The translations under genes were made by a program, and so were the position numbers. The notes under the pieces are model-generated. The model did not search any database, had not been told where the DNA came from, and saw only the letters and a program-made list of their open reading frames with translations. A DNA stretch of 56,859 nucleotides. It comes from Synergistes sp. (GTDB lineage Bacteria; Synergistota; Synergistia; Synergistales; Synergistaceae). Below, piece after piece: positions 1 to 56,859 of the stretch (position 1 is the stretch's first letter; each line of letters opens with the position of its first letter). The stretch covers positions 1-56,859 of the forward strand of contig JAFYJW010000047.1 of the NCBI GenBank assembly GCA_017537925.1, in the 5' to 3' direction.

Positions 1-777
1 AACGGCGACCAGGTGCCGCTGCGCAGTATACTGACGCAGAGAAACACTCTTGCGCCGCGCACGGTCGAGCGCTACAACATATACCCAAGCGCTGGCATAA
101 CGATAGTCATGAAACCCGGATACTCCACCGGCGAAGGCATCAAGCGCGTGGCTGAGCTGGCAAAGACCATGCCGCGGGGCTATTCCTACGAATGGTCGAG
201 CATGACCTATCAGGAGCAGCAGGCCGGTTACGGGATAGTGGCGGTGCTTGCGATAGCGCTGCTCTTCGCCTATCTCTTCCTTGTCGCCCAGTATGAAAGC
301 TGGTCGATACCGGTGCCGGTCATACTTTCACTGCCTGTCGCAATGTTCGGCGCATTGGGCGGCCTCATCGTCATGGGACTGCCGATCTCGATATACGCGC
401 AGCTCGGCATCCTGCTGCTGATAGGACTTGCCGCAAAGAACGCGATACTGATCGTCGAATTTGCAAAAGAGCAGCGCGAAGTCCACAAACTTCCGCTGAT
501 AGAGGCTGCGGCCACCGCGGCGGGAGAACGCTTCCGCGCGGTCCTTATGACGGCCTTCACCTGCGTTCTGGGAGTCCTGCCGATGCTCTTTGCCTCAGGC
601 GCAGGAGCCACGAGCCGCATAGCGGTCGGAACAACGATGTTCTTCGGGATGAACGCCGCCACGATAATCGGCGTCTTCTTCATTCCGGCGCTTTTCGTAT
701 TTTTCCAGGGGACCCGCGAAAGAGTAAAAGCGTTCTTCTGGAAAAAGGGGACCGCGGAAGGAGGAACCGACCAGTGA
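1..777 (+). CDS. RND efflux permease, C-terminal part (cut by window edge)
   Basis: The reading frame is already open at base 1, so this is the last ~258 residues of a longer inner-membrane RND (HAE1/AcrB-type) proton-driven drug exporter. Visible are the end of the periplasmic porter domain, then four to five hydrophobic segments typical of the C-terminal membrane half, including the stretch with AQLGILLLIGLAAKNAILIV, a hallmark of this family. It ends in a charged tail. The next gene, an outer-membrane channel lipoprotein, starts on the overlapping GTGA, so the two are translationally coupled and form a tripartite pump, with the adaptor gene presumably upstream of the window. Substrates cannot be told from this fragment. 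Confidence 0.93.
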   Translation, partial: NGDQVPLRSILTQRNTLAPRTVERYNIYPSAGITIVMKPGYSTGEGIKRVAELAKTMPRGYSYEWSSMTYQEQQAGYGIVAVLAIALLFAYLFLVAQYESWSIPVPVILSLPVAMFGALGGLIVMGLPISIYAQLGILLLIGLAAKNAILIVEFAKEQREVHKLPLIEAAATAAGERFRAVLMTAFTCVLGVLPMLFASGAGATSRIAVGTTMFFGMNAATIIGVFFIPALFVFFQGTRERVKAFFWKKGTAEGGTDQ

Positions 778-2273
778 GAAGATTTATCCTTTGCTTTGCC
801 GTTTTGCTTCTGACAGCAGCCTCGCTGGGCTGCGCTCATGCCGATGACAAAACGCCTCCCACATCGACCGATGAGCTGATAAAAGAAGGGGCCTGGGCCG
901 AACTTGCGCGCCTCTACCCGAACTCTGTCACCTCGGACGACAAAAGCGCGATAACACCGGAAGAGCTTGCGTCGTGGTGGGATATATTTGAAGACCCCCT
1001 GCTCACGGAGCTTATCGAAAAAACACTCTCCGGCAACAAAGACGTGGCCTCCGCGCGCGCGAAGGTCACCGAGGCAAGGGCAGCTCTCGGGGTAAGCCGC
1101 GCCGCTCTTCTGCCGTGGCTTGACTCGACGGACTTCTGGAGCAACAGCCGTACGCCGGCAGAAGCAGGGGGCGCCGGAAGCAGCGTCAAGCTTGCAAGAC
1201 TGGGAATAGACGCTTCCTGGGAGATAGACCTCTTCGGCGGCACGCGCGCAAGAGTCAAAGCTCAGGAAGCAACGCTGGAAGCTCAGTACGCTGAGCTCTA
1301 CTCCGTATGGACCGGGCTTGCCGCAGAGACCGCGCTGGAATATATATCGCTGCGCACGCTGCAGGAACGTCTGGCGATCGCACAGTATAACCTGTATATC
1401 CAGCAGGACACCACGGATATAGAACAGTCCAAAGTTGACTCGGGGCTGACGGACGAGCTTTCGCTGCAGCAGGCGGAGTACACTATGGACCAGACAAAGG
1501 CCGCGATCCCGGTGATCGAAGCCCAGATCGAGCAGACTAAGAACGCGCTTGCGATACTGGTCGGCGAGGCGCCCGGCGCCCTTGACGAAAGATTATCGTC
1601 AAAGACACCCATCCCGCAGATAAACAGGATCGCTCTCATCGGGATACCGGCAAACCAGCTCCGCAGACGCCCCGATATAATACATGCGGAGCGCCAGCTT
1701 GCAGCTCAGCTGTCGCGCAAAAAAGCGGCCCGAGCCGATCTGTGGCCAAAATTCTACCTGACCGGTTCGATCGGGACCGAAAGCCTTGACTGGAGCGGTC
1801 TTTTTAAGGGGCCGGCCAAGCTGTACAGTTTCATGCCGCAGATAGTCTGGCCTATATTTCACGCGGGGGCGATACGCAACAACATAAAAGCCCAGGACGC
1901 CAAAGCCGAGCAGCTGCTTGCGCTATATGAAAAGACGGTGCTGCAGGCCGCGGGCGAAGTACGCGACTCCCTTGCCGCAAACATAAAAGAATACGAACGC
2001 CTTGAAGCGCTCAGAAGCGGCGTGAAGGCAGCGGGTATCGCTCTTGACCTTTCAATGGAAAAGTACTCAAACGGTCTCGTTGATTTCCTGAACGTGATCA
2101 ACGCACAGCGGGATATGGCGGCTATCTCTGACTTATACGCCATAAGCATGGGGAATACCGCGGCAAACGCGGTGCAGCTCTTCAACGCGCTGGGGGGCGG
2201 CTGGAAACCGATGGAAGAGGCGGAACAAGCATTAGCCGCCGCCGAAAAAGAAAAAAAGAAAAAACAGAATTAA
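774..2273 (+). CDS. RND efflux outer-membrane lipoprotein (OprM/NodT family)
   Basis: A 499-residue outer-membrane factor that would form the exit duct of the RND pump encoded just upstream. It starts with GTG inside the stop of the permease gene. The first ~20 residues form a signal peptide followed by a Cys in LGC, a non-canonical but usable lipobox, so the protein is probably lipidated. The two repeated helical halves of the TolC fold are visible (around residues 60-260 and 280-480), with the motif RRRPDI near residue 295 that is common in this family. Length is normal for OprM-like proteins. The tail is rich in Lys and Ala. Confidence 0.9.
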   Translation: MRRFILCFAVLLLTAASLGCAHADDKTPPTSTDELIKEGAWAELARLYPNSVTSDDKSAITPEELASWWDIFEDPLLTELIEKTLSGNKDVASARAKVTEARAALGVSRAALLPWLDSTDFWSNSRTPAEAGGAGSSVKLARLGIDASWEIDLFGGTRARVKAQEATLEAQYAELYSVWTGLAAETALEYISLRTLQERLAIAQYNLYIQQDTTDIEQSKVDSGLTDELSLQQAEYTMDQTKAAIPVIEAQIEQTKNALAILVGEAPGALDERLSSKTPIPQINRIALIGIPANQLRRRPDIIHAERQLAAQLSRKKAARADLWPKFYLTGSIGTESLDWSGLFKGPAKLYSFMPQIVWPIFHAGAIRNNIKAQDAKAEQLLALYEKTVLQAAGEVRDSLAANIKEYERLEALRSGVKAAGIALDLSMEKYSNGLVDFLNVINAQRDMAAISDLYAISMGNTAANAVQLFNALGGGWKPMEEAEQALAAAEKEKKKKQN

Positions 2274-2295
2274 CGCATAACAGTCTGCGAAAAAG

Positions 2296-2321
2296 GGCGC
2301 GGCGTTGCCGCGTCTTTTTTT
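2296..2321 (+). terminator. Rho-independent terminator of the efflux operon
   Basis: An 8-bp GC-rich stem (2296-2303 with 2307-2314, one wobble pair) with a 3-nt loop is followed directly by seven T. It lies 23 nt after the efflux lipoprotein stop. Confidence 0.85.
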
Positions 2322-2426
2322 GTCCCGTCCGTACGGCGGATCTTCCGCTTTTACCAAGCCATATTTTGCAGAGGCCCTGATGTGACCTGCGGCGTCTTTG
2401 ATATTTTCTGCCGGAACGATGATTTT

Positions 2427-2456
2427 CTGCAAAGGAACTCTGCACCTTTTTATAAT
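2427..2456 (+). promoter_or_regulatory. rnf: candidate promoter of the rnf operon
   Basis: A perfect TATAAT (2451-2456) lies about 100 nt before rnfC in an AT-rich stretch. The best -35 candidate, CTGCAA at 2427-2432, is weak and at 18-nt spacing. A second -10-like GATAAA follows. The rest of the 280-nt gap between the efflux operon and rnfC shows no gene. Confidence 0.35.
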
Positions 2457-2553
2457 AAAATGATAAAATATTGTTTTACGAATCATGTCTTTTTTGCTTT
2501 ATATATGTTTGCCGCATTTATGTTGTTTTTATAAAAGGAGGGGGAAAGGTTTC

Positions 2554-3891
2554 ATGAAGCTTCCAACATTCTGGGGCGGGATCCATCCGCCGCAGAGCAA
2601 AGAGCTTACAGTGGGCGAAAGCATCGTATCCTACCGCCCGCAGGGCGAACTGGTCTTTCCCATGGCCCAGCATATCGGCGCGCCATGCGCCCCGGTCGTG
2701 GCAAAAGGAGACCGCGTCCTTGTCGGGACACGCCTCGGAAACAACGACGCTTTTGTATCCGCGCCTGTACTTTCAAGCGTATCCGGCACAGTAAAAGACG
2801 TTACTCTGAGGCTCACGGTTCCGGGCACATTCGAGACCTGCGTCGTGGTTGAAGACGACGGTAAAAATGAACTCGCGCCCGAATGGAGGCCGCTGGAAAA
2901 TTATGAGACGGCCGATCCGAAAGAATATATAAAGCGCATTCGCGACGCAGGCATAGTGGGTTTCGGCGGCGCTACGTTCCCGACGGCTGTCAAGCTGTCG
3001 CCGCCCCCGGACAAAAAAATCAGGTGGCTGATAATAAACGGCGTCGAATGCGAACCGTATCTGAACTGCGACAACCGGCTGATGCTTGAGAACGCCGAAA
3101 AAATAGTGAAGGGGACGGTCCTTGTGATGCGCCTCTTCCCCGAGGCAAAAGGCATTATCGCGATAGAGAACAATAAACCGGAGGCCATTGCGCTCCTTAA
3201 CGAAACGGTATCGAAGTCCGGCGCGGAGAATATAACAGTTCAGCCCCTTGCCGTGAAATATCCGCAGGGCGCCGAAAAGATGCTGATAGAAGCGCTCACC
3301 GGCCAGGAATTCGTGATCACCGCCCTTCCGGCGGACGTAGGCTGCATAATCCTCAACGTTCGCACAGTCTACCAGATCTACAGCGCGATCGTCGAAGGAC
3401 TGCCGGCCGTGACGCGTATCGTGACGGTGACCGGAGACGCCGTCGCTCATCCGAAAAATATCCGTGTCCCGCAGGGTACTATGATCCGCGAGCTGATAGA
3501 TCTGTGCGGCGGCTTTAAGGAGCAGCCCGTAAAGATACTTGCGGGCGGCCCGATGATGGGCATGTCGATGCGTTCGCTCGACGTCCCGGTCGTAAAGGGA
3601 ACCTCCGGGATACTCTGCCTTACGGCAAAGTCGACGATGCTGAAGCCTATACGCGCGTGCCTGCACTGCGGACGCTGCGTTTCGGCGTGCCCGATGGGGC
3701 TCGTTCCCACAGTGCTGGAGCCCCTTGTGCACGCAAGGCAGTACAAGCGCTTTGAAGAAGAGGGCGGCATGAACTGCATCGAGTGCGGGAGCTGTACTTA
3801 TATGTGTCCCGCGAACCGCCCGCTGACACAGGGCTGCCGCGACGGCAAAGCCTCTGTTGCAGCCATGCGTAGAAAGGCGGCGGCTAAATAA
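2554..3891 (+). CDS. rnfC: RnfC, electron-transfer subunit of the Rnf complex
   Basis: Peripheral membrane subunit (445 residues) of the ion-pumping ferredoxin:NAD+ oxidoreductase. It should carry the NADH/FMN site and pass electrons through Fe-S clusters. Near the C-terminus are two ferredoxin-type motifs, CLHCGRCVSACP and CIECGSCTYMC, for two 4Fe-4S clusters. The N-terminal part shows the Gly-rich FGGATFP motif typical of the NuoF-like fold. I chose the ATG at 2554 because it follows a strong GGAGGGGG Shine-Dalgarno and begins with the usual LPTFWGGIHP; an in-frame upstream extension has no RBS. Its stop overlaps the ATG of rnfD. Confidence 0.96.
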   Translation: MKLPTFWGGIHPPQSKELTVGESIVSYRPQGELVFPMAQHIGAPCAPVVAKGDRVLVGTRLGNNDAFVSAPVLSSVSGTVKDVTLRLTVPGTFETCVVVEDDGKNELAPEWRPLENYETADPKEYIKRIRDAGIVGFGGATFPTAVKLSPPPDKKIRWLIINGVECEPYLNCDNRLMLENAEKIVKGTVLVMRLFPEAKGIIAIENNKPEAIALLNETVSKSGAENITVQPLAVKYPQGAEKMLIEALTGQEFVITALPADVGCIILNVRTVYQIYSAIVEGLPAVTRIVTVTGDAVAHPKNIRVPQGTMIRELIDLCGGFKEQPVKILAGGPMMGMSMRSLDVPVVKGTSGILCLTAKSTMLKPIRACLHCGRCVSACPMGLVPTVLEPLVHARQYKRFEEEGGMNCIECGSCTYMCPANRPLTQGCRDGKASVAAMRRKAAAK

Positions 3892-4820
3892 TGGAACGTT
3901 TACTTGTAGTATCGAGCTCACCGCATATCCATTCGCCTCTCGACACCCGGAAGATCATGGGCTGGGTGCTGGCGGCGCTTGCGCCCGCGGGACTTGCGGG
4001 AGTTTACTTTTTCGGAGTGCGCGCCGCGGCCGTGATGGCGGTCTGCGTCATTTCCTGCGTCGCGTTTGAATATCTGTGGCAGAAACTTACAAAGCGCACC
4101 GTCACGACGGACGATCTCTCCGCCGCAGTGACAGGACTGCTGCTCGCGTATAACCTGCCGCCCTCGATCCCCTTCTGGATGGCGTCGGTCGGCAGCCTCT
4201 TTGCGATCATAGTCGTAAAGCAGCTTTACGGCGGTCTCGGCTGCAACATCGTAAACCCGGCGCTTGCTGGGCGCGCGATGATGCTCACGAGCTGGCCCGT
4301 ACCGATGACGACGTGGACGGTGAACGGCGTATCCGGAGCTACTCCGCTTGCGCTGATAAAGGCGGGCGCGATATCCGATCTTCCTTCCTGGACTGATATG
4401 TTCATAGGCAATATCGGCGGATGCATAGGAGAGACTTCGGCGGCGGCGCTTCTGATCGGCTTTGCGATACTTCTTTACAAAGACATCATCAAATGGCATA
4501 TACCTGTCGTGTATATCGCGGTGACAGCCGCGCTTTGCGCGCTCTTCGGCAGAGGGGCCGCCCCGCTGCAGGAGATATTCGCTGGCGGGCTCTTCCTTGG
4601 CGCGATATTCATGGCAACGGACTATACGACATCGCCGATAACGACCCGCGGACAGATTATCTTTGCTGCCGGCTGCGGCGTGCTGACGGCGCTGATACGC
4701 AGATGGGGAGGATATCCTGAAGGCGTGTCGTACTCCATACTTATAATGAACCTGACCGTACCGCTCATCGACCGCGCGACAAAGCCGCGCATCTTCGGAG
4801 AGGTGAAAAAGCATGGGTAA
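3891..4820 (+). CDS. rnfD: RnfD, membrane subunit with covalent FMN
   Basis: Integral membrane subunit (309 residues) of the Rnf complex with several transmembrane segments. The motif VSGATPL, with Thr ~151, is the site where family members bind FMN covalently by a phosphoester bond, through the flavin transferase ApbE, which is not in this window. The start overlaps the rnfC stop (TAATG) and the end overlaps rnfG by 8 nt, so the operon is tightly coupled. Confidence 0.96.
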   Translation: MERLLVVSSSPHIHSPLDTRKIMGWVLAALAPAGLAGVYFFGVRAAAVMAVCVISCVAFEYLWQKLTKRTVTTDDLSAAVTGLLLAYNLPPSIPFWMASVGSLFAIIVVKQLYGGLGCNIVNPALAGRAMMLTSWPVPMTTWTVNGVSGATPLALIKAGAISDLPSWTDMFIGNIGGCIGETSAAALLIGFAILLYKDIIKWHIPVVYIAVTAALCALFGRGAAPLQEIFAGGLFLGAIFMATDYTTSPITTRGQIIFAAGCGVLTALIRRWGGYPEGVSYSILIMNLTVPLIDRATKPRIFGEVKKHG

Positions 4821-5391
4821 AATCGTAAAACTCGGACTGGTGCTTTTTGTCATCACAGCCGTCACAGGCCTTATCCTGGGCGCGGTCCATACAGCGACGC
4901 TCGAGCCGATTCGCGCTGCCAGAGCAAACGAAAAGAATGAGGCTCTGGCTGCGACGCTGCCCGGAGCGACAGATTTCAAAGAGATCAAGCCTGAAGGGGA
5001 CTCCGGAACGATCACAGAGATCTATGAAGGCAGCAAAGACGGCGCCGTTACCGGCTACAACTTCACTGTGACCCCGAAGGGATACGGCGGACTGATCACC
5101 CTTATCGTAGGCATTTCGAACGCCGGCGAGATCGAAGATATAAAGATCCTCTCGCACAGCGAGACCCCGGGCCTCGGCGCAAAGGCGGGCTCCCCCGAGT
5201 TCTCCGGACAGTTCCACAAAAAGGCGATCGATGACTTCCGCGTTACGAAGACTCCGCCCGAAAGCGGCAGGGATATCCAGGCGATATCTGGAGCGACGAT
5301 CACTTCGACCGCGGTCACGTCCGGCGTGAACGATGCGGCGGCCTACTGGAAGGCCAACTTCTCCGGGTCTTCCGCACAGAAGGCGGATTAG
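4813..5391 (+). CDS. rnfG: RnfG, flavin-binding subunit
   Basis: A 192-residue subunit with one N-terminal membrane anchor (residues ~5-25) and an FMN-binding domain. The ISGATIT motif near residues 158-164, with Thr162, is the expected covalent FMN attachment site. It has the usual GLGAK motif near residue 120. It lies between rnfD and rnfE, as in clostridial and other anaerobe rnfCDGEAB operons. Confidence 0.95.
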   Translation: MGKIVKLGLVLFVITAVTGLILGAVHTATLEPIRAARANEKNEALAATLPGATDFKEIKPEGDSGTITEIYEGSKDGAVTGYNFTVTPKGYGGLITLIVGISNAGEIEDIKILSHSETPGLGAKAGSPEFSGQFHKKAIDDFRVTKTPPESGRDIQAISGATITSTAVTSGVNDAAAYWKANFSGSSAQKAD

Positions 5392-5401
5392 GAGGTATAT
5401 C

Positions 5402-6163
5402 ATGCAGAATCCTCTCAAACTGATCAAAAACGGCATAATAACCGAGAACCCGACCTTCGGTCTCGTGCTCGGTATGTGTCCGACTCTTGCTGTAACGTCG
5501 AGCGCCGAAAACGGCTTCGGTATGGGGCTTGCCGCGACGGCGGTCCTGATGGGCTCGAACGTCGCGGTCTCCGCGATACGCAAATTCATCCCGGACGAGA
5601 TCCGCATCCCGGCGTTCATCGTCGTGATCGCTGGCTTCGTGACCGTTGTGCAGCTGCTTATCTCGGGCTATGCACCGGCGCTGGATAAATCGCTCGGCAT
5701 ATTCATTCCGCTGATAGTCGTTAACTGCATCATACTGGCGCGCGCCGAAGCTTTCGCTTTCAAGAACGGCGTAGCAGACTCGCTCTTCGACGGCATAGGG
5801 ATGGGGCTCGGCTTTACTCTCGCGCTTACAGTGATCGGGGCTATACGCGAGATCCTCGGAAACGGCACCGTTTTCGGCATGACGGTCCTTTCCCCCTCCT
5901 TCTACCAGCCGGCTCTTCTCGTCATACTTGCGCCGGGCGGCTTTATCACGCTCGGCATACTGATGGGGCTCTTCCGCAATTACCGGATGAAGAAAAAGAC
6001 GGAAAACGGCGGTGCAGGACAGACCTTCGACGGCTGGAAAGAGCTCGATGCCTGCGGAGGATGCGCGCTCAAGAGCCTCTGCGGCGGCGGCAACTCAATG
6101 GTCGTCTGCGCGAAAAACGCGCCTGCGCCCGAAGCAAAAACTGAAAAGGAGGCCGATAAGTAA
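5402..6163 (+). CDS. rnfE: RnfE, membrane subunit with Cys-rich tail
   Basis: A 253-residue integral membrane subunit of Rnf, homologous to RnfA and NqrD, with about six hydrophobic segments up to residue ~195. The ATG at 5402 has a perfect AGGAGG Shine-Dalgarno at the end of rnfG. Odd feature: after the membrane part there is a ~55-residue soluble tail with Cys218, Cys221, Cys227 and Cys236 (motif CGGCALKSLC) that could hold a metal or Fe-S centre. It ends in TAATG, overlapping rnfA. Confidence 0.95.
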   Translation: MQNPLKLIKNGIITENPTFGLVLGMCPTLAVTSSAENGFGMGLAATAVLMGSNVAVSAIRKFIPDEIRIPAFIVVIAGFVTVVQLLISGYAPALDKSLGIFIPLIVVNCIILARAEAFAFKNGVADSLFDGIGMGLGFTLALTVIGAIREILGNGTVFGMTVLSPSFYQPALLVILAPGGFITLGILMGLFRNYRMKKKTENGGAGQTFDGWKELDACGGCALKSLCGGGNSMVVCAKNAPAPEAKTEKEADK

Positions 6164-6741
6164 TGTCTCTTATAGCTCTCTTTATCAGCGCTCTGCTTGT
6201 GCACAATATACTTCTGTCGCGCTTCCTCGGCTGCTGCCCCTTCCTCGGAGTATCCAACCAGCTTGAGACGGCTAAGGGTATGGGGGTAGCGGTCATCTTC
6301 GTCACGACGTTCGCGGCCATCATGACATGGCTCGCCTATACGTTCATTCTCGTGCCGATGGGGCTCGAATACCTTTACACTCTGTCGTTCATTCTGATAA
6401 TAGCGGCGCTCGTCCAGTTCGTGGAAATAGTGCTGAAGAAAGTGATGCCGGGGCTGTACAAGTCGCTCGGCATATTCCTGCCGCTTATCACGACGAACTG
6501 CGCGGTGCTCGGCGTGGCGGTCATCAATATGAACGAGAAATACACGCTGATCGAATCGATAGTAAACGCGGTAGGCTCTTCGGCCGGCTTCCTGCTCGCC
6601 ATAGTGCTGATGGCAGGCATTCGCGAACGCATCGAGATGAACGAAGATATGCCTGCGGCGCTGCGCGGCCTTCCGATAGCTCTGATAACAGCCGGGCTCA
6701 TGTCGATAGCTTTCATGGGCTTCAACGGGCTCATTAAATAG
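6163..6741 (+). CDS. rnfA: RnfA, membrane subunit
   Basis: A 192-residue integral membrane protein with six predicted hydrophobic segments. It shows the family signatures LLSRFLGCCPFLG near the N-terminus and ITTNCAVLG in the middle; the paired Cys in RnfA and RnfE are proposed to hold a shared intramembrane Fe-S centre. Length is as expected. It starts in the rnfE stop and is followed after 11 nt by rnfB. Confidence 0.96.
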   Translation: MSLIALFISALLVHNILLSRFLGCCPFLGVSNQLETAKGMGVAVIFVTTFAAIMTWLAYTFILVPMGLEYLYTLSFILIIAALVQFVEIVLKKVMPGLYKSLGIFLPLITTNCAVLGVAVINMNEKYTLIESIVNAVGSSAGFLLAIVLMAGIRERIEMNEDMPAALRGLPIALITAGLMSIAFMGFNGLIK

Positions 6742-6752
6742 GGGGTCTTGAT

Positions 6753-7598
6753 ATGAACGGCATAATTTATCCGGCTGCAGTAATGGGAGGACTTGGAGTC
6801 GTATTCGGCGCGCTTCTCGCATTCGCGTCGCAGAAATTCTTCGTTAAAGTTGACGAACGCCAGGCAAAGATACGCGAGCTTCTTCCAGGCGCAAACTGCG
6901 GAGGCTGCGGTTTCCCCGGCTGCGACGGATACGCCGAGGCCTGCGCTTCCGGAAGCGCGAAGCTGAACAAATGCGCCGCCGGCGGCCCGGACGTCGCGGC
7001 TAAGATCGCAGAGATAATGGGCGTAGCGGCCGAGGCCGCGGAGCCTTTGGTCGCGTTCGTAAAGTGCCAGGGGACGCCCGATAAGGCCGTGAAAGACTGC
7101 GTCTATCACGGCGTCACGGACTGCCGCGAGGCGGTCGTGGTCCCGGGCAAAGGACCTTCTTCCTGCTCGTTCGGATGCCTTGGTTTCGGAACATGCGTAA
7201 AGATCTGCACATTCGGCGCGATTCGGATAAAAAACGGCATTGCCGCTGTGGACCGTGAAAAGTGCGTGGGGTGCGGAGCCTGCGCCGCGGAATGTCCGCG
7301 CGGGGTAATAACGCTCGTGCCGAAGAGATCCATGATTCAGGTCGGGTGCAGCAATCCCCACAAGGGACCGTTCGTAAAGAAAGTATGCAGCGCCGGCTGC
7401 ATCGGATGCACGCTCTGCGTGAAAGCCTGTCCCAAACAGGCTATAGAAATGAAGGGATCCGTCGCAGTGATAGATTCCGCAAAATGTGTGAACTGCGGAC
7501 TCTGCGCGGGCAAATGCCCGGTAAAGGCGATAACCGACGCAAGGCCGCCGCGGCCGGCACCGGCTCCTAAGCCTGAGGCCGCAGGACCTGCTGCGTAG
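6753..7598 (+). CDS. rnfB: RnfB, ferredoxin-accepting Fe-S subunit
   Basis: A 281-residue subunit with an N-terminal membrane anchor (residues ~5-25). This is followed by the four-Cys cluster motif of the family (Cys49, 52, 57, 64 in CGGCGFPGC) and then several ferredoxin-type CxxCxxCxxxC motifs in the second half, so it probably carries multiple 4Fe-4S clusters. It is thought to be the entry point for electrons from reduced ferredoxin. It ends in a Pro/Ala-rich tail. It is the last gene of the operon; a strong terminator follows. Confidence 0.96.
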   Translation: MNGIIYPAAVMGGLGVVFGALLAFASQKFFVKVDERQAKIRELLPGANCGGCGFPGCDGYAEACASGSAKLNKCAAGGPDVAAKIAEIMGVAAEAAEPLVAFVKCQGTPDKAVKDCVYHGVTDCREAVVVPGKGPSSCSFGCLGFGTCVKICTFGAIRIKNGIAAVDREKCVGCGACAAECPRGVITLVPKRSMIQVGCSNPHKGPFVKKVCSAGCIGCTLCVKACPKQAIEMKGSVAVIDSAKCVNCGLCAGKCPVKAITDARPPRPAPAPKPEAAGPAA

Positions 7599-7620
7599 AT
7601 TCGGACTAACCATTAAGTTA

Positions 7621-7659
7621 AAAACCGCTTCGCACATAAGTGTGCGGAGCGGTTTTTTT
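7621..7659. terminator. bidirectional terminator between rnfB and the convergent regulator
   Basis: A 16-bp stem (7621-7636 with 7641-7656, one wobble pair) and 4-nt loop. T-runs lie on the right for the plus strand and A-runs on the left for the minus strand, so it can serve both the rnf operon and the convergent regulator gene. Confidence 0.9.
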
Positions 7660-7723
7660 GACGTAATTGACGTAATAATTTCTTCCGTTTTCATTCGCGC
7701 AGCGGCATAAACGCAGCTTACCG

Positions 7724-10660
7724 CTATATCCAGCCTACGCGGCTCTTCAGCCGCTCAAGCTGTGTCTCATACCATTCCTTCGGATGCTTCAGGACTTTTT
7801 CCGCAAAATCTTTCGGCATATCCGGCGCTGTGCTGTAAAGCTTAAGCTTCGACCAGCAAAGCACCGCCCTCCACACCGGGCGCTGCGCTTCGTTTACAAG
7901 GCGCTCTGCCACGGCAAAGCATATCGCGCCGTGATACCAGTCCTTTTTGCGGCATTTTAAGAGCCCCGTGAGGCTGTACGCAAAGCCGCCTCCCTGAAGT
8001 CCCTCGTCCCAGTCGGTATGCATTATGCCGCAGAATCTTCCCATCCTCTGAAGATATTTCTCCGCTTCGTCATATCGCTCAAGCAGCATCAGGCAGAAAG
8101 CGGCTTTTGCGAGAGAGAGGCCGATTCCCCGGAAGAGCGCTACCGAGTCGCCGATCTTTATGCAGTTTTCATAAAACGCAAGAGCTTCCGGGACCCTTCC
8201 TGCGGCCAGCATGGCGTCTCCGCGGAAGTGTTCCGCGGCAATAAGGCTTGCGGTATAGTTTTCACCTTTTTCTTCGAGCTTTTCAAAGACAGACGCGGAA
8301 AGCAGCAGATGTTTTTCAGCTTCCGCACGGCGGCCGGCAAGTATCTCCGCTATGGCCACAAAGCGCAGCGCTGTGCCTTCCCACTGGCGGAAAGAATTCT
8401 TCCTTGCAAAATCCAGAAGCTTGCGGGCGCAGAACATAAGCTTCTTCGCGTCGTCCCTCTGCACCGCCAGATAGCACATCTGCACGCCTGCTTTGATCAA
8501 CGGCTCGGCCTCCCCCGCTGAAACGGCCCTGCGCACGGCCCCGCGCAGCATGATATCGGCATCCGCGCTGCGGCCGCTCCACCACAGACAGCCTCCCTTG
8601 AGGATATAAAGGTCTCTTTCAATGCGCAGCAGCTCCGGGCTGCCCCCCTCGGTGCGGAAGAGATCATCCATCATCTCCCACGCCTCGCCGAGCGCTTTCT
8701 GCGTATAGCTCACATCTTCCACCGTCGGTATATAGTGCATCAGATCCTGATCCACCAGTGCAGGGAAGACTTCATGGGCCGCCGCGAAATGCAGCTCCAG
8801 CTCCCTTACGCGCCAGTAAAGCTCTTTGAGCGGCAGACCGGCTTCCCTGCTGTGATAAGCGAGCCTTTTGCAGAGTTTTCTGTGGCGGTAGCGGAGGGTC
8901 TTCGGAAGAGATGCTTCAAGCAGCCCGATATATTTTAAATGCAGAGCCTTTTTTCTCGATAATGACATTTCGGAAAGCAGTGCCTCGCGTATCTTGGCGT
9001 GCGTGAAATAGTAGAAGACGTCGCCGCCGCTTTCGCTCTCGCGCAGAAATCCGTGCAGCCGCAGCGCGCCGTAATACTTTGAAACATCAAGAGGCGTTAC
9101 TCCGAGCACAGCCGCCGTTTCCGTCATAGAGGCACATTCCTGAGAGACTGCGGCAGCTTCAAGGAAAAGTCTTTCCTCTTCACTTAAAAGCTCTATCATT
9201 GAAAGGTATATATTTTTATACGGCTGCTTGTTTCCGATAATACCGTCATGTCTGTGCCGCAGCATTTCCTTTATAAAGAACGGATTTCCTTCGGTCTGCA
9301 TATATATCTCGTGCACACGTTCGTCGGACCAATCCTCATCCGGAGAGATTTCCGCGCATATACGCGCCGTCTCTTCAAGGTTGAAGCGCCGGAGCGTCAC
9401 TTCGAATTTTTCAAAAGGCTCGTCCGCAAGCGCGGCCCTGAGCATAAAAGCAGGACGGGCCTCTTCAAATCCGGTTATCAGCATATTGCGCTGCGCGCCG
9501 TTGTCGCCCATTACCGATTCCACTATGTTCCAGGAAGCGTCGTCCATCCACTGTATGTTTTCGATTATCAGCAGCCGGCGGGCACCTTTCGGCGTCCCGG
9601 CAACAGACTGACGAAGGAGGCCGGCAAGATACGAATAGCTGTATTCGGAATGAGAATTAATATTTGCCTGCCAGTCTCCGGGAATCTGCAGCTGCTTCAG
9701 AAGACGGGTTATCGGCGCAAGCGGGTAGGCCTTCTCTTCCTGAAGGCAGTTTACCGAGAAACACTCCCAGCCTTTTTGCTTAAGACCGGCGGATACCTCG
9801 CCGACAAAGGCAGTTTTTCCAATCCCCTGCTCCCCCCATACGAGGCCGCACAGAGACTGGCTCTCTTTTCCGCCGCAGAAAAAATCGAGCATTTTCAAAA
9901 TCTCGTTTTTTCTTGCAAGCGGACTGCTCTCGTCCGGCCGCAGAGAAACTCCTGCCGCAGGGGGTTCCTTTTTTCTTTTCATCAGAGATGACACTTCGGA
10001 AAGATCAGCTTCTATGCCGAAGTCGTTCTCCATACGGGAAGAGAAAGCATGCGCCGCCTCTATCGCTCTTGCCTTCTGGTTCGTCTTTATATACAGACGC
10101 ACGAGCTCCGCGTGAATCTTCTCATCATAAGGCTCAAGCTCGGCCAGCTTTTCATAGCAGAGCAGCGCATCCTCCGCGCCGTTTTTCGCATAGCCGGCAA
10201 GACGCGCCTGAGCGCGCTTCTTTAGATTTTTAACGATCAGCCCGCCGTAATACTGTCTTTTTGAGATCAGCCAGTCGCTGAAATAGGGCCAGTCGCTCAT
10301 CTCGCCGACGTCGATATAGGGGCGGCAGAGCGCGGTTATCTCCTGCCAGCCGAGCGTATCCAGCCGGAGTATAAGGTCGGTGTCACGCTCTATTTTTATG
10401 TTCGGATCAAGGGATACGATATCGCCGTCAACTTTTGCCGGCAGTATTTTTTTAACGCAGCTGAGCGCGTTGCTGAGGTTGCGGCGGGCTCTCTCCGGCG
10501 CTTTATCGGGCCACAGATATTCGCAGATCCTGCTTTTGGAAACGCTTTTTTCCTCCGCCAGCATAAGCGCGAGAGCCTGCGCCTTTCTGAACGGGAAAAC
10601 GCAGCGTTCACCGTCTGTAAAAATATCCGGTATGCCGAAAAAACGGACCTGATACTTCAT
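7724..10660 (-). CDS. large BTAD/AAA-ATPase/TPR transcriptional regulator
   Basis: A 978-residue regulator of the SARP/BTAD type, divergent from the methyltransferase operon and so its likely controller. Order: an N-terminal winged-helix DNA-binding domain (residues ~1-95), a bacterial transcriptional activator domain of helical repeats (~95-235), then a P-loop ATPase (Walker A GEQGIGKT about residue 280; Walker B-like LLIIENIQWMDD about residue 370). The remainder is a long helical TPR-like sensor region. It is the STAND-type design also seen in MalT-like proteins, but with the DNA-binding part at the front. I chose the ATG at 10660, preceded by GGTGGGGAG; a TTG five codons earlier is less likely. 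The ligand is unknown. Confidence 0.85.
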   Translation of the reverse strand: MKYQVRFFGIPDIFTDGERCVFPFRKAQALALMLAEEKSVSKSRICEYLWPDKAPERARRNLSNALSCVKKILPAKVDGDIVSLDPNIKIERDTDLILRLDTLGWQEITALCRPYIDVGEMSDWPYFSDWLISKRQYYGGLIVKNLKKRAQARLAGYAKNGAEDALLCYEKLAELEPYDEKIHAELVRLYIKTNQKARAIEAAHAFSSRMENDFGIEADLSEVSSLMKRKKEPPAAGVSLRPDESSPLARKNEILKMLDFFCGGKESQSLCGLVWGEQGIGKTAFVGEVSAGLKQKGWECFSVNCLQEEKAYPLAPITRLLKQLQIPGDWQANINSHSEYSYSYLAGLLRQSVAGTPKGARRLLIIENIQWMDDASWNIVESVMGDNGAQRNMLITGFEEARPAFMLRAALADEPFEKFEVTLRRFNLEETARICAEISPDEDWSDERVHEIYMQTEGNPFFIKEMLRHRHDGIIGNKQPYKNIYLSMIELLSEEERLFLEAAAVSQECASMTETAAVLGVTPLDVSKYYGALRLHGFLRESESGGDVFYYFTHAKIREALLSEMSLSRKKALHLKYIGLLEASLPKTLRYRHRKLCKRLAYHSREAGLPLKELYWRVRELELHFAAAHEVFPALVDQDLMHYIPTVEDVSYTQKALGEAWEMMDDLFRTEGGSPELLRIERDLYILKGGCLWWSGRSADADIMLRGAVRRAVSAGEAEPLIKAGVQMCYLAVQRDDAKKLMFCARKLLDFARKNSFRQWEGTALRFVAIAEILAGRRAEAEKHLLLSASVFEKLEEKGENYTASLIAAEHFRGDAMLAAGRVPEALAFYENCIKIGDSVALFRGIGLSLAKAAFCLMLLERYDEAEKYLQRMGRFCGIMHTDWDEGLQGGGFAYSLTGLLKCRKKDWYHGAICFAVAERLVNEAQRPVWRAVLCWSKLKLYSTAPDMPKDFAEKVLKHPKEWYETQLERLKSRVGWI

Positions 10661-10824
10661 ACTCCCCACCTGCAAAAAATATCCAATCTTTTTATATGAT
10701 TCTATACGAAAAAACAGTATCCTGCACAGGGAATAAAATTCGGCGGTGGCACTTCCCTTCGCCGCTTCATGCGTTCATACCCGGAAGACGCCGGTAAGCC
10801 CGCACCTTCATGCGAAAGCGGCAA

Positions 10825-10914
10825 TGCAAAATTTTTGCAAAAAAATCCTTCCGCCGTATAAATAAAGTTAAAATATCCCGCTTTATGCAAAATTCTTTTT
10901 GCAATCATTTTGCA
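10825..10914. promoter_or_regulatory. cluster of TTTTGCA half-sites, candidate operator
   Basis: The divergent gap between the regulator and the methyltransferase operon holds five exact copies of TTTTGCA or its complement. They sit at 10825-10831 and 10833-10839 (inverted pair, 1-nt gap), 10886-10892 and 10897-10903 (inverted pair, 4-nt gap), and 10908-10914 (single direct copy). The last two flank or overlap the -35 element of the promoter annotated next. This is the pattern expected of an operator for the divergent BTAD regulator. Confidence 0.5.
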
Positions 10915-10927
10915 CAACAGTGATAAT
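10899..10927 (+). promoter_or_regulatory. promoter of the corrinoid methyltransferase operon
   Basis: TTGCAA (10899-10904), 17 nt, GATAAT (10922-10927), giving a leader of about 50 nt before the first gene. A second possible promoter lies upstream (TTGCAA 10835-10840, 16 nt, TATAAA 10857-10862). Both overlap the TTTTGCA repeats, so factor binding there would affect polymerase access. Confidence 0.55.
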
Positions 10928-10987
10928 CTCTCAGCGTACGAAAACAGCAGGATATTTTAATCAAAACCACAAAACGGAGGTATTTAC

Positions 10988-11614
10988 ATGTCAATAGCAG
11001 AAGTTCGCCAGTACATGGTAGACGGAGATGGAGAAGCGGCGGTAGCCCTTACGAACAAACTGCTCTCGGAAGGCACGCAGGCACAGGATATTATGAACGG
11101 TCTGACCGAAGAGATGGGAATCCTCGGAGAGAAATTCGAGAACTTCGAGGTCTTCCTTCCCGACCTTATGATCGCGGGCGACGCCTTTATGCAGATCATG
11201 TCTGTGCTCAAGGAACATCTTGTCACCGCGGCCGACGGCCCGGCAAAGACGGTCGTTCTCGGAACGGTGAAGGGCGACTATCACGACATCGGAAAGAACA
11301 TCGTAGGCATTGTGCTGCAGGCAAGCGGCTTCAACGTGATCGACCTCGGCGCCGACGTAGACCCCGTGGCTTATCTGGAAACGGCCCGCAAAGAGAAAGC
11401 CGACGTGGTCGGACTTTCAGCCCTTATGACGACTACGATGCCGGGACAGGAAGAGTTCATCAAGCTCGTAAAAGACGCCGGAGAAAAGGGCAAATACTTA
11501 GTCTGCGTGGGCGGAGCCCCGACTTCGGTCGAATGGGCGGAGCGCATAGGCGCCGACGTCTGGTCCTTCGACGCGTTCGAGTGCGCGGCAAAGCTCAAGA
11601 AGCTCCTGGGATAG
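10988..11614 (+). CDS. corrinoid protein of a methyltransferase system (MtmC/MtbC-like)
   Basis: A 208-residue methyl carrier. Residues ~1-85 form the helical cap domain and ~86-208 the Rossmann-like B12-binding domain. The cobalamin motif DxHxxG is intact as Asp97-Tyr-His99-Asp-Ile-Gly102, with His99 as the expected lower cobalt ligand. In the cell it should shuttle a methyl group between the MtmB-like protein encoded next and an acceptor methyltransferase. It is first in its operon, with a GGAGG RBS. The size matches monomethylamine/dimethylamine/trimethylamine corrinoid proteins, and sequence alone cannot separate these. Confidence 0.93.
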   Translation: MSIAEVRQYMVDGDGEAAVALTNKLLSEGTQAQDIMNGLTEEMGILGEKFENFEVFLPDLMIAGDAFMQIMSVLKEHLVTAADGPAKTVVLGTVKGDYHDIGKNIVGIVLQASGFNVIDLGADVDPVAYLETARKEKADVVGLSALMTTTMPGQEEFIKLVKDAGEKGKYLVCVGGAPTSVEWAERIGADVWSFDAFECAAKLKKLLG

Positions 11615-11644
11615 CTTAGAAAATATTTTACGGAGGAATAAAAG

Positions 11645-13036
11645 ATGTCAACTTTCAGAATGTGGGAAGTATTCGCAAAGGCTGAAGACGGCCCGTTTTT
11701 CAAAGATCAGACGGAATGGATGCTGAAAAGCTTCATCCCGCAGATGAAAAGAGTAATAAAAGAACATGACATCAAATATGACGGAAAAAGCATCGTAAAC
11801 CAGGACGACGCTCTTGCCGACAGAACATGGGAAGCGGCGAAGGATTTCTTTATCTCGGTCGGCGTTTACAACCAGGATACTCACCGCGTCATGAAATTCA
11901 CCGAGCGCGAGGTAAACGAGGTCCTCTACACAAAGCAACCGAAATACATGATCGGCGCAGGACACGACCAGCGCTGGTTCCAGATGCGTTCGATAGAAGA
12001 CAGGGAACGCCGCCCCTTCCACCTTTTCAGCCCCGACGCGAACTTCAGCACGGACATCCACAAGAAGGCCTGCATGGCCTATCTTAAAGAGCCGCTGCTC
12101 GACGGCCTCTGCGCGCCTCTTATCGAAGACTTCATGGGACGCAAGGCCACGTCGCAGAGCCCGACAGAGGTCGCGGCCGCGATGGAGCACGCTATGAACC
12201 TCCGCGATGCGCAGCGCCTTGTGGGACGCCCGGACGTATGGACCGTATCGGTCGGCACCGCGGAATCCGCACAGGCGCAGATCGCGGCCGGGAATCCGGT
12301 CTGGGGGGTACGCCAGTCGCATCTTGACGGACGCATGGTCTCGATCCTCACCGAAATGACGACAAACAACGCGATGCTCAACAAATCCCTGCACTACCGT
12401 TCATACGGCAACGTCTTCGGCAACCTCTGCGGAGCCATTTTCGGAGGACACGCGGGCGGCACCGAGGGTACGCTGGTCCTTCAGACGGCCTACAACATCG
12501 AAGGCGCCTGTCTGTACGGATCCTGCTGGGCGCTGAACTTCCCGTTCCACCTTAAATGGCAGTCGACGACGACAAGACAGCTGCTGTGGCTGCAGAGCGT
12601 TCTTAGCCAGGCGCTGTCGCGCAACTCAAATCTCATTTACATGAACAACCTCTTCGCAAACGCCGGCCCAGGCACCGAACAGCTCTACTGGGAATGCGCG
12701 AACCACGCGCTGGCGACCGAGTGCTGCGGCGGCAACCCGTGGGGGGCAGCTACCTGCCGCAACAAGTTCACCGATATGGCGACTCCGCTTGAATCACGCT
12801 TCTACCACGAAGTATCCGAAGCTTCCTTCAAATCGCGTCTTTCAAGGGCAAAATGCGAAGAGCTCTGCCAGAAGATCATGGAGAAGTACGAAAAGCTTAT
12901 CCCGATAGACAACTACGGCAAACGCATACAGGAAGTCTACGATATGGACAAGCTCACGCCGCGCCAGGAGTACCTCGACCAGTACGAGCGCATGCGCGAC
13001 GAGCTCTGCGCGATGGGCGTCGAATTTCCTTACTAA
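11645..13036 (+). CDS. MtmB-family methyltransferase without pyrrolysine
   Basis: A 463-residue homologue of monomethylamine:corrinoid methyltransferase MtmB (about 458 residues in Methanosarcina). Recognisable blocks shared with MtmB, from memory, include a TDTHR-like DTHRVMKFTE near residues 78-87, a VGRP block near 193-196, FGGHAGGTE near residue 265, a WQSTTTRQ block and AGPGTE. In methanogens Pyl202 is read through an in-frame UAG. Here there is no UAG, and my hand alignment places Val201 (GTA, 12245-12247) at that position. The gene sits right after a corrinoid protein and has a GGAGG RBS. It should demethylate some substrate onto the corrinoid, but without Pyl the methylamine chemistry is not expected to be the same, so the substrate is unknown. 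Confidence 0.85.
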   Translation: MSTFRMWEVFAKAEDGPFFKDQTEWMLKSFIPQMKRVIKEHDIKYDGKSIVNQDDALADRTWEAAKDFFISVGVYNQDTHRVMKFTEREVNEVLYTKQPKYMIGAGHDQRWFQMRSIEDRERRPFHLFSPDANFSTDIHKKACMAYLKEPLLDGLCAPLIEDFMGRKATSQSPTEVAAAMEHAMNLRDAQRLVGRPDVWTVSVGTAESAQAQIAAGNPVWGVRQSHLDGRMVSILTEMTTNNAMLNKSLHYRSYGNVFGNLCGAIFGGHAGGTEGTLVLQTAYNIEGACLYGSCWALNFPFHLKWQSTTTRQLLWLQSVLSQALSRNSNLIYMNNLFANAGPGTEQLYWECANHALATECCGGNPWGAATCRNKFTDMATPLESRFYHEVSEASFKSRLSRAKCEELCQKIMEKYEKLIPIDNYGKRIQEVYDMDKLTPRQEYLDQYERMRDELCAMGVEFPY

Positions 13037-13049
13037 ATAATACGAAATA

Positions 13050-13084
13050 CTGCGGTGACGGAAATGACTTTTCTGTCACCGCAG
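13050..13084 (+). promoter_or_regulatory. strong intercistronic hairpin
   Basis: Positions 13050-13064 pair with 13070-13084 (15 bp, one wobble) around a 5-nt loop, between the MtmB-like gene and the UroD-type gene. No T-run follows, so it is more likely an mRNA-stability or processing element than a terminator. It may set different levels for the upstream pair and the downstream genes. Confidence 0.65.
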
Positions 13085-13117
13085 GAAATGAAATGACAGA
13101 AAGGACGATGATGCTTT

Positions 13118-14131
13118 GTGAATTCCAGACAATGGCTTGAAGATCTGAAAAGATCTCCGGTAAAAAAAGGCCTGCCGATACTCTCCTTCCCCAGCGTCAG
13201 CATTACAGGCGTCACCGTAAGAGAACTCGTACAAAACAGCTCACTTCAGGCCGAGGGCATGAAGGCTGTGGCCGACCGCATTCCTTCCGCGGCTTCAGTA
13301 AGCATGATGGATCTTTCCGTGGAAGCCGAAGCCTTCGGCTCGGCGATAAAGACCTTTGAGAGAGAAGTTCCCGTCGTGACGGACGAGATCGTGCAGGACG
13401 AAAAGTCCGCCGACGCGCTGAAGATACCGCATGTCGGAGACGCGCGCACCGGCCTTTTCGTCGAAGCCGTCGAAAAAGCCTGCAAACTTATCACAGACCG
13501 GCCCGTGCTTGCCGGCGCGGCTGGACCGTTCTCCCTCTGCGGCAGGCTGATGGGGATCTCAAAGTCGATGATACACTGCGTAAAGAATCCGCAGATGGTG
13601 CACACGACGATGAAAAAGGTCACGCCCTTCCTGATCGAATATGTAAAAGCTTTCAGAGACGCCGGAGCAAACGGGCTGATCATGGCAGAACCGCTCACGG
13701 GACTGCTCTCTCCGAAGCTTGCGAAAGAATTCTCCGAACCTTATGTGAAGGAGATAATCGACGCCGTTCAGGATGACAGCTTTATCATCGTATACCACAA
13801 CTGCGGAGGCTCCGTGCCGCGGATGATGGATTCGCTGCTTAGAGCAGGCGCAGCCGCCTATCATTTCGGCAACGCGGTAAGCATGAAGGACGTCCTGACA
13901 AAGCTCCCCGAAAGCGTGATCGCGATGGGCAATATCGACCCCTCGTCGCAGTTCTGCATGGGCACGCCGCAGTCGATGAGAGAAGCGGTGCTTTCGCTGA
14001 TGAAAGAATGCTGTCCGGACTTCCCCAATTTTGTTATCTCGTCCGGCTGCGATATAGCGGTCAACGCAAAATGGGAGAATATCGCGGCGTTTTTTGATGC
14101 TATCGAAGAGTACAACAATACGGCAAAATAA
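13118..14131 (+). CDS. UroD-family methylcorrinoid methyltransferase (MtaA/MtbA-like)
   Basis: A 337-residue TIM-barrel protein of the uroporphyrinogen-decarboxylase-like family that includes methylcobalamin:coenzyme M methyltransferases. The zinc ligands of that group are visible: His227-x-Cys229 (in YHNCGG) and Cys311 (in SSGCD). It would take the methyl group from the corrinoid protein and pass it to a thiol or pterin acceptor. In a bacterium without coenzyme M the acceptor is probably tetrahydrofolate or another carrier, which is inference. The start is GTG at 13118; nearby ATGs are out of frame. It is third gene of the operon, 81 nt after the MtmB homologue across a hairpin. Confidence 0.87.
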   Translation: MNSRQWLEDLKRSPVKKGLPILSFPSVSITGVTVRELVQNSSLQAEGMKAVADRIPSAASVSMMDLSVEAEAFGSAIKTFEREVPVVTDEIVQDEKSADALKIPHVGDARTGLFVEAVEKACKLITDRPVLAGAAGPFSLCGRLMGISKSMIHCVKNPQMVHTTMKKVTPFLIEYVKAFRDAGANGLIMAEPLTGLLSPKLAKEFSEPYVKEIIDAVQDDSFIIVYHNCGGSVPRMMDSLLRAGAAAYHFGNAVSMKDVLTKLPESVIAMGNIDPSSQFCMGTPQSMREAVLSLMKECCPDFPNFVISSGCDIAVNAKWENIAAFFDAIEEYNNTAK

Positions 14132-14294
14132 TGCCATAAAGTATTTTTTTAAGTGCTTTTTGCGTAATAATCTATTTTAACAACTAAAAAATGTGCAATG
14201 ATAGGCATGTTTCGCGGCTGAATAATTAGCTGTTTTTTTCGTCTTTTTGTAGCCGTCAGCCGCGGAGTTGCCTAAAACAAAGGGAGGCAAAAAA

Positions 14295-15845
14295 ATGACT
14301 GTTACAAAAGTTAAGAGACCCTCTTTTATCGTAGCGCTCGCAACATTCATATGCATAGCGGGCACGATAAGCTTCGGTCTGCTGAAGCTCGGGCTCGACG
14401 CACATGTTCCTATCGCGGTGGCGGCAGCGATAGCTGCGCTCGTGGGCAAGTTTATCGTAGGCATAACATGGGAAGAGATGGAAACGGCGATCTGCAATGC
14501 CATCTCGTCGTCGGTAGGCGCCCTCCTGATACTGATCGCTATAGGCATGCTGGTCGGCTCATGGGTCCAGGCAGGAGTCGTTCCGGGACTTATCTATTAC
14601 GGCTTTAACGTTCTTTCGCCCGGCATCTTCCTTTTTGCAACGCTTATCCTCTGTTCGATAGTTTCGCTTGCCACGGGCTCGTCGTGGGGCGTTGGCGGGA
14701 CCGCGGGAGTTGCCCTCATAGGAATCGCGGCGGGACTCAACATCCCGGCGCCGCTTGCCGCGGGCGTTATAATATCGGGCGCCTATTTCGGAGACAAGAT
14801 GTCGCCTCTTTCGGATACCACTAACCTGGCGCCTGCCGTATCGGGATCGAACCTCTTCGACCACATACGCGCAATGATGTGGACGACGGTGCCGACATAC
14901 ATAATCGTGGCTGTAATAACCATAGTACTCGGCTTCTCTTATTCCGGCAGCGCGGCATCGTTCGACCCCACCCGCATACAGGCGTTCCAGAAGATCCTTG
15001 CCGCCGAATTCTCAATAAACCCAATCTATGTCGCGATACCCGTGATCATAGTCCTGGGGCTTGCGGTAATGAAATGCCCCGCTTTGCCGAGCATGATGGC
15101 GGGCACAGCCGCGGCTTCCGTCCTTGCTATGATTCAGGGAACAAGCCTTGCGGACGCGCTTGGCGCAATACATTACGGGTATGAGTCATCGGTAGCGACG
15201 AAACTCTCCGAAGCCGCGATGGAGGAACTTCCGGCGGTAATGAGCGAGGCTGGCATTGCCGGCATAGCTCCGGAAACGATACACGAAGTCTCGTCGCTCG
15301 TGACCGAGCTGCTGAACAGAGGCGGCCTTGACAGTATGATGTGGTCGCTTTCGCTTATCATGATAGCGCTCGTGCTCGGAGGCATAATGGAAAGCTGCCA
15401 CTACCTCGAAGTGCTCCTTAACCCGATGCTCTACAAGATTCGCAGAGTCGGAGGCTTTGTGACGCTTGTGGTCGCTTCATGCTTTGTCAGCAACCTCTTC
15501 CTCGGAGACCAGTATCTTGCGATAGTCGTCCCGGGACGCATGTTCAAAACCGCCGTCGCAAAGACGGATCTTTCTCCGCGAATGCTGTCACGAACGCTTG
15601 AGGACTGCGGCACGATGACGGCTGTTCTTATCCCGTGGACCGGCTGCGGGGCTTTCCAGTCAGGAGCTCTCGGCGTGCCGACTCTTTCGTACGCCCCCTA
15701 CTGCTTCATGAACATAATCAACCCGTTCGTGGCGATAATAATGTCGTATCTTGGCATAGGCATTTACTGGGGCAAAAACGGCGCGGACAAGATCGAAAAA
15801 CGCTCCGCTCTCACATTCCCGCGCGACGACGAAGCGGCAGCCTGA
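14295..15845 (+). CDS. NhaC-family Na+/H+ antiporter or coupled substrate transporter
   Basis: A 516-residue polytopic membrane protein with about 11-12 hydrophobic segments and the NhaC-type signature SPLSDTTNLAPAVSG near residue 180. NhaC relatives include Na+/H+ antiporters and malate/lactate antiporters such as MleN. The ATG at 14295 follows GGGAGG with 7-nt spacing. It lies within the methyltransferase cluster, 163 nt after the UroD-type gene. In that setting it could either import the methylated substrate or balance sodium for energy conservation; the sequence does not decide. A hairpin terminator follows it. Confidence 0.82.
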   Translation: MTVTKVKRPSFIVALATFICIAGTISFGLLKLGLDAHVPIAVAAAIAALVGKFIVGITWEEMETAICNAISSSVGALLILIAIGMLVGSWVQAGVVPGLIYYGFNVLSPGIFLFATLILCSIVSLATGSSWGVGGTAGVALIGIAAGLNIPAPLAAGVIISGAYFGDKMSPLSDTTNLAPAVSGSNLFDHIRAMMWTTVPTYIIVAVITIVLGFSYSGSAASFDPTRIQAFQKILAAEFSINPIYVAIPVIIVLGLAVMKCPALPSMMAGTAAASVLAMIQGTSLADALGAIHYGYESSVATKLSEAAMEELPAVMSEAGIAGIAPETIHEVSSLVTELLNRGGLDSMMWSLSLIMIALVLGGIMESCHYLEVLLNPMLYKIRRVGGFVTLVVASCFVSNLFLGDQYLAIVVPGRMFKTAVAKTDLSPRMLSRTLEDCGTMTAVLIPWTGCGAFQSGALGVPTLSYAPYCFMNIINPFVAIIMSYLGIGIYWGKNGADKIEKRSALTFPRDDEAAA

Positions 15846-15873
15846 TTCCTTCAACTATCCCAAATCAAAAAAC

Positions 15874-15922
15874 AGTCGGGCGAAGCATCTTTATTTATGC
15901 TTCGCCCGACTTTATAATTTTA
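15874..15922 (+). terminator. terminator after the NhaC-type gene
   Basis: A perfect 15-bp stem (15874-15888 with 15897-15911) with an 8-nt loop is followed by a T-rich stretch. The activator gene starts only 50 nt later with no obvious strong promoter, so partial readthrough may set a low level of the activator. Confidence 0.8.
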
Positions 15923-15973
15923 TATGGCTGAAAGCACCGCTTATTTGGCTGTTTCCGACAGGAGGCGTCGGCT

Positions 15974-17599
15974 TTGGAAAAAAAGACTGAAAAAACGCTT
16001 CGCATCACATTCATGCCGGACGGCATCACCGCATGCGTGCCGGAAGGGACAGCGGCGTCAGACGCCGCAGACTCTGCCTCCGTGATGATCGGGCGCCACT
16101 GCGGCGGCGCAGGCGTCTGCGGCAAATGCCGCGTAATGGTAAAAGACAAAAGCAAAGACCCCTTCGCGCCAGTCACAGAAACGGAAAAAAAGCGTCTGGC
16201 ACAGGATGAGCTGCGGGCCGGCGTAAGGCTCGCATGCTGCGCAAGAATAGCAAGAGACGGCGCCGTATACGTCATAGACCGCAACGAAAGCCGCGGCAGC
16301 CGCATACTTGAGGGCTTTTTCAGCGGCATAAAAGACTGGTCGCAGGATAAAAGCGGTTTCGGCGCGGCCGTCGACATTGGCACGACGACCGTCGTATGCT
16401 ACCTGCTCGACCTTGACAGACATAAGATCACGGATCGCGTTTCTTTTCTGAACCCGCAGGTCGCTTTCGGAGATGACGTGATCTCAAGGATCGCATACTC
16501 CTCTTCTTCCGGCGAAGCTCTGCTGCGCGCCCGTAAGGCGATAACGGCGGAAATAGAGAAAAATATACTCGCTATGACCGAAAAAAACGGGATCCCGCCA
16601 GAAGAGATAAAAGAAATAGTTATCGCCGGAAACACGGTAATGGAGCATCTATTCGCCGGCGTTTCCCCGGAGAGCATAGGGCGAAGCCCCTACTGCCCGC
16701 AGTTCCTGATTATGCCACCGTTTCCGGCGGCTGATATCGGGATGGAGATAAACGAAACGTGCACCGTGAAAATGCTGCCTAACGTCGCAGGCTATGTAGG
16801 AGCCGACATCGTAGCCGGCGTTGCGGCGACCGGCATGGATATAGAGGACAAAATGCGGCTCCTCGTCGATATCGGCACCAACAACGAGATAGTTATCGGC
16901 AGCCGGAAAGGCATGTACTGCTGCGCTACCGCGGCGGGGCCGGCATTCGAAGGAGCAAGGATACAGTACGGCATGAGGGCTGCCGAAGGCGCGATAGAAA
17001 AAGTCTTCATGGAAGACGGAGAGCTTGCCTGCAAAACAATAGGAGGGTCGTCTCCGCGCGGTCTCTGCGGTTCGGGCCTTATAGACGCGATAGCGCTGCT
17101 TCTTGACGAAGGCGTCATATCTCTCGGCGGGCGCTTCGAATACCCGGAAAAATGCACAGACCAGCGCTTTGCAAAAAGACTCTGCCGCGATGCCAAAGGC
17201 ATGGTGCGCCTGCTTCTCACCGACGAAGAACACCCTGTATACCTTACGCAGAAGGACATAAGGGAAGTGCAGCTTGCGGCGGGCGCAGTGAAGGTCGGTA
17301 CGGAAGTCATGCTTGAAAGGGCCGGGATAACGGCGAAGGATATCGATGAGGTCTGCCTTGCCGGCGCTTTCGGCAACAATATAAACATAGAAAGCGCGGT
17401 CCGCGTGGGGCTGATTCCAAACGTCCGCCGCGATATAATCACCGGCGTCAAAAATTCCTCCGGCCTCGGGGCCTGTATGTCCCTGGCCTCGGATGACTTC
17501 TTCAGAAGAACGAAAAGCGCCGCTGAAAAAATGGCCTACGTTGAACTTTCGTCCCTTGCTGATTTTCAGAAACGATTCATAAACGCGATGTCTTTTTAA
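15974..17599 (+). CDS. reductive activator of corrinoid proteins (RACE, ASKHA-type with 2Fe-2S domain)
   Basis: A 541-residue ATP-dependent protein that would reduce inactive Co(II) corrinoid back to Co(I). The N-terminal domain has a plant-ferredoxin-type 2Fe-2S motif (Cys43, Cys49, Cys52, then Cys88). After a linker comes the ASKHA/DUF4445 region with AAVDIGTTTVVCYL (~131-144) and further phosphate-binding motifs such as LLVDIGTNNEIV and the C-terminal LAGAFGNNI. This is the architecture known for bacterial RACE/RamA-like proteins. It starts at TTG 15974 behind GGAGG, a weak start suited to a catalytic helper. Its presence supports the reading of the upstream genes as corrinoid methyl-transfer enzymes. 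Confidence 0.9.
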   Translation: MEKKTEKTLRITFMPDGITACVPEGTAASDAADSASVMIGRHCGGAGVCGKCRVMVKDKSKDPFAPVTETEKKRLAQDELRAGVRLACCARIARDGAVYVIDRNESRGSRILEGFFSGIKDWSQDKSGFGAAVDIGTTTVVCYLLDLDRHKITDRVSFLNPQVAFGDDVISRIAYSSSSGEALLRARKAITAEIEKNILAMTEKNGIPPEEIKEIVIAGNTVMEHLFAGVSPESIGRSPYCPQFLIMPPFPAADIGMEINETCTVKMLPNVAGYVGADIVAGVAATGMDIEDKMRLLVDIGTNNEIVIGSRKGMYCCATAAGPAFEGARIQYGMRAAEGAIEKVFMEDGELACKTIGGSSPRGLCGSGLIDAIALLLDEGVISLGGRFEYPEKCTDQRFAKRLCRDAKGMVRLLLTDEEHPVYLTQKDIREVQLAAGAVKVGTEVMLERAGITAKDIDEVCLAGAFGNNINIESAVRVGLIPNVRRDIITGVKNSSGLGACMSLASDDFFRRTKSAAEKMAYVELSSLADFQKRFINAMSF

Positions 17600-17620
17600 A
17601 CAGAGCGGCGGTGACAGCGA

Positions 17621-18352
17621 ATGAAGAAGATAAAAATCTTTTACTCCGAATACGGCAGTGAAGATGTACAGGAATATGAAAGCGAAGATGTTCGGGTGAA
17701 TCTCTCTTCCCTTGAAGAATTCTATTCAAAACTTGGAGAAAAACATCTGCTCTCTTTCCGGAAATTCGCCGATTTCTGGGAAACGGACGGCTGTGAACGG
17801 CTTTTCCGGCCTCAGGCCGTGATAAAGACGATGCCCGCCGAAGTTCTTTCGGCGGAATTCAAAGGCGTGCCGGAGCTGGAACATAAAGAAGAAAAAACTG
17901 CTCTTTTGGTATGGACGATAGGAGACGAGCTTGAAAAAGAAGCAAGCAGGATGACCTCTGCGGCAGGAAGCATAATGACCGGGCTTCTGCTTGACGTAGC
18001 AGGCTCGATATCGCTCTACTCCATGCACGGCGTACTTATCGGGTGGTTAAGAAATAAAGAGGCTCTCTCCGGCCGCTTCGTTTGCGGGGAGTACTACCCG
18101 GGCATAGGCAACATGAGACAGGATCTGATGGAAAAGGTAGTGTCCTGCGGTGCGACGGAAACCCTGATAAACGTGACCGCAAGCGGCACTTCCCTTCTTT
18201 GCCCCCGGAAATCGCAGTGCGCTTTCGCAGCGTTGGGTCAAAAGGAAGGCGCATGCGAGATAAAGACAGAACCGTGCCGTCCCTGCAAAGGCAAAAAGTG
18301 CCTCTATTACCAGCTTGGGGGCTGCCATATGATGTATTCGGAAAAGCGCTGA
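17621..18352 (+). CDS. MetH reactivation-domain-like protein with Cys-rich tail
   Basis: A 243-residue protein. Its middle resembles the activation (AdoMet-binding) domain of cobalamin-dependent methionine synthase: a Gly/Tyr-rich segment with GEYYPGIGN near residues 156-164, followed by a conserved-looking TLINVTASGTSLLCPRKS. The C-terminal part has seven Cys (194, 200, 212, 219, 222, 227, 235), partly arranged as CRPCKGKKC, suggesting an Fe-S cluster. It lies 21 nt after the activator gene. It may assist corrinoid reactivation, as either an AdoMet- or an Fe-S-dependent helper; this is inference from fold resemblance and position. Confidence 0.7.
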   Translation: MKKIKIFYSEYGSEDVQEYESEDVRVNLSSLEEFYSKLGEKHLLSFRKFADFWETDGCERLFRPQAVIKTMPAEVLSAEFKGVPELEHKEEKTALLVWTIGDELEKEASRMTSAAGSIMTGLLLDVAGSISLYSMHGVLIGWLRNKEALSGRFVCGEYYPGIGNMRQDLMEKVVSCGATETLINVTASGTSLLCPRKSQCAFAALGQKEGACEIKTEPCRPCKGKKCLYYQLGGCHMMYSEKR

Positions 18353-18374
18353 AAAATATACTGCGGCACACAGA

Positions 18375-18410
18375 AAAAGCCTCTGCCTGTTATTCCGGCG
18401 GAGGCTTTTG
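18375..18410. terminator. bidirectional terminator of convergent genes
   Basis: A stem of about 13 bp (18375-18387 with 18397-18409, one wobble) lies between the end of the methyltransferase cluster and a convergent small gene. It has A/T runs on both sides. Confidence 0.75.
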
Positions 18411-18411
18411 T

Positions 18412-18684
18412 TTATTTACTGTTATCGTCGAGCGGCGGCAGAGGCTTTATCTCCTCATCTTCAGAAAACTCCGTTTGGGGCCCCTCCGTCTTGCTTTTGA
18501 TCCAGCCTTCTATTTTGTCGTAAAACGCGTCGCTCCATGCCGGATTCTGCCACATTTTCCGCTTCGCCGTCATGGAAAGGGAGCCGCACAGCATAGAGCC
18601 GAAATAAAAATAGGGGTGATGCGTAGCGAGGGCTATCCCGAAAAAGATAAAGCACAGCGACGCAAAAAGATCCCTGTAAAACAT
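18412..18684 (-). CDS. small membrane protein of unknown function
   Basis: A 90-residue protein with an N-terminal hydrophobic region (residues ~5-40, probably one or two membrane segments) and an acidic, Pro-rich C-terminus ending in PPLDDNSK. I recognise no family. It is convergent with the methyltransferase cluster and shares a terminator with it. An RBS-like GGTGG precedes the start on the minus strand. Confidence 0.6.
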   Translation of the reverse strand: MFYRDLFASLCFIFFGIALATHHPYFYFGSMLCGSLSMTAKRKMWQNPAWSDAFYDKIEGWIKSKTEGPQTEFSEDEEIKPLPPLDDNSK

Positions 18685-18776
18685 CGTTCAGCCACCTTCC
18701 TGTCTTACTTTAAGAATTATACCTCTTTCGCGCGCCGGAATCGAGCCGGCAGAAAGCAGCAGTCATGCACACGAAC

Positions 18777-18805
18777 AAAAAAAGCGCCCCTCGTACGGGG
18801 CGCTT
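18777..18805 (-). terminator. terminator of the dctPQM operon
   Basis: A 9-bp stem (18782-18790 with 18797-18805) with a 6-nt loop. On the minus strand it is followed by a T-run (A-run 18777-18783 on the plus strand), 39 nt after the dctM stop. Confidence 0.85.
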
Positions 18806-18843
18806 CTGTACTGTCTTTCTGCGCGCAGGCGCAGCCGTATCTC

Positions 18844-20160
18844 TTACCAGGGAACACCAAGGATAAGATGCGGCAGGAAAAGCACGAGCTTCGGGATATA
18901 AGCCGTAACGAGAAGTACGGGGACCCAGCAGCAGACCATAAATTTGATGGCCGGTCCCATTATCTCGTTGATAGGCGCGCCGCCGACTCGGCCTGACAGG
19001 TATAGAGTCGGGGCAGCCGGTGGCGTGATGCATCCCAGCGCCGTGTTGACGCCGACGACAGCGGCGTAGTGGACGGGGTTGATGCCGAGCTCGGTGATGA
19101 TCGGCAGCAGTATCGGCGTGGTAAGAACGACGACGCTGATGTCGTCCATCAGCATTCCCATAAGCACCAGGAAGATGTTGATCATGAACATGATCACCCA
19201 TTTATTCTTGGAAATGGAATAGAAGAGATAGAGCACCTTTCCGGGAAGGTCTTCCAGTATATAGAGACGTGAGAGCATCGAGACCGAATAGAGCATGACC
19301 ATGATAACTCCGGTCGTAACCGCGCTTTCGACTACGATCGCATAGAGCGTCTTCCAGTTGAGTCCCTTATAGACATATAGCCCGATCGGGATGCAGTAAA
19401 GAACCGCAAGAGCGGAAGCTTCGGTGCATGTCATAACGCCGCCGTAGATGCCGCCGAGGACCATTACGGGCATGAAAAGGGCGGGTATCGCAAGGCGTCC
19501 GCGGTCGCGGAACATCCTCCAGCGCTCGGCGCCTGTACGTTTCTGTGCTACGAGAACATTCTTATTGTTCCTGAGCATCCACATGTTAAGAAGCGAAAGC
19601 AGTATCGTGGTCACTATTCCCGGTCCTATCGTGGAGAGGAAGCAGGAAAGGACCGAAATGCCGCTTATCCACGCAAAAATGATAAGCGTAGCGTTCGGCG
19701 GGATCAAAAGTCCCAGCAGCGACGCGTTCGCCATAAGCGCGCAGGCATGTCCCATCGGGTAGCCTCCCTGCTTGAAACGCGGGAACATGATAGCGCCGAT
19801 GCAGGAGAGCGTTGCGCAGGCGGCGCCGCATATCGACCCGAACACAGCGCAGGATACGGTTCCGACAACGCCGAGACCGCCTCTGATGTGTCCTACGAAA
19901 ACGTCGACAAGGTCGATCATTTTTTCGGCTATGCGGCCGCGTTCCATGATGCCGCCGGCCAGGATGAACATCGCTATAGCTATCAGCGAGACCGAGTTCA
20001 TCTGGTTAAAGCCGTATGGCAGCAGCTGCGTCGGCTGATAGCCTTCCATCGTCGGGCCGCCGAAGAATATCAGCCATGCGCAGGAAGACATAAAGCTGAC
20101 AGGGACCGGAACGCCTATGACAAGTGTGAAGATAAGAATCACAAGTGCTACATAAATCAT
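18844..20160 (-). CDS. dctM: TRAP transporter large membrane subunit DctM
   Basis: A 438-residue, very hydrophobic protein with about 12 membrane segments. It shows the DctM signatures: FILAGGIMERGRIAEKMID in the N-terminal half and the LMANASLLGLLIPPNATLI block, with IPPN as a mark of the ion-transporter-like fold. It forms the Na+-driven channel of a tripartite TRAP importer. Its start overlaps the dctQ stop by one base (TAATG), so the two are translationally coupled. The transported acid is not predictable here. Confidence 0.95.
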   Translation of the reverse strand: MIYVALVILIFTLVIGVPVPVSFMSSCAWLIFFGGPTMEGYQPTQLLPYGFNQMNSVSLIAIAMFILAGGIMERGRIAEKMIDLVDVFVGHIRGGLGVVGTVSCAVFGSICGAACATLSCIGAIMFPRFKQGGYPMGHACALMANASLLGLLIPPNATLIIFAWISGISVLSCFLSTIGPGIVTTILLSLLNMWMLRNNKNVLVAQKRTGAERWRMFRDRGRLAIPALFMPVMVLGGIYGGVMTCTEASALAVLYCIPIGLYVYKGLNWKTLYAIVVESAVTTGVIMVMLYSVSMLSRLYILEDLPGKVLYLFYSISKNKWVIMFMINIFLVLMGMLMDDISVVVLTTPILLPIITELGINPVHYAAVVGVNTALGCITPPAAPTLYLSGRVGGAPINEIMGPAIKFMVCCWVPVLLVTAYIPKLVLFLPHLILGVPW

Positions 20161-20747
20161 TATTTATTACCTCCCGTAAACAGCGCTTTTCCCGCTCTTA
20201 TAAGATCCCACAAAAAATAGTAGCACATCGAGAGCAGGCCTAAGAATATCGAGAGGTAAGCCGTCCACAGCGGGATACGCCAGGCGACCGTACGCGGAAT
20301 CGCTACGCCGGTCCCGAGCGGCCCCATGAAACCGAATTTAAGATAGTCCCAGCCGTACCATGTAAAGAGCATTGTAACGCCGAGGGTGATGATGCATTTA
20401 AGGAAAAGAATAAATCTCTTCAAAAAACCATCCTTCAGATATGACTGCACGAGATCCGCGCAGACGTGCGTACCCGCAAACGCGCCGTATCCGGCCCCCA
20501 TGAAATAAAGCCAGAACGCAAAGATCTTGATCCACTCTTCATATCCGTAAAGGTCCATTTCAAGAACATAGCGCATAAGGGTAGCCGCGCTGATTATTAC
20601 GGTGAGGAGCATCGACATGACAAAACATACGATCGAGTAAAAGCTGACCGTTATCTTGTCAAACAGGCACTTTGGCTTTTTTACGCTTGATTCGTACTCA
20701 TCCTCCGCTGCCGCAGCAGCCTGTTCCGTTATTTTCTCTTCTTCCAT
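20160..20747 (-). CDS. dctQ: TRAP transporter small membrane subunit DctQ
   Basis: A 195-residue protein with four membrane segments after a ~30-residue cytoplasmic N-terminus. It contains the WIKIFAFWLYFMGAGYG block typical of DctQ, which joins DctM and receives the loaded binding protein. It is the second gene of the operon, separated from dctP by a hairpin that probably lowers its expression relative to the binding protein. Confidence 0.93.
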   Translation of the reverse strand: MEEEKITEQAAAAAEDEYESSVKKPKCLFDKITVSFYSIVCFVMSMLLTVIISAATLMRYVLEMDLYGYEEWIKIFAFWLYFMGAGYGAFAGTHVCADLVQSYLKDGFLKRFILFLKCIITLGVTMLFTWYGWDYLKFGFMGPLGTGVAIPRTVAWRIPLWTAYLSIFLGLLSMCYYFLWDLIRAGKALFTGGNK

Positions 20748-20770
20748 ATACTGAACCCCTTTCAGAACAC

Positions 20771-20800
20771 AAAAACCCTGAGGGGCGCAAACCCCTCAGG
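20771..20800 (-). terminator. intra-operon terminator/attenuator between dctP and dctQ
   Basis: A perfect 9-bp GC-rich stem (20777-20785 with 20792-20800) with a 6-nt loop. On the minus strand it is followed by five T. Partial termination here would give more binding protein than membrane subunits. Confidence 0.8.
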
Positions 20801-20874
20801 CCTTTTGTGTTTTCCGAGATATCCCGCAGCAGAATAAGCAGGAAGTCTCTCGTTGTTAAATTCTGCTGCCGGAC

Positions 20875-21873
20875 TTATTTACTTACCTCTTTTGCAAACT
20901 CGTTCATCAGGTCAACGCCGACGCCGCCCTTGCCGAGTTCCGGCCATGTAGCTACGCAGGCCTGTTTGATCGGCTCAAGCTCTTTTTCGGTGTAGCGGAA
21001 GACCTTTATGTTCTTCTTCTGCATAAGATCCATATACTTCTCGTCTTCAGCCTTCGCGTTTTCGATCGACTTCAGAGTGTACTTCTTGCAGACGTCCTTG
21101 AATACCTTCTGATCCTCAGGTGAAAGTTTCTTCCAGGATTTGTCGCTGACCATGTAGCCGAGGTATTCCATTGAGTAGTTCGTCGCGTACCAGTACTTTA
21201 TAACGTCGCCGAGTATCGTGTAGGCAGCGGCGGTCGGATAGCCGTCAGCCGCATCGCAGACGCCGGTCTGCAGTGACTGATAAACGTCGTTGTAGGGTAT
21301 CGTGATCGAGCGGAAGCCCATAGCCTTTGCTCCTGTCGTGTAGGAGAGCATGTTCGGCACGCGGGTAAGAACGCCCTTGTCGACCTTCGGATTGAGCGGC
21401 TCGTTAAGGGGCTTCGTCGACGCTATGCCGATAAAGCCTTCAACATACGAACCGAGGAGGTGGATGCCGACTTCGCCGAGGAGGCTGCTCAGCTTCTTCG
21501 TGAACCATGCATCCGGATCAAGAATCTTTTTCGCCGAGTCATAGCCGGTAACGAAGCCGTTGGCGTAGGTCATCTCAAGACGCGGGTCAAAGTCGGTAGC
21601 GAGCGACATGCAGGCCATGTCGACGGTGCCCTTCATCATCTCTTCCATAATGAGCGAATAGTTGCCCAGCTGGTTTGCCGGATAGACCTTCAGCTCGACG
21701 CGTCCCTTGGTTCCCTCTTTGATCTCCTTGGCTATGTCGTTCATCATCTTTGTAGCCATGTGATCAGGCGGTGACTGTCCCGCGAACTTGAAGACGATCG
21801 GGGCGGCTGTCGCCGGGGTAACGATAGCTGCGATCACAAAGATTACTGCCAGCATAACTGCAAATTTCTTCAT
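20875..21873 (-). CDS. dctP: TRAP transporter periplasmic binding protein DctP
   Basis: A 332-residue secreted solute-binding protein of the TRAP family. It has a clear signal peptide (residues 1-24, ending around PATAAP) followed by the FKFAGQSPPDHMATKMM start typical of DctP. The middle contains the conserved region around residues 170-210 that binds the carboxylate of the ligand in this family. The ATG at 21873 is preceded by GGGAG; an in-frame ATG six codons upstream lacks an RBS. It is first gene of dctPQM on the minus strand. The substrate is unknown; nearness to the methyltransferase cluster raises the possibility of a methylated acid. Confidence 0.93.
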   Translation of the reverse strand: MKKFAVMLAVIFVIAAIVTPATAAPIVFKFAGQSPPDHMATKMMNDIAKEIKEGTKGRVELKVYPANQLGNYSLIMEEMMKGTVDMACMSLATDFDPRLEMTYANGFVTGYDSAKKILDPDAWFTKKLSSLLGEVGIHLLGSYVEGFIGIASTKPLNEPLNPKVDKGVLTRVPNMLSYTTGAKAMGFRSITIPYNDVYQSLQTGVCDAADGYPTAAAYTILGDVIKYWYATNYSMEYLGYMVSDKSWKKLSPEDQKVFKDVCKKYTLKSIENAKAEDEKYMDLMQKKNIKVFRYTEKELEPIKQACVATWPELGKGGVGVDLMNEFAKEVSK

Positions 21874-22033
21874 AAAAAACTCTCCCTTCATTTTGTTTGA
21901 CTCATTTGCTCAACATGGTGCAGTTTCGGTAAAAAGAGAAAACTTCTGTTGTAGTCTGCAGATTCTGAGTGCAATGTTCCCCCCCTGCACAGCAATATAC
22001 GAATCACGTAAACCAAACAGTACCACAGCAGAT

Positions 22034-22062
22034 AAAGTACACCATCGGGACAATTAAGTCAA
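22034..22062 (-). promoter_or_regulatory. promoter of dctPQM
   Basis: Read on the minus strand: TTGACT (22062-22057), 17 nt, TACTTT (22039-22034). This gives a leader of about 150 nt before dctP. No riboswitch-like structure was recognised in that leader. Confidence 0.6.
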
Positions 22063-22332
22063 CTTTTTTCAGTTTTCGCAATTATGTTTAAAAAACCGAA
22101 GTAATTTCCCATATTCTTTTGTCAGGGTTCGAATTAAAAGCTCCGGGGCTTTCATTTTTACCAAATACTGCTTAAAAAGCTGTCGGTTGACCGAATATTC
22201 CTGTAAAACCGGAGCGAAAAATCCGTTAAAATCATTCTTTGATTTAAATCAGTATGACCCGTGACATATCCTTTTCTTCCGCGTATTCGAAAAGATATCA
22301 ACCTGCAAATGATTTTTAATAAGGATAAAACA
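22063..22332. other. non-coding stretch upstream of dctP
   Basis: An AT-rich gap between the chromate-transporter pair and the dctP promoter. No gene or strong terminator is visible. The only palindrome noted is the short GATTTAAATC near 22240-22249. Confidence 0.4.
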
Positions 22333-22866
22333 TTACCTTATAAAAAAAGCTCCAAAAACCCCGAAGATCGTAAGCATAACTATCGGATACTCTCTGAAAA
22401 AACGAATAAACCGAAGCAGAACAAGCCCGGCCAAGAAAAGCACGACAGCCGCCGTCCCGTTTTTCAGCGTCGAGGTAAGCGGCGAAACTATCGAAAGAGT
22501 CAGAAGACCCGCTACTACCGGGCGCAGAAGCTGTTTGAAGCGTTTGCTTTTTTCCGGAGGGACGCGTTTTAAGATAAGAAGGACCACAGTTAAGGCAAGG
22601 ATCGGCGCCGATATGATCGCAAGCGTCGCGGCGGCGGACCCCAATACGCCGGCTTCGCTGTATCCGGCAAAGGTCGCCGCGTTTACCGCTATCGGTCCGG
22701 GGGTCATCTGGGAGATAGCGACCATCCTGGCAAAGCCGGAAGCATCCATCCATCCGTTCTTTGTGACCAGCTGATACTCGATAAGAGGCAGCGTGGAAAG
22801 ACCTCCGCCGAAAGCCGTTATGCCTATCTGTGCAAATGCCCACACAAGCGCCGCTATTTTGATCAT
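22333..22866 (-). CDS. short-chain chromate (CHR) family transporter, second subunit
   Basis: A 177-residue membrane protein with five to six hydrophobic segments and both CHR marks, FGGG near residue 19 and TPGPIAVN near residue 55. In short-chain CHR systems two half-size proteins act as a pair. This one overlaps its partner by 4 nt. The true substrate may be chromate, sulfate or another anion; chromate export is known for only some members. Confidence 0.88.
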   Translation of the reverse strand: MIKIAALVWAFAQIGITAFGGGLSTLPLIEYQLVTKNGWMDASGFARMVAISQMTPGPIAVNAATFAGYSEAGVLGSAAATLAIISAPILALTVVLLILKRVPPEKSKRFKQLLRPVVAGLLTLSIVSPLTSTLKNGTAAVVLFLAGLVLLRFIRFFREYPIVMLTIFGVFGAFFIR

Positions 22867-23396
22867 TCAGCCCGCCCTCTTTGCATAAGGCACTGCACTG
22901 CCACAGCCGCCGCTATAACAGGCAGAGGATGGAGCCGGAAGACGCCGATCAGCGAGATGACAAACAGGTATGGTATTACATTCAGCCACTTTCCCCAGAG
23001 CGCGTCTTTTACATTTTTATATATCACCGTCGATATGATAGCGCCGGTCCCGGCAAGCACACCCGCCAGGAAGCCCCTTACGGCCGGAATATCCGAATAC
23101 CTTATTATATAAGGGGAAAGGATAAGGATAATAAGAAACGGAGGAAGAACGGCGCCCGCCACTGCGGCGATGCTGCCGGCAAGCCCGCGGTAGTGACGGC
23201 CCAAGAGCCAGGCGATGGAGACCGCGATGGGGCCCGGCATCGACGCGGCAAGACTCACCATATCGGCGAACTGTTCGCTGTCGATATCGCGCCGCTTCTC
23301 CTGTTCCAGCTGCACCATGCCCAGTATGACGATGCCGCCGCCGAAGGTCATCGCGCTTATTTTGAAGAAAAAAAAGAAAAGTTCCAAAAGGCTCAT
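22863..23396 (-). CDS. short-chain chromate (CHR) family transporter, first subunit
   Basis: A 177-residue membrane protein and partner of the downstream CHR gene. It contains FGGG near residue 18 and MPGPIAVS near residue 53. It carries a longer run of Phe in the first helix (LFFFFFKI). No strong RBS is visible, which makes the exact start less certain. Confidence 0.86.
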   Translation of the reverse strand: MSLLELFFFFFKISAMTFGGGIVILGMVQLEQEKRRDIDSEQFADMVSLAASMPGPIAVSIAWLLGRHYRGLAGSIAAVAGAVLPPFLIILILSPYIIRYSDIPAVRGFLAGVLAGTGAIISTVIYKNVKDALWGKWLNVIPYLFVISLIGVFRLHPLPVIAAAVAVQCLMQRGRAE

Positions 23397-23692
23397 ATTT
23401 TACATTCTCATTTTCTACTGATTCATTTTTCCCCGGATTTAATAAAGCGCTCCGCCGCCGTACTTCTGTCGGCTCATTCAGATATATCGGGATTATACCA
23501 TACTGATTCTGCGCTTTTTTGTAAGATGCCGCCGCCCGCCTGTCTTTTAAGCGTTTATCATACGAGACATCTTTTGCGTGCGAAATGTCACAAAGATTCA
23601 TATTATGGTGATAATTTCATTATATATACTGTATTTTACATCCGTTGCAGCTAAAAAATAACCGGCGATATGTATAAAAAGGAGGCCGTTCT

Positions 23693-24439
23693 ATGAAAAA
23701 AAATATAATCTTTACAATGTTTTTGTGCGCGCTGCTGGCTGCCGCTGCCTTTGCGGCGCCGTCTTACGCGCGGACGAAAGAAGATATTACGGCCGCAGCG
23801 ATCGGAGAAAAACTGAAAGAAGAACTGTCGCCGGAAAAAATAGAGGTACATGTGGCAAAGGGCTGTCAGAAAGCATGGGTAATGTGCCGCGGATCAAAGC
23901 TCTCGGGTCTCCGGGTAGAGCTGATGGAACTTTCCGCGCTTCTTTCCGGCTCGCTTGGTTCAGAGGAAAACCTCGAAACCCTGGCAGAAATGATTTCCGA
24001 GTCTTTCGGCAAAATGATTCTTAAGGAAAGCGATATTAATAAATATTTTGCCGAAGGACGCGGCGCCTCCGGTTTTTCGGACATGTGCTTCCGCTTTAAG
24101 GATGACCGCTATACGGCATCCGGCCGCTTTGAGAGCGATCTGGTATTCACGACGATAGAGCTTGATATAAACGCCCGCGGGACGCTGGTGCTCAAAACGG
24201 ACGGCATATATCTTGACGGCACCGAAATATCGGTGGAGGGAAAAACCGTGCATGACAGGCTGGCCTCTCTTATAACGGACAGCATAAATCCGCTTCTGTC
24301 TTTCGAAAAGATTCCTTTTCCGATACGTTTTTCTTCCGTACGCATCCCGGCGGGGAGCATCATAATCGACGGTTCGCCGGAAAAAATACCGGCCGCCGGC
24401 AGATATGAATACGCAGATAAAGGCTCCGGCAGCAATTAG
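23693..24439 (+). CDS. secreted DUF2993/LmeA-like lipid-binding protein
   Basis: A 248-residue protein with an N-terminal signal peptide (cut likely after the Ala-rich stretch near residue 26). The body resembles DUF2993 (LmeA family) proteins, which have a tubular lipid-binding fold: alternating beta-strand segments and a central region with LVFTTIELDINARGTLVL. The RBS AAGGAGG lies 9 nt before the ATG. It stands alone next to the replication origin, a position with no clear functional meaning. A role in lipid traffic in the envelope is inference from the family. Confidence 0.7.
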   Translation: MKKNIIFTMFLCALLAAAAFAAPSYARTKEDITAAAIGEKLKEELSPEKIEVHVAKGCQKAWVMCRGSKLSGLRVELMELSALLSGSLGSEENLETLAEMISESFGKMILKESDINKYFAEGRGASGFSDMCFRFKDDRYTASGRFESDLVFTTIELDINARGTLVLKTDGIYLDGTEISVEGKTVHDRLASLITDSINPLLSFEKIPFPIRFSSVRIPAGSIIIDGSPEKIPAAGRYEYADKGSGSN

Positions 24440-25193
24440 CGCATATGGAAATTTATCTGCCGGGTGAGATAAAAATAAGCTTTCGTTATTTTTTTGCCGC
24501 AGGCATAAAGAAATGCTTTTTCCCCGCTTGCTTTGGTCAGCTTTAATCTAACGAAAATATCACATATTTGCAGCTGTGCCAGTGTTTTTTTGTAATAAAA
24601 TGTCGCTTTTTTTTGAATAATTCTATTCTTTCCACAAAACTAATCCACAAGATTGTGAATTACTTTTTTATTTTTATATTATTTGCTTAGAAAAAGCGCT
24701 CTTTCGCCCCTTTGCGTAAATACATCATAAAATATAAGTAACTAAAAATTTTTTTATTTTACTTATATATTATATTTTTTCCACATCAAACACACTTTTT
24801 CACATCTTCCGGCATCACACGTTCGGCGTCAATAAAAAAGATAAATATCATCTTTAATCAAAGAGACAGATTTTTCTGTCTGCGAATATTTTGCGCATTT
24901 TGCTGCGTTTATCCAATGTAAAAACAGTGTGAATCATTTCGTGTATATTGGTGAATATGTATGGACAACTCATATAAGCCGATTCTAATTTTCGCCTGCA
25001 AAACCATTGACAAATCGCCGCTTTTAATCACCGCTTAAATTTTTCCCTCTTCCGGCCCCGCCCGCGCGTCATATTCTCCCGCGGCGCAAATTATCCCGCT
25101 CTTTTTTACACTTATCGATTTATCATCAATACGGTTATGATAAAATCTGTAGAAGCGGCGTTTTAATTTTTCTGTTCTTTTGGAGTGGACCTG
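24440..25193. other. oriC: candidate replication origin region upstream of dnaA
   Basis: A 750-nt gene-free, AT-rich stretch before dnaA. DnaA-box-like 9-mers (consensus TTATNCACA) are TAATCCACA at 24641-24649, TTTTCCACA at 24777-24785 (one mismatch each) and several with two mismatches (complement TGTGAATTA 24654-24662; TTTTTCACA 24796-24804). A run of almost pure A/T at 24720-24780 could serve as an unwinding element. Position next to dnaA-dnaN-recF fits a chromosomal origin. The dnaA promoter probably lies at its right end (TATGAT 25136-25141, poor -35). Confidence 0.65.
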
Positions 25194-26528
25194 ATGGATC
25201 TGGAAATGGTTTGGAAAGAATTTTGCAAATACTGCACGGACGAGATCGGAAAAGATGATAAGACAATAGAGCTTTACCTCAATTCCTGTCTTCCGTCATC
25301 GCTTGAAAACGGTGTTCTGACGCTCGACGTCCCCACAATTTTCTCAAAAAGCCAGATCAATGAACGTTACCTTGAAAAAATGAAGAAACTTTTCGAAAAA
25401 ACAGGTTTCGGAACAGACATAAAGCTTGTGGTCTCCGAATCTGAAAATATGCCGAAGCCTCCCCGCGAAGAAAAATCTGCCGGCTCAGGACAGTCCGATG
25501 TTCTCTCGAAAACCGGACTTAACCCGAATTATGTCTTCTCAGCTTTCGTCGTAGGAAAATCCAACCGGCTGCCGTACGCGGCAAGCCTTGCAGTGGCCGA
25601 CTCGCCCGGAAAGACATATAACCCGCTTTTCATCTGGGGAAAAGTCGGCCTTGGAAAAACACATCTTATGCATGCGATAGGACATCAGATTGCGGAGAGA
25701 AACCCTCATACGAAGATGCTTTATGTAAGCGCCGAAAAATTCACGAACGATCTGATAACGGCTATAAGAAACAACACAAACCAGGAATTCCGCGCCCGTT
25801 ACCGTGACCTGGACGTGCTTATGATAGACGACGTTCAGTTCATAGCCGGCAAAGAGCAGACCCAGGAGGAATTTTTCTGGACGTTCAACACCCTGCACGA
25901 CGCCAAAAAGCAGATAATAATAAGCTCCGACCGTCCGCCGAAAGACATCGAAGGCATAGCAGACAGGCTCGTGTCAAGATTCGAATGGGGACTCGTTACG
26001 GATATCCAGCCGCCTGATCTTGAAACGCGCGTCGCTATCCTTCAGAAAAAAGCCGAAATGAAAAACTATATGAACATACCGGAAGAAGTAATAATGTTCA
26101 TAGCCCAGAATATACCGAGCAACATAAGAGAGCTGGAAGGCTCCTTGAACCGCATAGTGGCATGCTCCGATCTAAACCACGAGCCGATCAATATAGAAAA
26201 CGCAAGCAGCTGGCTCAAGGATCTCATAAAAAATCATCCGTCCGGGACCGTTACGATAGGTCTTATACAGCAGCTGACGGCTGAAGCGTTCGGATTTACG
26301 GTAGAGGAACTGCTTTCCAAAAAGAGGACCGCGGACCTCGCGCTGGCAAGACAGGCTGCCATGTATGTCGCGCGCAACAAGACGAGCGAACCTCTGATCC
26401 AGATAGCATATGCATTCAACAAGAAGGATCACACTGTCGTCATCTATGCGTGCAACAAGATAGCGGAGATGATAAAAACAGATCTGCGCATCCGCTCCTT
26501 TGTAGATAACATTGTGAATAAGTTATAA
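25194..26528 (+). CDS. dnaA: chromosomal replication initiator DnaA
   Basis: A 444-residue initiator. The N-terminal DnaB/DiaA-interaction domain (~1-80) is followed by a short linker. Then comes the AAA+ domain with Walker A GKVGLGKTH (about residues 148-156) and Walker B VLMIDDVQF, and the C-terminal DNA-binding domain with the DHTVVIYACNKI signature. The ATG at 25194 follows TTTGGAG with 8-nt spacing; a GTG three codons earlier is part of the RBS region. DnaA-box clusters flank the gene on both sides. Confidence 0.97.
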   Translation: MDLEMVWKEFCKYCTDEIGKDDKTIELYLNSCLPSSLENGVLTLDVPTIFSKSQINERYLEKMKKLFEKTGFGTDIKLVVSESENMPKPPREEKSAGSGQSDVLSKTGLNPNYVFSAFVVGKSNRLPYAASLAVADSPGKTYNPLFIWGKVGLGKTHLMHAIGHQIAERNPHTKMLYVSAEKFTNDLITAIRNNTNQEFRARYRDLDVLMIDDVQFIAGKEQTQEEFFWTFNTLHDAKKQIIISSDRPPKDIEGIADRLVSRFEWGLVTDIQPPDLETRVAILQKKAEMKNYMNIPEEVIMFIAQNIPSNIRELEGSLNRIVACSDLNHEPINIENASSWLKDLIKNHPSGTVTIGLIQQLTAEAFGFTVEELLSKKRTADLALARQAAMYVARNKTSEPLIQIAYAFNKKDHTVVIYACNKIAEMIKTDLRIRSFVDNIVNKL

Positions 26529-26595
26529 TTTTTTGCGTTTTTTTCGTCTGTTTTTATGTGGGCAGTTTTATTTTTCGTTTGAAGGGTCGCTTTTT

Positions 26596-26643
26596 TGTGT
26601 ATAATGTGTATAACTTTGTGTAAATATTAATTATTTTTTCACA
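26596..26643. promoter_or_regulatory. DnaA-box cluster between dnaA and dnaN
   Basis: Two perfect, directly adjacent boxes in the same orientation (complement of TTATACACA) lie at 26596-26604 and 26605-26613. A weaker box follows at 26617-26625 and an opposed TTTTTCACA at 26635-26643. Tandem boxes beside an AT-rich tract (26620-26640 and 26720-26730) are the pattern of a DnaA unwinding site, as in the dnaA-dnaN spacer of Bacillus. They may also repress dnaN or regulate initiation. Confidence 0.7.
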
Positions 26644-26760
26644 CAGAAAATCGGCGTTCTGTTTGCTTTTTTTCGCTCTTTTTACATTTTCACACCGCCT
26701 ACTACGGCGACTGCGGTTTTAATATAATAAAGTTGTCTAAAACAGGAGGGCAAAATTATT

Positions 26761-27915
26761 ATGAAGCTTACCATCAACAAGAAACAATTTCTTGCAAGCT
26801 GGGGCCTTGCGGAAAGGAGCACTTCTGCGTCAGGGACGGTGAGCATTCTCTCGTCCGTTCTCATCAAAGCTTCTTTCGATTCCGTCATCATGCAGGCCAC
26901 GGATATAAAGACTTCCGTCATATGCAGAGCATGCGGCGTTACGGTGATAGATCCCGGTGAGGCGGTATTTCCCGTCAAGATGGTCAGCGAGCTTTTCAAA
27001 AAGGCTCCGGGCGAGGAATTTGCGATAGACGTAAACGAAGGAAAGGTCACGCTTAAGTCGGGAAGGAGCAAATATAATTTCTCAAGCTATCCTGTAAGTG
27101 AATTTCCTCCTCTGCCCTCTTCCGAAAACGCTCAGACTTTCTGCGTAGTTACAGCCGCTGATCTTGCGAGATCCATCGAAGAGGGCACGCTTGCCGCTTC
27201 GTCGGGCGAAGAGTTCCCTCTTTACCTCTCGTCAGCCAATTTCCATATTTCTTCCGGAAAGCTCAATATAGTATCGACCGACACAAGAAGGCTGGCCGTA
27301 TCATCTTCCGGCGTGAGCTCTTCTGCGGACAACGTGTCGGCGCTGCTTCCTATGAAGGGAGTAAAAGAGCTTCAGAGAGTGATATCGACGCTTCCTCCCG
27401 AATCTGAGATTAAAATTCTTTTTGATGAAGCACAGTTTTACTTTAAAACGGAAACAGTCGAGTTTGCTGTTCGCCGTGTAGAATCAAAATTCCCTCCGTA
27501 TGAAAAGATATTGCCCACGTCAAGCACTCTCGACGCGGTAGTTGACAGAGCAGACCTTATTTCCGCCCTCGAAAGGGTAGACGTCATAGTCCGTGATTTC
27601 AACCGCATGGTAGTTATGGATGTGGCGCCGGGGTCCAATCTGATCCTTCAGGGGCGCGCTCCTGACTTCGGCAACGCAAAGGAAGAAATAGAGGCCAAGG
27701 CTGAAGGAGAAGGGCTCAGAATAGCGGTGAACTCCAAGTTTTTCCTTGAGGCGCTCAGAGTCATAAGGGATCCCGAAGTTAAGATATCCTTTAACGGAGC
27801 GTCGGGACATATGAGCGTAAAGCGCTGCGACGGGGAAGATTTCCTCTGCATGATAGCGCCTATAAACCTCTCTGCCGAAGAGCTTGCGATGTTCGACAGA
27901 GAATCAGAACAGTAG
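26761..27915 (+). CDS. dnaN: DNA polymerase III beta subunit (sliding clamp)
   Basis: A 384-residue ring-forming clamp with three repeated clamp domains. The N-terminal MKLTINKKQFLASWGLAE and the C-terminal ending LCMIAPINL are typical. The clamp tethers DNA polymerase III and other partners to DNA. The RBS AGGAGGG precedes the ATG at 26761. It ends in TAG two bases before the recF start, so UAG is used as an ordinary stop in this organism. Confidence 0.97.
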   Translation: MKLTINKKQFLASWGLAERSTSASGTVSILSSVLIKASFDSVIMQATDIKTSVICRACGVTVIDPGEAVFPVKMVSELFKKAPGEEFAIDVNEGKVTLKSGRSKYNFSSYPVSEFPPLPSSENAQTFCVVTAADLARSIEEGTLAASSGEEFPLYLSSANFHISSGKLNIVSTDTRRLAVSSSGVSSSADNVSALLPMKGVKELQRVISTLPPESEIKILFDEAQFYFKTETVEFAVRRVESKFPPYEKILPTSSTLDAVVDRADLISALERVDVIVRDFNRMVVMDVAPGSNLILQGRAPDFGNAKEEIEAKAEGEGLRIAVNSKFFLEALRVIRDPEVKISFNGASGHMSVKRCDGEDFLCMIAPINLSAEELAMFDRESEQ

Positions 27916-27916
27916 T

Positions 27917-28981
27917 ATGGGATTTACGAGGGTAAGGTTCAATAATTTTAAGAATATAGAGCCCCGGGAGATGAAATGGTCCCCGGGGCTGAATTTGCTT
28001 ACAGGCGGAAACGGAGCCGGCAAGACCAATATTCTTGAGGGAATAAGCATCATCTCCGGCTGGGGCACGCTTGAAAAGGGAGAAAAGACTTCCGATATCC
28101 CTACCTGGAACAGCGGCTCTTCTGAAGTGCAGCTCACAGGGGAGATCTCCTCCGGGGAAATAATAAAAGTAAAAATAGCTAAGAGGTTTTTTATAAAAGT
28201 CGACGATAAGACGGTAACGGCGTCCGAACTCAGATGGAAGACGCCGGTCCTTTCTTTTCTCTCCGAAGACGTTTCGATAGTCGAAGGATCTTCTTCAAGC
28301 CGCAGAAGGCTTTTGGATATGATGCTTGCTATCATTGTTCCGTCCTATGCTTTCCGCCTTTCGGAGTACAGGCGCGGGGTGCGTCAGAAAGCTCTCTTCC
28401 TCAAAAAAGGAATGCCGACGATGGTCGTCGACAGGGCGCTGCTTCCTCTTGCAGCCTGGCTGTGGAAGATGAGAGAAGAGGGAGTGAAGCTTCTTTCGGA
28501 AGAGCTGAAAGGTCTTTCGGATCTGACCCCGGCCAAAACAGAACTTTCCCTGAAAAGAGGCGGAGCCGGAATGCGCGCCGATCTTGAAGAAGATTACAGC
28601 GCAGCGGTTTTTTCTTACAGAGAAAGAGAGGCTGCTCTTAAATTTCCGATAGTCGGGCCTCACAGGGACGATATAATAATAACGGCGGACGGAAGACAGG
28701 CTTCGTCCTCCCTCAGCAGAGGGCTCAGAAGGCGCACGGCAGTCTCTCTTATGCTTGCCGCGGCAGACGGAGTCAGAAGAAAAACCGGGAAGAACGCTGT
28801 CCTTCTCCTTGATGAAGTTACGGCCGAACTTGATGAAAACGGCCGAAATATACTCTTTGATTCTCTGCTCTCCCGTGGGACACAGGTATTTGCAGCAACT
28901 GCGGAACCGTTCAAACTCGATATTCCGTGCGCGGTCCATACGGTAAAAGACGGAAGGATAACGGAGAGCATAAACAGCTGA
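27917..28981 (+). CDS. recF: DNA replication/repair protein RecF
   Basis: A 354-residue SMC-like ATPase that helps load RecA at gaps. Walker A GGNGAGKT is at residues 30-37. The family motif PHRDDI, an ABC-type signature region with LSRGLRRRTAV and the Walker B VLLLDEVTAELD lie in the C-terminal third. I chose the ATG 2 nt after the dnaN stop because it begins with the usual FxNF region; an upstream in-frame ATG at 27884 would overlap dnaN. No clear RBS is present, so it probably depends on coupling with dnaN. Confidence 0.93.
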   Translation: MGFTRVRFNNFKNIEPREMKWSPGLNLLTGGNGAGKTNILEGISIISGWGTLEKGEKTSDIPTWNSGSSEVQLTGEISSGEIIKVKIAKRFFIKVDDKTVTASELRWKTPVLSFLSEDVSIVEGSSSSRRRLLDMMLAIIVPSYAFRLSEYRRGVRQKALFLKKGMPTMVVDRALLPLAAWLWKMREEGVKLLSEELKGLSDLTPAKTELSLKRGGAGMRADLEEDYSAAVFSYREREAALKFPIVGPHRDDIIITADGRQASSSLSRGLRRRTAVSLMLAAADGVRRKTGKNAVLLLDEVTAELDENGRNILFDSLLSRGTQVFAATAEPFKLDIPCAVHTVKDGRITESINS

Positions 28982-29031
28982 TACGGTCAGCGCCGAAATC
29001 AATATTTTTGTCCGGAAACGAAGGAATTCTG

Positions 29032-30903
29032 ATGCAGATAAACGAAACTTACGACGTTATAGTCATAGGGGGAGGACACGCCGGATGCGAAGCGGCGCTC
29101 GCCGCTTCAAGAATGGGCGCAAAGACTCTTATGCTGTGCCTTTATCTCGACAGCATAGCCATGATGCCGTGCAATCCGTCCATAGGCGGCCCGGCAAAGG
29201 GGCATATAGTACGGGAGATAGACGCGCTCGGAGGAGAGTGCGCCGCAGCTGCCGACGCCTCGACAAGACATCTGCGCTGGCTCAACACGTCAAAAGGAGC
29301 GGCCGTAAGGACGCTGCGCGCACAGTGCAGTCCGCGCCGCTACAGCGATCACTACAGGACTGCTCTGCTTCTTCAGAAAAATCTCGATCTGCATCAGGCT
29401 CAGGTATCGTCCCTGATCGTTTCCGGAGGATGCGTTAAGGGCGTCAAAATAAAGACCGGACAGAGCTTCTTCGCAGAAAGCGTCGTCCTTGCGTCCGGAA
29501 CCTACCTTGACGCTAAGATCCATATCGGACTTACCTCGCACAAATCGGGCCCGCTCGGCATGATATCGGTATCGGATCTCTCGGAAGACCTTGTAAATAA
29601 CGGCATAGAAACAGGCAGGCTGCGCACAGATACGACGCCGAGGCTTCACTTTGACAGCATAGACTGGGACGCGCTTGACTGTCAGAAAAGCATAGAAGAG
29701 CCTCAGGCGTTTTCCCACTTCGGCGAGAAAAAAGTATATGACGAGATGATCTGCGGCCTCACCAGGACAAACGCGAAGACTCATGAAATAATACGCAGGT
29801 ATTTTAATGAGTCGCCGCTGTATACCGGAAAGCTGGGTACTAAAGGGCCCAGATATTGCCCCTCGATAGACGATAAGATAATAAAGTTCCCCGAAAAGGA
29901 TACTCATCCCATCTTTCTTGAACCGATAACCTCTGAGGGGAAGGAAGTGTATGTACAGAACTTCTCCACTTCGATGTGCCTGGAGGCTCAGTTTGAAAGC
30001 ATAAGGACGATAAAGGGCTGCGAACATGCCCATATCCTGCGCCCCGGCTATGCTATCGAGTACGATTTCGTGCCGCCTACGCAGCTTTACCCGTGGCTTG
30101 AGACCAAAGCGGTAAAAAATCTCTTTCTTGCGGGCCAGATAAACGGGACTTCCGGATATGAGGAAGCAGCCGGCCAGGGGCTTGTGGCGGGGATAAACGC
30201 GGCTCTCCGCGTCAGGGGAGAGGAACCATTTACGCTGAGGCGCGACGAGTCCTATATAGGCGTGCTGATAGACGACCTTGTGACGAAAGGCACGGAAGAA
30301 CCTTACAGAATGCTTACGAGCAGATGCGAGTACAGGCTGCTTCTCCGTCATGACAACGCGGCCGAGCGCCTCTGCAGAAAAGGATTTGAAGCAGGATTGC
30401 TTTCCGAAGAGAAATATGCCCGCTGTCTTGCCGCGGCAGAGACCGAGAAACAGGAAAAAGCAAGGCTCTCGGCATTTAAGATCTCCCCGTCGGACGAAGT
30501 AAACGGCAAACTGTCGGAAGCGGGTTCTTCACCTCTTGCGGAAACGATGTCCGCGGCAGATCTTCTGCGCCGTCCTGAGGTGGACTGGCGTTTCATCCGC
30601 GATATGACCGGTTCTGACGCGCCGGAAGAGACATTGGAAAAGATCGCGAACGAATTTAAATATGAGGGCTACATAGAAAGACAGCGGCGCCAGGTCGAAA
30701 AATTCCGCAGGATGGAACAGCTGAAGATACCGAAATATATAAATTACGGCGAGCTGACGGGGCTCTCCGCCGAGGGGCGAGGAAAACTAAAAGCTATATC
30801 TCCCTCCACGCTCGGACAGGCGTCGAGGATTCCCGGCGTGCCGCCGGCAGACATACAGCTTCTCTGGGTCGCGATAGAAAGAGGCAGGAATGTCTCACGG
30901 TAA
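29032..30903 (+). CDS. mnmG: tRNA uridine-5-carboxymethylaminomethyl modification enzyme MnmG
   Basis: A 623-residue FAD enzyme (also GidA) that, with MnmE, modifies U34 in certain tRNAs. The N-terminal dinucleotide motif VIVIGGGHAGCEAA is followed by the MPCNPSIGGPAKGH signature, and the C-terminal part carries the YxGYIxRQ motif (here YEGYIERQ). The ATG at 29032 with AAGGAA upstream gives the usual start; an in-frame extension into recF lacks an RBS. It is located beside dnaA/recF, as in many bacteria. Confidence 0.96.
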   Translation: MQINETYDVIVIGGGHAGCEAALAASRMGAKTLMLCLYLDSIAMMPCNPSIGGPAKGHIVREIDALGGECAAAADASTRHLRWLNTSKGAAVRTLRAQCSPRRYSDHYRTALLLQKNLDLHQAQVSSLIVSGGCVKGVKIKTGQSFFAESVVLASGTYLDAKIHIGLTSHKSGPLGMISVSDLSEDLVNNGIETGRLRTDTTPRLHFDSIDWDALDCQKSIEEPQAFSHFGEKKVYDEMICGLTRTNAKTHEIIRRYFNESPLYTGKLGTKGPRYCPSIDDKIIKFPEKDTHPIFLEPITSEGKEVYVQNFSTSMCLEAQFESIRTIKGCEHAHILRPGYAIEYDFVPPTQLYPWLETKAVKNLFLAGQINGTSGYEEAAGQGLVAGINAALRVRGEEPFTLRRDESYIGVLIDDLVTKGTEEPYRMLTSRCEYRLLLRHDNAAERLCRKGFEAGLLSEEKYARCLAAAETEKQEKARLSAFKISPSDEVNGKLSEAGSSPLAETMSAADLLRRPEVDWRFIRDMTGSDAPEETLEKIANEFKYEGYIERQRRQVEKFRRMEQLKIPKYINYGELTGLSAEGRGKLKAISPSTLGQASRIPGVPPADIQLLWVAIERGRNVSR

Positions 30904-31423
30904 AGCGGCCGCGGCTGCGGCGGAGATCATAAAAAAAGGCATGGAGGACGCTTCGGCTTCCGCGGAGAGCGAAAGCTGGAACCGCCTTGCGCTTGCATTA
31001 AAGCTTTCGGAGCTCTGCGACCGCTGGAAGGAATTCGCCGGCGGGCCGCTTTCGGCAAAGAGCCAGCCGGCCTCATGCGAATATATCGAAGACTATATCA
31101 AGATCACTATAAATGTCTCTGAAAGTTCGGTGCTTGCGGCAGCAAGATTCCGCAAAGCCGGCATCGAAAGGAAACTGAAACAATTCCTGAAAACAGAAAA
31201 ACTTAAGACCGAGATGAAGATAGGGCCTGTTATCCCCGCATCCTCGGTATCCGCACCTGTTCCTCCATATCTCAGAAGGGCGCCGGTCCTGCTGGCAGAA
31301 GAAGATATAGAAAAAGAAAAAAAAGAATTCGAGGAAGCCGGCGTCTCGGATACTCTTGCCTGCGGCATGGCGCGGGTAAAGCTTTCAGCGGAAAAACTTG
31401 CAAAAAGGAAAAAAAGAGAATGA
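30890..31423 (+). CDS. DUF721 protein, possible DciA-type helicase loader
   Basis: A 177-residue protein overlapping the end of mnmG by 14 nt. Residues ~35-100 fit the DUF721 pattern: a W-x-x-F/V-G/A motif (DRWKEFAGGPL), then a beta-rich stretch with IKITINVSESSVLAAARF and a helix. In DciA, the ancestral DnaB-helicase operator, this domain has a KH-like fold. The C-terminal half is charged, with Lys/Glu-rich helices. The position next to the replication block supports a replication role; assignment rests on motif and context. Confidence 0.7.
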   Translation: MSHGKAAAAAAEIIKKGMEDASASAESESWNRLALALKLSELCDRWKEFAGGPLSAKSQPASCEYIEDYIKITINVSESSVLAAARFRKAGIERKLKQFLKTEKLKTEMKIGPVIPASSVSAPVPPYLRRAPVLLAEEDIEKEKKEFEEAGVSDTLACGMARVKLSAEKLAKRKKRE

Positions 31424-31463
31424 ACTTTCTCTTATTTATAAAGGTTATATCGCAAAAATTCTT

Positions 31464-31492
31464 TTTCAAAAAAAGGCTGTTTGTGATATGAT
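31464..31492 (+). promoter_or_regulatory. candidate promoter of the superoxide reductase gene
   Basis: TATGAT at 31487-31492 with an upstream TG (extended -10) and TTTCAA at 31464-31469 at 17-nt spacing. The leader to the gene is about 45 nt. Confidence 0.4.
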
Positions 31493-31543
31493 ACTTAATA
31501 TCGTGAAAGAGAAGCAAAAACTAAAAAACGGGAGGAATGTAAA

Positions 31544-31936
31544 ATGAAAATAGGAGAAACCATAAAAGACGGAGACTTTAAAGCCGAGAAACATGTGCCG
31601 ACGATAGAAGCGCCGGATAAGATAAAGGCCGGCGAAGAAGCTCTGGTCAAGGTGATGGTCGGAGCGGAGATTAAGCATCCCAACACCCCGCTGCATCACA
31701 TAAGCTGGATACAGCTCTTCTTCAAGCCCGACAACGGTCTTGTCGCAGACGTGGCGAAATTCTGCTATGAGGCGCACAACGATACGATGAACCTTGAGAA
31801 CCCGGGCTTCATCTCCGCGGAACCCGCAAGCTGCGTAAGAATCTTCCCGGCAAAGTCGGGTACCCTTATCGCCGTCAGCTACTGCAACCTTCACGGACTT
31901 TGGGAGAGCTCGAAGAGGATAGAAGTGGAAGCGTAA
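31544..31936 (+). CDS. superoxide reductase (neelaredoxin, one-iron type)
   Basis: A 130-residue protein that reduces superoxide to peroxide in the cytoplasm of anaerobes without producing oxygen. The mononuclear iron ligands are in place: His17 (after Glu15-Lys16), His45, His51, and Cys114 with His117 in YCNLHG. The N-terminal rubredoxin-like desulforedoxin domain of two-iron desulfoferrodoxins is absent. The RBS GGGAGG is 8 nt from the ATG. It is monocistronic, with its own promoter and terminator. Electron donors are not nearby. Confidence 0.92.
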   Translation: MKIGETIKDGDFKAEKHVPTIEAPDKIKAGEEALVKVMVGAEIKHPNTPLHHISWIQLFFKPDNGLVADVAKFCYEAHNDTMNLENPGFISAEPASCVRIFPAKSGTLIAVSYCNLHGLWESSKRIEVEA

Positions 31937-31999
31937 AACGCTTTTTTGCTCCTGCTGTCGTCCGAAGTATTGAACTTAAGTTTTTCCGTAAAAACTGAT

Positions 32000-32039
32000 A
32001 AAGCGGCAGGCTTTCGTCAAAGCCCGCCGCTTTCTTTTT
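32000..32039 (+). terminator. terminator of the superoxide reductase gene
   Basis: A 15-bp stem with one mismatch (32000-32014 with 32019-32033) and a 4-nt loop, followed by C and five T. Confidence 0.85.
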
Positions 32040-32124
32040 ATAATAAAATAAAAGGGTCAAATCACTAATTATTTTTCATAAGCGGAAAGTGCTTTTATCT
32101 GATTTTTCCGTATCCGTGAAAATG

Positions 32125-32221
32125 TTATCCACAAGATTTTCGGCTAAAAAGCCCTCTGTTTTTTTCCTGATATCGCAAAAATGAGCTTCATTCACAATAT
32201 ATATTCACAAAATGTGGATAA
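32125..32221. promoter_or_regulatory. second DnaA-box cluster with two perfect boxes
   Basis: TTATCCACA at 32125-32133 and its inverted copy TGTGGATAA at 32213-32221 are both perfect 9-mers. Weaker TTCACA-type boxes lie between them (around 32190 and 32205) in an AT-rich stretch. It lies in a 600-nt gene-free gap 7 kb from dnaA. It could be part of a split origin, a DnaA titration site or a regulatory site. Confidence 0.65.
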
Positions 32222-32537
32222 ATCCCCCGGTGATTCGGCGCAATTTTTGTGTCACTTTAAAAAATTAGCCTTATTGACTATGTTGAAATTTTCAGCTTAT
32301 TAATTATGGTTTAAAAAGAAGCCGTGAGGCAAAAAACACGCTTCATGGCCATGTTTTTTTGCGCCTGCGTCTTTGCGGCGGCAGGCTTTTGCGCAGCGGA
32401 ACACCGCAGCAGCGTTAAAAGCGGCCAGGCTTTGCATTTTGCAAAAATAACAACACAGACAGCGGCGCTTCAGCGGCACAGCAAAAACTGCCGGCACAGC
32501 AGCGAAGCGCAGCGGAAATTGTGAAAAAACGCGCGCC
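32222..32537. other. non-coding stretch
   Basis: AT-rich up to about 32310, then higher GC. One weak open frame (32324-32524, plus) begins like a signal peptide but has no convincing RBS and no recognisable product. I see no terminator or RNA gene. Confidence 0.35.
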
Positions 32538-32882
32538 TCAGCGTCTTGCTATCGCGGCTCCTATCACCAGGACTTCTTCGCCGCTGTTTTCAATGCCGTG
32601 CGAACAGCCTTTGCGGCAGAGCATTATATCGCCCGCGCTTACGGCGATGCTTTCGTCTCCCTCGGTGTATACGCCGCAGCCTGACATTATAAAGTAGACC
32701 TCTTCGTTTTCCGCGTGCTTATGGAAACTGATGGATGTGCCAGGCTCAAGTTCCAGGCGCGTCGCCATCGTGAACGCTCCGTCCGTATCCGGGATGTTTA
32801 CAGGGAAAGAAAGCGCTTTCCCTTTGCCGCTTCCTCCCAGTTTTTCTCTTTTGACGCCCTCGTTCTGGTTTTTTAAGATCAT
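32538..32882 (-). CDS. cupin-domain protein
   Basis: A 114-residue single-domain cupin. The metal-binding motif 1 (HKHAENEEVYFIMSG, with two His and a Glu) and a shorter motif 2 (GDIMLCRKGCSHGIEN) are visible, so it can probably bind a divalent metal. The ATG at 32882 has AGGAGAG upstream. Such small cupins may bind sugars or act as isomerases or oxidases; the neighbours give no clue. Confidence 0.8.
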   Translation of the reverse strand: MILKNQNEGVKREKLGGSGKGKALSFPVNIPDTDGAFTMATRLELEPGTSISFHKHAENEEVYFIMSGCGVYTEGDESIAVSAGDIMLCRKGCSHGIENSGEEVLVIGAAIARR

Positions 32883-33047
32883 GGCGGTCTCTCCTTTGTC
32901 TGAAATGCTGTGCGTGCGTATCAATTATATCTGTTTTTTCTACCTGATTCTCAATTTTTGTTGAAAAAAAGAGTTATTTATATTTGACTAATACTAACTA
33001 AAAGAGATGACGACAGCGCGGCAGATTTTTTCTGCCGGAGAATATTT

Positions 33048-33617
33048 TCAGGGAATCGCTTTTATGATTATCTCCGCTGCTATCGCAAGCAGCGCTGCTC
33101 CGCCGAGGTATTCGGCCTTTTTGCCTAATCCGGCGCCTATTTTTTTGCCGGCGAGGCTTCCGGCGAATGAAAGTGAAAAGGTTATTATCCCGGCCAGGAC
33201 CGCGAGCAGCAGCGCGGAGCCTCCGGTGATCTTAACGGAAAAACCCGCCGCGAGCGCGTCGAGTGATGTGGCGAAGGCAAGGATGACGACATTTCTGAAA
33301 GTGACGGACATGAGCGCTTTTTCATCATGCTCTTTCCCGCTGCCGGCTTCTCTTATCATATTAACTGCTATCCATATAATAAGGGCCGCCGCGGCCCAGG
33401 GGGCCCATCTGCCGAGCAGCGCGCCGGCGCGGTCGGCGGCCATCCCCCCCGCAAGCGGCATGAAAAGCTGGAAAAAGCCGAACGCGCCGCCTAAAGTCAG
33501 AGCGTCGCGCAGAGAAAGCTTTTCGTGACAGAGTCCTATGCATATCGAAACTGAAAAGGCGTCCATCGCAAGCGCCGCTGCGGCCGCGGCCTGCATTATG
33601 AGATAAGAGGCGGTCAT
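33048..33617 (-). CDS. mntP: MntP-type manganese efflux pump
   Basis: A 189-residue membrane protein with six hydrophobic segments in two repeated halves. The family's acidic motifs are present: AMDAFSVSI near residue 17 and TSLDALAAGF near residue 115. MntP exports Mn2+ when it is in excess. It starts 7 nt after the stop of the upstream AI-2E-type gene, so the two are cotranscribed. I saw no yybP-ykoY manganese riboswitch upstream of the pair. Confidence 0.87.
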   Translation of the reverse strand: MTASYLIMQAAAAAALAMDAFSVSICIGLCHEKLSLRDALTLGGAFGFFQLFMPLAGGMAADRAGALLGRWAPWAAAALIIWIAVNMIREAGSGKEHDEKALMSVTFRNVVILAFATSLDALAAGFSVKITGGSALLLAVLAGIITFSLSFAGSLAGKKIGAGLGKKAEYLGGAALLAIAAEIIIKAIP

Positions 33618-33624
33618 GCCTGTG

Positions 33625-34719
33625 TCAGCCTTTTTTTGCCATGCGCCCGCGGTATAGCTCGCATGCCGTCACGAAGAGCGCAAGCACGAGCGGCCCCAGG
33701 AATATCCCGAGGAAGCCCCAGGCGAGCACTCCGCCGAAGAGGCCGATCGTGATGAGTACAGTGGGTATCTCGCAGCCGCCGCCTGCCGCGCGAATCAGAA
33801 CGGGGCGCAGCATATTGTCTATCATTCCGACGATCGCGCATCCCCAGACGAACAGGATAGCCGCGTTTTTCAGATCTCCCGTCGCGGCAAGATATATCGC
33901 TCCGGGCACCCAGACGACGGCGGTCCCCACCGGGAACATGCCGAAAAAGAACATCAGCATCCCGAAGAGCGCCGGGTTGCTCAGCCCGACGAACCACCAG
34001 CCTATGCCGCCGACGAGTGCCTGAACCGCGACGGTCAGGATTATCCCGTAAACGATGGAGTTAAGGATGCAGCCGGTCCTGCTGAAAAAATATACGCTTT
34101 CTTCATCTGTGAGCGGCACGAGGCTTTTTATATGCGTCAGGATATTTTCACCGTCTCTTATAAAGAAGAAGGAAAGGATGAGCGCTATCAGAATATTCAT
34201 CAGTAGCCCCGAACCGCCTCCGATCAGACGGGCCGAGAAGGAGCTCAGGAACTTTGCGGCCCATTGAGCGGCGTCCGCGACGGCTGCTTTTACGGAATCA
34301 GAATTGTTCAGAAAAGAGGTTATGCTGTCGGAGATATATGCCGGCAGCCATTTCGGAAGAGTTATTCCCCCGCCGTAAGCGTACTTTTGTATCTCTGTGA
34401 AAAGGGCCGAAGATCTGGCGCCGAGCCCTGCCGCCTCGGCTCCGAGCCCCGAAAGGGCGTAAAGCGCGGGCGCAAGGCATATCATGATGAAGGCGGCAAG
34501 CGTCAGGCATGACGAGATACCGGGAAATCTTTTTTTCAGCAGAACGCCGTTTATCTGCCTGTAAATAGGCGCCGAGATAAAAGAGATAAGCGCCGCCCAG
34601 AGGATCGGCGATATAATAGGAGACGCGGCTTTCCATGCAAGTATCGCGAAAAGCGCGAAGAAGAAAAAAAACTGAGTATTTTCTGCTGCAACTTTTTTCG
34701 GTTCGCCGCCGGAGCTCAT
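33625..34719 (-). CDS. AI-2E family transporter (UPF0118 permease)
   Basis: A 364-residue membrane protein with about eight hydrophobic segments, a large extracytoplasmic part between segments 3 and 4, and the family block VPLTDEE followed by GIILTVAVQALVGGIGWW. Members have been linked to export of the autoinducer AI-2 or to Na+/H+ exchange, but the substrate of most is unknown. The start codon lies right against the ftsZ promoter, so the two genes are expressed divergently from about 90 nt. Confidence 0.85.
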   Translation of the reverse strand: MSSGGEPKKVAAENTQFFFFFALFAILAWKAASPIISPILWAALISFISAPIYRQINGVLLKKRFPGISSCLTLAAFIMICLAPALYALSGLGAEAAGLGARSSALFTEIQKYAYGGGITLPKWLPAYISDSITSFLNNSDSVKAAVADAAQWAAKFLSSFSARLIGGGSGLLMNILIALILSFFFIRDGENILTHIKSLVPLTDEESVYFFSRTGCILNSIVYGIILTVAVQALVGGIGWWFVGLSNPALFGMLMFFFGMFPVGTAVVWVPGAIYLAATGDLKNAAILFVWGCAIVGMIDNMLRPVLIRAAGGGCEIPTVLITIGLFGGVLAWGFLGIFLGPLVLALFVTACELYRGRMAKKG

Positions 34720-34747
34720 TAATAAATGACCCTCTCAATGCTATAAT
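34719..34747 (+). promoter_or_regulatory. ftsZ promoter
   Basis: TTAATA (34719-34724), 17 nt, perfect TATAAT (34742-34747), about 50 nt before the GAGGTGA ribosome-binding site of ftsZ. Confidence 0.6.
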
Positions 34748-34806
34748 AATATCTATAAGGTACAGAACATTATATCATCAACATATCAGGGAATGAGGTG
34801 AGGCCT

Positions 34807-36180
34807 TTGGGTGCACCGGCAGAGAAAATAGAGTTTCAGGAAGACCGTACGGCCGGTCTTTCTCCCGAGATGGTAACACCGGAAAATACTTCCGAAGCTG
34901 CGGTTTCTGACGATCCGGCGCTGTTTCAGAAGGCGATAAAGGTCATATCGGTGGGGGGCGGCGGAGGAAACGCGCTCAACCACATAATCTCGCGCGGCCT
35001 TGAAGGCGTCGATATGCTTGCAGTAAATACTGACGCACGTGCTCTTGATATGTCGCTCTGCGGCAAGAAGATAGTCCTTGGCGAAAAAGTCACGAAAGGC
35101 CTTGGCGCAGGCGCTCAGCCTGAAGTAGGCGCGCGTGCCGCGGCCGAATCGATAGAAGAAATACGCGCATCTCTCAAAGGCGCCGATATGGTCTACCTTG
35201 CCGCCGGAATGGGCGGAGGCACGGGAACCGGTGCGATTCCGGTAATAGCTCATGTGGCAAAGGAAATGGGGATCCTTACGGTTGCAGTCGTTACAAAGCC
35301 ATTCTCGTTCGAAGGCCGCCGCCGCCGCCGCTGCGCCGAAGAAGGCATAGAAAAGCTTATGCCCGAAGTTGACGCGCTTATAGTAGTGCCGAACGACAGG
35401 CTTTTAGACATTTCCTCCAAAGAAACATCGATAATGGAATCCTTCTCCCTCGCGGACGAGATACTCAGGCAGGCCGTGCAGGGTGTCACGGATCTTGTGA
35501 CGCGCGCCGGCTTTGTAAACGTTGACTTCGCCGACTTAAGAAGCGTTATGAAAAACGCCGGCCGCAGCGTTATGGGCATCGGCGCCGCAAGCGGCGAAGG
35601 CTGTGTCGTCAAGGCCGTCGAAAAAGCCCTCGAGAGTCCTCTTATGGAATGCTCTATGAAAGGCGCGAAAGGCGTGCTGCTCAATATAACCTACAAAAAA
35701 GAGCTTCCGCTCTTCGAGCTGCAGAGCGCTGCTTCGATAGTGGAGGACGTGATAGCCGAAGATTCAAACTTCGTATGGGGCTGCGGCTGCGACGCCGATA
35801 TAGAAAACGACGTGGAAGTCACGGTCATCGCGGCCGGTTTTGAAGCGCTGCCGACGGAGCGCGAAGCTCGTACCGTCAAAGCGCCCGAGACGAAGACCGA
35901 TACCCTTCCGGCAAGCCGGACGATAGAGACCAAACAGGTCATTGCTGCTGCGGATGACGCTATGCAGAAAGCGCCGGAACGTCCGGCGGCGGAAGTGACC
36001 GCCCCGGATCGCTCAGTCGTTACTCCGGCCTGGCTGCTTGAAGAAGATGAAAAAGAGAGCGAGCAGCCCGCCCCGGAGAACGCAAAGCCCACTGTGTTCG
36101 TAAACCGTTCCGCATACGACGTTTATGAAACGCCGACATTTATCCGGAGCAGGAATATACCTAAAGAATCAGAGGAATAA
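34807..36180 (+). CDS. ftsZ: cell division GTPase FtsZ
   Basis: A 457-residue tubulin homologue that forms the division ring. A variable N-terminal extension (~45 residues) precedes the GTPase core with VGGGGGNALN, the tubulin signature GGGTGTGAIP and the T7 loop NVDFADL. After residue ~340 comes a disordered linker and a C-terminal peptide TPTFIRSR that matches the FtsA/ZapA-binding tail. Start: TTG at 34807 sits 5 nt after a perfect GAGGTGA (34795-34801); the GTG at 34798 lies inside that RBS and is less likely. It stands alone, with no ftsA or ftsQ beside it. Confidence 0.96.
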   Translation: MGAPAEKIEFQEDRTAGLSPEMVTPENTSEAAVSDDPALFQKAIKVISVGGGGGNALNHIISRGLEGVDMLAVNTDARALDMSLCGKKIVLGEKVTKGLGAGAQPEVGARAAAESIEEIRASLKGADMVYLAAGMGGGTGTGAIPVIAHVAKEMGILTVAVVTKPFSFEGRRRRRCAEEGIEKLMPEVDALIVVPNDRLLDISSKETSIMESFSLADEILRQAVQGVTDLVTRAGFVNVDFADLRSVMKNAGRSVMGIGAASGEGCVVKAVEKALESPLMECSMKGAKGVLLNITYKKELPLFELQSAASIVEDVIAEDSNFVWGCGCDADIENDVEVTVIAAGFEALPTEREARTVKAPETKTDTLPASRTIETKQVIAAADDAMQKAPERPAAEVTAPDRSVVTPAWLLEEDEKESEQPAPENAKPTVFVNRSAYDVYETPTFIRSRNIPKESEE

Positions 36181-36205
36181 CTCTCTTTCCCGAAAAAGAT
36201 AAGAT

Positions 36206-36241
36206 GGGACGCGCTTCGTTTAAAGGAGCGCGTCCCGTTTT
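36206..36241 (+). terminator. terminator of ftsZ
   Basis: A 12-bp stem (36206-36217 with 36225-36236, one wobble) with a 7-nt loop followed by a T-rich run. Confidence 0.85.
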
Positions 36242-36402
36242 GTATGACCGCGGAAGAAAAAGAAATCCAAAATAAAAGTTAATAAAAGTCAAACAACAAT
36301 AACTCTTTTTATTCTCAAAAACCGTGCGCAGGCCCCGAGCCTGGCATAAATGATATAATGCTGAAGTCTGCAGGATACTGCAAAAAAACGGAGGAATGCC
36401 AA

Positions 36403-36906
36403 ATGACAGCGAAAACAGACGCCGAATTCGATTACGAGATATGTTCGAGCAAAATAAGACCTATAGCGGAAGCGCTGATAAAAAAGTATGACGAGCTGCG
36501 CCATATCGACCCGGATAAAATATTATTCATAGTCAATCACAAGAGCGCCGGCAGCAAACGTCAGCTCACCCTCGCAAGGACCACGAGGATCCCGCCGAAG
36601 TGGACTGAGCTGCTTTACCAGCTGGGCGCCTGTTCTTACTTTTACATGATAGAGTTTTACGCAAAAACCACCGCTTCCATGGACGAAAGCCAGATGGTGG
36701 CCCTCGTTTACCGCGAGCTTCGCCGCATAGGCCCCGAAGGAGAGATACTTACGCCGGACGTTCACGACTGGTGGCAGATTCTGATGGGACTGGGGCGCAA
36801 GTGGTTCTATCCCGACAATACCTGTCCCAATCTGCTCGATGAGAATGTTGACTGGAAGAAGCTGATGGGCTCTTATTACGAAGAGATTCCCGCCGAAAAA
36901 GAGTGA
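36403..36906 (+). CDS. metallopeptidase-like protein lacking HExxH
   Basis: A 167-residue cytoplasmic protein. Its sequence is reminiscent of putative metallopeptidases found in phages and Firmicutes, which I recall carrying a YHExxH zinc motif. At the equivalent place this protein reads Tyr-Arg104-Glu105-Leu-Arg-Arg108, so both His are replaced by Arg, which would abolish zinc binding. A nearby HDWWQILMGLGRKWF block (residues ~121-135) seems conserved-like. The ATG at 36403 follows CGGAGG; an extended -10 promoter (TGATATAAT) lies upstream at about 36351. The function is unknown and the family link is from memory. Confidence 0.55.
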   Translation: MTAKTDAEFDYEICSSKIRPIAEALIKKYDELRHIDPDKILFIVNHKSAGSKRQLTLARTTRIPPKWTELLYQLGACSYFYMIEFYAKTTASMDESQMVALVYRELRRIGPEGEILTPDVHDWWQILMGLGRKWFYPDNTCPNLLDENVDWKKLMGSYYEEIPAEKE

Positions 36907-37083
36907 TTCCCACAAAATCGCCATAAAAACCGCAGATAAAAGACATATGCCGCGCATTTTAACCCCATATTGCTGCCGTATATTATCCGTGTCAGCGCAA
37001 AAAGACGCTTGATTTCGGAAAATGTATATCGTAAGCCCCGCTGAAAATGCGGCGCGATTCAGGAATACGGGGAGGCATAAATC

Positions 37084-37725
37084 ATGAAAACAGCGAAAAA
37101 AGCCATTGTAGCGATAGTTATTTTAGCGATGACGGCAGGAAGCGCCGCAGCCGCGCCGCAGGGGCCGGGCGGCGGAAATCATGATCATCAGCCCGGAGGG
37201 ACGTCGGGGATAACGCGTCCCGGCACGCCGGGAGGAATGCCACGCTCCCCCGGCGGCACAGGGAATATGCGTAAAGACGGCAATTTTCCACACGGAATGG
37301 GACAGCAGCCCGGCATGCACAGAAATGACGGTTTCGGACGCACTGACGGCAGAAACGACAGAACAGGTACGCCTCCGAGGCCGGACGACCGCCGCGGCCC
37401 TGGATACGGTCCGGGGTATGGTCCGGGTCATCAGAACGGCAGAAACGACAGAATGGGTCCGCCTCCGAGGCCGGATGACCGCCGCGGCAACTATGGATAC
37501 GGGCCCGGATATGGCCCGGGTTATCAGAACGGCGGATACTACCAGCCGCCTGTAGTCTACGGCGGAGGCGTCCCGTACGCCGCAGCTCCCTATTACTATG
37601 ACGGCTGGTACGGAAGGAACAGAGACAGCGATGATGCCGGCAAGATAATCCTCGGCGTGATAGGCGCTCTTGTTCTGGGCGGCCTCCTCTCGAATATGAC
37701 GGCCAACAGCGCCAATTGCAATTGA
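37084..37725 (+). CDS. secreted Gly/Pro/Arg-rich repeat protein
   Basis: A 213-residue protein of low complexity. A signal peptide (residues 1-24) is followed by a Gly/Pro-rich region and two near-identical repeats with GRNDR, PPRPDDRRG and YGPGYGPG in the same order, then a Tyr-rich stretch. It ends with a hydrophobic glycine-zipper-like segment (IILGVIGALVLGGLL). It may be an exported structural or envelope protein anchored by that segment. I recognise no specific family. The RBS GGGGAGG precedes the ATG. Confidence 0.7.
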   Translation: MKTAKKAIVAIVILAMTAGSAAAAPQGPGGGNHDHQPGGTSGITRPGTPGGMPRSPGGTGNMRKDGNFPHGMGQQPGMHRNDGFGRTDGRNDRTGTPPRPDDRRGPGYGPGYGPGHQNGRNDRMGPPPRPDDRRGNYGYGPGYGPGYQNGGYYQPPVVYGGGVPYAAAPYYYDGWYGRNRDSDDAGKIILGVIGALVLGGLLSNMTANSANCN

Positions 37726-37785
37726 TATCGGTATAAAATTCGCCGGCGCCATATGACGCCGGCTTGCACATATAAATGCGTCAAA

Positions 37786-37818
37786 ACCGGCCCGAAGCGC
37801 ATAACGCCGCGGGCCGGT
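37786..37818. terminator. terminator between convergent genes
   Basis: Stem 37786-37794 with 37810-37818 (9 bp) around a loop, followed by a T-rich stretch on the plus strand. A second smaller GC-rich hairpin (GCCGGCG...CGCCGGC) lies just upstream at about 37742-37762. Confidence 0.6.
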
Positions 37819-37866
37819 GATTTTGTTTCCATGTTATTCTCCCGCGCCGCGGGAGAAAGCCGTTTA

Positions 37867-38250
37867 TCAGGAAGAGAGCTTTATCTGTTCGTATACGGGT
37901 TCCGCCTTGTCCGTAACGGTGACGGAGAATATCTCAAGCACCGGCATCCTGTGCCAGATCACTTCCCTGCCGTCGTCCAGCTCTATCTTTACGTCGCTTA
38001 TTCCCAGTATATCGTTTCTGCCGATGTCCACCGAAGATGTGCCTCCTTCTTTTACCGGTTCCGAAATGCGGTTTTCCGACCATTTGTTCATGCCGGTCTG
38101 GGATATATACAGACCCGTTATGCCTGAGCCGCTTCTGTTTATTATCTCAAGCGGCGCGCCTCCGACGCAGTCGGCGGCGGTAAGGCGGCATGAGGATATC
38201 AATATCAGCGCGGCCGCCAAAAAGAGCGGCAAAACAGCTTTTTTCGTCAA
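37867..38250 (-). CDS. small lipoprotein of unknown function
   Basis: A 127-residue protein with a lipoprotein signal peptide (lipobox LISSC, Cys21). The mature part is predicted to be mostly beta-strand, with the pattern of a small beta-sandwich (segments such as PLEIINRSGSGITGLYIS and KIELDDGREVIW). A similar arrangement is seen in small periplasmic metal- or ligand-binding domains, but I do not recognise a family. It follows the IMPACT gene on the same strand by 28 nt and may be cotranscribed with it. Confidence 0.7.
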   Translation of the reverse strand: MTKKAVLPLFLAAALILISSCRLTAADCVGGAPLEIINRSGSGITGLYISQTGMNKWSENRISEPVKEGGTSSVDIGRNDILGISDVKIELDDGREVIWHRMPVLEIFSVTVTDKAEPVYEQIKLSS

Positions 38251-38278
38251 ACAGACTCCTCCTTTCGCAAAGAAAACG

Positions 38279-38938
38279 TCATCGCCTGTCGCGCACCAGC
38301 GGCGTGTCGTCCCATAATACCTCGGAAAGCAACTTTCTTGCTTCCATTTCGTCCAGAGGCGCTTTCAGCTGTTCTTTCATTGAGAACGGGACCTCAAGAC
38401 GGGATATCACGTCAGCGCCGTATTCGACGTTTACGCGCTCCTCCGGGAAGCCCCATTTGCGCAGTGCGGAAGAGAGCGATTTTGAGTAGTCATAGCCGCA
38501 GCGCAGCTTAAGCGTGCAGCAGAATTCCTTTTCCGCGGCTCCCGCGGTCTCTATGGCAAGCTCCGCCGCTCTTTTATATGCGTCTATCAGTCCGCGCACG
38601 CCTAATTTTATTCCGCCGAAGTAGCGCGTCACGACGACGAGCGTGTTCGTCAGTTCATTCCGCTTTATCGCGCCAAGTATCGGACGCCCCGCGGTGCCGG
38701 CCGGCTCCCCTGCGTCGGAGCAGTGTTCAAGCGGCGTTTCTCCCGATCCTATCCTGTAGGCCCAGCAGTGATGATTGGCCTTCGGGTACAGCAGCGGAAA
38801 TTTTTTGATCATATCCGCGGCTTCCGCGGCGGAAAGACATATGCGCACGGAGCCTATGAAACGGGATCGCTTTTCCGTGAATTCCGCGTCGCACTCTTTT
38901 GCCGGGGCGCGGAAAACGGTCAGGATATCGTCTTCCAT
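38279..38938 (-). CDS. IMPACT/YigZ family protein
   Basis: A 219-residue protein with the UPF0029 (IMPACT/YigZ) fold: the N-terminal domain contains the signature of the family around GEPAGTAGRPILGA and VVVTRYFGGIKLGVRGL (residues ~75-120), and a C-terminal ferredoxin-like domain follows. Eukaryotic IMPACT regulates GCN2; the bacterial role is unclear, possibly tied to ribosome or nucleic-acid binding. It overlaps the HIT gene by 19 nt. Confidence 0.9.
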   Translation of the reverse strand: MEDDILTVFRAPAKECDAEFTEKRSRFIGSVRICLSAAEAADMIKKFPLLYPKANHHCWAYRIGSGETPLEHCSDAGEPAGTAGRPILGAIKRNELTNTLVVVTRYFGGIKLGVRGLIDAYKRAAELAIETAGAAEKEFCCTLKLRCGYDYSKSLSSALRKWGFPEERVNVEYGADVISRLEVPFSMKEQLKAPLDEMEARKLLSEVLWDDTPLVRDRR

Positions 38939-39423
38939 ATTGCGGTCAGGCGCGAATAAGTGGACTGCAGCGACTCGGATATGACTCTTGTTTCACCTGT
39001 CACCGGCATGAAGTTCGTGTCCCCGTTCCAGCGCGGGACGATATGTATGTGCAGGTGCTGATCTATGCCCGCTCCCGCCGTCCTGCCCAGATTGACTCCG
39101 ATGTTGAAGCCGTGAGGCTGCATGAGCGTGTTGAGCGCCTTTATCGATTTCTGCACAAGCGCGAAAGCTTCCGCGAGCTCTTCCGCGGTAAGGGACGTGA
39201 AATCGGACGTGTGTCTGTAAGGCACCACCATCAGGTGACCGGGATTATAGGGGTAAGCGTTCATTATTACAAAACAGCTTTTGCCCCGTTCGATAATAAG
39301 CCTCTTTTCGTCTTCGGAAAGTTTGGGGAAGACGCAGAAGATACAGCCGTCCGGGGTCTTATCTTCGGATTCCGAATTGGAAAGTATGTACTGCATGCGC
39401 CACGGGGCGAAGATCTTTTCCAT
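38920..39423 (-). CDS. HIT-family nucleotide hydrolase/transferase
   Basis: A 167-residue histidine-triad protein. The catalytic HxHxH motif is at residues 123-127 (DQHLHIHIVPRW), and a CxxC pair (Cys27, Cys30) probably binds zinc with a His. Its length, longer than the ~110-residue HINT proteins, and the PGHLMVVPYRH block match the subgroup related to galactose-1-phosphate uridylyltransferase and Ap4A phosphorylase. The exact substrate is unknown. First gene of a two- or three-gene minus-strand operon. Confidence 0.92.
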   Translation of the reverse strand: MEKIFAPWRMQYILSNSESEDKTPDGCIFCVFPKLSEDEKRLIIERGKSCFVIMNAYPYNPGHLMVVPYRHTSDFTSLTAEELAEAFALVQKSIKALNTLMQPHGFNIGVNLGRTAGAGIDQHLHIHIVPRWNGDTNFMPVTGETRVISESLQSTYSRLTAIWKTIS

Positions 39424-39565
39424 TGCGAATCATCCTTCTGTCCGGCACAGATTATGAACAGCCTGCGGCAGGCCGCTTCTTTATAATTATAGCTTTTCGC
39501 GGGAAGTATGGTATAAAATAAATAATGCAGCAGCAAAGCAAATTTATACGGTTGGGGGAATTCTC

Positions 39566-40261
39566 ATGAAGTTGCGGAGAAAGTTGATTGTTTTGGCGAT
39601 CTTTGCGTTTGCTGCGCTGTGCGCAGCGCAGAGCGCCTTCGCGGAGACCGCGCATATGAGGCGCATCAGGCTGTCTACGGATCTGATCAACAAAATGGCG
39701 GTACAGTCGGACGCAGACTCGCTTGCCGACGTCATCAAATCAGGCAAGGGCGTGGCGATCTTCCCCGCCGTTACCAAAGCCGGGCTCGGAATCGGCGGGC
39801 AGACAGGAGAAGGATTGGTCTTTCTGCGCAACGGCAAAGGCGGATGGACCGGCCCTGCTTATATGGGGATCTCCGGGGCGTCGATAGGCCTCCAGATCGG
39901 AGTGCAGTCCGTTGGACTGGTGCTGGTCATTACCAATGAAGACGGGCTTCGCGCGTTTACCGGCGGAAACAGCTTCAAGCTCGGGGCGGACGTAGCTGTT
40001 GCGGCGGGCCCTGTCGGGCGTGACGCATCGGCTGCGACGGACGGGCGCGCCAGGGCTTCCATCTACAGCTATTCGATGTCAAAGGGCCTCTTTGCGGGGC
40101 TTTCTGTCGAGGGAAGCGTGATAAACCAGAACCGTGACGCGAACAAAGCTTACTGGGGACGCGATATGTCTGCGGCCAACGCTTTGAACAAGCCGGCAAC
40201 GGACAGCCGCGTGGCTCCTCTTATAAAAGCCCTGAATAACCTTGTAAAGAAAGCGAAATAG
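39566..40261 (+). CDS. secreted SYLF (Ysc84-like) lipid-binding protein
   Basis: A 231-residue protein with a signal peptide (residues 1-26) followed by the SYLF domain. That domain is marked by KSGKGVAIFPAVTKAGLGIGGQTGEG and an alternating Gly-rich pattern, with YSYSMSKGLFAGLSVEGS near the end. The domain binds phosphoinositides in eukaryotes; in bacteria such exported proteins are probably outer-membrane or periplasmic lipid binders. The ATG at 39566 has a GGGGG stretch upstream. It is divergent from the HIT gene. Confidence 0.9.
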   Translation: MKLRRKLIVLAIFAFAALCAAQSAFAETAHMRRIRLSTDLINKMAVQSDADSLADVIKSGKGVAIFPAVTKAGLGIGGQTGEGLVFLRNGKGGWTGPAYMGISGASIGLQIGVQSVGLVLVITNEDGLRAFTGGNSFKLGADVAVAAGPVGRDASAATDGRARASIYSYSMSKGLFAGLSVEGSVINQNRDANKAYWGRDMSAANALNKPATDSRVAPLIKALNNLVKKAK

Positions 40262-40330
40262 CTTAAGCCTGGGTGTAAGCTGTGCCGGGATACCCACACG
40301 GAAACCCCGGCACACAGGACACGGACAAAA

Positions 40331-40366
40331 TAAAGGAGACGGCTTTAAAGATGCCGCCTCCTTTAC
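40331..40366. terminator. bidirectional terminator between the SYLF gene and mscL
   Basis: Stem 40332-40343 with 40353-40364 (12 bp, one mismatch), with A/T-rich flanks on both strands. A second hairpin (40281-40289 with 40306-40314) lies just after the SYLF gene. Confidence 0.7.
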
Positions 40367-40390
40367 AGTTTTACGCTGCAGAAACAGCTG

Positions 40391-40828
40391 TTACAGCTCT
40401 GACGTGCAGTGCGGGCAGCGCGTGGCCCGGTCGTCCACCTCGCCGAAGCAGTGCGGGCAAAGGCGCGGTTCCTTTGCCGGAGCTTCCGGCTTCTTCGGCG
40501 TCATGCGGTTGATCGCCTTTATGATGAGGAAAATGGCCCATGCCTGAATCAGGAAATTGATAATGTTGTTGATAAAGGAGCCGTATGCTATTACCGGGAT
40601 GTTGTTGGCCTGTGCATCTGCAAGCGTGGCGACAGGCTTGTCCCCCAAATTTATGAACAGATTGGAAAAGTCCGTCCCTCCGAGCAGATAGCCTATCGGC
40701 GGCATCAAAACGTCGGTGACCAGGGAAGCGACGATCTTTCCGAAAGCGCCGCCTATGATAACGCCTACCGCCATATCCATTACATTGCCGCGCATCGCGA
40801 AATCCTTGAATTCCTTAAGCACGCTCAT
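40391..40828 (-). CDS. mscL: large-conductance mechanosensitive channel MscL with zinc-ribbon tail
   Basis: A 145-residue channel subunit that opens under membrane tension to release solutes. The N-terminal EFKDFAMRGNVMDMAVGVIIG and the two membrane segments (about 15-45 and 75-105) are typical. Instead of the usual charged cytoplasmic helix bundle, the C-terminus carries two CxxC knuckles (Cys124, Cys127, Cys138, Cys141), a probable zinc ribbon. AGGAGG precedes the start. Confidence 0.95.
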   Translation of the reverse strand: MSVLKEFKDFAMRGNVMDMAVGVIIGGAFGKIVASLVTDVLMPPIGYLLGGTDFSNLFINLGDKPVATLADAQANNIPVIAYGSFINNIINFLIQAWAIFLIIKAINRMTPKKPEAPAKEPRLCPHCFGEVDDRATRCPHCTSEL

Positions 40829-41033
40829 TGTACGATACCTCCTGAAAATATAACAACTTGATAATAAATCCGATTAATATATTAGCACACTTTCGGCTGA
40901 AACCGCCGGAAAAGAAGCGCTATTCATGCCTGTCATGCGGAAGTCCGTGCGGTATGCACACGGCAGAAAACGCGCTTCCTGTCTTACGGCATTGACGCAC
41001 TCCCGCGAAAGCCGGGCCCGTACGGATAGTGTG

Positions 41034-41330
41034 TTATTCTGTTTTTTCAGCTTTATGGCCGTGGCGGCTGCAGCCTCCGCCCTCTGTCATCATTTCGAAA
41101 ACCGGCAGGTAAACAGACAGAAGAGCCTCCGCGTTTTCACGGCAGCCGCGTCCGGAGATGTTCTGCATCGCGCATTCGCCGCCGCAGAGAGGCGCCGCCG
41201 CGGATATCTCTTCGAACGAACGCGCGCCGTTCATCACTGCCGCCAGCACCATATTCTTGGTCGTCCCGGTCACTGAGCAGACAGGGGCGTCAGGTTTTGC
41301 GTCGCGCCACAGGCTTTTTAGATCTATCAT
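41034..41330 (-). CDS. BFD-like 2Fe-2S-type small protein
   Basis: A 98-residue Cys-rich protein. The pattern (Cys near position 18, then NGARSFEEI, then a CGGECAMQNISGRGC cluster) resembles BFD-like 2Fe-2S domains, although the spacing of the first Cys pair is altered. A His/Cys tail (GGGCSRHGHK) may add a metal site. Either the ATG at 41330 or one seven codons upstream could be used. It stands alone and the partner is unknown. Confidence 0.5.
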   Translation of the reverse strand: MIDLKSLWRDAKPDAPVCSVTGTTKNMVLAAVMNGARSFEEISAAAPLCGGECAMQNISGRGCRENAEALLSVYLPVFEMMTEGGGCSRHGHKAEKTE

Positions 41331-41388
41331 CGTGAGACCATTCCTTTCCATTGTCTTTGTCCGCGTAAATTATAGCCCATTTATGCGC

Positions 41389-42150
41389 CTAAATATCCGC
41401 GGTGCGGGAGAGTATCGGAATCTCCGAGATCGGTACAAAGCCGCAGTTCAGATAAAAGGGCAGCCCTTCCTTTGTCGCAAGCAGGACCAGCGGCTTCCCT
41501 TTATCGCTGACTGCGGCCGTCACGCCGTCCATAAGCGCGGAGGCATGCCCGCGCCTTCTTTCTTCCGGCAGCGTGGCAAAATAATACAGGCCGACAGCGT
41601 TTTTGCTTTCGTGCAGAAGCGCGGTCGCAATATATTTTCCGCCGATCTCAAGCGCAAACGCGGAATTTTCGCGGCATGAAACAAGATACGCGCCAAACCT
41701 TTCGTAATCATTTACGCCTGCGGACCCCTCTCCCCCGAAAGCGCGCCAGACAGCATTGCCCCAGCGGGCGCCGCAGCAACCGGGCACGCTGACGACCCCG
41801 CAAGGCGCTTTTTCGGCCGCTTTTTCTTTTAAAGGAAGGTACATGGAAGTATATGTTTCCCTGTGCAGGATCTCATTTGCGTAAAGCAGCTCCGTGACCG
41901 CGCCCGGAGTCTCCGGCATAACGGGGGCTATAAAATCGGCGTGCCTCCCGCTGAAAAAAGAAAGAGCGACGGCGGCTTCTTCCGCGGAAGCTCTTTCGGT
42001 AAAAATAGCGTAATTTTCTCCGGCGTACGGAAGGCCGCTTGAAGCGGCTATCGAAGGAGGCGAAAAACGGACGGCTCCCCCGCCCGGGGCTCCAGAGAGC
42101 ATTGCCGCGAAAGAAAAAAAGTTTTCTGAAAAGAGCCGTGATATATCCAT
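41389..42150 (-). CDS. GNAT-family N-acetyltransferase
   Basis: A 253-residue protein whose last third is a GNAT domain: the acetyl-CoA loop is seen in LPEERRRGHASALM (near residues 200-213), followed by LLATKEGLPFYLNCGF. The first half is Ala-rich and probably forms a second, degenerate GNAT-like domain. The substrate is unknown. I preferred the ATG at 42150, with GGGGTG upstream, over one nine codons earlier. Confidence 0.8.
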   Translation of the reverse strand: MDISRLFSENFFSFAAMLSGAPGGGAVRFSPPSIAASSGLPYAGENYAIFTERASAEEAAVALSFFSGRHADFIAPVMPETPGAVTELLYANEILHRETYTSMYLPLKEKAAEKAPCGVVSVPGCCGARWGNAVWRAFGGEGSAGVNDYERFGAYLVSCRENSAFALEIGGKYIATALLHESKNAVGLYYFATLPEERRRGHASALMDGVTAAVSDKGKPLVLLATKEGLPFYLNCGFVPISEIPILSRTADI

Positions 42151-42269
42151 AAAACACACCCCGAAGCTGCGGCACATATACGGCCGCCCTCATGCATTTA
42201 TAATTTATTATAGCGTACACACCGGCAGTATCCGGCCGGAAAAAGGCGCGAAGCGGAGGGCAATACGGT

Positions 42270-42722
42270 ATGCGTGAAAAGAAGAATAAAAAACTTACGG
42301 GCGGGGAAGGCTTTACTCTTTCGCAGGAAGCGCCGCTGTCGGCGTCTCTTGCTTCTCTTTCGGGACTGAGCGTCGGAGAAAGCGCTGAGAAAAATGCGAA
42401 AAAAACAGATCTTTCCGGTAAAGGTGAAAAAAGCGGCGCGGCAGGCCATGTTCGCCAAAATGCGGACGGAGAGCTGAAGATATCCAAAATAGCGCTTCGC
42501 CGCGAACGGGCCGGCCGCGGCGGAAAGACCGTGACTATTGTCATCTTTCCAAAGGACTACGGCGGAGACGTCGTTTCTCTTGCAAGAGACCTGCGCAAAA
42601 GCCTCGGTTGCGGTTCGTCGATGGAAGAGGGCAATATAGTGCTGCAGGGCGATCTTGTGGAGCGCGCGGCGGAGTGGTTTGCCAAAAAAGGCGTCAAAAA
42701 CGTCTCAAAAAGCGGAAAATAA
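42270..42722 (+). CDS. SUI1/YciH-family translation factor
   Basis: A 150-residue protein ending in a clear SUI1 (eIF1-like) domain. The block GRGGKTVTIV (~92-101) and the region LRKSLGCGSSMEEGNIVLQG (~117-136) are nearly those of bacterial YciH. The first ~75 residues are a charged, disordered extension. YciH influences start-codon selection at the ribosome. The RBS GGAGGG lies 9 nt before the ATG. Confidence 0.9.
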   Translation: MREKKNKKLTGGEGFTLSQEAPLSASLASLSGLSVGESAEKNAKKTDLSGKGEKSGAAGHVRQNADGELKISKIALRRERAGRGGKTVTIVIFPKDYGGDVVSLARDLRKSLGCGSSMEEGNIVLQGDLVERAAEWFAKKGVKNVSKSGK

Positions 42723-42924
42723 GAGTAATTCTGTACTGACTAATACTGATTATTATACTTCAGCATTTCGATCGAAGGACGGACTCCCCTCCCCCGCTTT
42801 GCCGAGCGTGAGAGAAAAACGCAACGCCCGGGACGGCAATCCTGCGCCCCGGTACGCGGCATGCATGACGGGAAAAGGCTGTAAGCGCTTCCGGCTTCTG
42901 TCCTTTTGCCGACAACGGCATATC

Positions 42925-42953
42925 TTGACAATGCCAAAAAGCGCCGTTAAAAT
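42925..42953 (+). promoter_or_regulatory. promoter of the metY-metX operon
   Basis: Perfect TTGACA (42925-42930), 17 nt, TAAAAT (42948-42953). The predicted start of transcription near 42960 gives a 190-nt leader before metY. The gap 42723-42924 upstream shows no gene. Confidence 0.8.
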
Positions 42954-42977
42954 TTAAACTGCTTAAAAATCTTTACC

Positions 42978-43123
42978 GGAGGAGGCTTTGCACTGTGATT
43001 TACTCATATCCGCTGTTTGTTATGATGATGTGCGCGACCGGCAGAGCCTCTTTGGAACAGTAGACGAAAATTTCGTGAATCTGTACCAACGGGCTCTGCT
43101 TTTTCGCAGGGTCCGTTTTTTTT
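42978..43123 (+). promoter_or_regulatory. methionine leader with alternative attenuator hairpins
   Basis: Four segments of the leader can pair in mutually exclusive ways. Segment 1 (42982-42991) pairs with segment 2 (43041-43050), 10 bp with one wobble, and hides the leader peptide RBS. Segment 2 (43041-43048) pairs perfectly with segment 3 (43092-43099), forming an antiterminator. Segment 3 region (43089-43099) pairs with segment 4 (43106-43116), 11 bp with two wobbles, followed by eight T: a terminator. A small ACGAAA/TTTCGT hairpin (43064-43076) sits in the antiterminator loop. This is the layout of trp/his-type ribosome-mediated attenuation. Confidence 0.78.
42995..43063 (+). CDS. methionine-rich leader peptide (22 residues)
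   Basis: GTG start at 42995, nine bases after a perfect GGAGGAGG RBS (42978-42985). The stop is TAG at 43061. The peptide runs MIYSYPLFVMMMCATG and then six more residues (22 in all), with three consecutive Met codons (ATG ATG ATG, 43022-43030) followed by Cys. The Met codons stand 10 nt before segment 2 of the attenuator, so a ribosome stalled there for lack of charged tRNA-Met would leave segment 2 free to form the antiterminator, while one at the stop codon would mask it. Too short for standard gene calls. Supported by RBS, position and hairpins, not by homology. Confidence 0.72.
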   Translation: MIYSYPLFVMMMCATGRASLEQ

Positions 43124-43149
43124 ATGATATTTTTGGGGAGGAGATACCT

Positions 43150-44442
43150 GTGATAAATAAAAGCTGCGGCTTTATGACGAAGGCCCTGCATTCCGGCTGG
43201 GAGTGCGACCCCGCGACAGGCGCTTCCGGCCTGCCGATATACGCCACGTCGGCATACCAGTTCAAAGACAGCGCGCAGGCGGCTGCGCTCTTTAACCTCG
43301 AAGAGGACGGCTTTATCTATTCGCGTCTTGCAAATCCGACAGTCAAGGCATTTGAAGACACGCTGAACTCGCTGGAAGGCGGCGCGGGCGCGATCGCCCT
43401 TGCTTCCGGACAGGCGGCATTTGCCCACCTAATAGCGGCGCTTTGCTCGGCAGGCAGCAACCTTGTCATCTCGCGCAAGGTCTACGGCGGGACGCTTACG
43501 CTGATGCAGAATATATTCTCACGCTTCGGAGTCGAGGCGATACTTGTCGACAGCGACCATCCCTGCCAGGTCGAGCAGGCGATAAACGACGATACCCGCG
43601 GGGTGATAACCGAGATCATCGGGAACCCGATGATGAACGTCGCACCCCTTGAGGCGCTGGCAAGGGCGTCGCACCGTCACGGCGTGCCTCTCATAATAGA
43701 CAACACCTTTGCCACCCCGGCTCTCTGCCGCCCGATCGAATGGGGCGCGGACGCCGTCGTATATTCAACGACAAAATATATTTCCGGAAACGGAAACCTT
43801 ATAGGCGGCGCGTTGGTGGACGGAGGAAACTTCAACTGGAGCGAATACCCGGAAAAATATCCCGGCCTTGCGCTTCCGGACCCTTCATATCACGATATCG
43901 TCTTCGCGGAGAAATACGGACGCGCGGCTCTTGCCGCAAAGCTGCACTGCTCTGTGCTGCGCGATATGGGTGGCTGCCCGTCGGCTTTCGACGCCTATCT
44001 TCTCTGCCTGTCGCTCTTCACTCTCGGGCTCAGGATGAAGCGACACAGCGAAAACGGGCTTGCGGTGGCGAAATTCTTAGAGAAGCATCCTCAGGTGGAA
44101 TGGGTCAGCTATCCGGGGCTTGAAAGCCATCCGCAGAACGATATGGCGAAAGTCTACTTGAAAGACGGCTGCGGAGGGATGATGGCGTTCGGCGTCAAAG
44201 GCGGCGTCGAAGCCGGGCGCAAACTTGTGGATTCCCTTTCCCTTATAGGACATATGGCGAACCTCGGACAGACGCGCACGCTGATAATTCACCCGGCAAG
44301 CACGACGCACGGCCAGCTCACTGCCGAACAGCGCGCAAAGGCCGGTCTTTCCGACGGGCTTCTGCGCCTTTCGGTGGGCCTTGAAGACGCGGATGACATA
44401 ATCGCAGACCTCGAGCAGGCGCTTTCCGCGGCCGGAAAATAA
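43150..44442 (+). CDS. metY: O-acetylhomoserine sulfhydrylase (Cys/Met PLP enzyme)
   Basis: A 430-residue PLP enzyme of the Cys/Met metabolism family. The N-terminal region IYATSAYQFKDSAQAAALF, the FGRxxNPT-like FIYSRLANPTVKAFE and the PLP lysine in YSTTKYISG (Lys ~208) are typical. Length and the insertion pattern fit MetY, which makes homocysteine from O-acetylhomoserine and sulfide, more than a 390-residue gamma-lyase. metX immediately downstream, which supplies O-acetylhomoserine, supports this. The GTG at 43150 follows GGGGAGGAG; upstream in-frame codons overlap the leader. Confidence 0.88.
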   Translation: MINKSCGFMTKALHSGWECDPATGASGLPIYATSAYQFKDSAQAAALFNLEEDGFIYSRLANPTVKAFEDTLNSLEGGAGAIALASGQAAFAHLIAALCSAGSNLVISRKVYGGTLTLMQNIFSRFGVEAILVDSDHPCQVEQAINDDTRGVITEIIGNPMMNVAPLEALARASHRHGVPLIIDNTFATPALCRPIEWGADAVVYSTTKYISGNGNLIGGALVDGGNFNWSEYPEKYPGLALPDPSYHDIVFAEKYGRAALAAKLHCSVLRDMGGCPSAFDAYLLCLSLFTLGLRMKRHSENGLAVAKFLEKHPQVEWVSYPGLESHPQNDMAKVYLKDGCGGMMAFGVKGGVEAGRKLVDSLSLIGHMANLGQTRTLIIHPASTTHGQLTAEQRAKAGLSDGLLRLSVGLEDADDIIADLEQALSAAGK

Positions 44443-44457
44443 GATCGGGTGCCGGGT

Positions 44458-45537
44458 ATGAAAGAGGAGCTATCTTCCGTAATACTGAAAGACATAACGC
44501 TTCCCTCCGGCGCGCATTTTGACACGCTGACGCAGGCTTACGCCAAATACGGGGAGATCTCGGCGGACGGCGGCAATGTCATCCTCGTGTGCCACGCGCT
44601 GACCGGGAGCCACAGGCTTGCGGGCGAAAAAATAGAAGGGCTTCCTGAGCCGTGGTGGGAACCGATAGTCGGCGACGGGCACGCGGTTGACACACACAAA
44701 TACTGCGTCATCTGCTTCAACAACCTGGCGAGCCCCTACGGCAGCACTTCCCCGCTTTCGGTAAACCCCGCGGACGGCCGCCGCTGGGCGATGAGATTCC
44801 CGATCCTTTCGCCGCGCGACACTGCATATGCGCAGAGGGCGGCGCTTACCGCGATGGGCATAAAAACGCTGTATGCGGTCATAGGCGGCTCTCTTGGCGG
44901 CATGATAGCGCTTGAGCACGCTGTATCTTTCCCCGAAACAACGCCGCGCTGCGCTCTTATCGCAGCGCCGGACCGCCTCTACCCGCAGGCGATAGCCTTC
45001 AACTCGGTGCAGCGTCAGAGCATAATGGGAGACCCGGAATGGAAGAACGGCGATTACGAAGGCGCGGGTCCGGCAAACGGGCTTGCGGCCGCCAGGATGC
45101 TCGCGATGATAACGTACAGAAGCGAACAGTCCTTCACGAACCGCTATATGCGCGAAGTAGCGCGCGGCACGACAAGCGACTGGAGCGGCGAATTCCAGGT
45201 TGAAAGCTACCTGCACCACCACGGCGAAGCGATAGTAAAGCGTTTCGACGCGAACTGCTATCTGTACCTCACCCGTATGATGGATCTGCACGATATAGGC
45301 GCAGGGCGCGGCGGGCTTGACGCCGCATGGAAGAATTTCAGCGGCGGCAGGCTTTTGGGGCTTGGCATTTCGAGCGACATGCTCTTCCCGAACTGGCAGG
45401 TCGAAGAAGCCGTGCGGGCGGCCGCCAAAAACGGCGTCTGCGCCTATTACGAAGAGCTTGAGAGCGATAACGGACATGACTCCTTCCTGATCGACTTCGA
45501 CCAGGTGGATGACTACCTGCGCACCTTCCTGCAGTGA
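44458..45537 (+). CDS. metX: homoserine O-acetyltransferase
   Basis: A 359-residue alpha/beta-hydrolase-fold enzyme that acetylates homoserine with acetyl-CoA. Motifs: the N-terminal VLVCHALTGSHRL region, the nucleophile elbow GGSLGGM (Ser ~145), an acidic Asp in ISSDMLFP near residue 306 and the catalytic His in NGHDSFL near residue 339. It lies 15 nt after metY. Together they give the direct sulfhydrylation route to homocysteine. The RBS is weak; a GTG three codons upstream is an alternative start. Confidence 0.94.
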   Translation: MKEELSSVILKDITLPSGAHFDTLTQAYAKYGEISADGGNVILVCHALTGSHRLAGEKIEGLPEPWWEPIVGDGHAVDTHKYCVICFNNLASPYGSTSPLSVNPADGRRWAMRFPILSPRDTAYAQRAALTAMGIKTLYAVIGGSLGGMIALEHAVSFPETTPRCALIAAPDRLYPQAIAFNSVQRQSIMGDPEWKNGDYEGAGPANGLAAARMLAMITYRSEQSFTNRYMREVARGTTSDWSGEFQVESYLHHHGEAIVKRFDANCYLYLTRMMDLHDIGAGRGGLDAAWKNFSGGRLLGLGISSDMLFPNWQVEEAVRAAAKNGVCAYYEELESDNGHDSFLIDFDQVDDYLRTFLQ

Positions 45538-45627
45538 CCGCCGCCGCTTTTTAAAGACGACAGACCGCAGCAGCGACACATCCTGTCTATAAGATCTGCT
45601 ATATTGGTGTAAAAAACGGAGGGCCAT

Positions 45628-46584
45628 ATGGATACGTATGAATTGAAGGGCGATAAAATATGCCGGGTTCTGCAGATCTATTCAAAACTGATGGAGGGCT
45701 ATACGGTAAATAAGGCCGAAGAAGCCCAAAAATACGGCGTGAACGAGAGAAGCATACAGCGGGATATCGATGATATCAGAAATTATCTTGACAACGATGT
45801 GGAACGGACGGGAATCATAAACACGGTCGTCTATGACCGCGCGAGCAGGGGATACAGGCTCGAGACCCTCTACCAGACACGCCTTAAAAACAGCGAAGTG
45901 CTGGCGGTGTGCAAAATACTGCTGGACAGCAGGGCCTTCCTGAAGTCGGAAATGAAAGGGATGCTTGACAGACTGATTGCCTGCTGCGTGCCGAAGAGCA
46001 ATCAGAAGCTTGTCAGAAGTCTGATAAACAATGAACTCTTTCATTATGTCGAACTGAGACATAAGTCGCATTTTTTGGAAAAAATGTGGGACATCGGTCT
46101 TGCGATAAAAGAATCGCGTTACATAGAGATAAAGTATCAGAGAGTGAAAGATAAGAAGCTGGTCGCCAGAAGGGTCAAACCCGCGGCGATCATGTTCTCG
46201 GAATACTACTTCTACCTTGCCGCTTTTATCGATGATGAAGAGGTAAAGAAAGGCTTTGACGTCATCGGAGATTCTTTCCCGACGATCTATCGCATCGACA
46301 GGATAAAGAAATATGAGATATCGGATGAAAGATTCGCCATACCGTACAGCAGCAGATTTGAAGAGGGAGAGTTCCGTAAAAGAATACAGTTCATGTATGG
46401 CGGCAAGCTGCAGAAAGTCCTTTTTAAATTCTACGGCGCGGATCTGGATTCCATACTTGACCGACTGCCGACCGCGGTCGTTCTGGATGAGAATGACGGA
46501 GTATATACGATTCGCGCGGAGGTCTTCGGAAAAGGCATTGAAATGTGGCTTAGAAGCCAAGGGGATCTGGTTGAAGTCATATGA
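45628..46584 (+). CDS. WYL-domain transcriptional regulator
   Basis: A 318-residue regulator: an N-terminal HTH with VNERSIQRDIDDIRNYL (residues ~37-53, recognition helix), a linker, a WYL domain (about 150-235) and a C-terminal WCX-like extension. WYL proteins bind nucleotides, nucleic acids or other ligands and often control defence or stress genes. The RBS ACGGAGGG precedes the ATG. It lies at the left edge of the accessory region, before the first GTPase gene, and may control it. Confidence 0.88.
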   Translation: MDTYELKGDKICRVLQIYSKLMEGYTVNKAEEAQKYGVNERSIQRDIDDIRNYLDNDVERTGIINTVVYDRASRGYRLETLYQTRLKNSEVLAVCKILLDSRAFLKSEMKGMLDRLIACCVPKSNQKLVRSLINNELFHYVELRHKSHFLEKMWDIGLAIKESRYIEIKYQRVKDKKLVARRVKPAAIMFSEYYFYLAAFIDDEEVKKGFDVIGDSFPTIYRIDRIKKYEISDERFAIPYSSRFEEGEFRKRIQFMYGGKLQKVLFKFYGADLDSILDRLPTAVVLDENDGVYTIRAEVFGKGIEMWLRSQGDLVEVI

Positions 46585-46660
46585 TCCCTCTTATAACGTT
46601 TGGCCGGGGGTAATGCAAGAGGCTCTCCCCTCCTGTTAAAGTGTTTATGTAAACAGCTTT

Positions 46661-46724
46661 TTCTGCGATATCTATTTTGCCCGGCAGCCCTGAGAATCAT
46701 CTGCTCCGCAGCCGGACAGTTTTT
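46661..46724 (+). repeat. orphan copy of the 3' repeat found after SH3 genes
   Basis: Resembles 51876-51936 and 53549-53620, which directly follow the two genes ending in the shared SH3 module. Shared blocks include CTGCGATATC/CTGCGGTATC, ATTTTGCC and GAGAATCA. Here no SH3 coding sequence is upstream, so it may be the remnant of a lost copy. The rest of the 487-nt gap (46585-47071) holds no gene. Confidence 0.5.
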
Positions 46725-46997
46725 TTTGCCGGCCATGCGCTTCCGCGGAAGCGGAACAATCAGGCGCTTCCTGGATAATATCCAGAAGCATCGCGAAAAT
46801 GCCCAGTAAATTGCTTATAAAAACAGCCGATGAAGAACGGCAGCGGCCGCGGCACAAAATACGCAAAGCTTTGATACTGTTTACGTAAGGCAGGCATATA
46901 ACGCAGCTTTGACATATGACCGAAGCGCACCTCGGCGTTATAGCTGAAATACCGCAAAGAAGGGAAAGGATGACTTTCTCTTCTTTTTTTGTCATTT

Positions 46998-47040
46998 TTT
47001 GAGAATGACAATATCTGTCTATCTCACACACTATGATGAA
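46998..47040 (+). repeat. duplicated upstream region of the GTPase genes, copy 1
   Basis: By hand alignment 39 of 43 bases match 53766-53808. Both copies lie before a GTPase gene (74 and 99 nt upstream of the first ATG) and contain GAGAATGACA, TCTGTCTAT and CACACACTATGAT. The TATGAT could be a -10 element. In copy 1 a TGTCATT/AATGACA inverted pair flanks the start. Confidence 0.7.
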
Positions 47041-47071
47041 TACATGATACCTATAACAGAGGTTTTATGTA

Positions 47072-48031
47072 ATGGCAGAAAGTGACAATGAAGCGGCAGG
47101 GATGAAGACCGGCAAGGCTGAGTCCCCCGCCGGGAAGAGCGAAGAAAAACAGGCAAAAGAGCGAAAAAGCGTATACACGCTTCTCGAAGAGTTGATAGCG
47201 GCTTCCGATCTTAGCCTTGCCGAGAAGAATGAACGTTTGTCGCGCCTGGTCCGGATACGTGGGGAAAAAGCCGATATCATGCTGGTCGAAGCCACGGGGA
47301 ACGGAAAAAGTCCCACGGCGAACGCCCTGTTTGATATGGGTGCCGCCAGGGTCGGCGCGGAGTCCGAAACCGACTCCGTAACAAGTTACGTTCTGGATAA
47401 TCTGACTGTATGGGTCATTTCGGGCCCGGGATGCGGAGCAAAAAGCGGCGAAGAATACGACACCATGCTCGTAAAGAAGCTCAGCGAAACAGACGAAAAC
47501 GGGAATCCGCTGATCGATCTGGTGCTTGTCGTCTTGGACGTCACGTCAGAAGACCCTGGGGCTTCCCTTGATCTGATCAACAAAGTCCTTATCCCCTGCC
47601 TGGGCGAAGGCAGGCACGGCCGGATCCTGATAGGACTGAATCATGCCGATATGGCGATGAAGGGAAAACACTGGGACGCCGAAAAGAACGAGCCGGACGA
47701 AGTGCTCCGGGCATATCTGAAAAGGAAAGCGGAAACCGCGGAGAAAAGAATCCGTGAAACGACAGGGCTTACGGTAAAACCGGTATATTACAGCGCCGGT
47801 TACAGGGAGGAGGGCGGAGAGCGGCGCAGGCCGTACAACCTTACGAAACTTCTTTACCGCATAATGAAGTCGATACCGAAAGAAAAAAGGCTTGCGTTGG
47901 CAGACAACATCAATCCGGATAATGATATGTGGCTGCATGACGATAAAGAAGAGAACTACAGAGAAGAAGTCAAAATGGATTTTTTGTTGCCGTTGGCTGC
48001 TATATTGGAGAAAGAGCCGGGCCTGCGGTGA
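47072..48031 (+). CDS. paralogous GTPase-like protein with broken G motifs (pseudo-GTPase)
   Basis: A 319-residue relative of the GTPase encoded at 53865-54962; the two are alignable almost end to end. It has lost key residues: the P-loop reads EATGNGKS (73-80; first Gly to Glu, followed by Pro), and the G3 DxxG motif is VISG (115-118, Asp lost). The NxxD-type G4 (LNHAD) remains. It should not hydrolyse GTP normally. The C-terminal glycine-zipper tail of the partner is missing; it ends instead at EKEPGLR. The frame is intact, so it may be a regulatory decoy rather than debris. The RBS is poor. Confidence 0.75.
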   Translation: MAESDNEAAGMKTGKAESPAGKSEEKQAKERKSVYTLLEELIAASDLSLAEKNERLSRLVRIRGEKADIMLVEATGNGKSPTANALFDMGAARVGAESETDSVTSYVLDNLTVWVISGPGCGAKSGEEYDTMLVKKLSETDENGNPLIDLVLVVLDVTSEDPGASLDLINKVLIPCLGEGRHGRILIGLNHADMAMKGKHWDAEKNEPDEVLRAYLKRKAETAEKRIRETTGLTVKPVYYSAGYREEGGERRRPYNLTKLLYRIMKSIPKEKRLALADNINPDNDMWLHDDKEENYREEVKMDFLLPLAAILEKEPGLR

Positions 48032-48084
48032 CCGTGCGGGCAGGCAGAAGAACCCGACCGCATGAGATTCGGGCCTTTTCTCCG

Positions 48085-48387
48085 TCACCTGCCGAAGAGT
48101 TCTCTCAGAAAATCCGCGAGCAGCTTCTTCTGCCGTTCGTTCAAACCGGATATGATCTCCGCAAGCTCATCGTCCGTTTTGTCATGCTCTTCGCAGACGC
48201 TGAAAAACCGCGCCAGCGAAATGCCGAGGGCGCTGCAGACGAGCTCCAGATTATTCACCGAGATCCCCTTTTCGCCGAGCTCAACGTTTCGCAGGAAACT
48301 TTGGGAGATACCGCATAAATTGGCGAGCCTGTTGGTTGTGAGGCCCCGTTCGGTGCGTAGCTGTGTAATGCGTTTGCCTATATCCAT
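48085..48387 (-). CDS. XRE-family helix-turn-helix regulator
   Basis: A 100-residue repressor-type protein. The HTH (residues ~16-45) contains LANLCGISQSFLRNVELGEKG, followed by VNNLELVCSALGISLARFF, typical of the Cro/cI-like fold. A short acidic and helical tail follows. The ATG at 48387 has GGAGT upstream; longer in-frame extensions run into the AT-rich spacer and look non-coding. It is divergent from the 1111-residue gene and probably controls it. Confidence 0.85.
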   Translation of the reverse strand: MDIGKRITQLRTERGLTTNRLANLCGISQSFLRNVELGEKGISVNNLELVCSALGISLARFFSVCEEHDKTDDELAEIISGLNERQKKLLADFLRELFGR

Positions 48388-48517
48388 AAGTATGACTCCG
48401 ATGCTTTTTTCATAACCATAGTGATAATAACTCGAATTGTTTACATATAAAGATATAAATGTTATATATATAAAAATAATTCTTATTAATACTGCACAGG
48501 AAGAAGGTAGGAACAGG

Positions 48518-51500
48518 ATGAGCAATATTAATGAAGACAGGCAAGAAAAAATATATATAGAAGTTTTGGGAGAGCGGAGAATACTTTCTTCAGGGCTTGT
48601 TTTTTATAACGAATACAGAAAAAAGTATGCGCAAATGGCAGAAGAGGCCGTGTGTAAATTTAAGGTGTATTTTGACGAATATTCTTCACTTGGTAATTTG
48701 GTAAATAATGCCAGCAAAGATATGTGGAAATGTGTCTATCCTGCAATCGAAGAAAGTGTAAGGCTGTTAATTCAAGAAGGTATTTTCGATATTGACGGTA
48801 CCAAGTTTTATAAAGATAACGAACGAAAGTTAGGTTACTGGAAAACAGCATATGACAAAGTCAAAGCAAAACACGACGCGATAGATGAAAGGGAAGCCGA
48901 ATTAGACCGCTATAGAGTGGAAAGGCGCGAGAATAGAGATAGAGCCGTCGGAATGGGTTTTGGCGTCGGGGGGTACGTCGAAGCGCAAATGAAAGCAGGC
49001 GCGATAAATATGGCTACCGGTGCCGGGCATATGGCGGTTAATGCCGTAGGGAAAGTTTTTTCAAGTATGGCTGCAAGCAACGATAAGAATGAAATTTTTC
49101 ATGACCCCGGCACGAAAAAAATGTTGCTCAGCGGCGTGTATTGGTCTGTGTTTGAATGCTGCGGAGTGCTGCTTTCCTACCTTGATAGATACGATAAGGA
49201 TGATGAGGGTGCGTGGAGAGAGTATAAACAGTGCGTTGATTCTCAAGAAAAAACACTCCGAATCATAAATAATGTGCAAAAAATCGAAGACGTCAGCCGG
49301 CGTAAAAATGCGCTGGTCGATGCATTATTGGAGTATCCCTATCATGATGAGTGGTATAAATATGTATTAGCGACTTTCGGAGACAGCGACGGCTCCTTGG
49401 AAAAAACAGCCGATTTCTTTGGTATCAGTGTAATTCATGACGAAAAAGCAAGTCTGATGTGTAATTTCATTGATCATCTGGATATAGATATAAGCTCTGA
49501 AGAAGCGGCACTGAAAACAAAAAACGCAATAGAAGGGTATCGGGATAAAATCAAATATGGCGGCGACCTGAGTGAAATTGAAAAGTTTGTTGAAATCGAG
49601 AAAGCGCTGGCGGAATTCAGAATAGCGCCGATTTTGAGCAAAGTCAACTATGATGATACGGCTTCGATAGAAGCAGCTATTAAATCTATCTCAGCCTATA
49701 TAAAAGTGGTGGCTGACCCGCATAACGATAAATTGAGAGATGCATGGAAAAGCTTAAGATTTAAACAGGAAGGCGTGAAGCTCAAATCAATAATCGAATC
49801 TGTGAATTATGACGACATAGATTCCCTTGCAGAAAAAGGGGAAAATATGTGCGCATCCATCGATAAGCTTAGAAACGATTTCTTTAAATCAATAGAAAAC
49901 ATAGGAAGCAGGCTTTGCCTTTTTGATGACGGTACAGCAGAGAACTACGCTGCCGGACTAAAAGAAGGTTGGGATTCCCTTGAGAGCCATATTGAAAGCA
50001 AGAAAATTGTTGAATTAATAAAAGGGGCAAACGATTTATCATCAATTGAGCTGGCAAAAAAGAAAGTATCTGTTTTCCCGCGAAAAACGGCCGGCTCTTA
50101 TATTGGAAACCTGCACAAAGAGTGGAAGCGAGTAAGGTTAGAGCAAGAAAGCGCAAAGATTCAGACCCTGATCGACAGTATCGATTATAACGATTTGGAG
50201 TCAATATCAGATTCTAAAAAAATCTTTGCAGAATCCATTAAAAACACAAATGACGCATTCCTCGCATCCATCGAAGATATTGGAAATATCTTAACCCTTC
50301 GTGACGCCGAAGAAACTAGAAATTTTAAAAGAGATCTCTGCAACAAATGGAATGAAACAAAAAATGAGCTTGAACGCAAAAAAATAGAGGAAATTATCTC
50401 GCATGTGGATGAAAGAGACGTGTCTTCTTTGGAGAATACGCAAAAGGCCATACTGCCTTTCTCTGACGAAGCTGCCAGGGAATACAGGGAAAAACTTCAG
50501 GGCATAACCAATGCTTTGAAGTTCGAGGGTGAACATAAAAAAGCGATAAAGACTGCCATTATCATGACAAGGCTGTCGATTGCACTATTACTGCTTATAA
50601 TTATCGGAAGCTATTGCTTTACTATATCCACAAATGAAAGTATTTTCCCCAAAAAAGGCCAGATATTCAGCGTCCCCCTTATCGTTCAGGGACACGAACT
50701 TGTTGAAGCCCCGAAATATATCGACGGTGTAAAAAACGGATTGTGTGTATTTGGCAGATCTTTCGGCGATACTGTGGTCGTGGCGTTTCAGAACTATATC
50801 GACGGGTTTGACGGAGGCTGGATATGGAAAATCTGCTGGGCTACGATCGGGTTGGTGTGGGTGATACTAAAGCAGCTGGTAGCTGTGATTCCAAGGTATT
50901 TCATAAGTGTCTTCACGTTACTTTTCCAGAAGGCAAAAATAGGATATTACCCGGGTTTCATATTTGCTTCAGCACTGCCTTTCATTCTTCTCAGCATGTT
51001 ATCGATGATAGGCAGAAAATGTGAAATACAAAATGAAAAAACACTGAAGAGAGCGGTTCAAACAGTTAAGCGACTGCCGCGCATAATTATCTTCCTCTTG
51101 GTTTTTGCCGCTCTTTCCGCACTTTTTATGTTTGTTCTTGAAAATAACTCGCTGTTTTCTGCAAAGACGTCTCAGACAACAAGCGTTGAGAATGAAGTAA
51201 AGGATTCGGGCGCTGCGGCAACAGTAACAAATGGTGAAAGTGATAATGTCGGCCATCAGCCGGACAAAGAAGAATCCTCAGGGTCTTCGCAGGCAGCAGG
51301 CATTGAAAGTGAGGTAAAGGATTCGAACACCGAGGCATCAGGGTCCGCAAATAACGAAAGTGATAATGTCGGCAGCCAGCAGGACAAAGAAGAAGTCACC
51401 GAGTCTTCGCAGGCAGCGAGCGTTGAAAATGAAGATAAGGAATCGGGTTCCGCGGCAACAGGGGCTGCAGATAGCGAATATGATGCTGACAATTGGCCCG

Positions 51501-51853
51501 GCGAAGAAGAAACCTCCGGGTCATCGCAGGCAGCAGGCGTTGAGAATGAAGTGAAGGATTCGGGCGCTGCGGCAACAGTGACAAATGACGAAAGTGATAA
51601 TGCCGGCAGCCAGCCGGTCAAAGAAGAAATCTCTTCCGGAAAACAGGAAGACGTGGTGCCGGGGAGAATCGTCGGCACTAACGTCAGGCTTCGCAACGAA
51701 CCCTCGCTCCAGGGCTATCAAAAGGCTCTGCTTTCCAACGTAGACGTGACCGTGTTCAAAAACAAAAAAACGGAGCGTGACGGACACACATGGTACTACG
51801 TCGAGACTGAGAAAGGCAGCGGCTGGGTTTCCGGACAGTTCCTCTCATTTTGA
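48518..51853 (+). CDS. giant coiled/membrane protein with C-terminal SH3 module
   Basis: A 1111-residue protein, AT-richer than its neighbours. Order: a charged N-terminus; a Gly/Ala-rich amphipathic patch (~145-185, with GMGFGVGG and AGAINMATGAGHMAVNAVG); helical repeats (~370-670) in which a [VI]xYDDxxS[IL] motif recurs with alternating spacing of about 52 and 75 residues; several hydrophobic segments (~676-705, 766-832, 852-880). A low-complexity acidic linker of four tandem ~39-residue repeats (~885-1040) follows, then an SH3b-type module (~1046-1111). The SH3 end probably lies outside the membrane and may bind the cell wall. The ATG at 48518 has AGAAGG upstream. No family recognised; it could be a sensor linking envelope and cytoplasm. 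Confidence 0.8.
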   Translation: MSNINEDRQEKIYIEVLGERRILSSGLVFYNEYRKKYAQMAEEAVCKFKVYFDEYSSLGNLVNNASKDMWKCVYPAIEESVRLLIQEGIFDIDGTKFYKDNERKLGYWKTAYDKVKAKHDAIDEREAELDRYRVERRENRDRAVGMGFGVGGYVEAQMKAGAINMATGAGHMAVNAVGKVFSSMAASNDKNEIFHDPGTKKMLLSGVYWSVFECCGVLLSYLDRYDKDDEGAWREYKQCVDSQEKTLRIINNVQKIEDVSRRKNALVDALLEYPYHDEWYKYVLATFGDSDGSLEKTADFFGISVIHDEKASLMCNFIDHLDIDISSEEAALKTKNAIEGYRDKIKYGGDLSEIEKFVEIEKALAEFRIAPILSKVNYDDTASIEAAIKSISAYIKVVADPHNDKLRDAWKSLRFKQEGVKLKSIIESVNYDDIDSLAEKGENMCASIDKLRNDFFKSIENIGSRLCLFDDGTAENYAAGLKEGWDSLESHIESKKIVELIKGANDLSSIELAKKKVSVFPRKTAGSYIGNLHKEWKRVRLEQESAKIQTLIDSIDYNDLESISDSKKIFAESIKNTNDAFLASIEDIGNILTLRDAEETRNFKRDLCNKWNETKNELERKKIEEIISHVDERDVSSLENTQKAILPFSDEAAREYREKLQGITNALKFEGEHKKAIKTAIIMTRLSIALLLLIIIGSYCFTISTNESIFPKKGQIFSVPLIVQGHELVEAPKYIDGVKNGLCVFGRSFGDTVVVAFQNYIDGFDGGWIWKICWATIGLVWVILKQLVAVIPRYFISVFTLLFQKAKIGYYPGFIFASALPFILLSMLSMIGRKCEIQNEKTLKRAVQTVKRLPRIIIFLLVFAALSALFMFVLENNSLFSAKTSQTTSVENEVKDSGAAATVTNGESDNVGHQPDKEESSGSSQAAGIESEVKDSNTEASGSANNESDNVGSQQDKEEVTESSQAASVENEDKESGSAATGAADSEYDADNWPGEEETSGSSQAAGVENEVKDSGAAATVTNDESDNAGSQPVKEEISSGKQEDVVPGRIVGTNVRLRNEPSLQGYQKALLSNVDVTVFKNKKTERDGHTWYYVETEKGSGWVSGQFLSF
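51170..51640 (+). repeat. coding minisatellite, four units of 117-120 bp
   Basis: Units begin at 51170, 51287, 51407 and 51524, each encoding SSQAA-type starts followed by an acidic Glu/Asp/Ser stretch. The first and fourth are almost identical at DNA level. Lengths are multiples of three, so copy number can vary without frameshift. A single diverged unit occurs in the SH3 gene at 52782-53546. Confidence 0.85.
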
Positions 51854-51875
51854 GTCAGACATCGGGCCTGCGGTA

Positions 51876-51936
51876 TCGATTTTGCCAGGCGGTTCGGAGA
51901 ATCAACTGCCCCGGAGCTGCGGCGGTTGTTTTGGGG
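51876..51936 (+). repeat. 3' repeat after the giant SH3 gene
   Basis: Related to 53549-53620 and 46661-46724. It contains a GC-rich inverted segment that might act as a terminator, but the T-run is short. It extends the homology of the SH3 coding end past the stop codon, showing the duplicated unit included non-coding DNA. Confidence 0.6.
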
Positions 51937-52046
51937 TTCACTTCTTAGTTTTTACAGCCCGTTCCGCCATCCATTTTTATATTTATTCTTGATAAGGTTT
52001 TTTAAAGAGTTCCGCTGAAGATTTGAAGACTTATCAGAGAGGATGA

Positions 52047-52751
52047 ATGATGATGAAAAACTTAAAAAGCTACGTTGCTGCTGCATTCTTTATAATAATG
52101 TCTATTACCGGCATAGCCGGTGCCGCCGAGCTTTACGACACAAAAAACGGCAAGACGCCGATTTACAGCGCACCGGACGTTAATAGTACTGTATGCGGCA
52201 CCGCCGGCACTGGCGCTCCGCTTATCAACATAGGCGGCCCCGAAATCAAAAAAGCCGGGCGCAGCTACGTCTACATCCTGACGAAAGACGGCAAAAACGG
52301 CTGGGCTGAGATGTCTGCACTTAAAAACGGCAGAAGCATAAAGGGTGGGGATCTCGCCGAATACGTCAACAACAGGTTCGGCTATGCGATAAAGATTCCC
52401 AGAAGCTTCAAATCATCCGGGGCAGCCGGCAACAACGACGGCCGCACTTTCACGCGCGGCGCGGTAGAAATAATCGTGTATGGCTCCTATTATATGATGA
52501 CATTTGACTGGAGCCTTAAGGACAAGGCTATGGAAACACAGAAGGACTTCAGCGCCACCGACGTTTGCGTGATAACCGACAGTTGGTATCTGCTGCGCGG
52601 CAAACGCGGTGGGAAGACCGTCTGGGAGAAGTGCTATTACATTGAAGACGGCGAACATGACATAACAGTGCAGATCAGCTATCCCTCAGACAGGGAGAAA
52701 GAGAACAGGGCGATCGCCGGAATGGTATTGGCTACCCTCAGGGGCCTTTAA
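52047..52751 (+). CDS. secreted protein with SH3-like N-terminal domain
   Basis: A 234-residue protein with a signal peptide (to about residue 27, AGAAE). Residues ~28-95 form a bacterial SH3-like domain (IYSAPDVNSTVCGTAGTGAPL and GWAEMSALKNG); ~100-230 resemble a small globular domain of unknown fold, with FGYAIKIPRSF near its start. Several in-frame ATGs (52047, 52050, 52053) follow AGAGG and any may be used. It may be a periplasmic partner of the membrane proteins around it. Confidence 0.78.
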   Translation: MMMKNLKSYVAAAFFIIMSITGIAGAAELYDTKNGKTPIYSAPDVNSTVCGTAGTGAPLINIGGPEIKKAGRSYVYILTKDGKNGWAEMSALKNGRSIKGGDLAEYVNNRFGYAIKIPRSFKSSGAAGNNDGRTFTRGAVEIIVYGSYYMMTFDWSLKDKAMETQKDFSATDVCVITDSWYLLRGKRGGKTVWEKCYYIEDGEHDITVQISYPSDREKENRAIAGMVLATLRGL

Positions 52752-52781
52752 CACGGCAAATATATTGAGGAGGTAAAAAAT

Positions 52782-53546
52782 ATGGCAGACGACAAAGTTA
52801 ACGGAAGCAATATGCCAAATATGCCAAAGAATGGGAAAGCTATAGCTCTGTTAGTTGTTGCTTTCATCGTGTCGGCGGCTTGCAGTATAAAACTGTACAA
52901 TGATGGCTATACCGGAGTGTTTGGAGTAATTCTCCTAAGTATTTTAGGCACAGCCGGAGCCGCCGCCGGCGGATGGCTCGGAAATCTTTTCTGTAAGGCA
53001 TTTCGCCCTGATTATGTCTTGACTTCTGGAGTTGGAGGCATGGTAAAGGCGAAGCTATTCTGGTTCTGCGGACCGCAGCTGATTGGCTTTTTTCTCGGAA
53101 TGTTCCTTTGTATGGGCATGGTGGACAAGTTCGTCAAAAAACATCCCTCGCCGGAAGAACAGCATCCGCCGGTAGCTATGTCACAGACGTACGATAACAG
53201 TTCTTATACGGATACGAACAAAAATTCTTCGCAGGCAGCAAAAGCTGAAAACGAAGATGAGGCCTCTGGTATGTCTGAGACAGAATTCGCAGATGATAGT
53301 TGGCCCGGAGAAGAAGCAACCTCTTCCAGGGAAGAAGCAGACGTGGTGCGTGGAAGAGTCATCGGTACCAACGTCAGACTTCGCAGCGAACCTTCGCTTG
53401 ACGGCAAACAACTGGCGCTGCTTTCCAATGTAGACGTAACAGTGTTCAAAAACAAAAGAGTACAGCGTGATGGACACGTATGGTATTACGTCGATACCGG
53501 AAAAGGAAGTGGCTGGATGTCTGGACAATTCCTCGCATGTGAGTGA
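52782..53546 (+). CDS. membrane protein with the shared acidic linker and SH3 module
   Basis: A 254-residue protein. Two to three hydrophobic segments (~20-45, 48-65 and ~85-115) are followed by one acidic linker unit (~140-185) and a C-terminal SH3 module (from ~186) nearly identical in layout to that of the 1111-residue protein (RGRVIGTNVRLRSEPSL against PGRIVGTNVRLRNEPSL). It thus has the same output end on a different membrane anchor. The RBS GAGGAGG precedes the ATG; it lies 30 nt after the secreted SH3-like gene, so they form an operon. Confidence 0.8.
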   Translation: MADDKVNGSNMPNMPKNGKAIALLVVAFIVSAACSIKLYNDGYTGVFGVILLSILGTAGAAAGGWLGNLFCKAFRPDYVLTSGVGGMVKAKLFWFCGPQLIGFFLGMFLCMGMVDKFVKKHPSPEEQHPPVAMSQTYDNSSYTDTNKNSSQAAKAENEDEASGMSETEFADDSWPGEEATSSREEADVVRGRVIGTNVRLRSEPSLDGKQLALLSNVDVTVFKNKRVQRDGHVWYYVDTGKGSGWMSGQFLACE

Positions 53547-53548
53547 GA

Positions 53549-53620
53549 CGCCAGGCCTGTGGTGTCGTTTTAGTCCGGCAGTCCGGGGAATCGGCCGCTT
53601 CGGCAGCCGCGGCGGCCGAT
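53549..53620 (+). repeat. 3' repeat after the second SH3 gene
   Basis: Matches 51876-51936 in outline (GGCCTGTGGTGTCG, GGGGAATCGGCC, GCAGCCGCGGCGG). It contains an AATCGGCCGC/GCGGCCGATT inverted pair that can form a hairpin. The rest of the 318-nt gap to the next gene holds no ORF of note until the duplicated upstream region. Confidence 0.6.
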
Positions 53621-53765
53621 TATTATATAAAACCATATCTGAAGGCATGACAACGGCGGGCGGGGCTTCACGTCCGCAGCTGTCTTTGCGCCTCAGCTGC
53701 TTACGAGATCAGCACCATGAGCGCTTCGGCGTTAGAGCTTAAATGCGGCCTTTTTCTGGTCACTA

Positions 53766-53808
53766 TTTGAGAATGACACTTTCTGTCTATATCACACACT
53801 ATGATTAA
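53766..53808 (+). repeat. duplicated upstream region of the GTPase genes, copy 2
   Basis: Partner of 46998-47040, ending 56 nt before the intact GTPase ATG. Conservation of this stretch while the following ~50 nt differ suggests it is functional, for example as a promoter or operator read by the same factor. Confidence 0.7.
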
Positions 53809-53864
53809 AACAACGATATCGATAAGAGCGGTTTTTATCGAACATTTCAAAGGAGGATCATGTT

Positions 53865-54962
53865 ATGGCAGAAAGTGAAAACGAAGCGGCAGTGGTGGAA
53901 ATAGAGACCGACATGGACGAGGATCTTGCTGAAGATAACGAAGAAATTGCCTGGAATGACGAAGAAAAGCAGGGTGAAGAGAGAAAAAGCATATACGTGC
54001 TTCTCGAAGAGTCAATAATGGCTTCGGATTTAGATCTGGGCGAGAAGAATAAACGTTTGTCGCGCCTGATTCGGATACGGGAAAAGAAAGTGAACATCAT
54101 GCTGGCCGGAGCGACGGGGAGCGGAAAAAGTTCCACGGTGAACGCCCTGTTTAATATGGACGTTGCCGAAGTCGGCGTCGGCGTGGATCCGGAAACAGAC
54201 TCTATAACAAGTTACGTTCTGGATAATCTGACTATCTGGGATACTCCCGGACTTGGGGACGGAGCAAAAAGCGACGAAAAATACAACACTATGCTCGTAA
54301 AGAAGCTCAGCGAGACAGATGAAAACGGAGATCCGCTGATAGATATGGTGCTCGTTGTTTTGGACGCGTCGTCAAAAGACCTTGGGACTTCCTTTGATCT
54401 GATCAACAAAGTCCTTATCCCCTGCCTTGGCGAAGATAAGCACGGGCGGATACTGATAGGGTTAAATCAGGCCGATATGGCGATGAAGGGAAAACACTGG
54501 GACTTCGAAAAGAACGAGCCGGATGAAGTGCTCCTGGAATACCTGAAAAAGAAAGCGGAATCCGTGGAGAAAAGAATCTATGAAACGACAGGGCTTACGA
54601 TAAAACCGGTATATTACTGCGCCGGTTATAAAGAGGAAGGCGGAGAACAGTGCAAGCCGTATAACCTTACGAAACTTTTTTACTACATAATAAAGTCGAT
54701 ACCGAAAGAAAAAAGGCTTGCGCTGGCAGACAACATCAATCCTGACAATGATATGTGGCTGCATGATGATAAAGAGGCGGATTATAAGGAAGAAGTAAAA
54801 AGAGGATTTTTCGATACCATTAGTGATTTCATTGGAGAAGGAGCTGAGGCATGCGGTGATTTCGGCGAAGAAATACTTGGCCTGCCCGGAAGGATAGCAG
54901 GCGCTCTGATTGGCGCCGCGATAGGCGCGGTAGTAGGATTTTTTGAAGGTATATTCGGATAA
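53865..54962 (+). CDS. YfjP-like GTPase with glycine-zipper tail
   Basis: A 365-residue Era/dynamin-superfamily-like GTPase. An acidic N-terminal region (~1-40) is followed by the G domain: G1 GATGSGKSS (82-90), G3 DTPGLGDG (126-133), G4 LNQAD (a NQxD variant of NKxD) and a G5-like CAG. The C-terminus (~310-365) is an amphipathic stretch with alternating Gly (GRIAGALIGAAIGAVVG), likely to insert into or deform membranes. The RBS AAGGAGG precedes the ATG. It has a degenerate paralogue 6.8 kb upstream with a matching upstream region. Role unknown; membrane remodelling, stress or defence are possible. Confidence 0.83.
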   Translation: MAESENEAAVVEIETDMDEDLAEDNEEIAWNDEEKQGEERKSIYVLLEESIMASDLDLGEKNKRLSRLIRIREKKVNIMLAGATGSGKSSTVNALFNMDVAEVGVGVDPETDSITSYVLDNLTIWDTPGLGDGAKSDEKYNTMLVKKLSETDENGDPLIDMVLVVLDASSKDLGTSFDLINKVLIPCLGEDKHGRILIGLNQADMAMKGKHWDFEKNEPDEVLLEYLKKKAESVEKRIYETTGLTIKPVYYCAGYKEEGGEQCKPYNLTKLFYYIIKSIPKEKRLALADNINPDNDMWLHDDKEADYKEEVKRGFFDTISDFIGEGAEACGDFGEEILGLPGRIAGALIGAAIGAVVGFFEGIFG

Positions 54963-55335
54963 GGTGTAATAACTCATTTAAGCTAAGCGCGGGCCTTTCG
55001 CAGCAAAAAATGATGCCCTGCAGACGGCTGAAACCGAAGAAACGCAGTGAGGATCCTTCTGTTGAAAGGCCCGAAAAGTTGAAAAACTAAAAACCGAATA
55101 TAACTTCGGGTATCTTGATACAGGCACCTTAATTTGACGCAGTGTACTGCTATCATAAAAAGATAGATTAGCAAGACAGAAAAAAGAGAATCTGTGCCGT
55201 TATGCGTATAAAAGCATAAAGGATTTTTTGCGGCAGCATGGTCGGAATATCGCGGCGATCCAGACTGCAGCCCGTTGGCAATGTCGGCGAAAGCATTTAT
55301 GAACTTTACAAAACTAAAATGGGGAACGAAAAAGA
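54963..55335. other. gene-free stretch with a long-range inverted pair
   Basis: A 10-bp perfect inverted pair (54990-54999 with 55064-55073) could close a structured RNA of about 85 nt. No T-run terminator directly follows. I see no gene on either strand. Confidence 0.35.
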
Positions 55336-55521
55336 GTGACAAAAGAAGAATTAAAAAAGATAGAAGCAGAGGCGGAAAAAATTAGAAAAATCGTCGGTAA
55401 GTCTCCGCCGCCGGACCCGCTCCCGCCCACGGAGGTTGAATCGCGCCGGGGAAATCTGAATAAGAGTATGAAAAAATTTGGAAAGCTTTACAGAGCTAAA
55501 ATGTTGAGTGATAAAAAATGA
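55336..55521 (+). CDS. small basic protein, doubtful
   Basis: A 61-residue charged protein with a helical Lys/Glu-rich N-terminus, a Pro-rich middle (PPPDPLPP) and a basic C-terminus. GTG start, GGGG-type RBS at loose spacing. Such compact charged peptides are common in accessory regions. No homology recognised. Confidence 0.4.
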   Translation: MTKEELKKIEAEAEKIRKIVGKSPPPDPLPPTEVESRRGNLNKSMKKFGKLYRAKMLSDKK

Positions 55522-55524
55522 AGA

Positions 55525-55567
55525 AAAGCCTCTCGAATCGAAGTTAATGCCGATTCCGGGAGGCTTT
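55525..55567 (+). terminator. hairpin after the small basic gene
   Basis: Arms 55525-55540 and 55551-55567 pair with a small bulge; the T-run afterwards is poor, so termination strength is uncertain. Confidence 0.5.
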
Positions 55568-55682
55568 GCTCTTGCCAATGGGTTTATACGTTTTTATACT
55601 TAGAGGGTACGAACATTATCGCAAATTATTTTAAGTGAACTGTCAACAAGTGTTACATCATAAATTATGAGGGGGTATAAGA

Positions 55683-56099
55683 ATGTTTTTGCATCAATTG
55701 AGCAACGATAATAAAATCAGATTCTGGGATCTTGCCAACCATATGATGCGCACCGATGGAAAGGTAACCAAAGAAGAAGAGAACATGCTTGACCAGTACA
55801 AGCAGGAAATGCAGATGGACTTCGATTATAACGGAGCTGTCAATATTGACGAAACTATATCTGCGTTGGCAAAGGAAGACAAATTTACAAAGAGATGTAT
55901 TTATTTTGAACTTTTTGGTCTTGCTTATGCCGATGCGAAATATGATATGACCGAACGGGCTGAAATGGAGAAAATGCAAAGACTTTTCGGCATCACCGAT
56001 GAAGAGTCAAAAGAAATAGAAGAGTATGCGGAGCAAAGCATAAATTTATATGAAAAGCTAATGGAGATATATGCTAATTTAACTAAGCTATTATTATAA
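55683..56099 (+). CDS. TerB-like protein
   Basis: A 138-residue all-helical protein. The N-terminal MMRTDGKVTKEEENMLDQY (residues ~20-38) and the second acidic loop YADAKYDMTERAEM fit the TerB/tellurite-resistance fold, which is related to metal-binding helical repeats. TerB-like domains are often found with membrane-linked stress or defence genes. The RBS GAGGGGG precedes the ATG by 6 nt. It is followed by an unknown gene in the same direction, 34 nt away. Confidence 0.75.
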   Translation: MFLHQLSNDNKIRFWDLANHMMRTDGKVTKEEENMLDQYKQEMQMDFDYNGAVNIDETISALAKEDKFTKRCIYFELFGLAYADAKYDMTERAEMEKMQRLFGITDEESKEIEEYAEQSINLYEKLMEIYANLTKLLL

Positions 56100-56133
56100 A
56101 CAAAAAAATAATATTGTAACAGGAGCAATGCAA

Positions 56134-56721
56134 ATGGATATCGGGGAACTCAGAAGACGCAGGCTCGAAAACAGGCAAACTTATGACGCCGCTTTAAGAA
56201 ACCTTGAAAAAATCAGGGATGAGACAGCTCGTGTTATCGATGTAACATCTAATGCTAAAAAGATACTTAATGAAATAGACGCAGAGTTTGAGAGTCAGAC
56301 GGGCTTGAACTCAACAGATATGGCTTTTCTGTTCTTTGCAACCGCCTTGCAATGTGTAAGACAGTACTGGCTGTCAAATGACAGATATCGTTTTAAGAGC
56401 GACCAGGCATCCAGTAAATTCATAAAAAAATACGCTCCGGTATCACTGACTGGCCCCGTACCATACGATGCCTTCAAGAAAGCAGATGGTTGGCAGGATA
56501 GTTCCGGAATATCCGGCATTAATCACAGATATACCACACTGGGGCATGACCCGCTTTTGGGCTGGGTTTTCGGTACAGCAAATATTCTTACAGAGACAGT
56601 GACCAAAAAAAACATATTATTGGAAAGCTATGACGCAAAACTCCTCGGCGGCGAATATAGAATTGCCGGTAACACAAATATCGGGACAATATTTAACGGA
56701 TGTTATCATATTGTTATTTGA
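56134..56721 (+). pseudogene. unknown gene truncated by an IS element
   Basis: A 195-residue open frame in which the reading ends on a TGA formed at the junction with IS sequence. The N-terminal third is a coiled-coil-like helix (MDIGELRRRRLENRQTYD...); the rest contains a LGHDPLLGWVFGTANILTE block that looks like a conserved core. I do not recognise the family. The protein probably continues beyond the element in the intact allele. The ATG at 56134 has AGGAG at 8 nt; one two codons earlier is too close to it. It is presumably cotranscribed with the TerB-like gene. Confidence 0.65.
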
Positions 56722-56767
56722 GAGTGTGAAAGTTTTTCTGTAAAAGAGGGAAAAGCAGTTCCTTAAA

Positions 56768-56802
56768 GGTCTCCTGTGGTATACACTAAAACACAGGAGG
56801 CC
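56768..56802 (+). promoter_or_regulatory. hairpin hiding the transposase ribosome-binding site
   Basis: 56768-56778 pairs with 56792-56802 (11 bp, one wobble) across a 13-nt loop. The AGGAGG site (56795-56800) is in the right arm. Transcripts entering from outside would fold this hairpin and block translation of the transposase, as known for other insertion sequences. Confidence 0.65.
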
Positions 56803-56809
56803 TTTTAAA

Positions 56810-56859
56810 ATGGCAAAGAGAGAGAAGAAACCCGTTCACAAAGTAGTAATGACAGAAGG
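56810..56859 (+). CDS. IS256-family transposase, first 17 residues
   Basis: The frame starts at ATG 56810 (AGGAGG with 9-nt spacing) and runs off the window. The sequence MAKREKKPVHKVVMTEG matches the usual start of mutator/IS256-type DDE transposases from memory. Confidence 0.75.
   Translation, partial: MAKREKKPVHKVVMTE

Follow-up and report, generated by a model that had tools for sequence, protein, structure and literature searches.

Locus and gene content

The window, by which we mean the whole stretch of DNA that was analysed (56,859 nucleotides), is contig C61 of a 1.98 Mb host genome in 77 contigs with a reported completeness of 100%. The host is a gut-type bacterium of Synergistota, and its closest named relatives, as judged by the MtmB protein described below, are Synergistes and other Synergistaceae at 84-99% identity. 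Open reading frames and profile searches showed that six genes are encoded on the same strand between positions 10988 and 18352 (Table 1). The five genes named in the first-pass annotation, encoding a corrinoid protein, an MtmB homologue, a UroD-type enzyme, a transporter and an activator, were all recovered where it had placed them, and a sixth, at 17621-18352, lay within its range but had been left unnamed. A search of titles and abstracts found no relevant literature on this cluster in Synergistes or Cloacibacillus.

Table 1. Features of the methyltransferase locus and its flank, in window coordinates.
Feature	Position	Strand	Basis or remark
BTAD/AAA/TPR regulator, 983 aa	7724..10675	-	PF13191, PF03704
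Corrinoid protein MtxC, 208 aa, DYHDIG motif	10988..11614	+	PF02310, PF02607; PDB 1y80, 7xcn, 3ezx
Non-pyrrolysine MtmB homologue, 463 aa, candidate MT1 (substrate:corrinoid methyltransferase)	11645..13036	+	PF05369, PDB 1l2q
Codon GTA = Val201	12245..12247	+	Aligned to Pyl202 of M. barkeri MtmB
UroD-superfamily Zn methyltransferase, 337 aa, candidate MT2 (methylcorrinoid:thiol methyltransferase)	13118..14131	+	PF01208
NhaC/ArcD-like transporter, candidate substrate carrier	14295..15845	+	TIGR00931, NF052307
15-pair terminator-like hairpin	15874..15911	both directions	Between transporter and RACo
RACo-type ATP-dependent reductive corrinoid activator, 541 aa, N-terminal 2Fe-2S domain	15974..17599	+	PF14574, PF17651, PF00111
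243-aa protein, MetH reactivation-domain fold, Cys-rich C-terminus	17621..18352	+	AlphaFold2 + Foldseek

The best NCBIfam match of the corrinoid protein is MtbC (NF041607), at 176 bits against a cut-off of 350. The transporter exceeds the cut-off of TIGR00931 (412 bits, cut-off 370) and falls below that of the ArcD model NF052307 (377 bits); its mechanical start is a TTG at 14268, but the ATG at 14295, which has its own ribosome site, is the more likely start. The activator is a standard RACo. No Pfam match was found for the 243-aa protein that follows it. Its AlphaFold2 model (pLDDT 83) was matched best by Foldseek to the MetH activation domain TM0269 (1j6r, E 1.6e-5), and the next 15 matches were also MetH, at TM-scores of only 0.33-0.49; a profile match to the same structure (E 0.006) agrees with the assignment to the fold of the AdoMet-binding reactivation domain of MetH. 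As judged from this model, the protein is a candidate second corrinoid reactivation factor.

The hairpin between the transporter and RACo genes is a strong, perfect stem that is terminator-like on both strands, which suggests a separate transcription unit for RACo and the 243-aa gene. Upstream, the gene for the BTAD/AAA/TPR protein is oriented divergently from the operon. This protein is a candidate operon regulator, with a homologue encoded nearby in 12 of the 24 context loci.

The MtmB homologue and its pyrrolysine site

The MtmB homologue belongs to its family over its full length, with a PF05369 match of 254.6 bits (cut-off 25; E 2.3e-75) that covers residues 6-458 of 463 and profile positions 3-449 of 450, and full-length matches to the MtmB structures 1l2q and 1tv2 at E about 4e-50 (3.8e-50 for 1l2q). 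The relationship to MtmB is thereby confirmed, at 26% identity to the Methanosarcina barkeri enzyme. The gene contains no in-frame UAG and ends in TAA. In the alignment with M. barkeri MtmB, the place of the UAG-encoded Pyl202 of MtmB sensu stricto is occupied by Val201, just as the first-pass annotation had read it. Residues Glu229, Glu259 and Gln333, which we take to be those around the Pyl ring in the MtmB structure, are likewise not kept and align with Met231, Leu261 and Asn335. These four substitutions (V201/M231/L261/N335) are invariant in 29 of 29 close sequences from 19 genomes, some of which are counted twice. Further changes in the clade relative to M. barkeri are G200 to W199, I256 to F258, Q260 to C262, G297 to F299, V299 to F301 and Y335 to F337.

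Within the window, TAG is the normal stop codon of rnfA (6163-6741), rnfB (6753-7598) and dnaN (26761-27915), as had been noted from the sequence, and of the corrinoid gene as well; in several close relatives, mtmB itself is terminated by UAG. The search for pyl genes that had been proposed as a check gave a best PylS match in the host genome of 25 bits against a cut-off of 178, and PylS is thus absent. Together with the replaced Pyl-site residues and the conserved operon described below, these results support the earlier reading of this gene as a pyrrolysine-free MtmB-type corrinoid methyltransferase, for which that annotation could name no substrate.

Among the 188 Synergistota genomes of the comparison set, PylS exceeds the cut-off in three, which all belong to a different genus; the 19 genomes that carry the window's MtmB clade are not among them. 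Two of the three (G150 and G146) carry a genuine UAG-MtmB that keeps all four Pyl-site residues; in both, the gene has a single in-frame TAG at residue 203, adjoins pylS and is accompanied by pylB-, pylC- and pylD-looking genes (L061, L062). The third PylS genome is G154. Genome G146 holds, in addition to its true UAG-MtmB and pyl cluster, a non-Pyl MtmB relative at 47% identity.

PF05369 was detected in 26 of the 188 genomes, and the 19 carriers of the window's clade, with MtmB identities of 82-99%, come from four families of the order. Comparison of mtmB with three relatives gave dN/dS values of 0.006/0.59, 0.072/0.88 and 0.10/1.33 (dS was saturated for a fourth), that is, ratios below 0.1, at about 0.01 to 0.08, and the gene is under purifying selection. 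Gene order around the clade is conserved, and within the operon conservation is stronger for MtmB and the corrinoid protein (66-96% identity) than for the transporter, RACo and the 243-aa protein. Two genomes placed in different genera (G166 and G132; L015, L016) encode identical MtmB proteins, suggesting either a recent transfer or a classification problem. In G187 (L036/L065; C63:65323-65964), a truncated mtmB remnant, a 216-aa frame with an internal TAA and 72% identity to the window's gene product, adjoins an intact UroD.

The second methyltransferase and the methyl acceptor

The window UroD, the sole UroD in the host genome, matches PF01208 at 180 bits and combines the UroD fold with the motif His227-x-Cys229...Cys311, so that the three residues singled out in the first-pass annotation are borne out and the protein classes as a UroD-type Zn-dependent corrinoid methyltransferase. 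It shares fold and motif with MtaA, MtbA and CmuA (PDB 4ay7) but lies far below their curated cut-offs, scoring 91 bits with the MtaA model (cut-off 400), 87 with MtbA (cut-off 600) and below cut-off with the MtaA/CmuA-family models, and hence does not qualify as an MtaA/MtbA methylcobamide:CoM methyltransferase.

Most relatives differ at this position. In 14 of the 19 carriers, the partner is a fusion protein of 455-478 aa, 79-96% conserved, that joins a UroD to a thioredoxin-like domain (CAPC) at the C-terminus and has Phe in place of the Zn-ligand His (FCC as opposed to HxC). The thioredoxin-like domain weakly matches NF047660 (HUIPC thioredoxin-like selenoprotein), and no described family with this fusion architecture was found. 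Examples beside the same mtmB are L004:4712-6082, L046:10484 and L050:10434. The stand-alone UroD with all three ligands, 23% like the fusion, is present in the window and in the near-identical G172, and G168 has a different stand-alone UroD, upstream. In G146, the gene in the MT2 position beside the 47% MtmB relative encodes a homocysteine S-methyltransferase domain, and the next one a D-cysteine desulfhydrase/CuyA-type enzyme; that locus (L060:4126-9757) also encodes a corrinoid protein and an NhaC-type carrier, and its homocysteine S-methyltransferase domain stands alone. The MT2 beside mtmB is exchangeable among UroD-thioredoxin fusion, stand-alone UroD and homocysteine methyltransferase, and this swap, partly outside the window, is the most unusual feature of the system. 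The operon reading of the first-pass annotation is upheld, with the swap between relatives and the identity of the sixth gene as the two elements that it had not seen. A UroD occurs in 19 of 19 carriers and in 76 of the 188 genomes (hypergeometric 7e-9, with relatedness ignored).

Two proteins of the host genome bind corrinoids, the operon's own and MetH (786 aa), and two bind pterin, MetH and a DHPS-like protein of 410 aa. As these are the only pterin binders, a folate-type MT2 of the MtrH/MtqA kind was rejected, which, by analogy with the known families, points to a thiol as the methyl acceptor. The His-x-Cys...Cys motif of the UroD and the homocysteine S-methyltransferase domain of the 47% relative also speak for a thiol. 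A role of the operon as a replacement of normal methionine synthesis was rejected, as MetF and MetH are encoded together on contig C72.

Substrate, proposed route and alternatives

Non-Pyl MtmBs are already known and numerous: about 1,000 sequences of the MtmB family have been collected, most without pyrrolysine, and only one such protein has a shown function. This is MtqB of Methanococcoides methylutens Q3c, which according to a 2026 report (PMC13044021) demethylates tetramethylammonium and choline. The non-Pyl identity claimed in the first-pass annotation stands but is less new than was implied. The M. barkeri enzyme resembles the window protein in full-length homology and in having its corrinoid partner encoded alongside, and differs at every residue of the Pyl site. 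MtgB and other non-Pyl MttB proteins follow the same logic, a member of a methylamine methyltransferase family freed from Pyl that acts on quaternary amines, but belong to another family (PF06253). No MttB was found in the host genome, and MttB paralogues were rejected as the real demethylase.

By alignment, the pocket of the window protein has lost Pyl and two acids and gained Trp199, Met231, Phe258, Cys262, Phe299, Phe301 and Phe337; as aligned at 26% identity, it would suit a methylated cation. An AlphaFold2 model from 11 close sequences reached a pLDDT of 39. Carriers near the mtmB loci are NhaC/ArcD-, YfcC-, AbgT- and TRAP-like. A class III aminotransferase is found in nine context loci and an M20 amidohydrolase in three, both being absent from the window's own operon. 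The pocket, the carriers and these two enzymes together favour an amino-acid betaine or an N-methyl amino acid over choline; that the substrate is amino-acid-like is suggested by genomic context, and is the weakest link of the argument.

We consider it probable, with some reserve, that the locus encodes a complete corrinoid-dependent system in which an amino-acid betaine or an N-methylated amino acid gives up a methyl group to a thiol. The NhaC/ArcD-like carrier would import the methylated, carboxylate-bearing nitrogen compound, and the MtmB homologue (MT1), whose pocket has Met, Cys and aromatic residues instead of Pyl and the acids around its ring, would bind it and offer a single methyl group to the corrinoid protein in its Co(I) state. 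From methyl-Co(III), the methyl group would then pass to the thiol by way of the UroD-type Zn enzyme (MT2), and RACo, probably aided by the MetH-reactivation-like protein, would rescue cobalt that had been oxidised to Co(II). This division of labour among MT1, corrinoid protein, MT2 and activator is modelled on related families. Against the amino-acid and thiol reading stand the substrates of MtqB, which are not amino acids, the lack of the aminotransferase and amidohydrolase in the window's own operon, and the distance of the UroD from MtaA and MtbA.

In the foremost alternative, itself unlikely, the operon encodes a bacterial MtqB, a choline or tetramethylammonium methyltransferase that differs only in using a thiol acceptor other than coenzyme M. 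Both proteins are MtmB-family members without Pyl, and, as described in PMC13044021, mtqB also has an MtbC-type corrinoid gene directly upstream (MtqC) and MtqB a pocket that is sulfur- and aromatic-rich, with conserved Met and Cys in its clade and aromatics near the ligand, similar to the residues gained in the window protein. In the archaeal system, the methyl group goes to coenzyme M through MtqA, an MtbA-type enzyme whose gene sits at another place in the genome, whereas in the bacterial window a dedicated UroD MT2, an amino-acid-type carrier and RACo adjoin the mtmB homologue. Against this alternative, the transporters of the conserved neighbourhood are amino-acid- or carboxylate-type, and none of the BCCT, choline ABC or QAC kind was seen there.

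A sulfonium donor such as S-methylmethionine or dimethylsulfoniopropionate, with transfer of the methyl group to homocysteine or another thiol, is rather improbable. It would account for the homocysteine S-methyltransferase and the adjoining D-cysteine desulfhydrase/CuyA-type PLP enzyme beside the 47% relative, and in other loci the leucine/methionine racemase model gives the class III PLP enzyme 410-416 bits, below cut-off. That enzyme scores higher, however, on general aspartate-aminotransferase-family models, and a homocysteine enzyme is a natural thiol-side partner of any methyl-corrinoid.

Very unlikely, in our estimate, is a non-amine donor (a halomethane or similar) for which the MtmB barrel would be mainly a binding scaffold. 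In its favour, dichloromethane induced no protein of 'Ca. Formimonas warabiya' DCMF more strongly than Ga0180325_111810, a non-Pyl member of the MtmB superfamily (PMC9768040), and a UroD-type chloromethane enzyme is regarded as a scaffold only (PMC13222342). The DCMF protein is, by its family description, a bacterial non-Pyl MtmB like that of the window, and differs in its induction on dichloromethane. Against a non-amine donor speak the dedicated transporter, which is conserved although halomethanes need no carrier, and the amino-acid enzymes that accompany the operon in relatives. The idea that a pyrrolysine had been overlooked, or that the gene is a remnant in decay, for which the true UAG-MtmBs of two other Synergistota genomes might be cited, was rejected and has a negligible chance of being correct given the GTA at codon 201, the absence of PylS, the UAG that ends relatives' own mtmB and dN/dS below 0.1.

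A bolder reading, to which we give less than even odds, is a new anaerobic catabolic route in Synergistota. In it, the non-Pyl MtmB would take a methyl group from an amino-acid betaine or N-methyl amino acid, three unrelated or remodelled MT2s (the UroD-thioredoxin fusion without the Zn-binding His, the classical Zn-UroD and the homocysteine methyltransferase) would have replaced one another next to a single type of MT1, and the methyl group would go to a thiol rather than to folate or coenzyme M. Were methylated amino acids indeed the substrates, methyl groups in rumen, gut and digester communities would have one more route. The Synergistota clade is compact and strongly conserved, and as it brings its own carrier, corrinoid protein, MT2 and activators, the substrate should be findable by reconstitution; with a Pyl MtmB and a non-Pyl relative together in G146, it can also be asked within one phylum what pyrrolysine adds.

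One carrier, G170 (L048:2877-18197), has two operons in tandem, each with its own mtmB paralogue, at 90% and 67% identity to that of the window. The second of these has its own corrinoid gene, an AbgT-type carrier and an M20 amidohydrolase, and its protein has Glu and Ser at the clade's Asn334/Asn335, which looks like an altered specificity.

Follow-up and report, generated by a model that had tools for sequence, protein, structure and literature searches.

What kind of switch lies in front of the metY and metX genes of this Synergistes sp., and what does it sense? To our knowledge, methionine genes are controlled by SAM riboswitches, T-boxes or MetJ, and not by classical attenuation. Methionine also starts every protein, which makes it an awkward signal for a leader peptide. 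The window analysed here (the whole 56,859-nucleotide stretch, contig G000:C61; the genome, G000, has 1.98 Mb) carries a leader that is very probably a ribosome-mediated transcription attenuator sensing charged elongator tRNA-Met. This reading is drawn from sequence: from the parts of the leader, their conservation, pairings that exclude one another and show compensatory changes, and the position of a Met run relative to the RNA segment (segment 2) that can choose between two partners.

All of the elements are on the + strand. The genes metY (O-acetylhomoserine sulfhydrylase; 43150..44442) and metX (homoserine O-acetyltransferase; 44449..45537) encode proteins that score above the cut-offs of TIGR01326 and NF001209, respectively. 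Immediately 3' of metX is a gene for a WYL-domain protein (window 45628-46584, +). Upstream, the promoter proposed in an earlier note on this DNA is present as a predicted sigma-70-type promoter (TTGACA-17-TAAAAT; 42925..42953) with 11/12 consensus matches. It is followed by a short open reading frame with a ribosome binding site (RBS), as in trp-type attenuators; this assignment is made by sequence and position, and the arrangement is kept in relatives. The leader ORF (MIYSYPLFVMMMCATGRASLEQ; 42995..43063) has 22 codons, starts with GTG at 42995 rather than ATG, ends with TAG at 43061-43063, and has homologues in relatives. The three ATG codons followed by TGC that the same note placed at 43022..43033 (Met-Met-Met, then Cys) are indeed there in the sequence, as is the RBS (GGAGGAGG; 42979-42986), which lies inside segment 1 (42979..42991).

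Four RNA segments could form three exclusive pairings, and these were found where the note had put them, with compensatory changes in relatives. Segment 1 could pair with segment 2 (43041..43053, core 43041-43048) in a duplex of -21.5 kcal/mol, which has covariation support. Folds and covariation indicate that segment 2 has either segment 1 or segment 3 (43088..43099, from the terminator scan and folding) as its partner, and the exclusive 2:3 antiterminator typical of trp-type systems likewise has covariation support. Segment 4 (43106-43117) closes an intrinsic terminator with segment 3, past the leader ORF, and runs into eight T (43116-43123; the whole element spans 43106..43123). The scan reports 12 pairs for this terminator, and compensatory changes accompany it. 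A small hairpin (43052..43089) also appears in the folds, inside the antiterminator and between its two arms; it overlaps the leader stop codon, and similar sequence is found in L002, L003, L005-L007 and L010.

The main argument that the leader is not a chance feature is its conservation in relatives. Within the window, the leader folds at -61.2 kcal/mol, versus -44.4 for shuffled sequences (z -4.6), and among the 40 small ORFs with a good RBS on both strands the metYX leader ORF is the only one with a Met-Met. A 484-amino-acid ORF that runs from a TTG at 42988 through the leader into metY was considered and rejected as a chance opening of the metY frame, given that metY in the relatives starts 3' of the terminator. 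A search of the window leader against Rfam gave nothing above threshold, and a lax threshold gave matches at chance level only. The SAM-I riboswitch (RF00162) and the T-box (RF00230) are both absent from the window leader, and a riboswitch and T-box search of the whole window found none.

The switch probably works as follows. When methionine is ample, the ribosome would reach the stop codon and cover part of segment 2, and with segment 2 covered the 3:4 terminator would halt RNA polymerase ahead of metYX. When charged tRNA-Met is scarce, the ribosome would stall when a Met codon enters the A site, its leading edge just short of segment 2, leaving segment 2 free to pair with the emerging segment 3, so that transcription would go on. 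If the leader is not translated, 1:2 may form and hide the leader RBS, and 3:4 would be left to terminate. Methionine shortage also lowers initiator fMet-tRNA and could in this way reduce initiation at the leader, which counts against the mechanism.

Relatives of the locus were collected through MetY similarity; the nearest named one is Synergistes sp. Tb.RUG.71, with 96% MetY identity. The earlier note had said that a lack of conserved Met codons or hairpins in relatives, or a transcript start downstream of the leader ORF, would refute its reading. The Met run is conserved at the same metY site in 12 relatives: L002 (VMYSYPLFVMMMCANCRASLEQ), L003 (MINSYPLCVMMMCAKSRAPGEQ), L004 (VVTVIISKRSMMIMCNGRAFPNG), L005 (VRNFSYMQMCMMMCDSGRATLRQ), L006 (VGSFSYMRMCMMMCDSGRASLRQ), L007 (LKKFLLKQMYMMMCDNGRAFLRQ), L010 (MKYSMPTDMMMCDICGATLKQ), L015 (MKLFTSMYDMMMCNLNGSFLMR), L016 (MILSTYLYNMMMCNSNGSFLMR), L017 (MQYNKFMFNMMMCMEKSGSSLD), L116 (VNKSVIFGNCIMMYAVDGSFLMK) and L012 (MAIYWTFWDIMMICHAECS, read directly from the sequence); L001 is the window itself. 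All three pairings are kept with compensatory changes, and direct reading predicts a promoter like that of the window upstream of the leader ORF in the relatives as well. Near L003, from a congener (G001), there is also a T-box (L117:1247-1508, -); it lies on the strand opposite metY and probably belongs to a neighbouring gene.

Among the metY leaders, pairs changed on both sides number 10 in 1:2 and 3:4 and 3 in 2:3. For 1:2 and 3:4 together, 81.9% is paired versus 73.5% after shuffling and at most 53% after sliding; for 2:3 the values are 84.6%, 74.7% and at most 51%. The covariation score was reached by 0/500 shuffles both for 1:2 plus 3:4 and for 2:3, and it exceeds all slid controls. A2, with a slightly different leader set, gave a similar outcome. 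For instance, segment 2 is GCAGAGCC in the window versus ACGGGTCC in L015, and segments 1 and 3 change to match. RNAalifold recovered little from the leader alignments except the terminator, as expected because the pairings are exclusive; the named structures were therefore counted instead.

Five other metY upstream regions (L008, L009, L011, L013 and L014) keep a terminator, and the leader ORF in them is missing, frameshifted or shorter. L011 is a frameshifted remnant in which the ATG run is kept, one base out of frame relative to L012; in the other four the leader is lost. Given such frameshifted or deleted leaders in related genera, the window leader might itself be a decayed remnant, once functional and now a weak constitutive terminator. 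We consider this very improbable, because the window and two congeners have all parts intact and an unchanged Met run.

Whether a working attenuator could operate here depends on where the ribosome would stall. In our model the ribosome was set codon by codon, its leading edge lying 12 nt past the first base of the A-site codon; folding was confined to the RNA 3' of the ribosome and stopped where segment 3 ends. With the third Met codon of the window leader in the A site, the ribosome edge falls at 43040, and segment 2 starts at 43041. Across 86 Met-run leaders, segment 3 pairs with upstream RNA at a mean of about 0.73-0.78 for A-site positions from 12 codons before the last Met codon up to that codon. 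Modelled 2:3 pairing is 0.77 when the A site holds the last Met codon and falls to 0.70, 0.53, 0.34 and 0.26 over the next four codons. For the 82 distinct leaders it drops from 0.765 at the last Met to 0.256 four codons on (Wilcoxon p 1.3e-14, a test that ignores relatedness). The claim that the spacing fits classical attenuation thus holds up in the modelled scan: a stall at the Met codons would leave segment 2 free and an advanced ribosome would cover it, which is the sensor codon placement of trp-type attenuators.

The comparison with mononucleotide-shuffled controls is less sharp for single leaders. Mean 2:3 pairing is 0.54 in the controls versus 0.77 in the real leaders, but for only 38/86 individual leaders do no more than 2 of 40 shuffles reach the real value, because segment 3 is G+C-rich. 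In the model, the positional drop is the stronger test. When the stalled window leader is folded at equilibrium with segment 4 out, the minimum free energy fold retains the terminator (-30.6 kcal/mol). By this modelling, 2:3 is favoured only kinetically in the stalled state of the window, and the antiterminator probably wins by forming first, because 2:3 and 3:4 are close in energy.

The window switch has many counterparts in its phylum. A covariance model built from metY leaders (R1) gave weaker matches away from metY, which on inspection include terminator-bearing Met-run leaders at metQ (for example MQIKQIVMMMDMMMCGMSGSSPEMVGA) and metN (for example MFKINIRTNNMMMCMYAQGSSPDLAGA), with the identities of example genes checked with NCBIfam and Pfam. 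A second model (R2), built from these metQ and metN leaders, has matches at E 0.05 in 141/185 Synergistota genomes and 58/62 genera, although weak R2 matches include attenuators for other amino acids and not all are Met leaders. Met-run attenuators, mostly with MMMC, precede metN, metQ, metX and another type of metY in many Synergistota families, and the genome studied here has three of them, at metYX, metN (MKFSDRYPAYGMMMCASADGSSCDLPDA) and metQ (MKKAYGNRAFIMCMMMRGSGGPTPRRFGV). Upstream of its metN leader, on the opposite strand, lies a cobalamin riboswitch (49 bits, L170:1064-1172, +, contig G000:C47). Both models contain the Met run, so their matches are biased toward it; they contain no genes, and the inference from leader to gene is for that reason unbiased by them. 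All inspected Met-run leaders with an identifiable gene precede metY types, metX, metN, metQ or one unnamed protein family. Before metY, metX, metN and metQ this is the run of end-product codons known from trp-type leaders. Outside Synergistota, R2 had no match at E 1e-4 in 398 genomes sampled from the phylum to which G186 (a Peptococcaceae genome) belongs, in a search with tighter filters, and one partial match only in 16 genomes of other groups; neither search had a positive control. The idea that the window operon is under methionine attenuation is therefore well supported by this sequence comparison, and its scope was, if anything, set too narrowly: the same control seems to apply to metN, metQ, metX and the other metY type.

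Among 82 distinct Met leaders, 76 have a run of three Met and six have a run of two. In 65 of the 82, Cys follows directly past the last Met run, and many leaders have further Cys codons, which would suit a leader that senses cysteine, or cysteine plus methionine, as a measure of general sulfur amino acid supply. We find this unlikely. Cys is swapped for Arg, Ile, Tyr, Ser, Pro or Gln in the remaining 17 (all 82 were chosen by their Met run), a Cys run without a Met run occurs in none of 112 leaders, and the downstream genes serve methionine making and uptake. Moreover, a ribosome stalled at the Cys codon of the window leader would have its edge at about 43043 and would already cover the first bases of segment 2. 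Cysteine may nonetheless add to the methionine signal via the conserved Cys codon past the Met run.

The leaders of other amino acid genes show how far the sensor codons can be exchanged. In the same genome, a leader with Ile, Val and Leu codons (MRRNGYISDISGIVVVVRIISSGLSEVAGA; L226, G000:C44:24302-24472, +) precedes ilvN, the acetolactate synthase small subunit, and one with six consecutive Ile codons (MLRSLNGNNIIIIIINAAPPRRIGD; L223, G000:C4:11483-11642, +) precedes the gamma subunit of a 2-oxoacid:ferredoxin oxidoreductase. A six-Ile leader also precedes this subunit at L215; these leaders hint at a reductive-carboxylation route to isoleucine. Thr plus Met codons are found before homoserine dehydrogenase (VFQLHNNNNVTITTMTTCGTPPGVAGD) and, as TMTMTS, before aspartate kinase (L203, L206 and L250), as expected at the branch point of both pathways. 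A weaker, Leu-containing leader precedes leuC. The sensor codons thus track the pathway of the downstream gene, which fits the prediction for a sensor of tRNA charging, and in the Ile, Val and Leu leaders, too, modelled pairing drops in a similar way near the end of the codon run.

These leaders bear on two further readings. Any stall up to the Met run would, in the model, leave segment 2 free, and the switch might for that reason read a general slowing or absence of translation rather than methionine. This is quite improbable, because the same architecture occurs with Ile, Val, Leu or Thr plus Met codons before matching pathway genes, making the codons the part that changes with the gene. Less probable still is a nascent-chain arrest peptide that stalls on a bound metabolite such as methionine or SAM, for which one could cite the recurrence of MMMC and the similar C-terminal stretch of the metN and metQ leaders. 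The residues N-terminal to the Met run vary widely, the C-terminal stretch is accounted for by the pairing of segment 2 and recurs in the Ile, Val and Leu leaders, and stalling while the metabolite is plentiful would turn the genes on at the wrong time. Sensing of charged tRNA-Met remains our preferred reading, and the metYX switch is one of at least three Met switches in its genome, within a Synergistota-wide set of attenuators with exchangeable codons.

The metY tree bears on the history of the regulator. Every sequence with a Met leader falls in one clade of 19 rows (99/99), which includes sequences with a decayed leader or none. In most rows outside it, including four of the same family, metY is preceded by a SAM-I riboswitch. 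This suggests that, within one family, the regulator shifted from a metabolite sensor (SAM) to a sensor of tRNA-Met charging, with losses later. At some metQ genes both occur in series, a SAM-I riboswitch and then a complete Met leader (L153, L164, L211 and L212); in L153, L164 and L211 the riboswitch comes with a terminator of its own, and a second promoter is not visible between it and the Met leader. The only SAM-I match in the genome studied here (59 bits; G000:C77:8570-8685, -; L112:1571-1686) precedes a hypothetical protein of at most 130 amino acids and no recognised methionine gene.

Taken together, we think it probable that the Synergistota met regulon (metY, metX, metN and metQ) is under an undescribed class of Met-leader attenuators, part of a modular phylum-wide set, and that at some metQ genes the SAM-I riboswitch and the Met leader act as series gates. 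If true, such serial gates would read SAM and charged tRNA-Met separately. An attenuator that reads Met would also make it possible to test directly how charging during starvation differs between the elongator and initiator forms of tRNA-Met.

In this little-studied phylum, the codons of the modular leaders may help to assign functions to genes, and the unnamed family is a case in point. Its members, of about 420-430 amino acids (L247:273-1535, L252:274-1563 and L260:275-1528, in G170, G049 and G089), have relatives in 46/185 Synergistota genomes. Tested members had no Pfam or NCBIfam match, and one had no sequence match in the PDB. Met or Met/Thr attenuator leaders precede the family in several genomes, and in G095 (L303) the gene adjoins homoserine dehydrogenase. 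We regard it as a candidate protein of the methionine or threonine pathway.

In the open-access literature, to which the search was confined, no account of a methionine attenuator in Synergistota was found, and the one earlier report of a Met leader is a Streptomyces metN candidate, unproven and with no terminator. The main text of a survey of Thermovirga lienii, which belongs to Synergistota, says nothing of methionine (PMC6429828), and no met RNA elements were found in a survey of Actinobacteria (PMC1262725). The Streptomyces candidate, the metL leader proposed before metNIQ in Streptomyces lividans, resembles the present leaders as a proposed Met-containing peptide before a methionine transporter operon (PMC8079986). 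However, metL (MSTTSDRTPATEATTTPGARCMCRRMCAF) has no Met codon run, its transcript is leaderless, and a typical Rho-independent terminator is absent according to the authors (PMC8079986). The uORFC-8-2 motif before cysS in Rhodobacterales is alike in its tandem codons of one sulfur amino acid and proposed ribosome-mediated attenuation; it differs in having cysteine codons, a tRNA synthetase gene and an alphaproteobacterial host, and the likeness is one of description (PMC8632094).

The SAM-I riboswitch (S box, RF00162) precedes metY and metQ in related Synergistota and is likewise expected to terminate transcription prematurely, but its aptamer senses SAM with no need of translation, and it is absent at the window metY. 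Classical ribosome-mediated attenuation is known, and relative to the literature searched it is the apparent methionine specificity and the phylum-wide regulon that are new. The closest likeness is to the trp, his, leu, ilv, thr and phe leaders of enterobacteria, which share a short ORF with a run of end-product codons, a 1:2 protector, a 2:3 antiterminator and a 3:4 terminator with a U tract, all before pathway genes. Unlike these, the window type would sense methionine and belongs to the phylum Synergistota. It also differs from trpL of E. coli, in which the Trp codons lie inside segment 1: in the window, segment 1 holds the leader RBS, upstream of the sensor codons.
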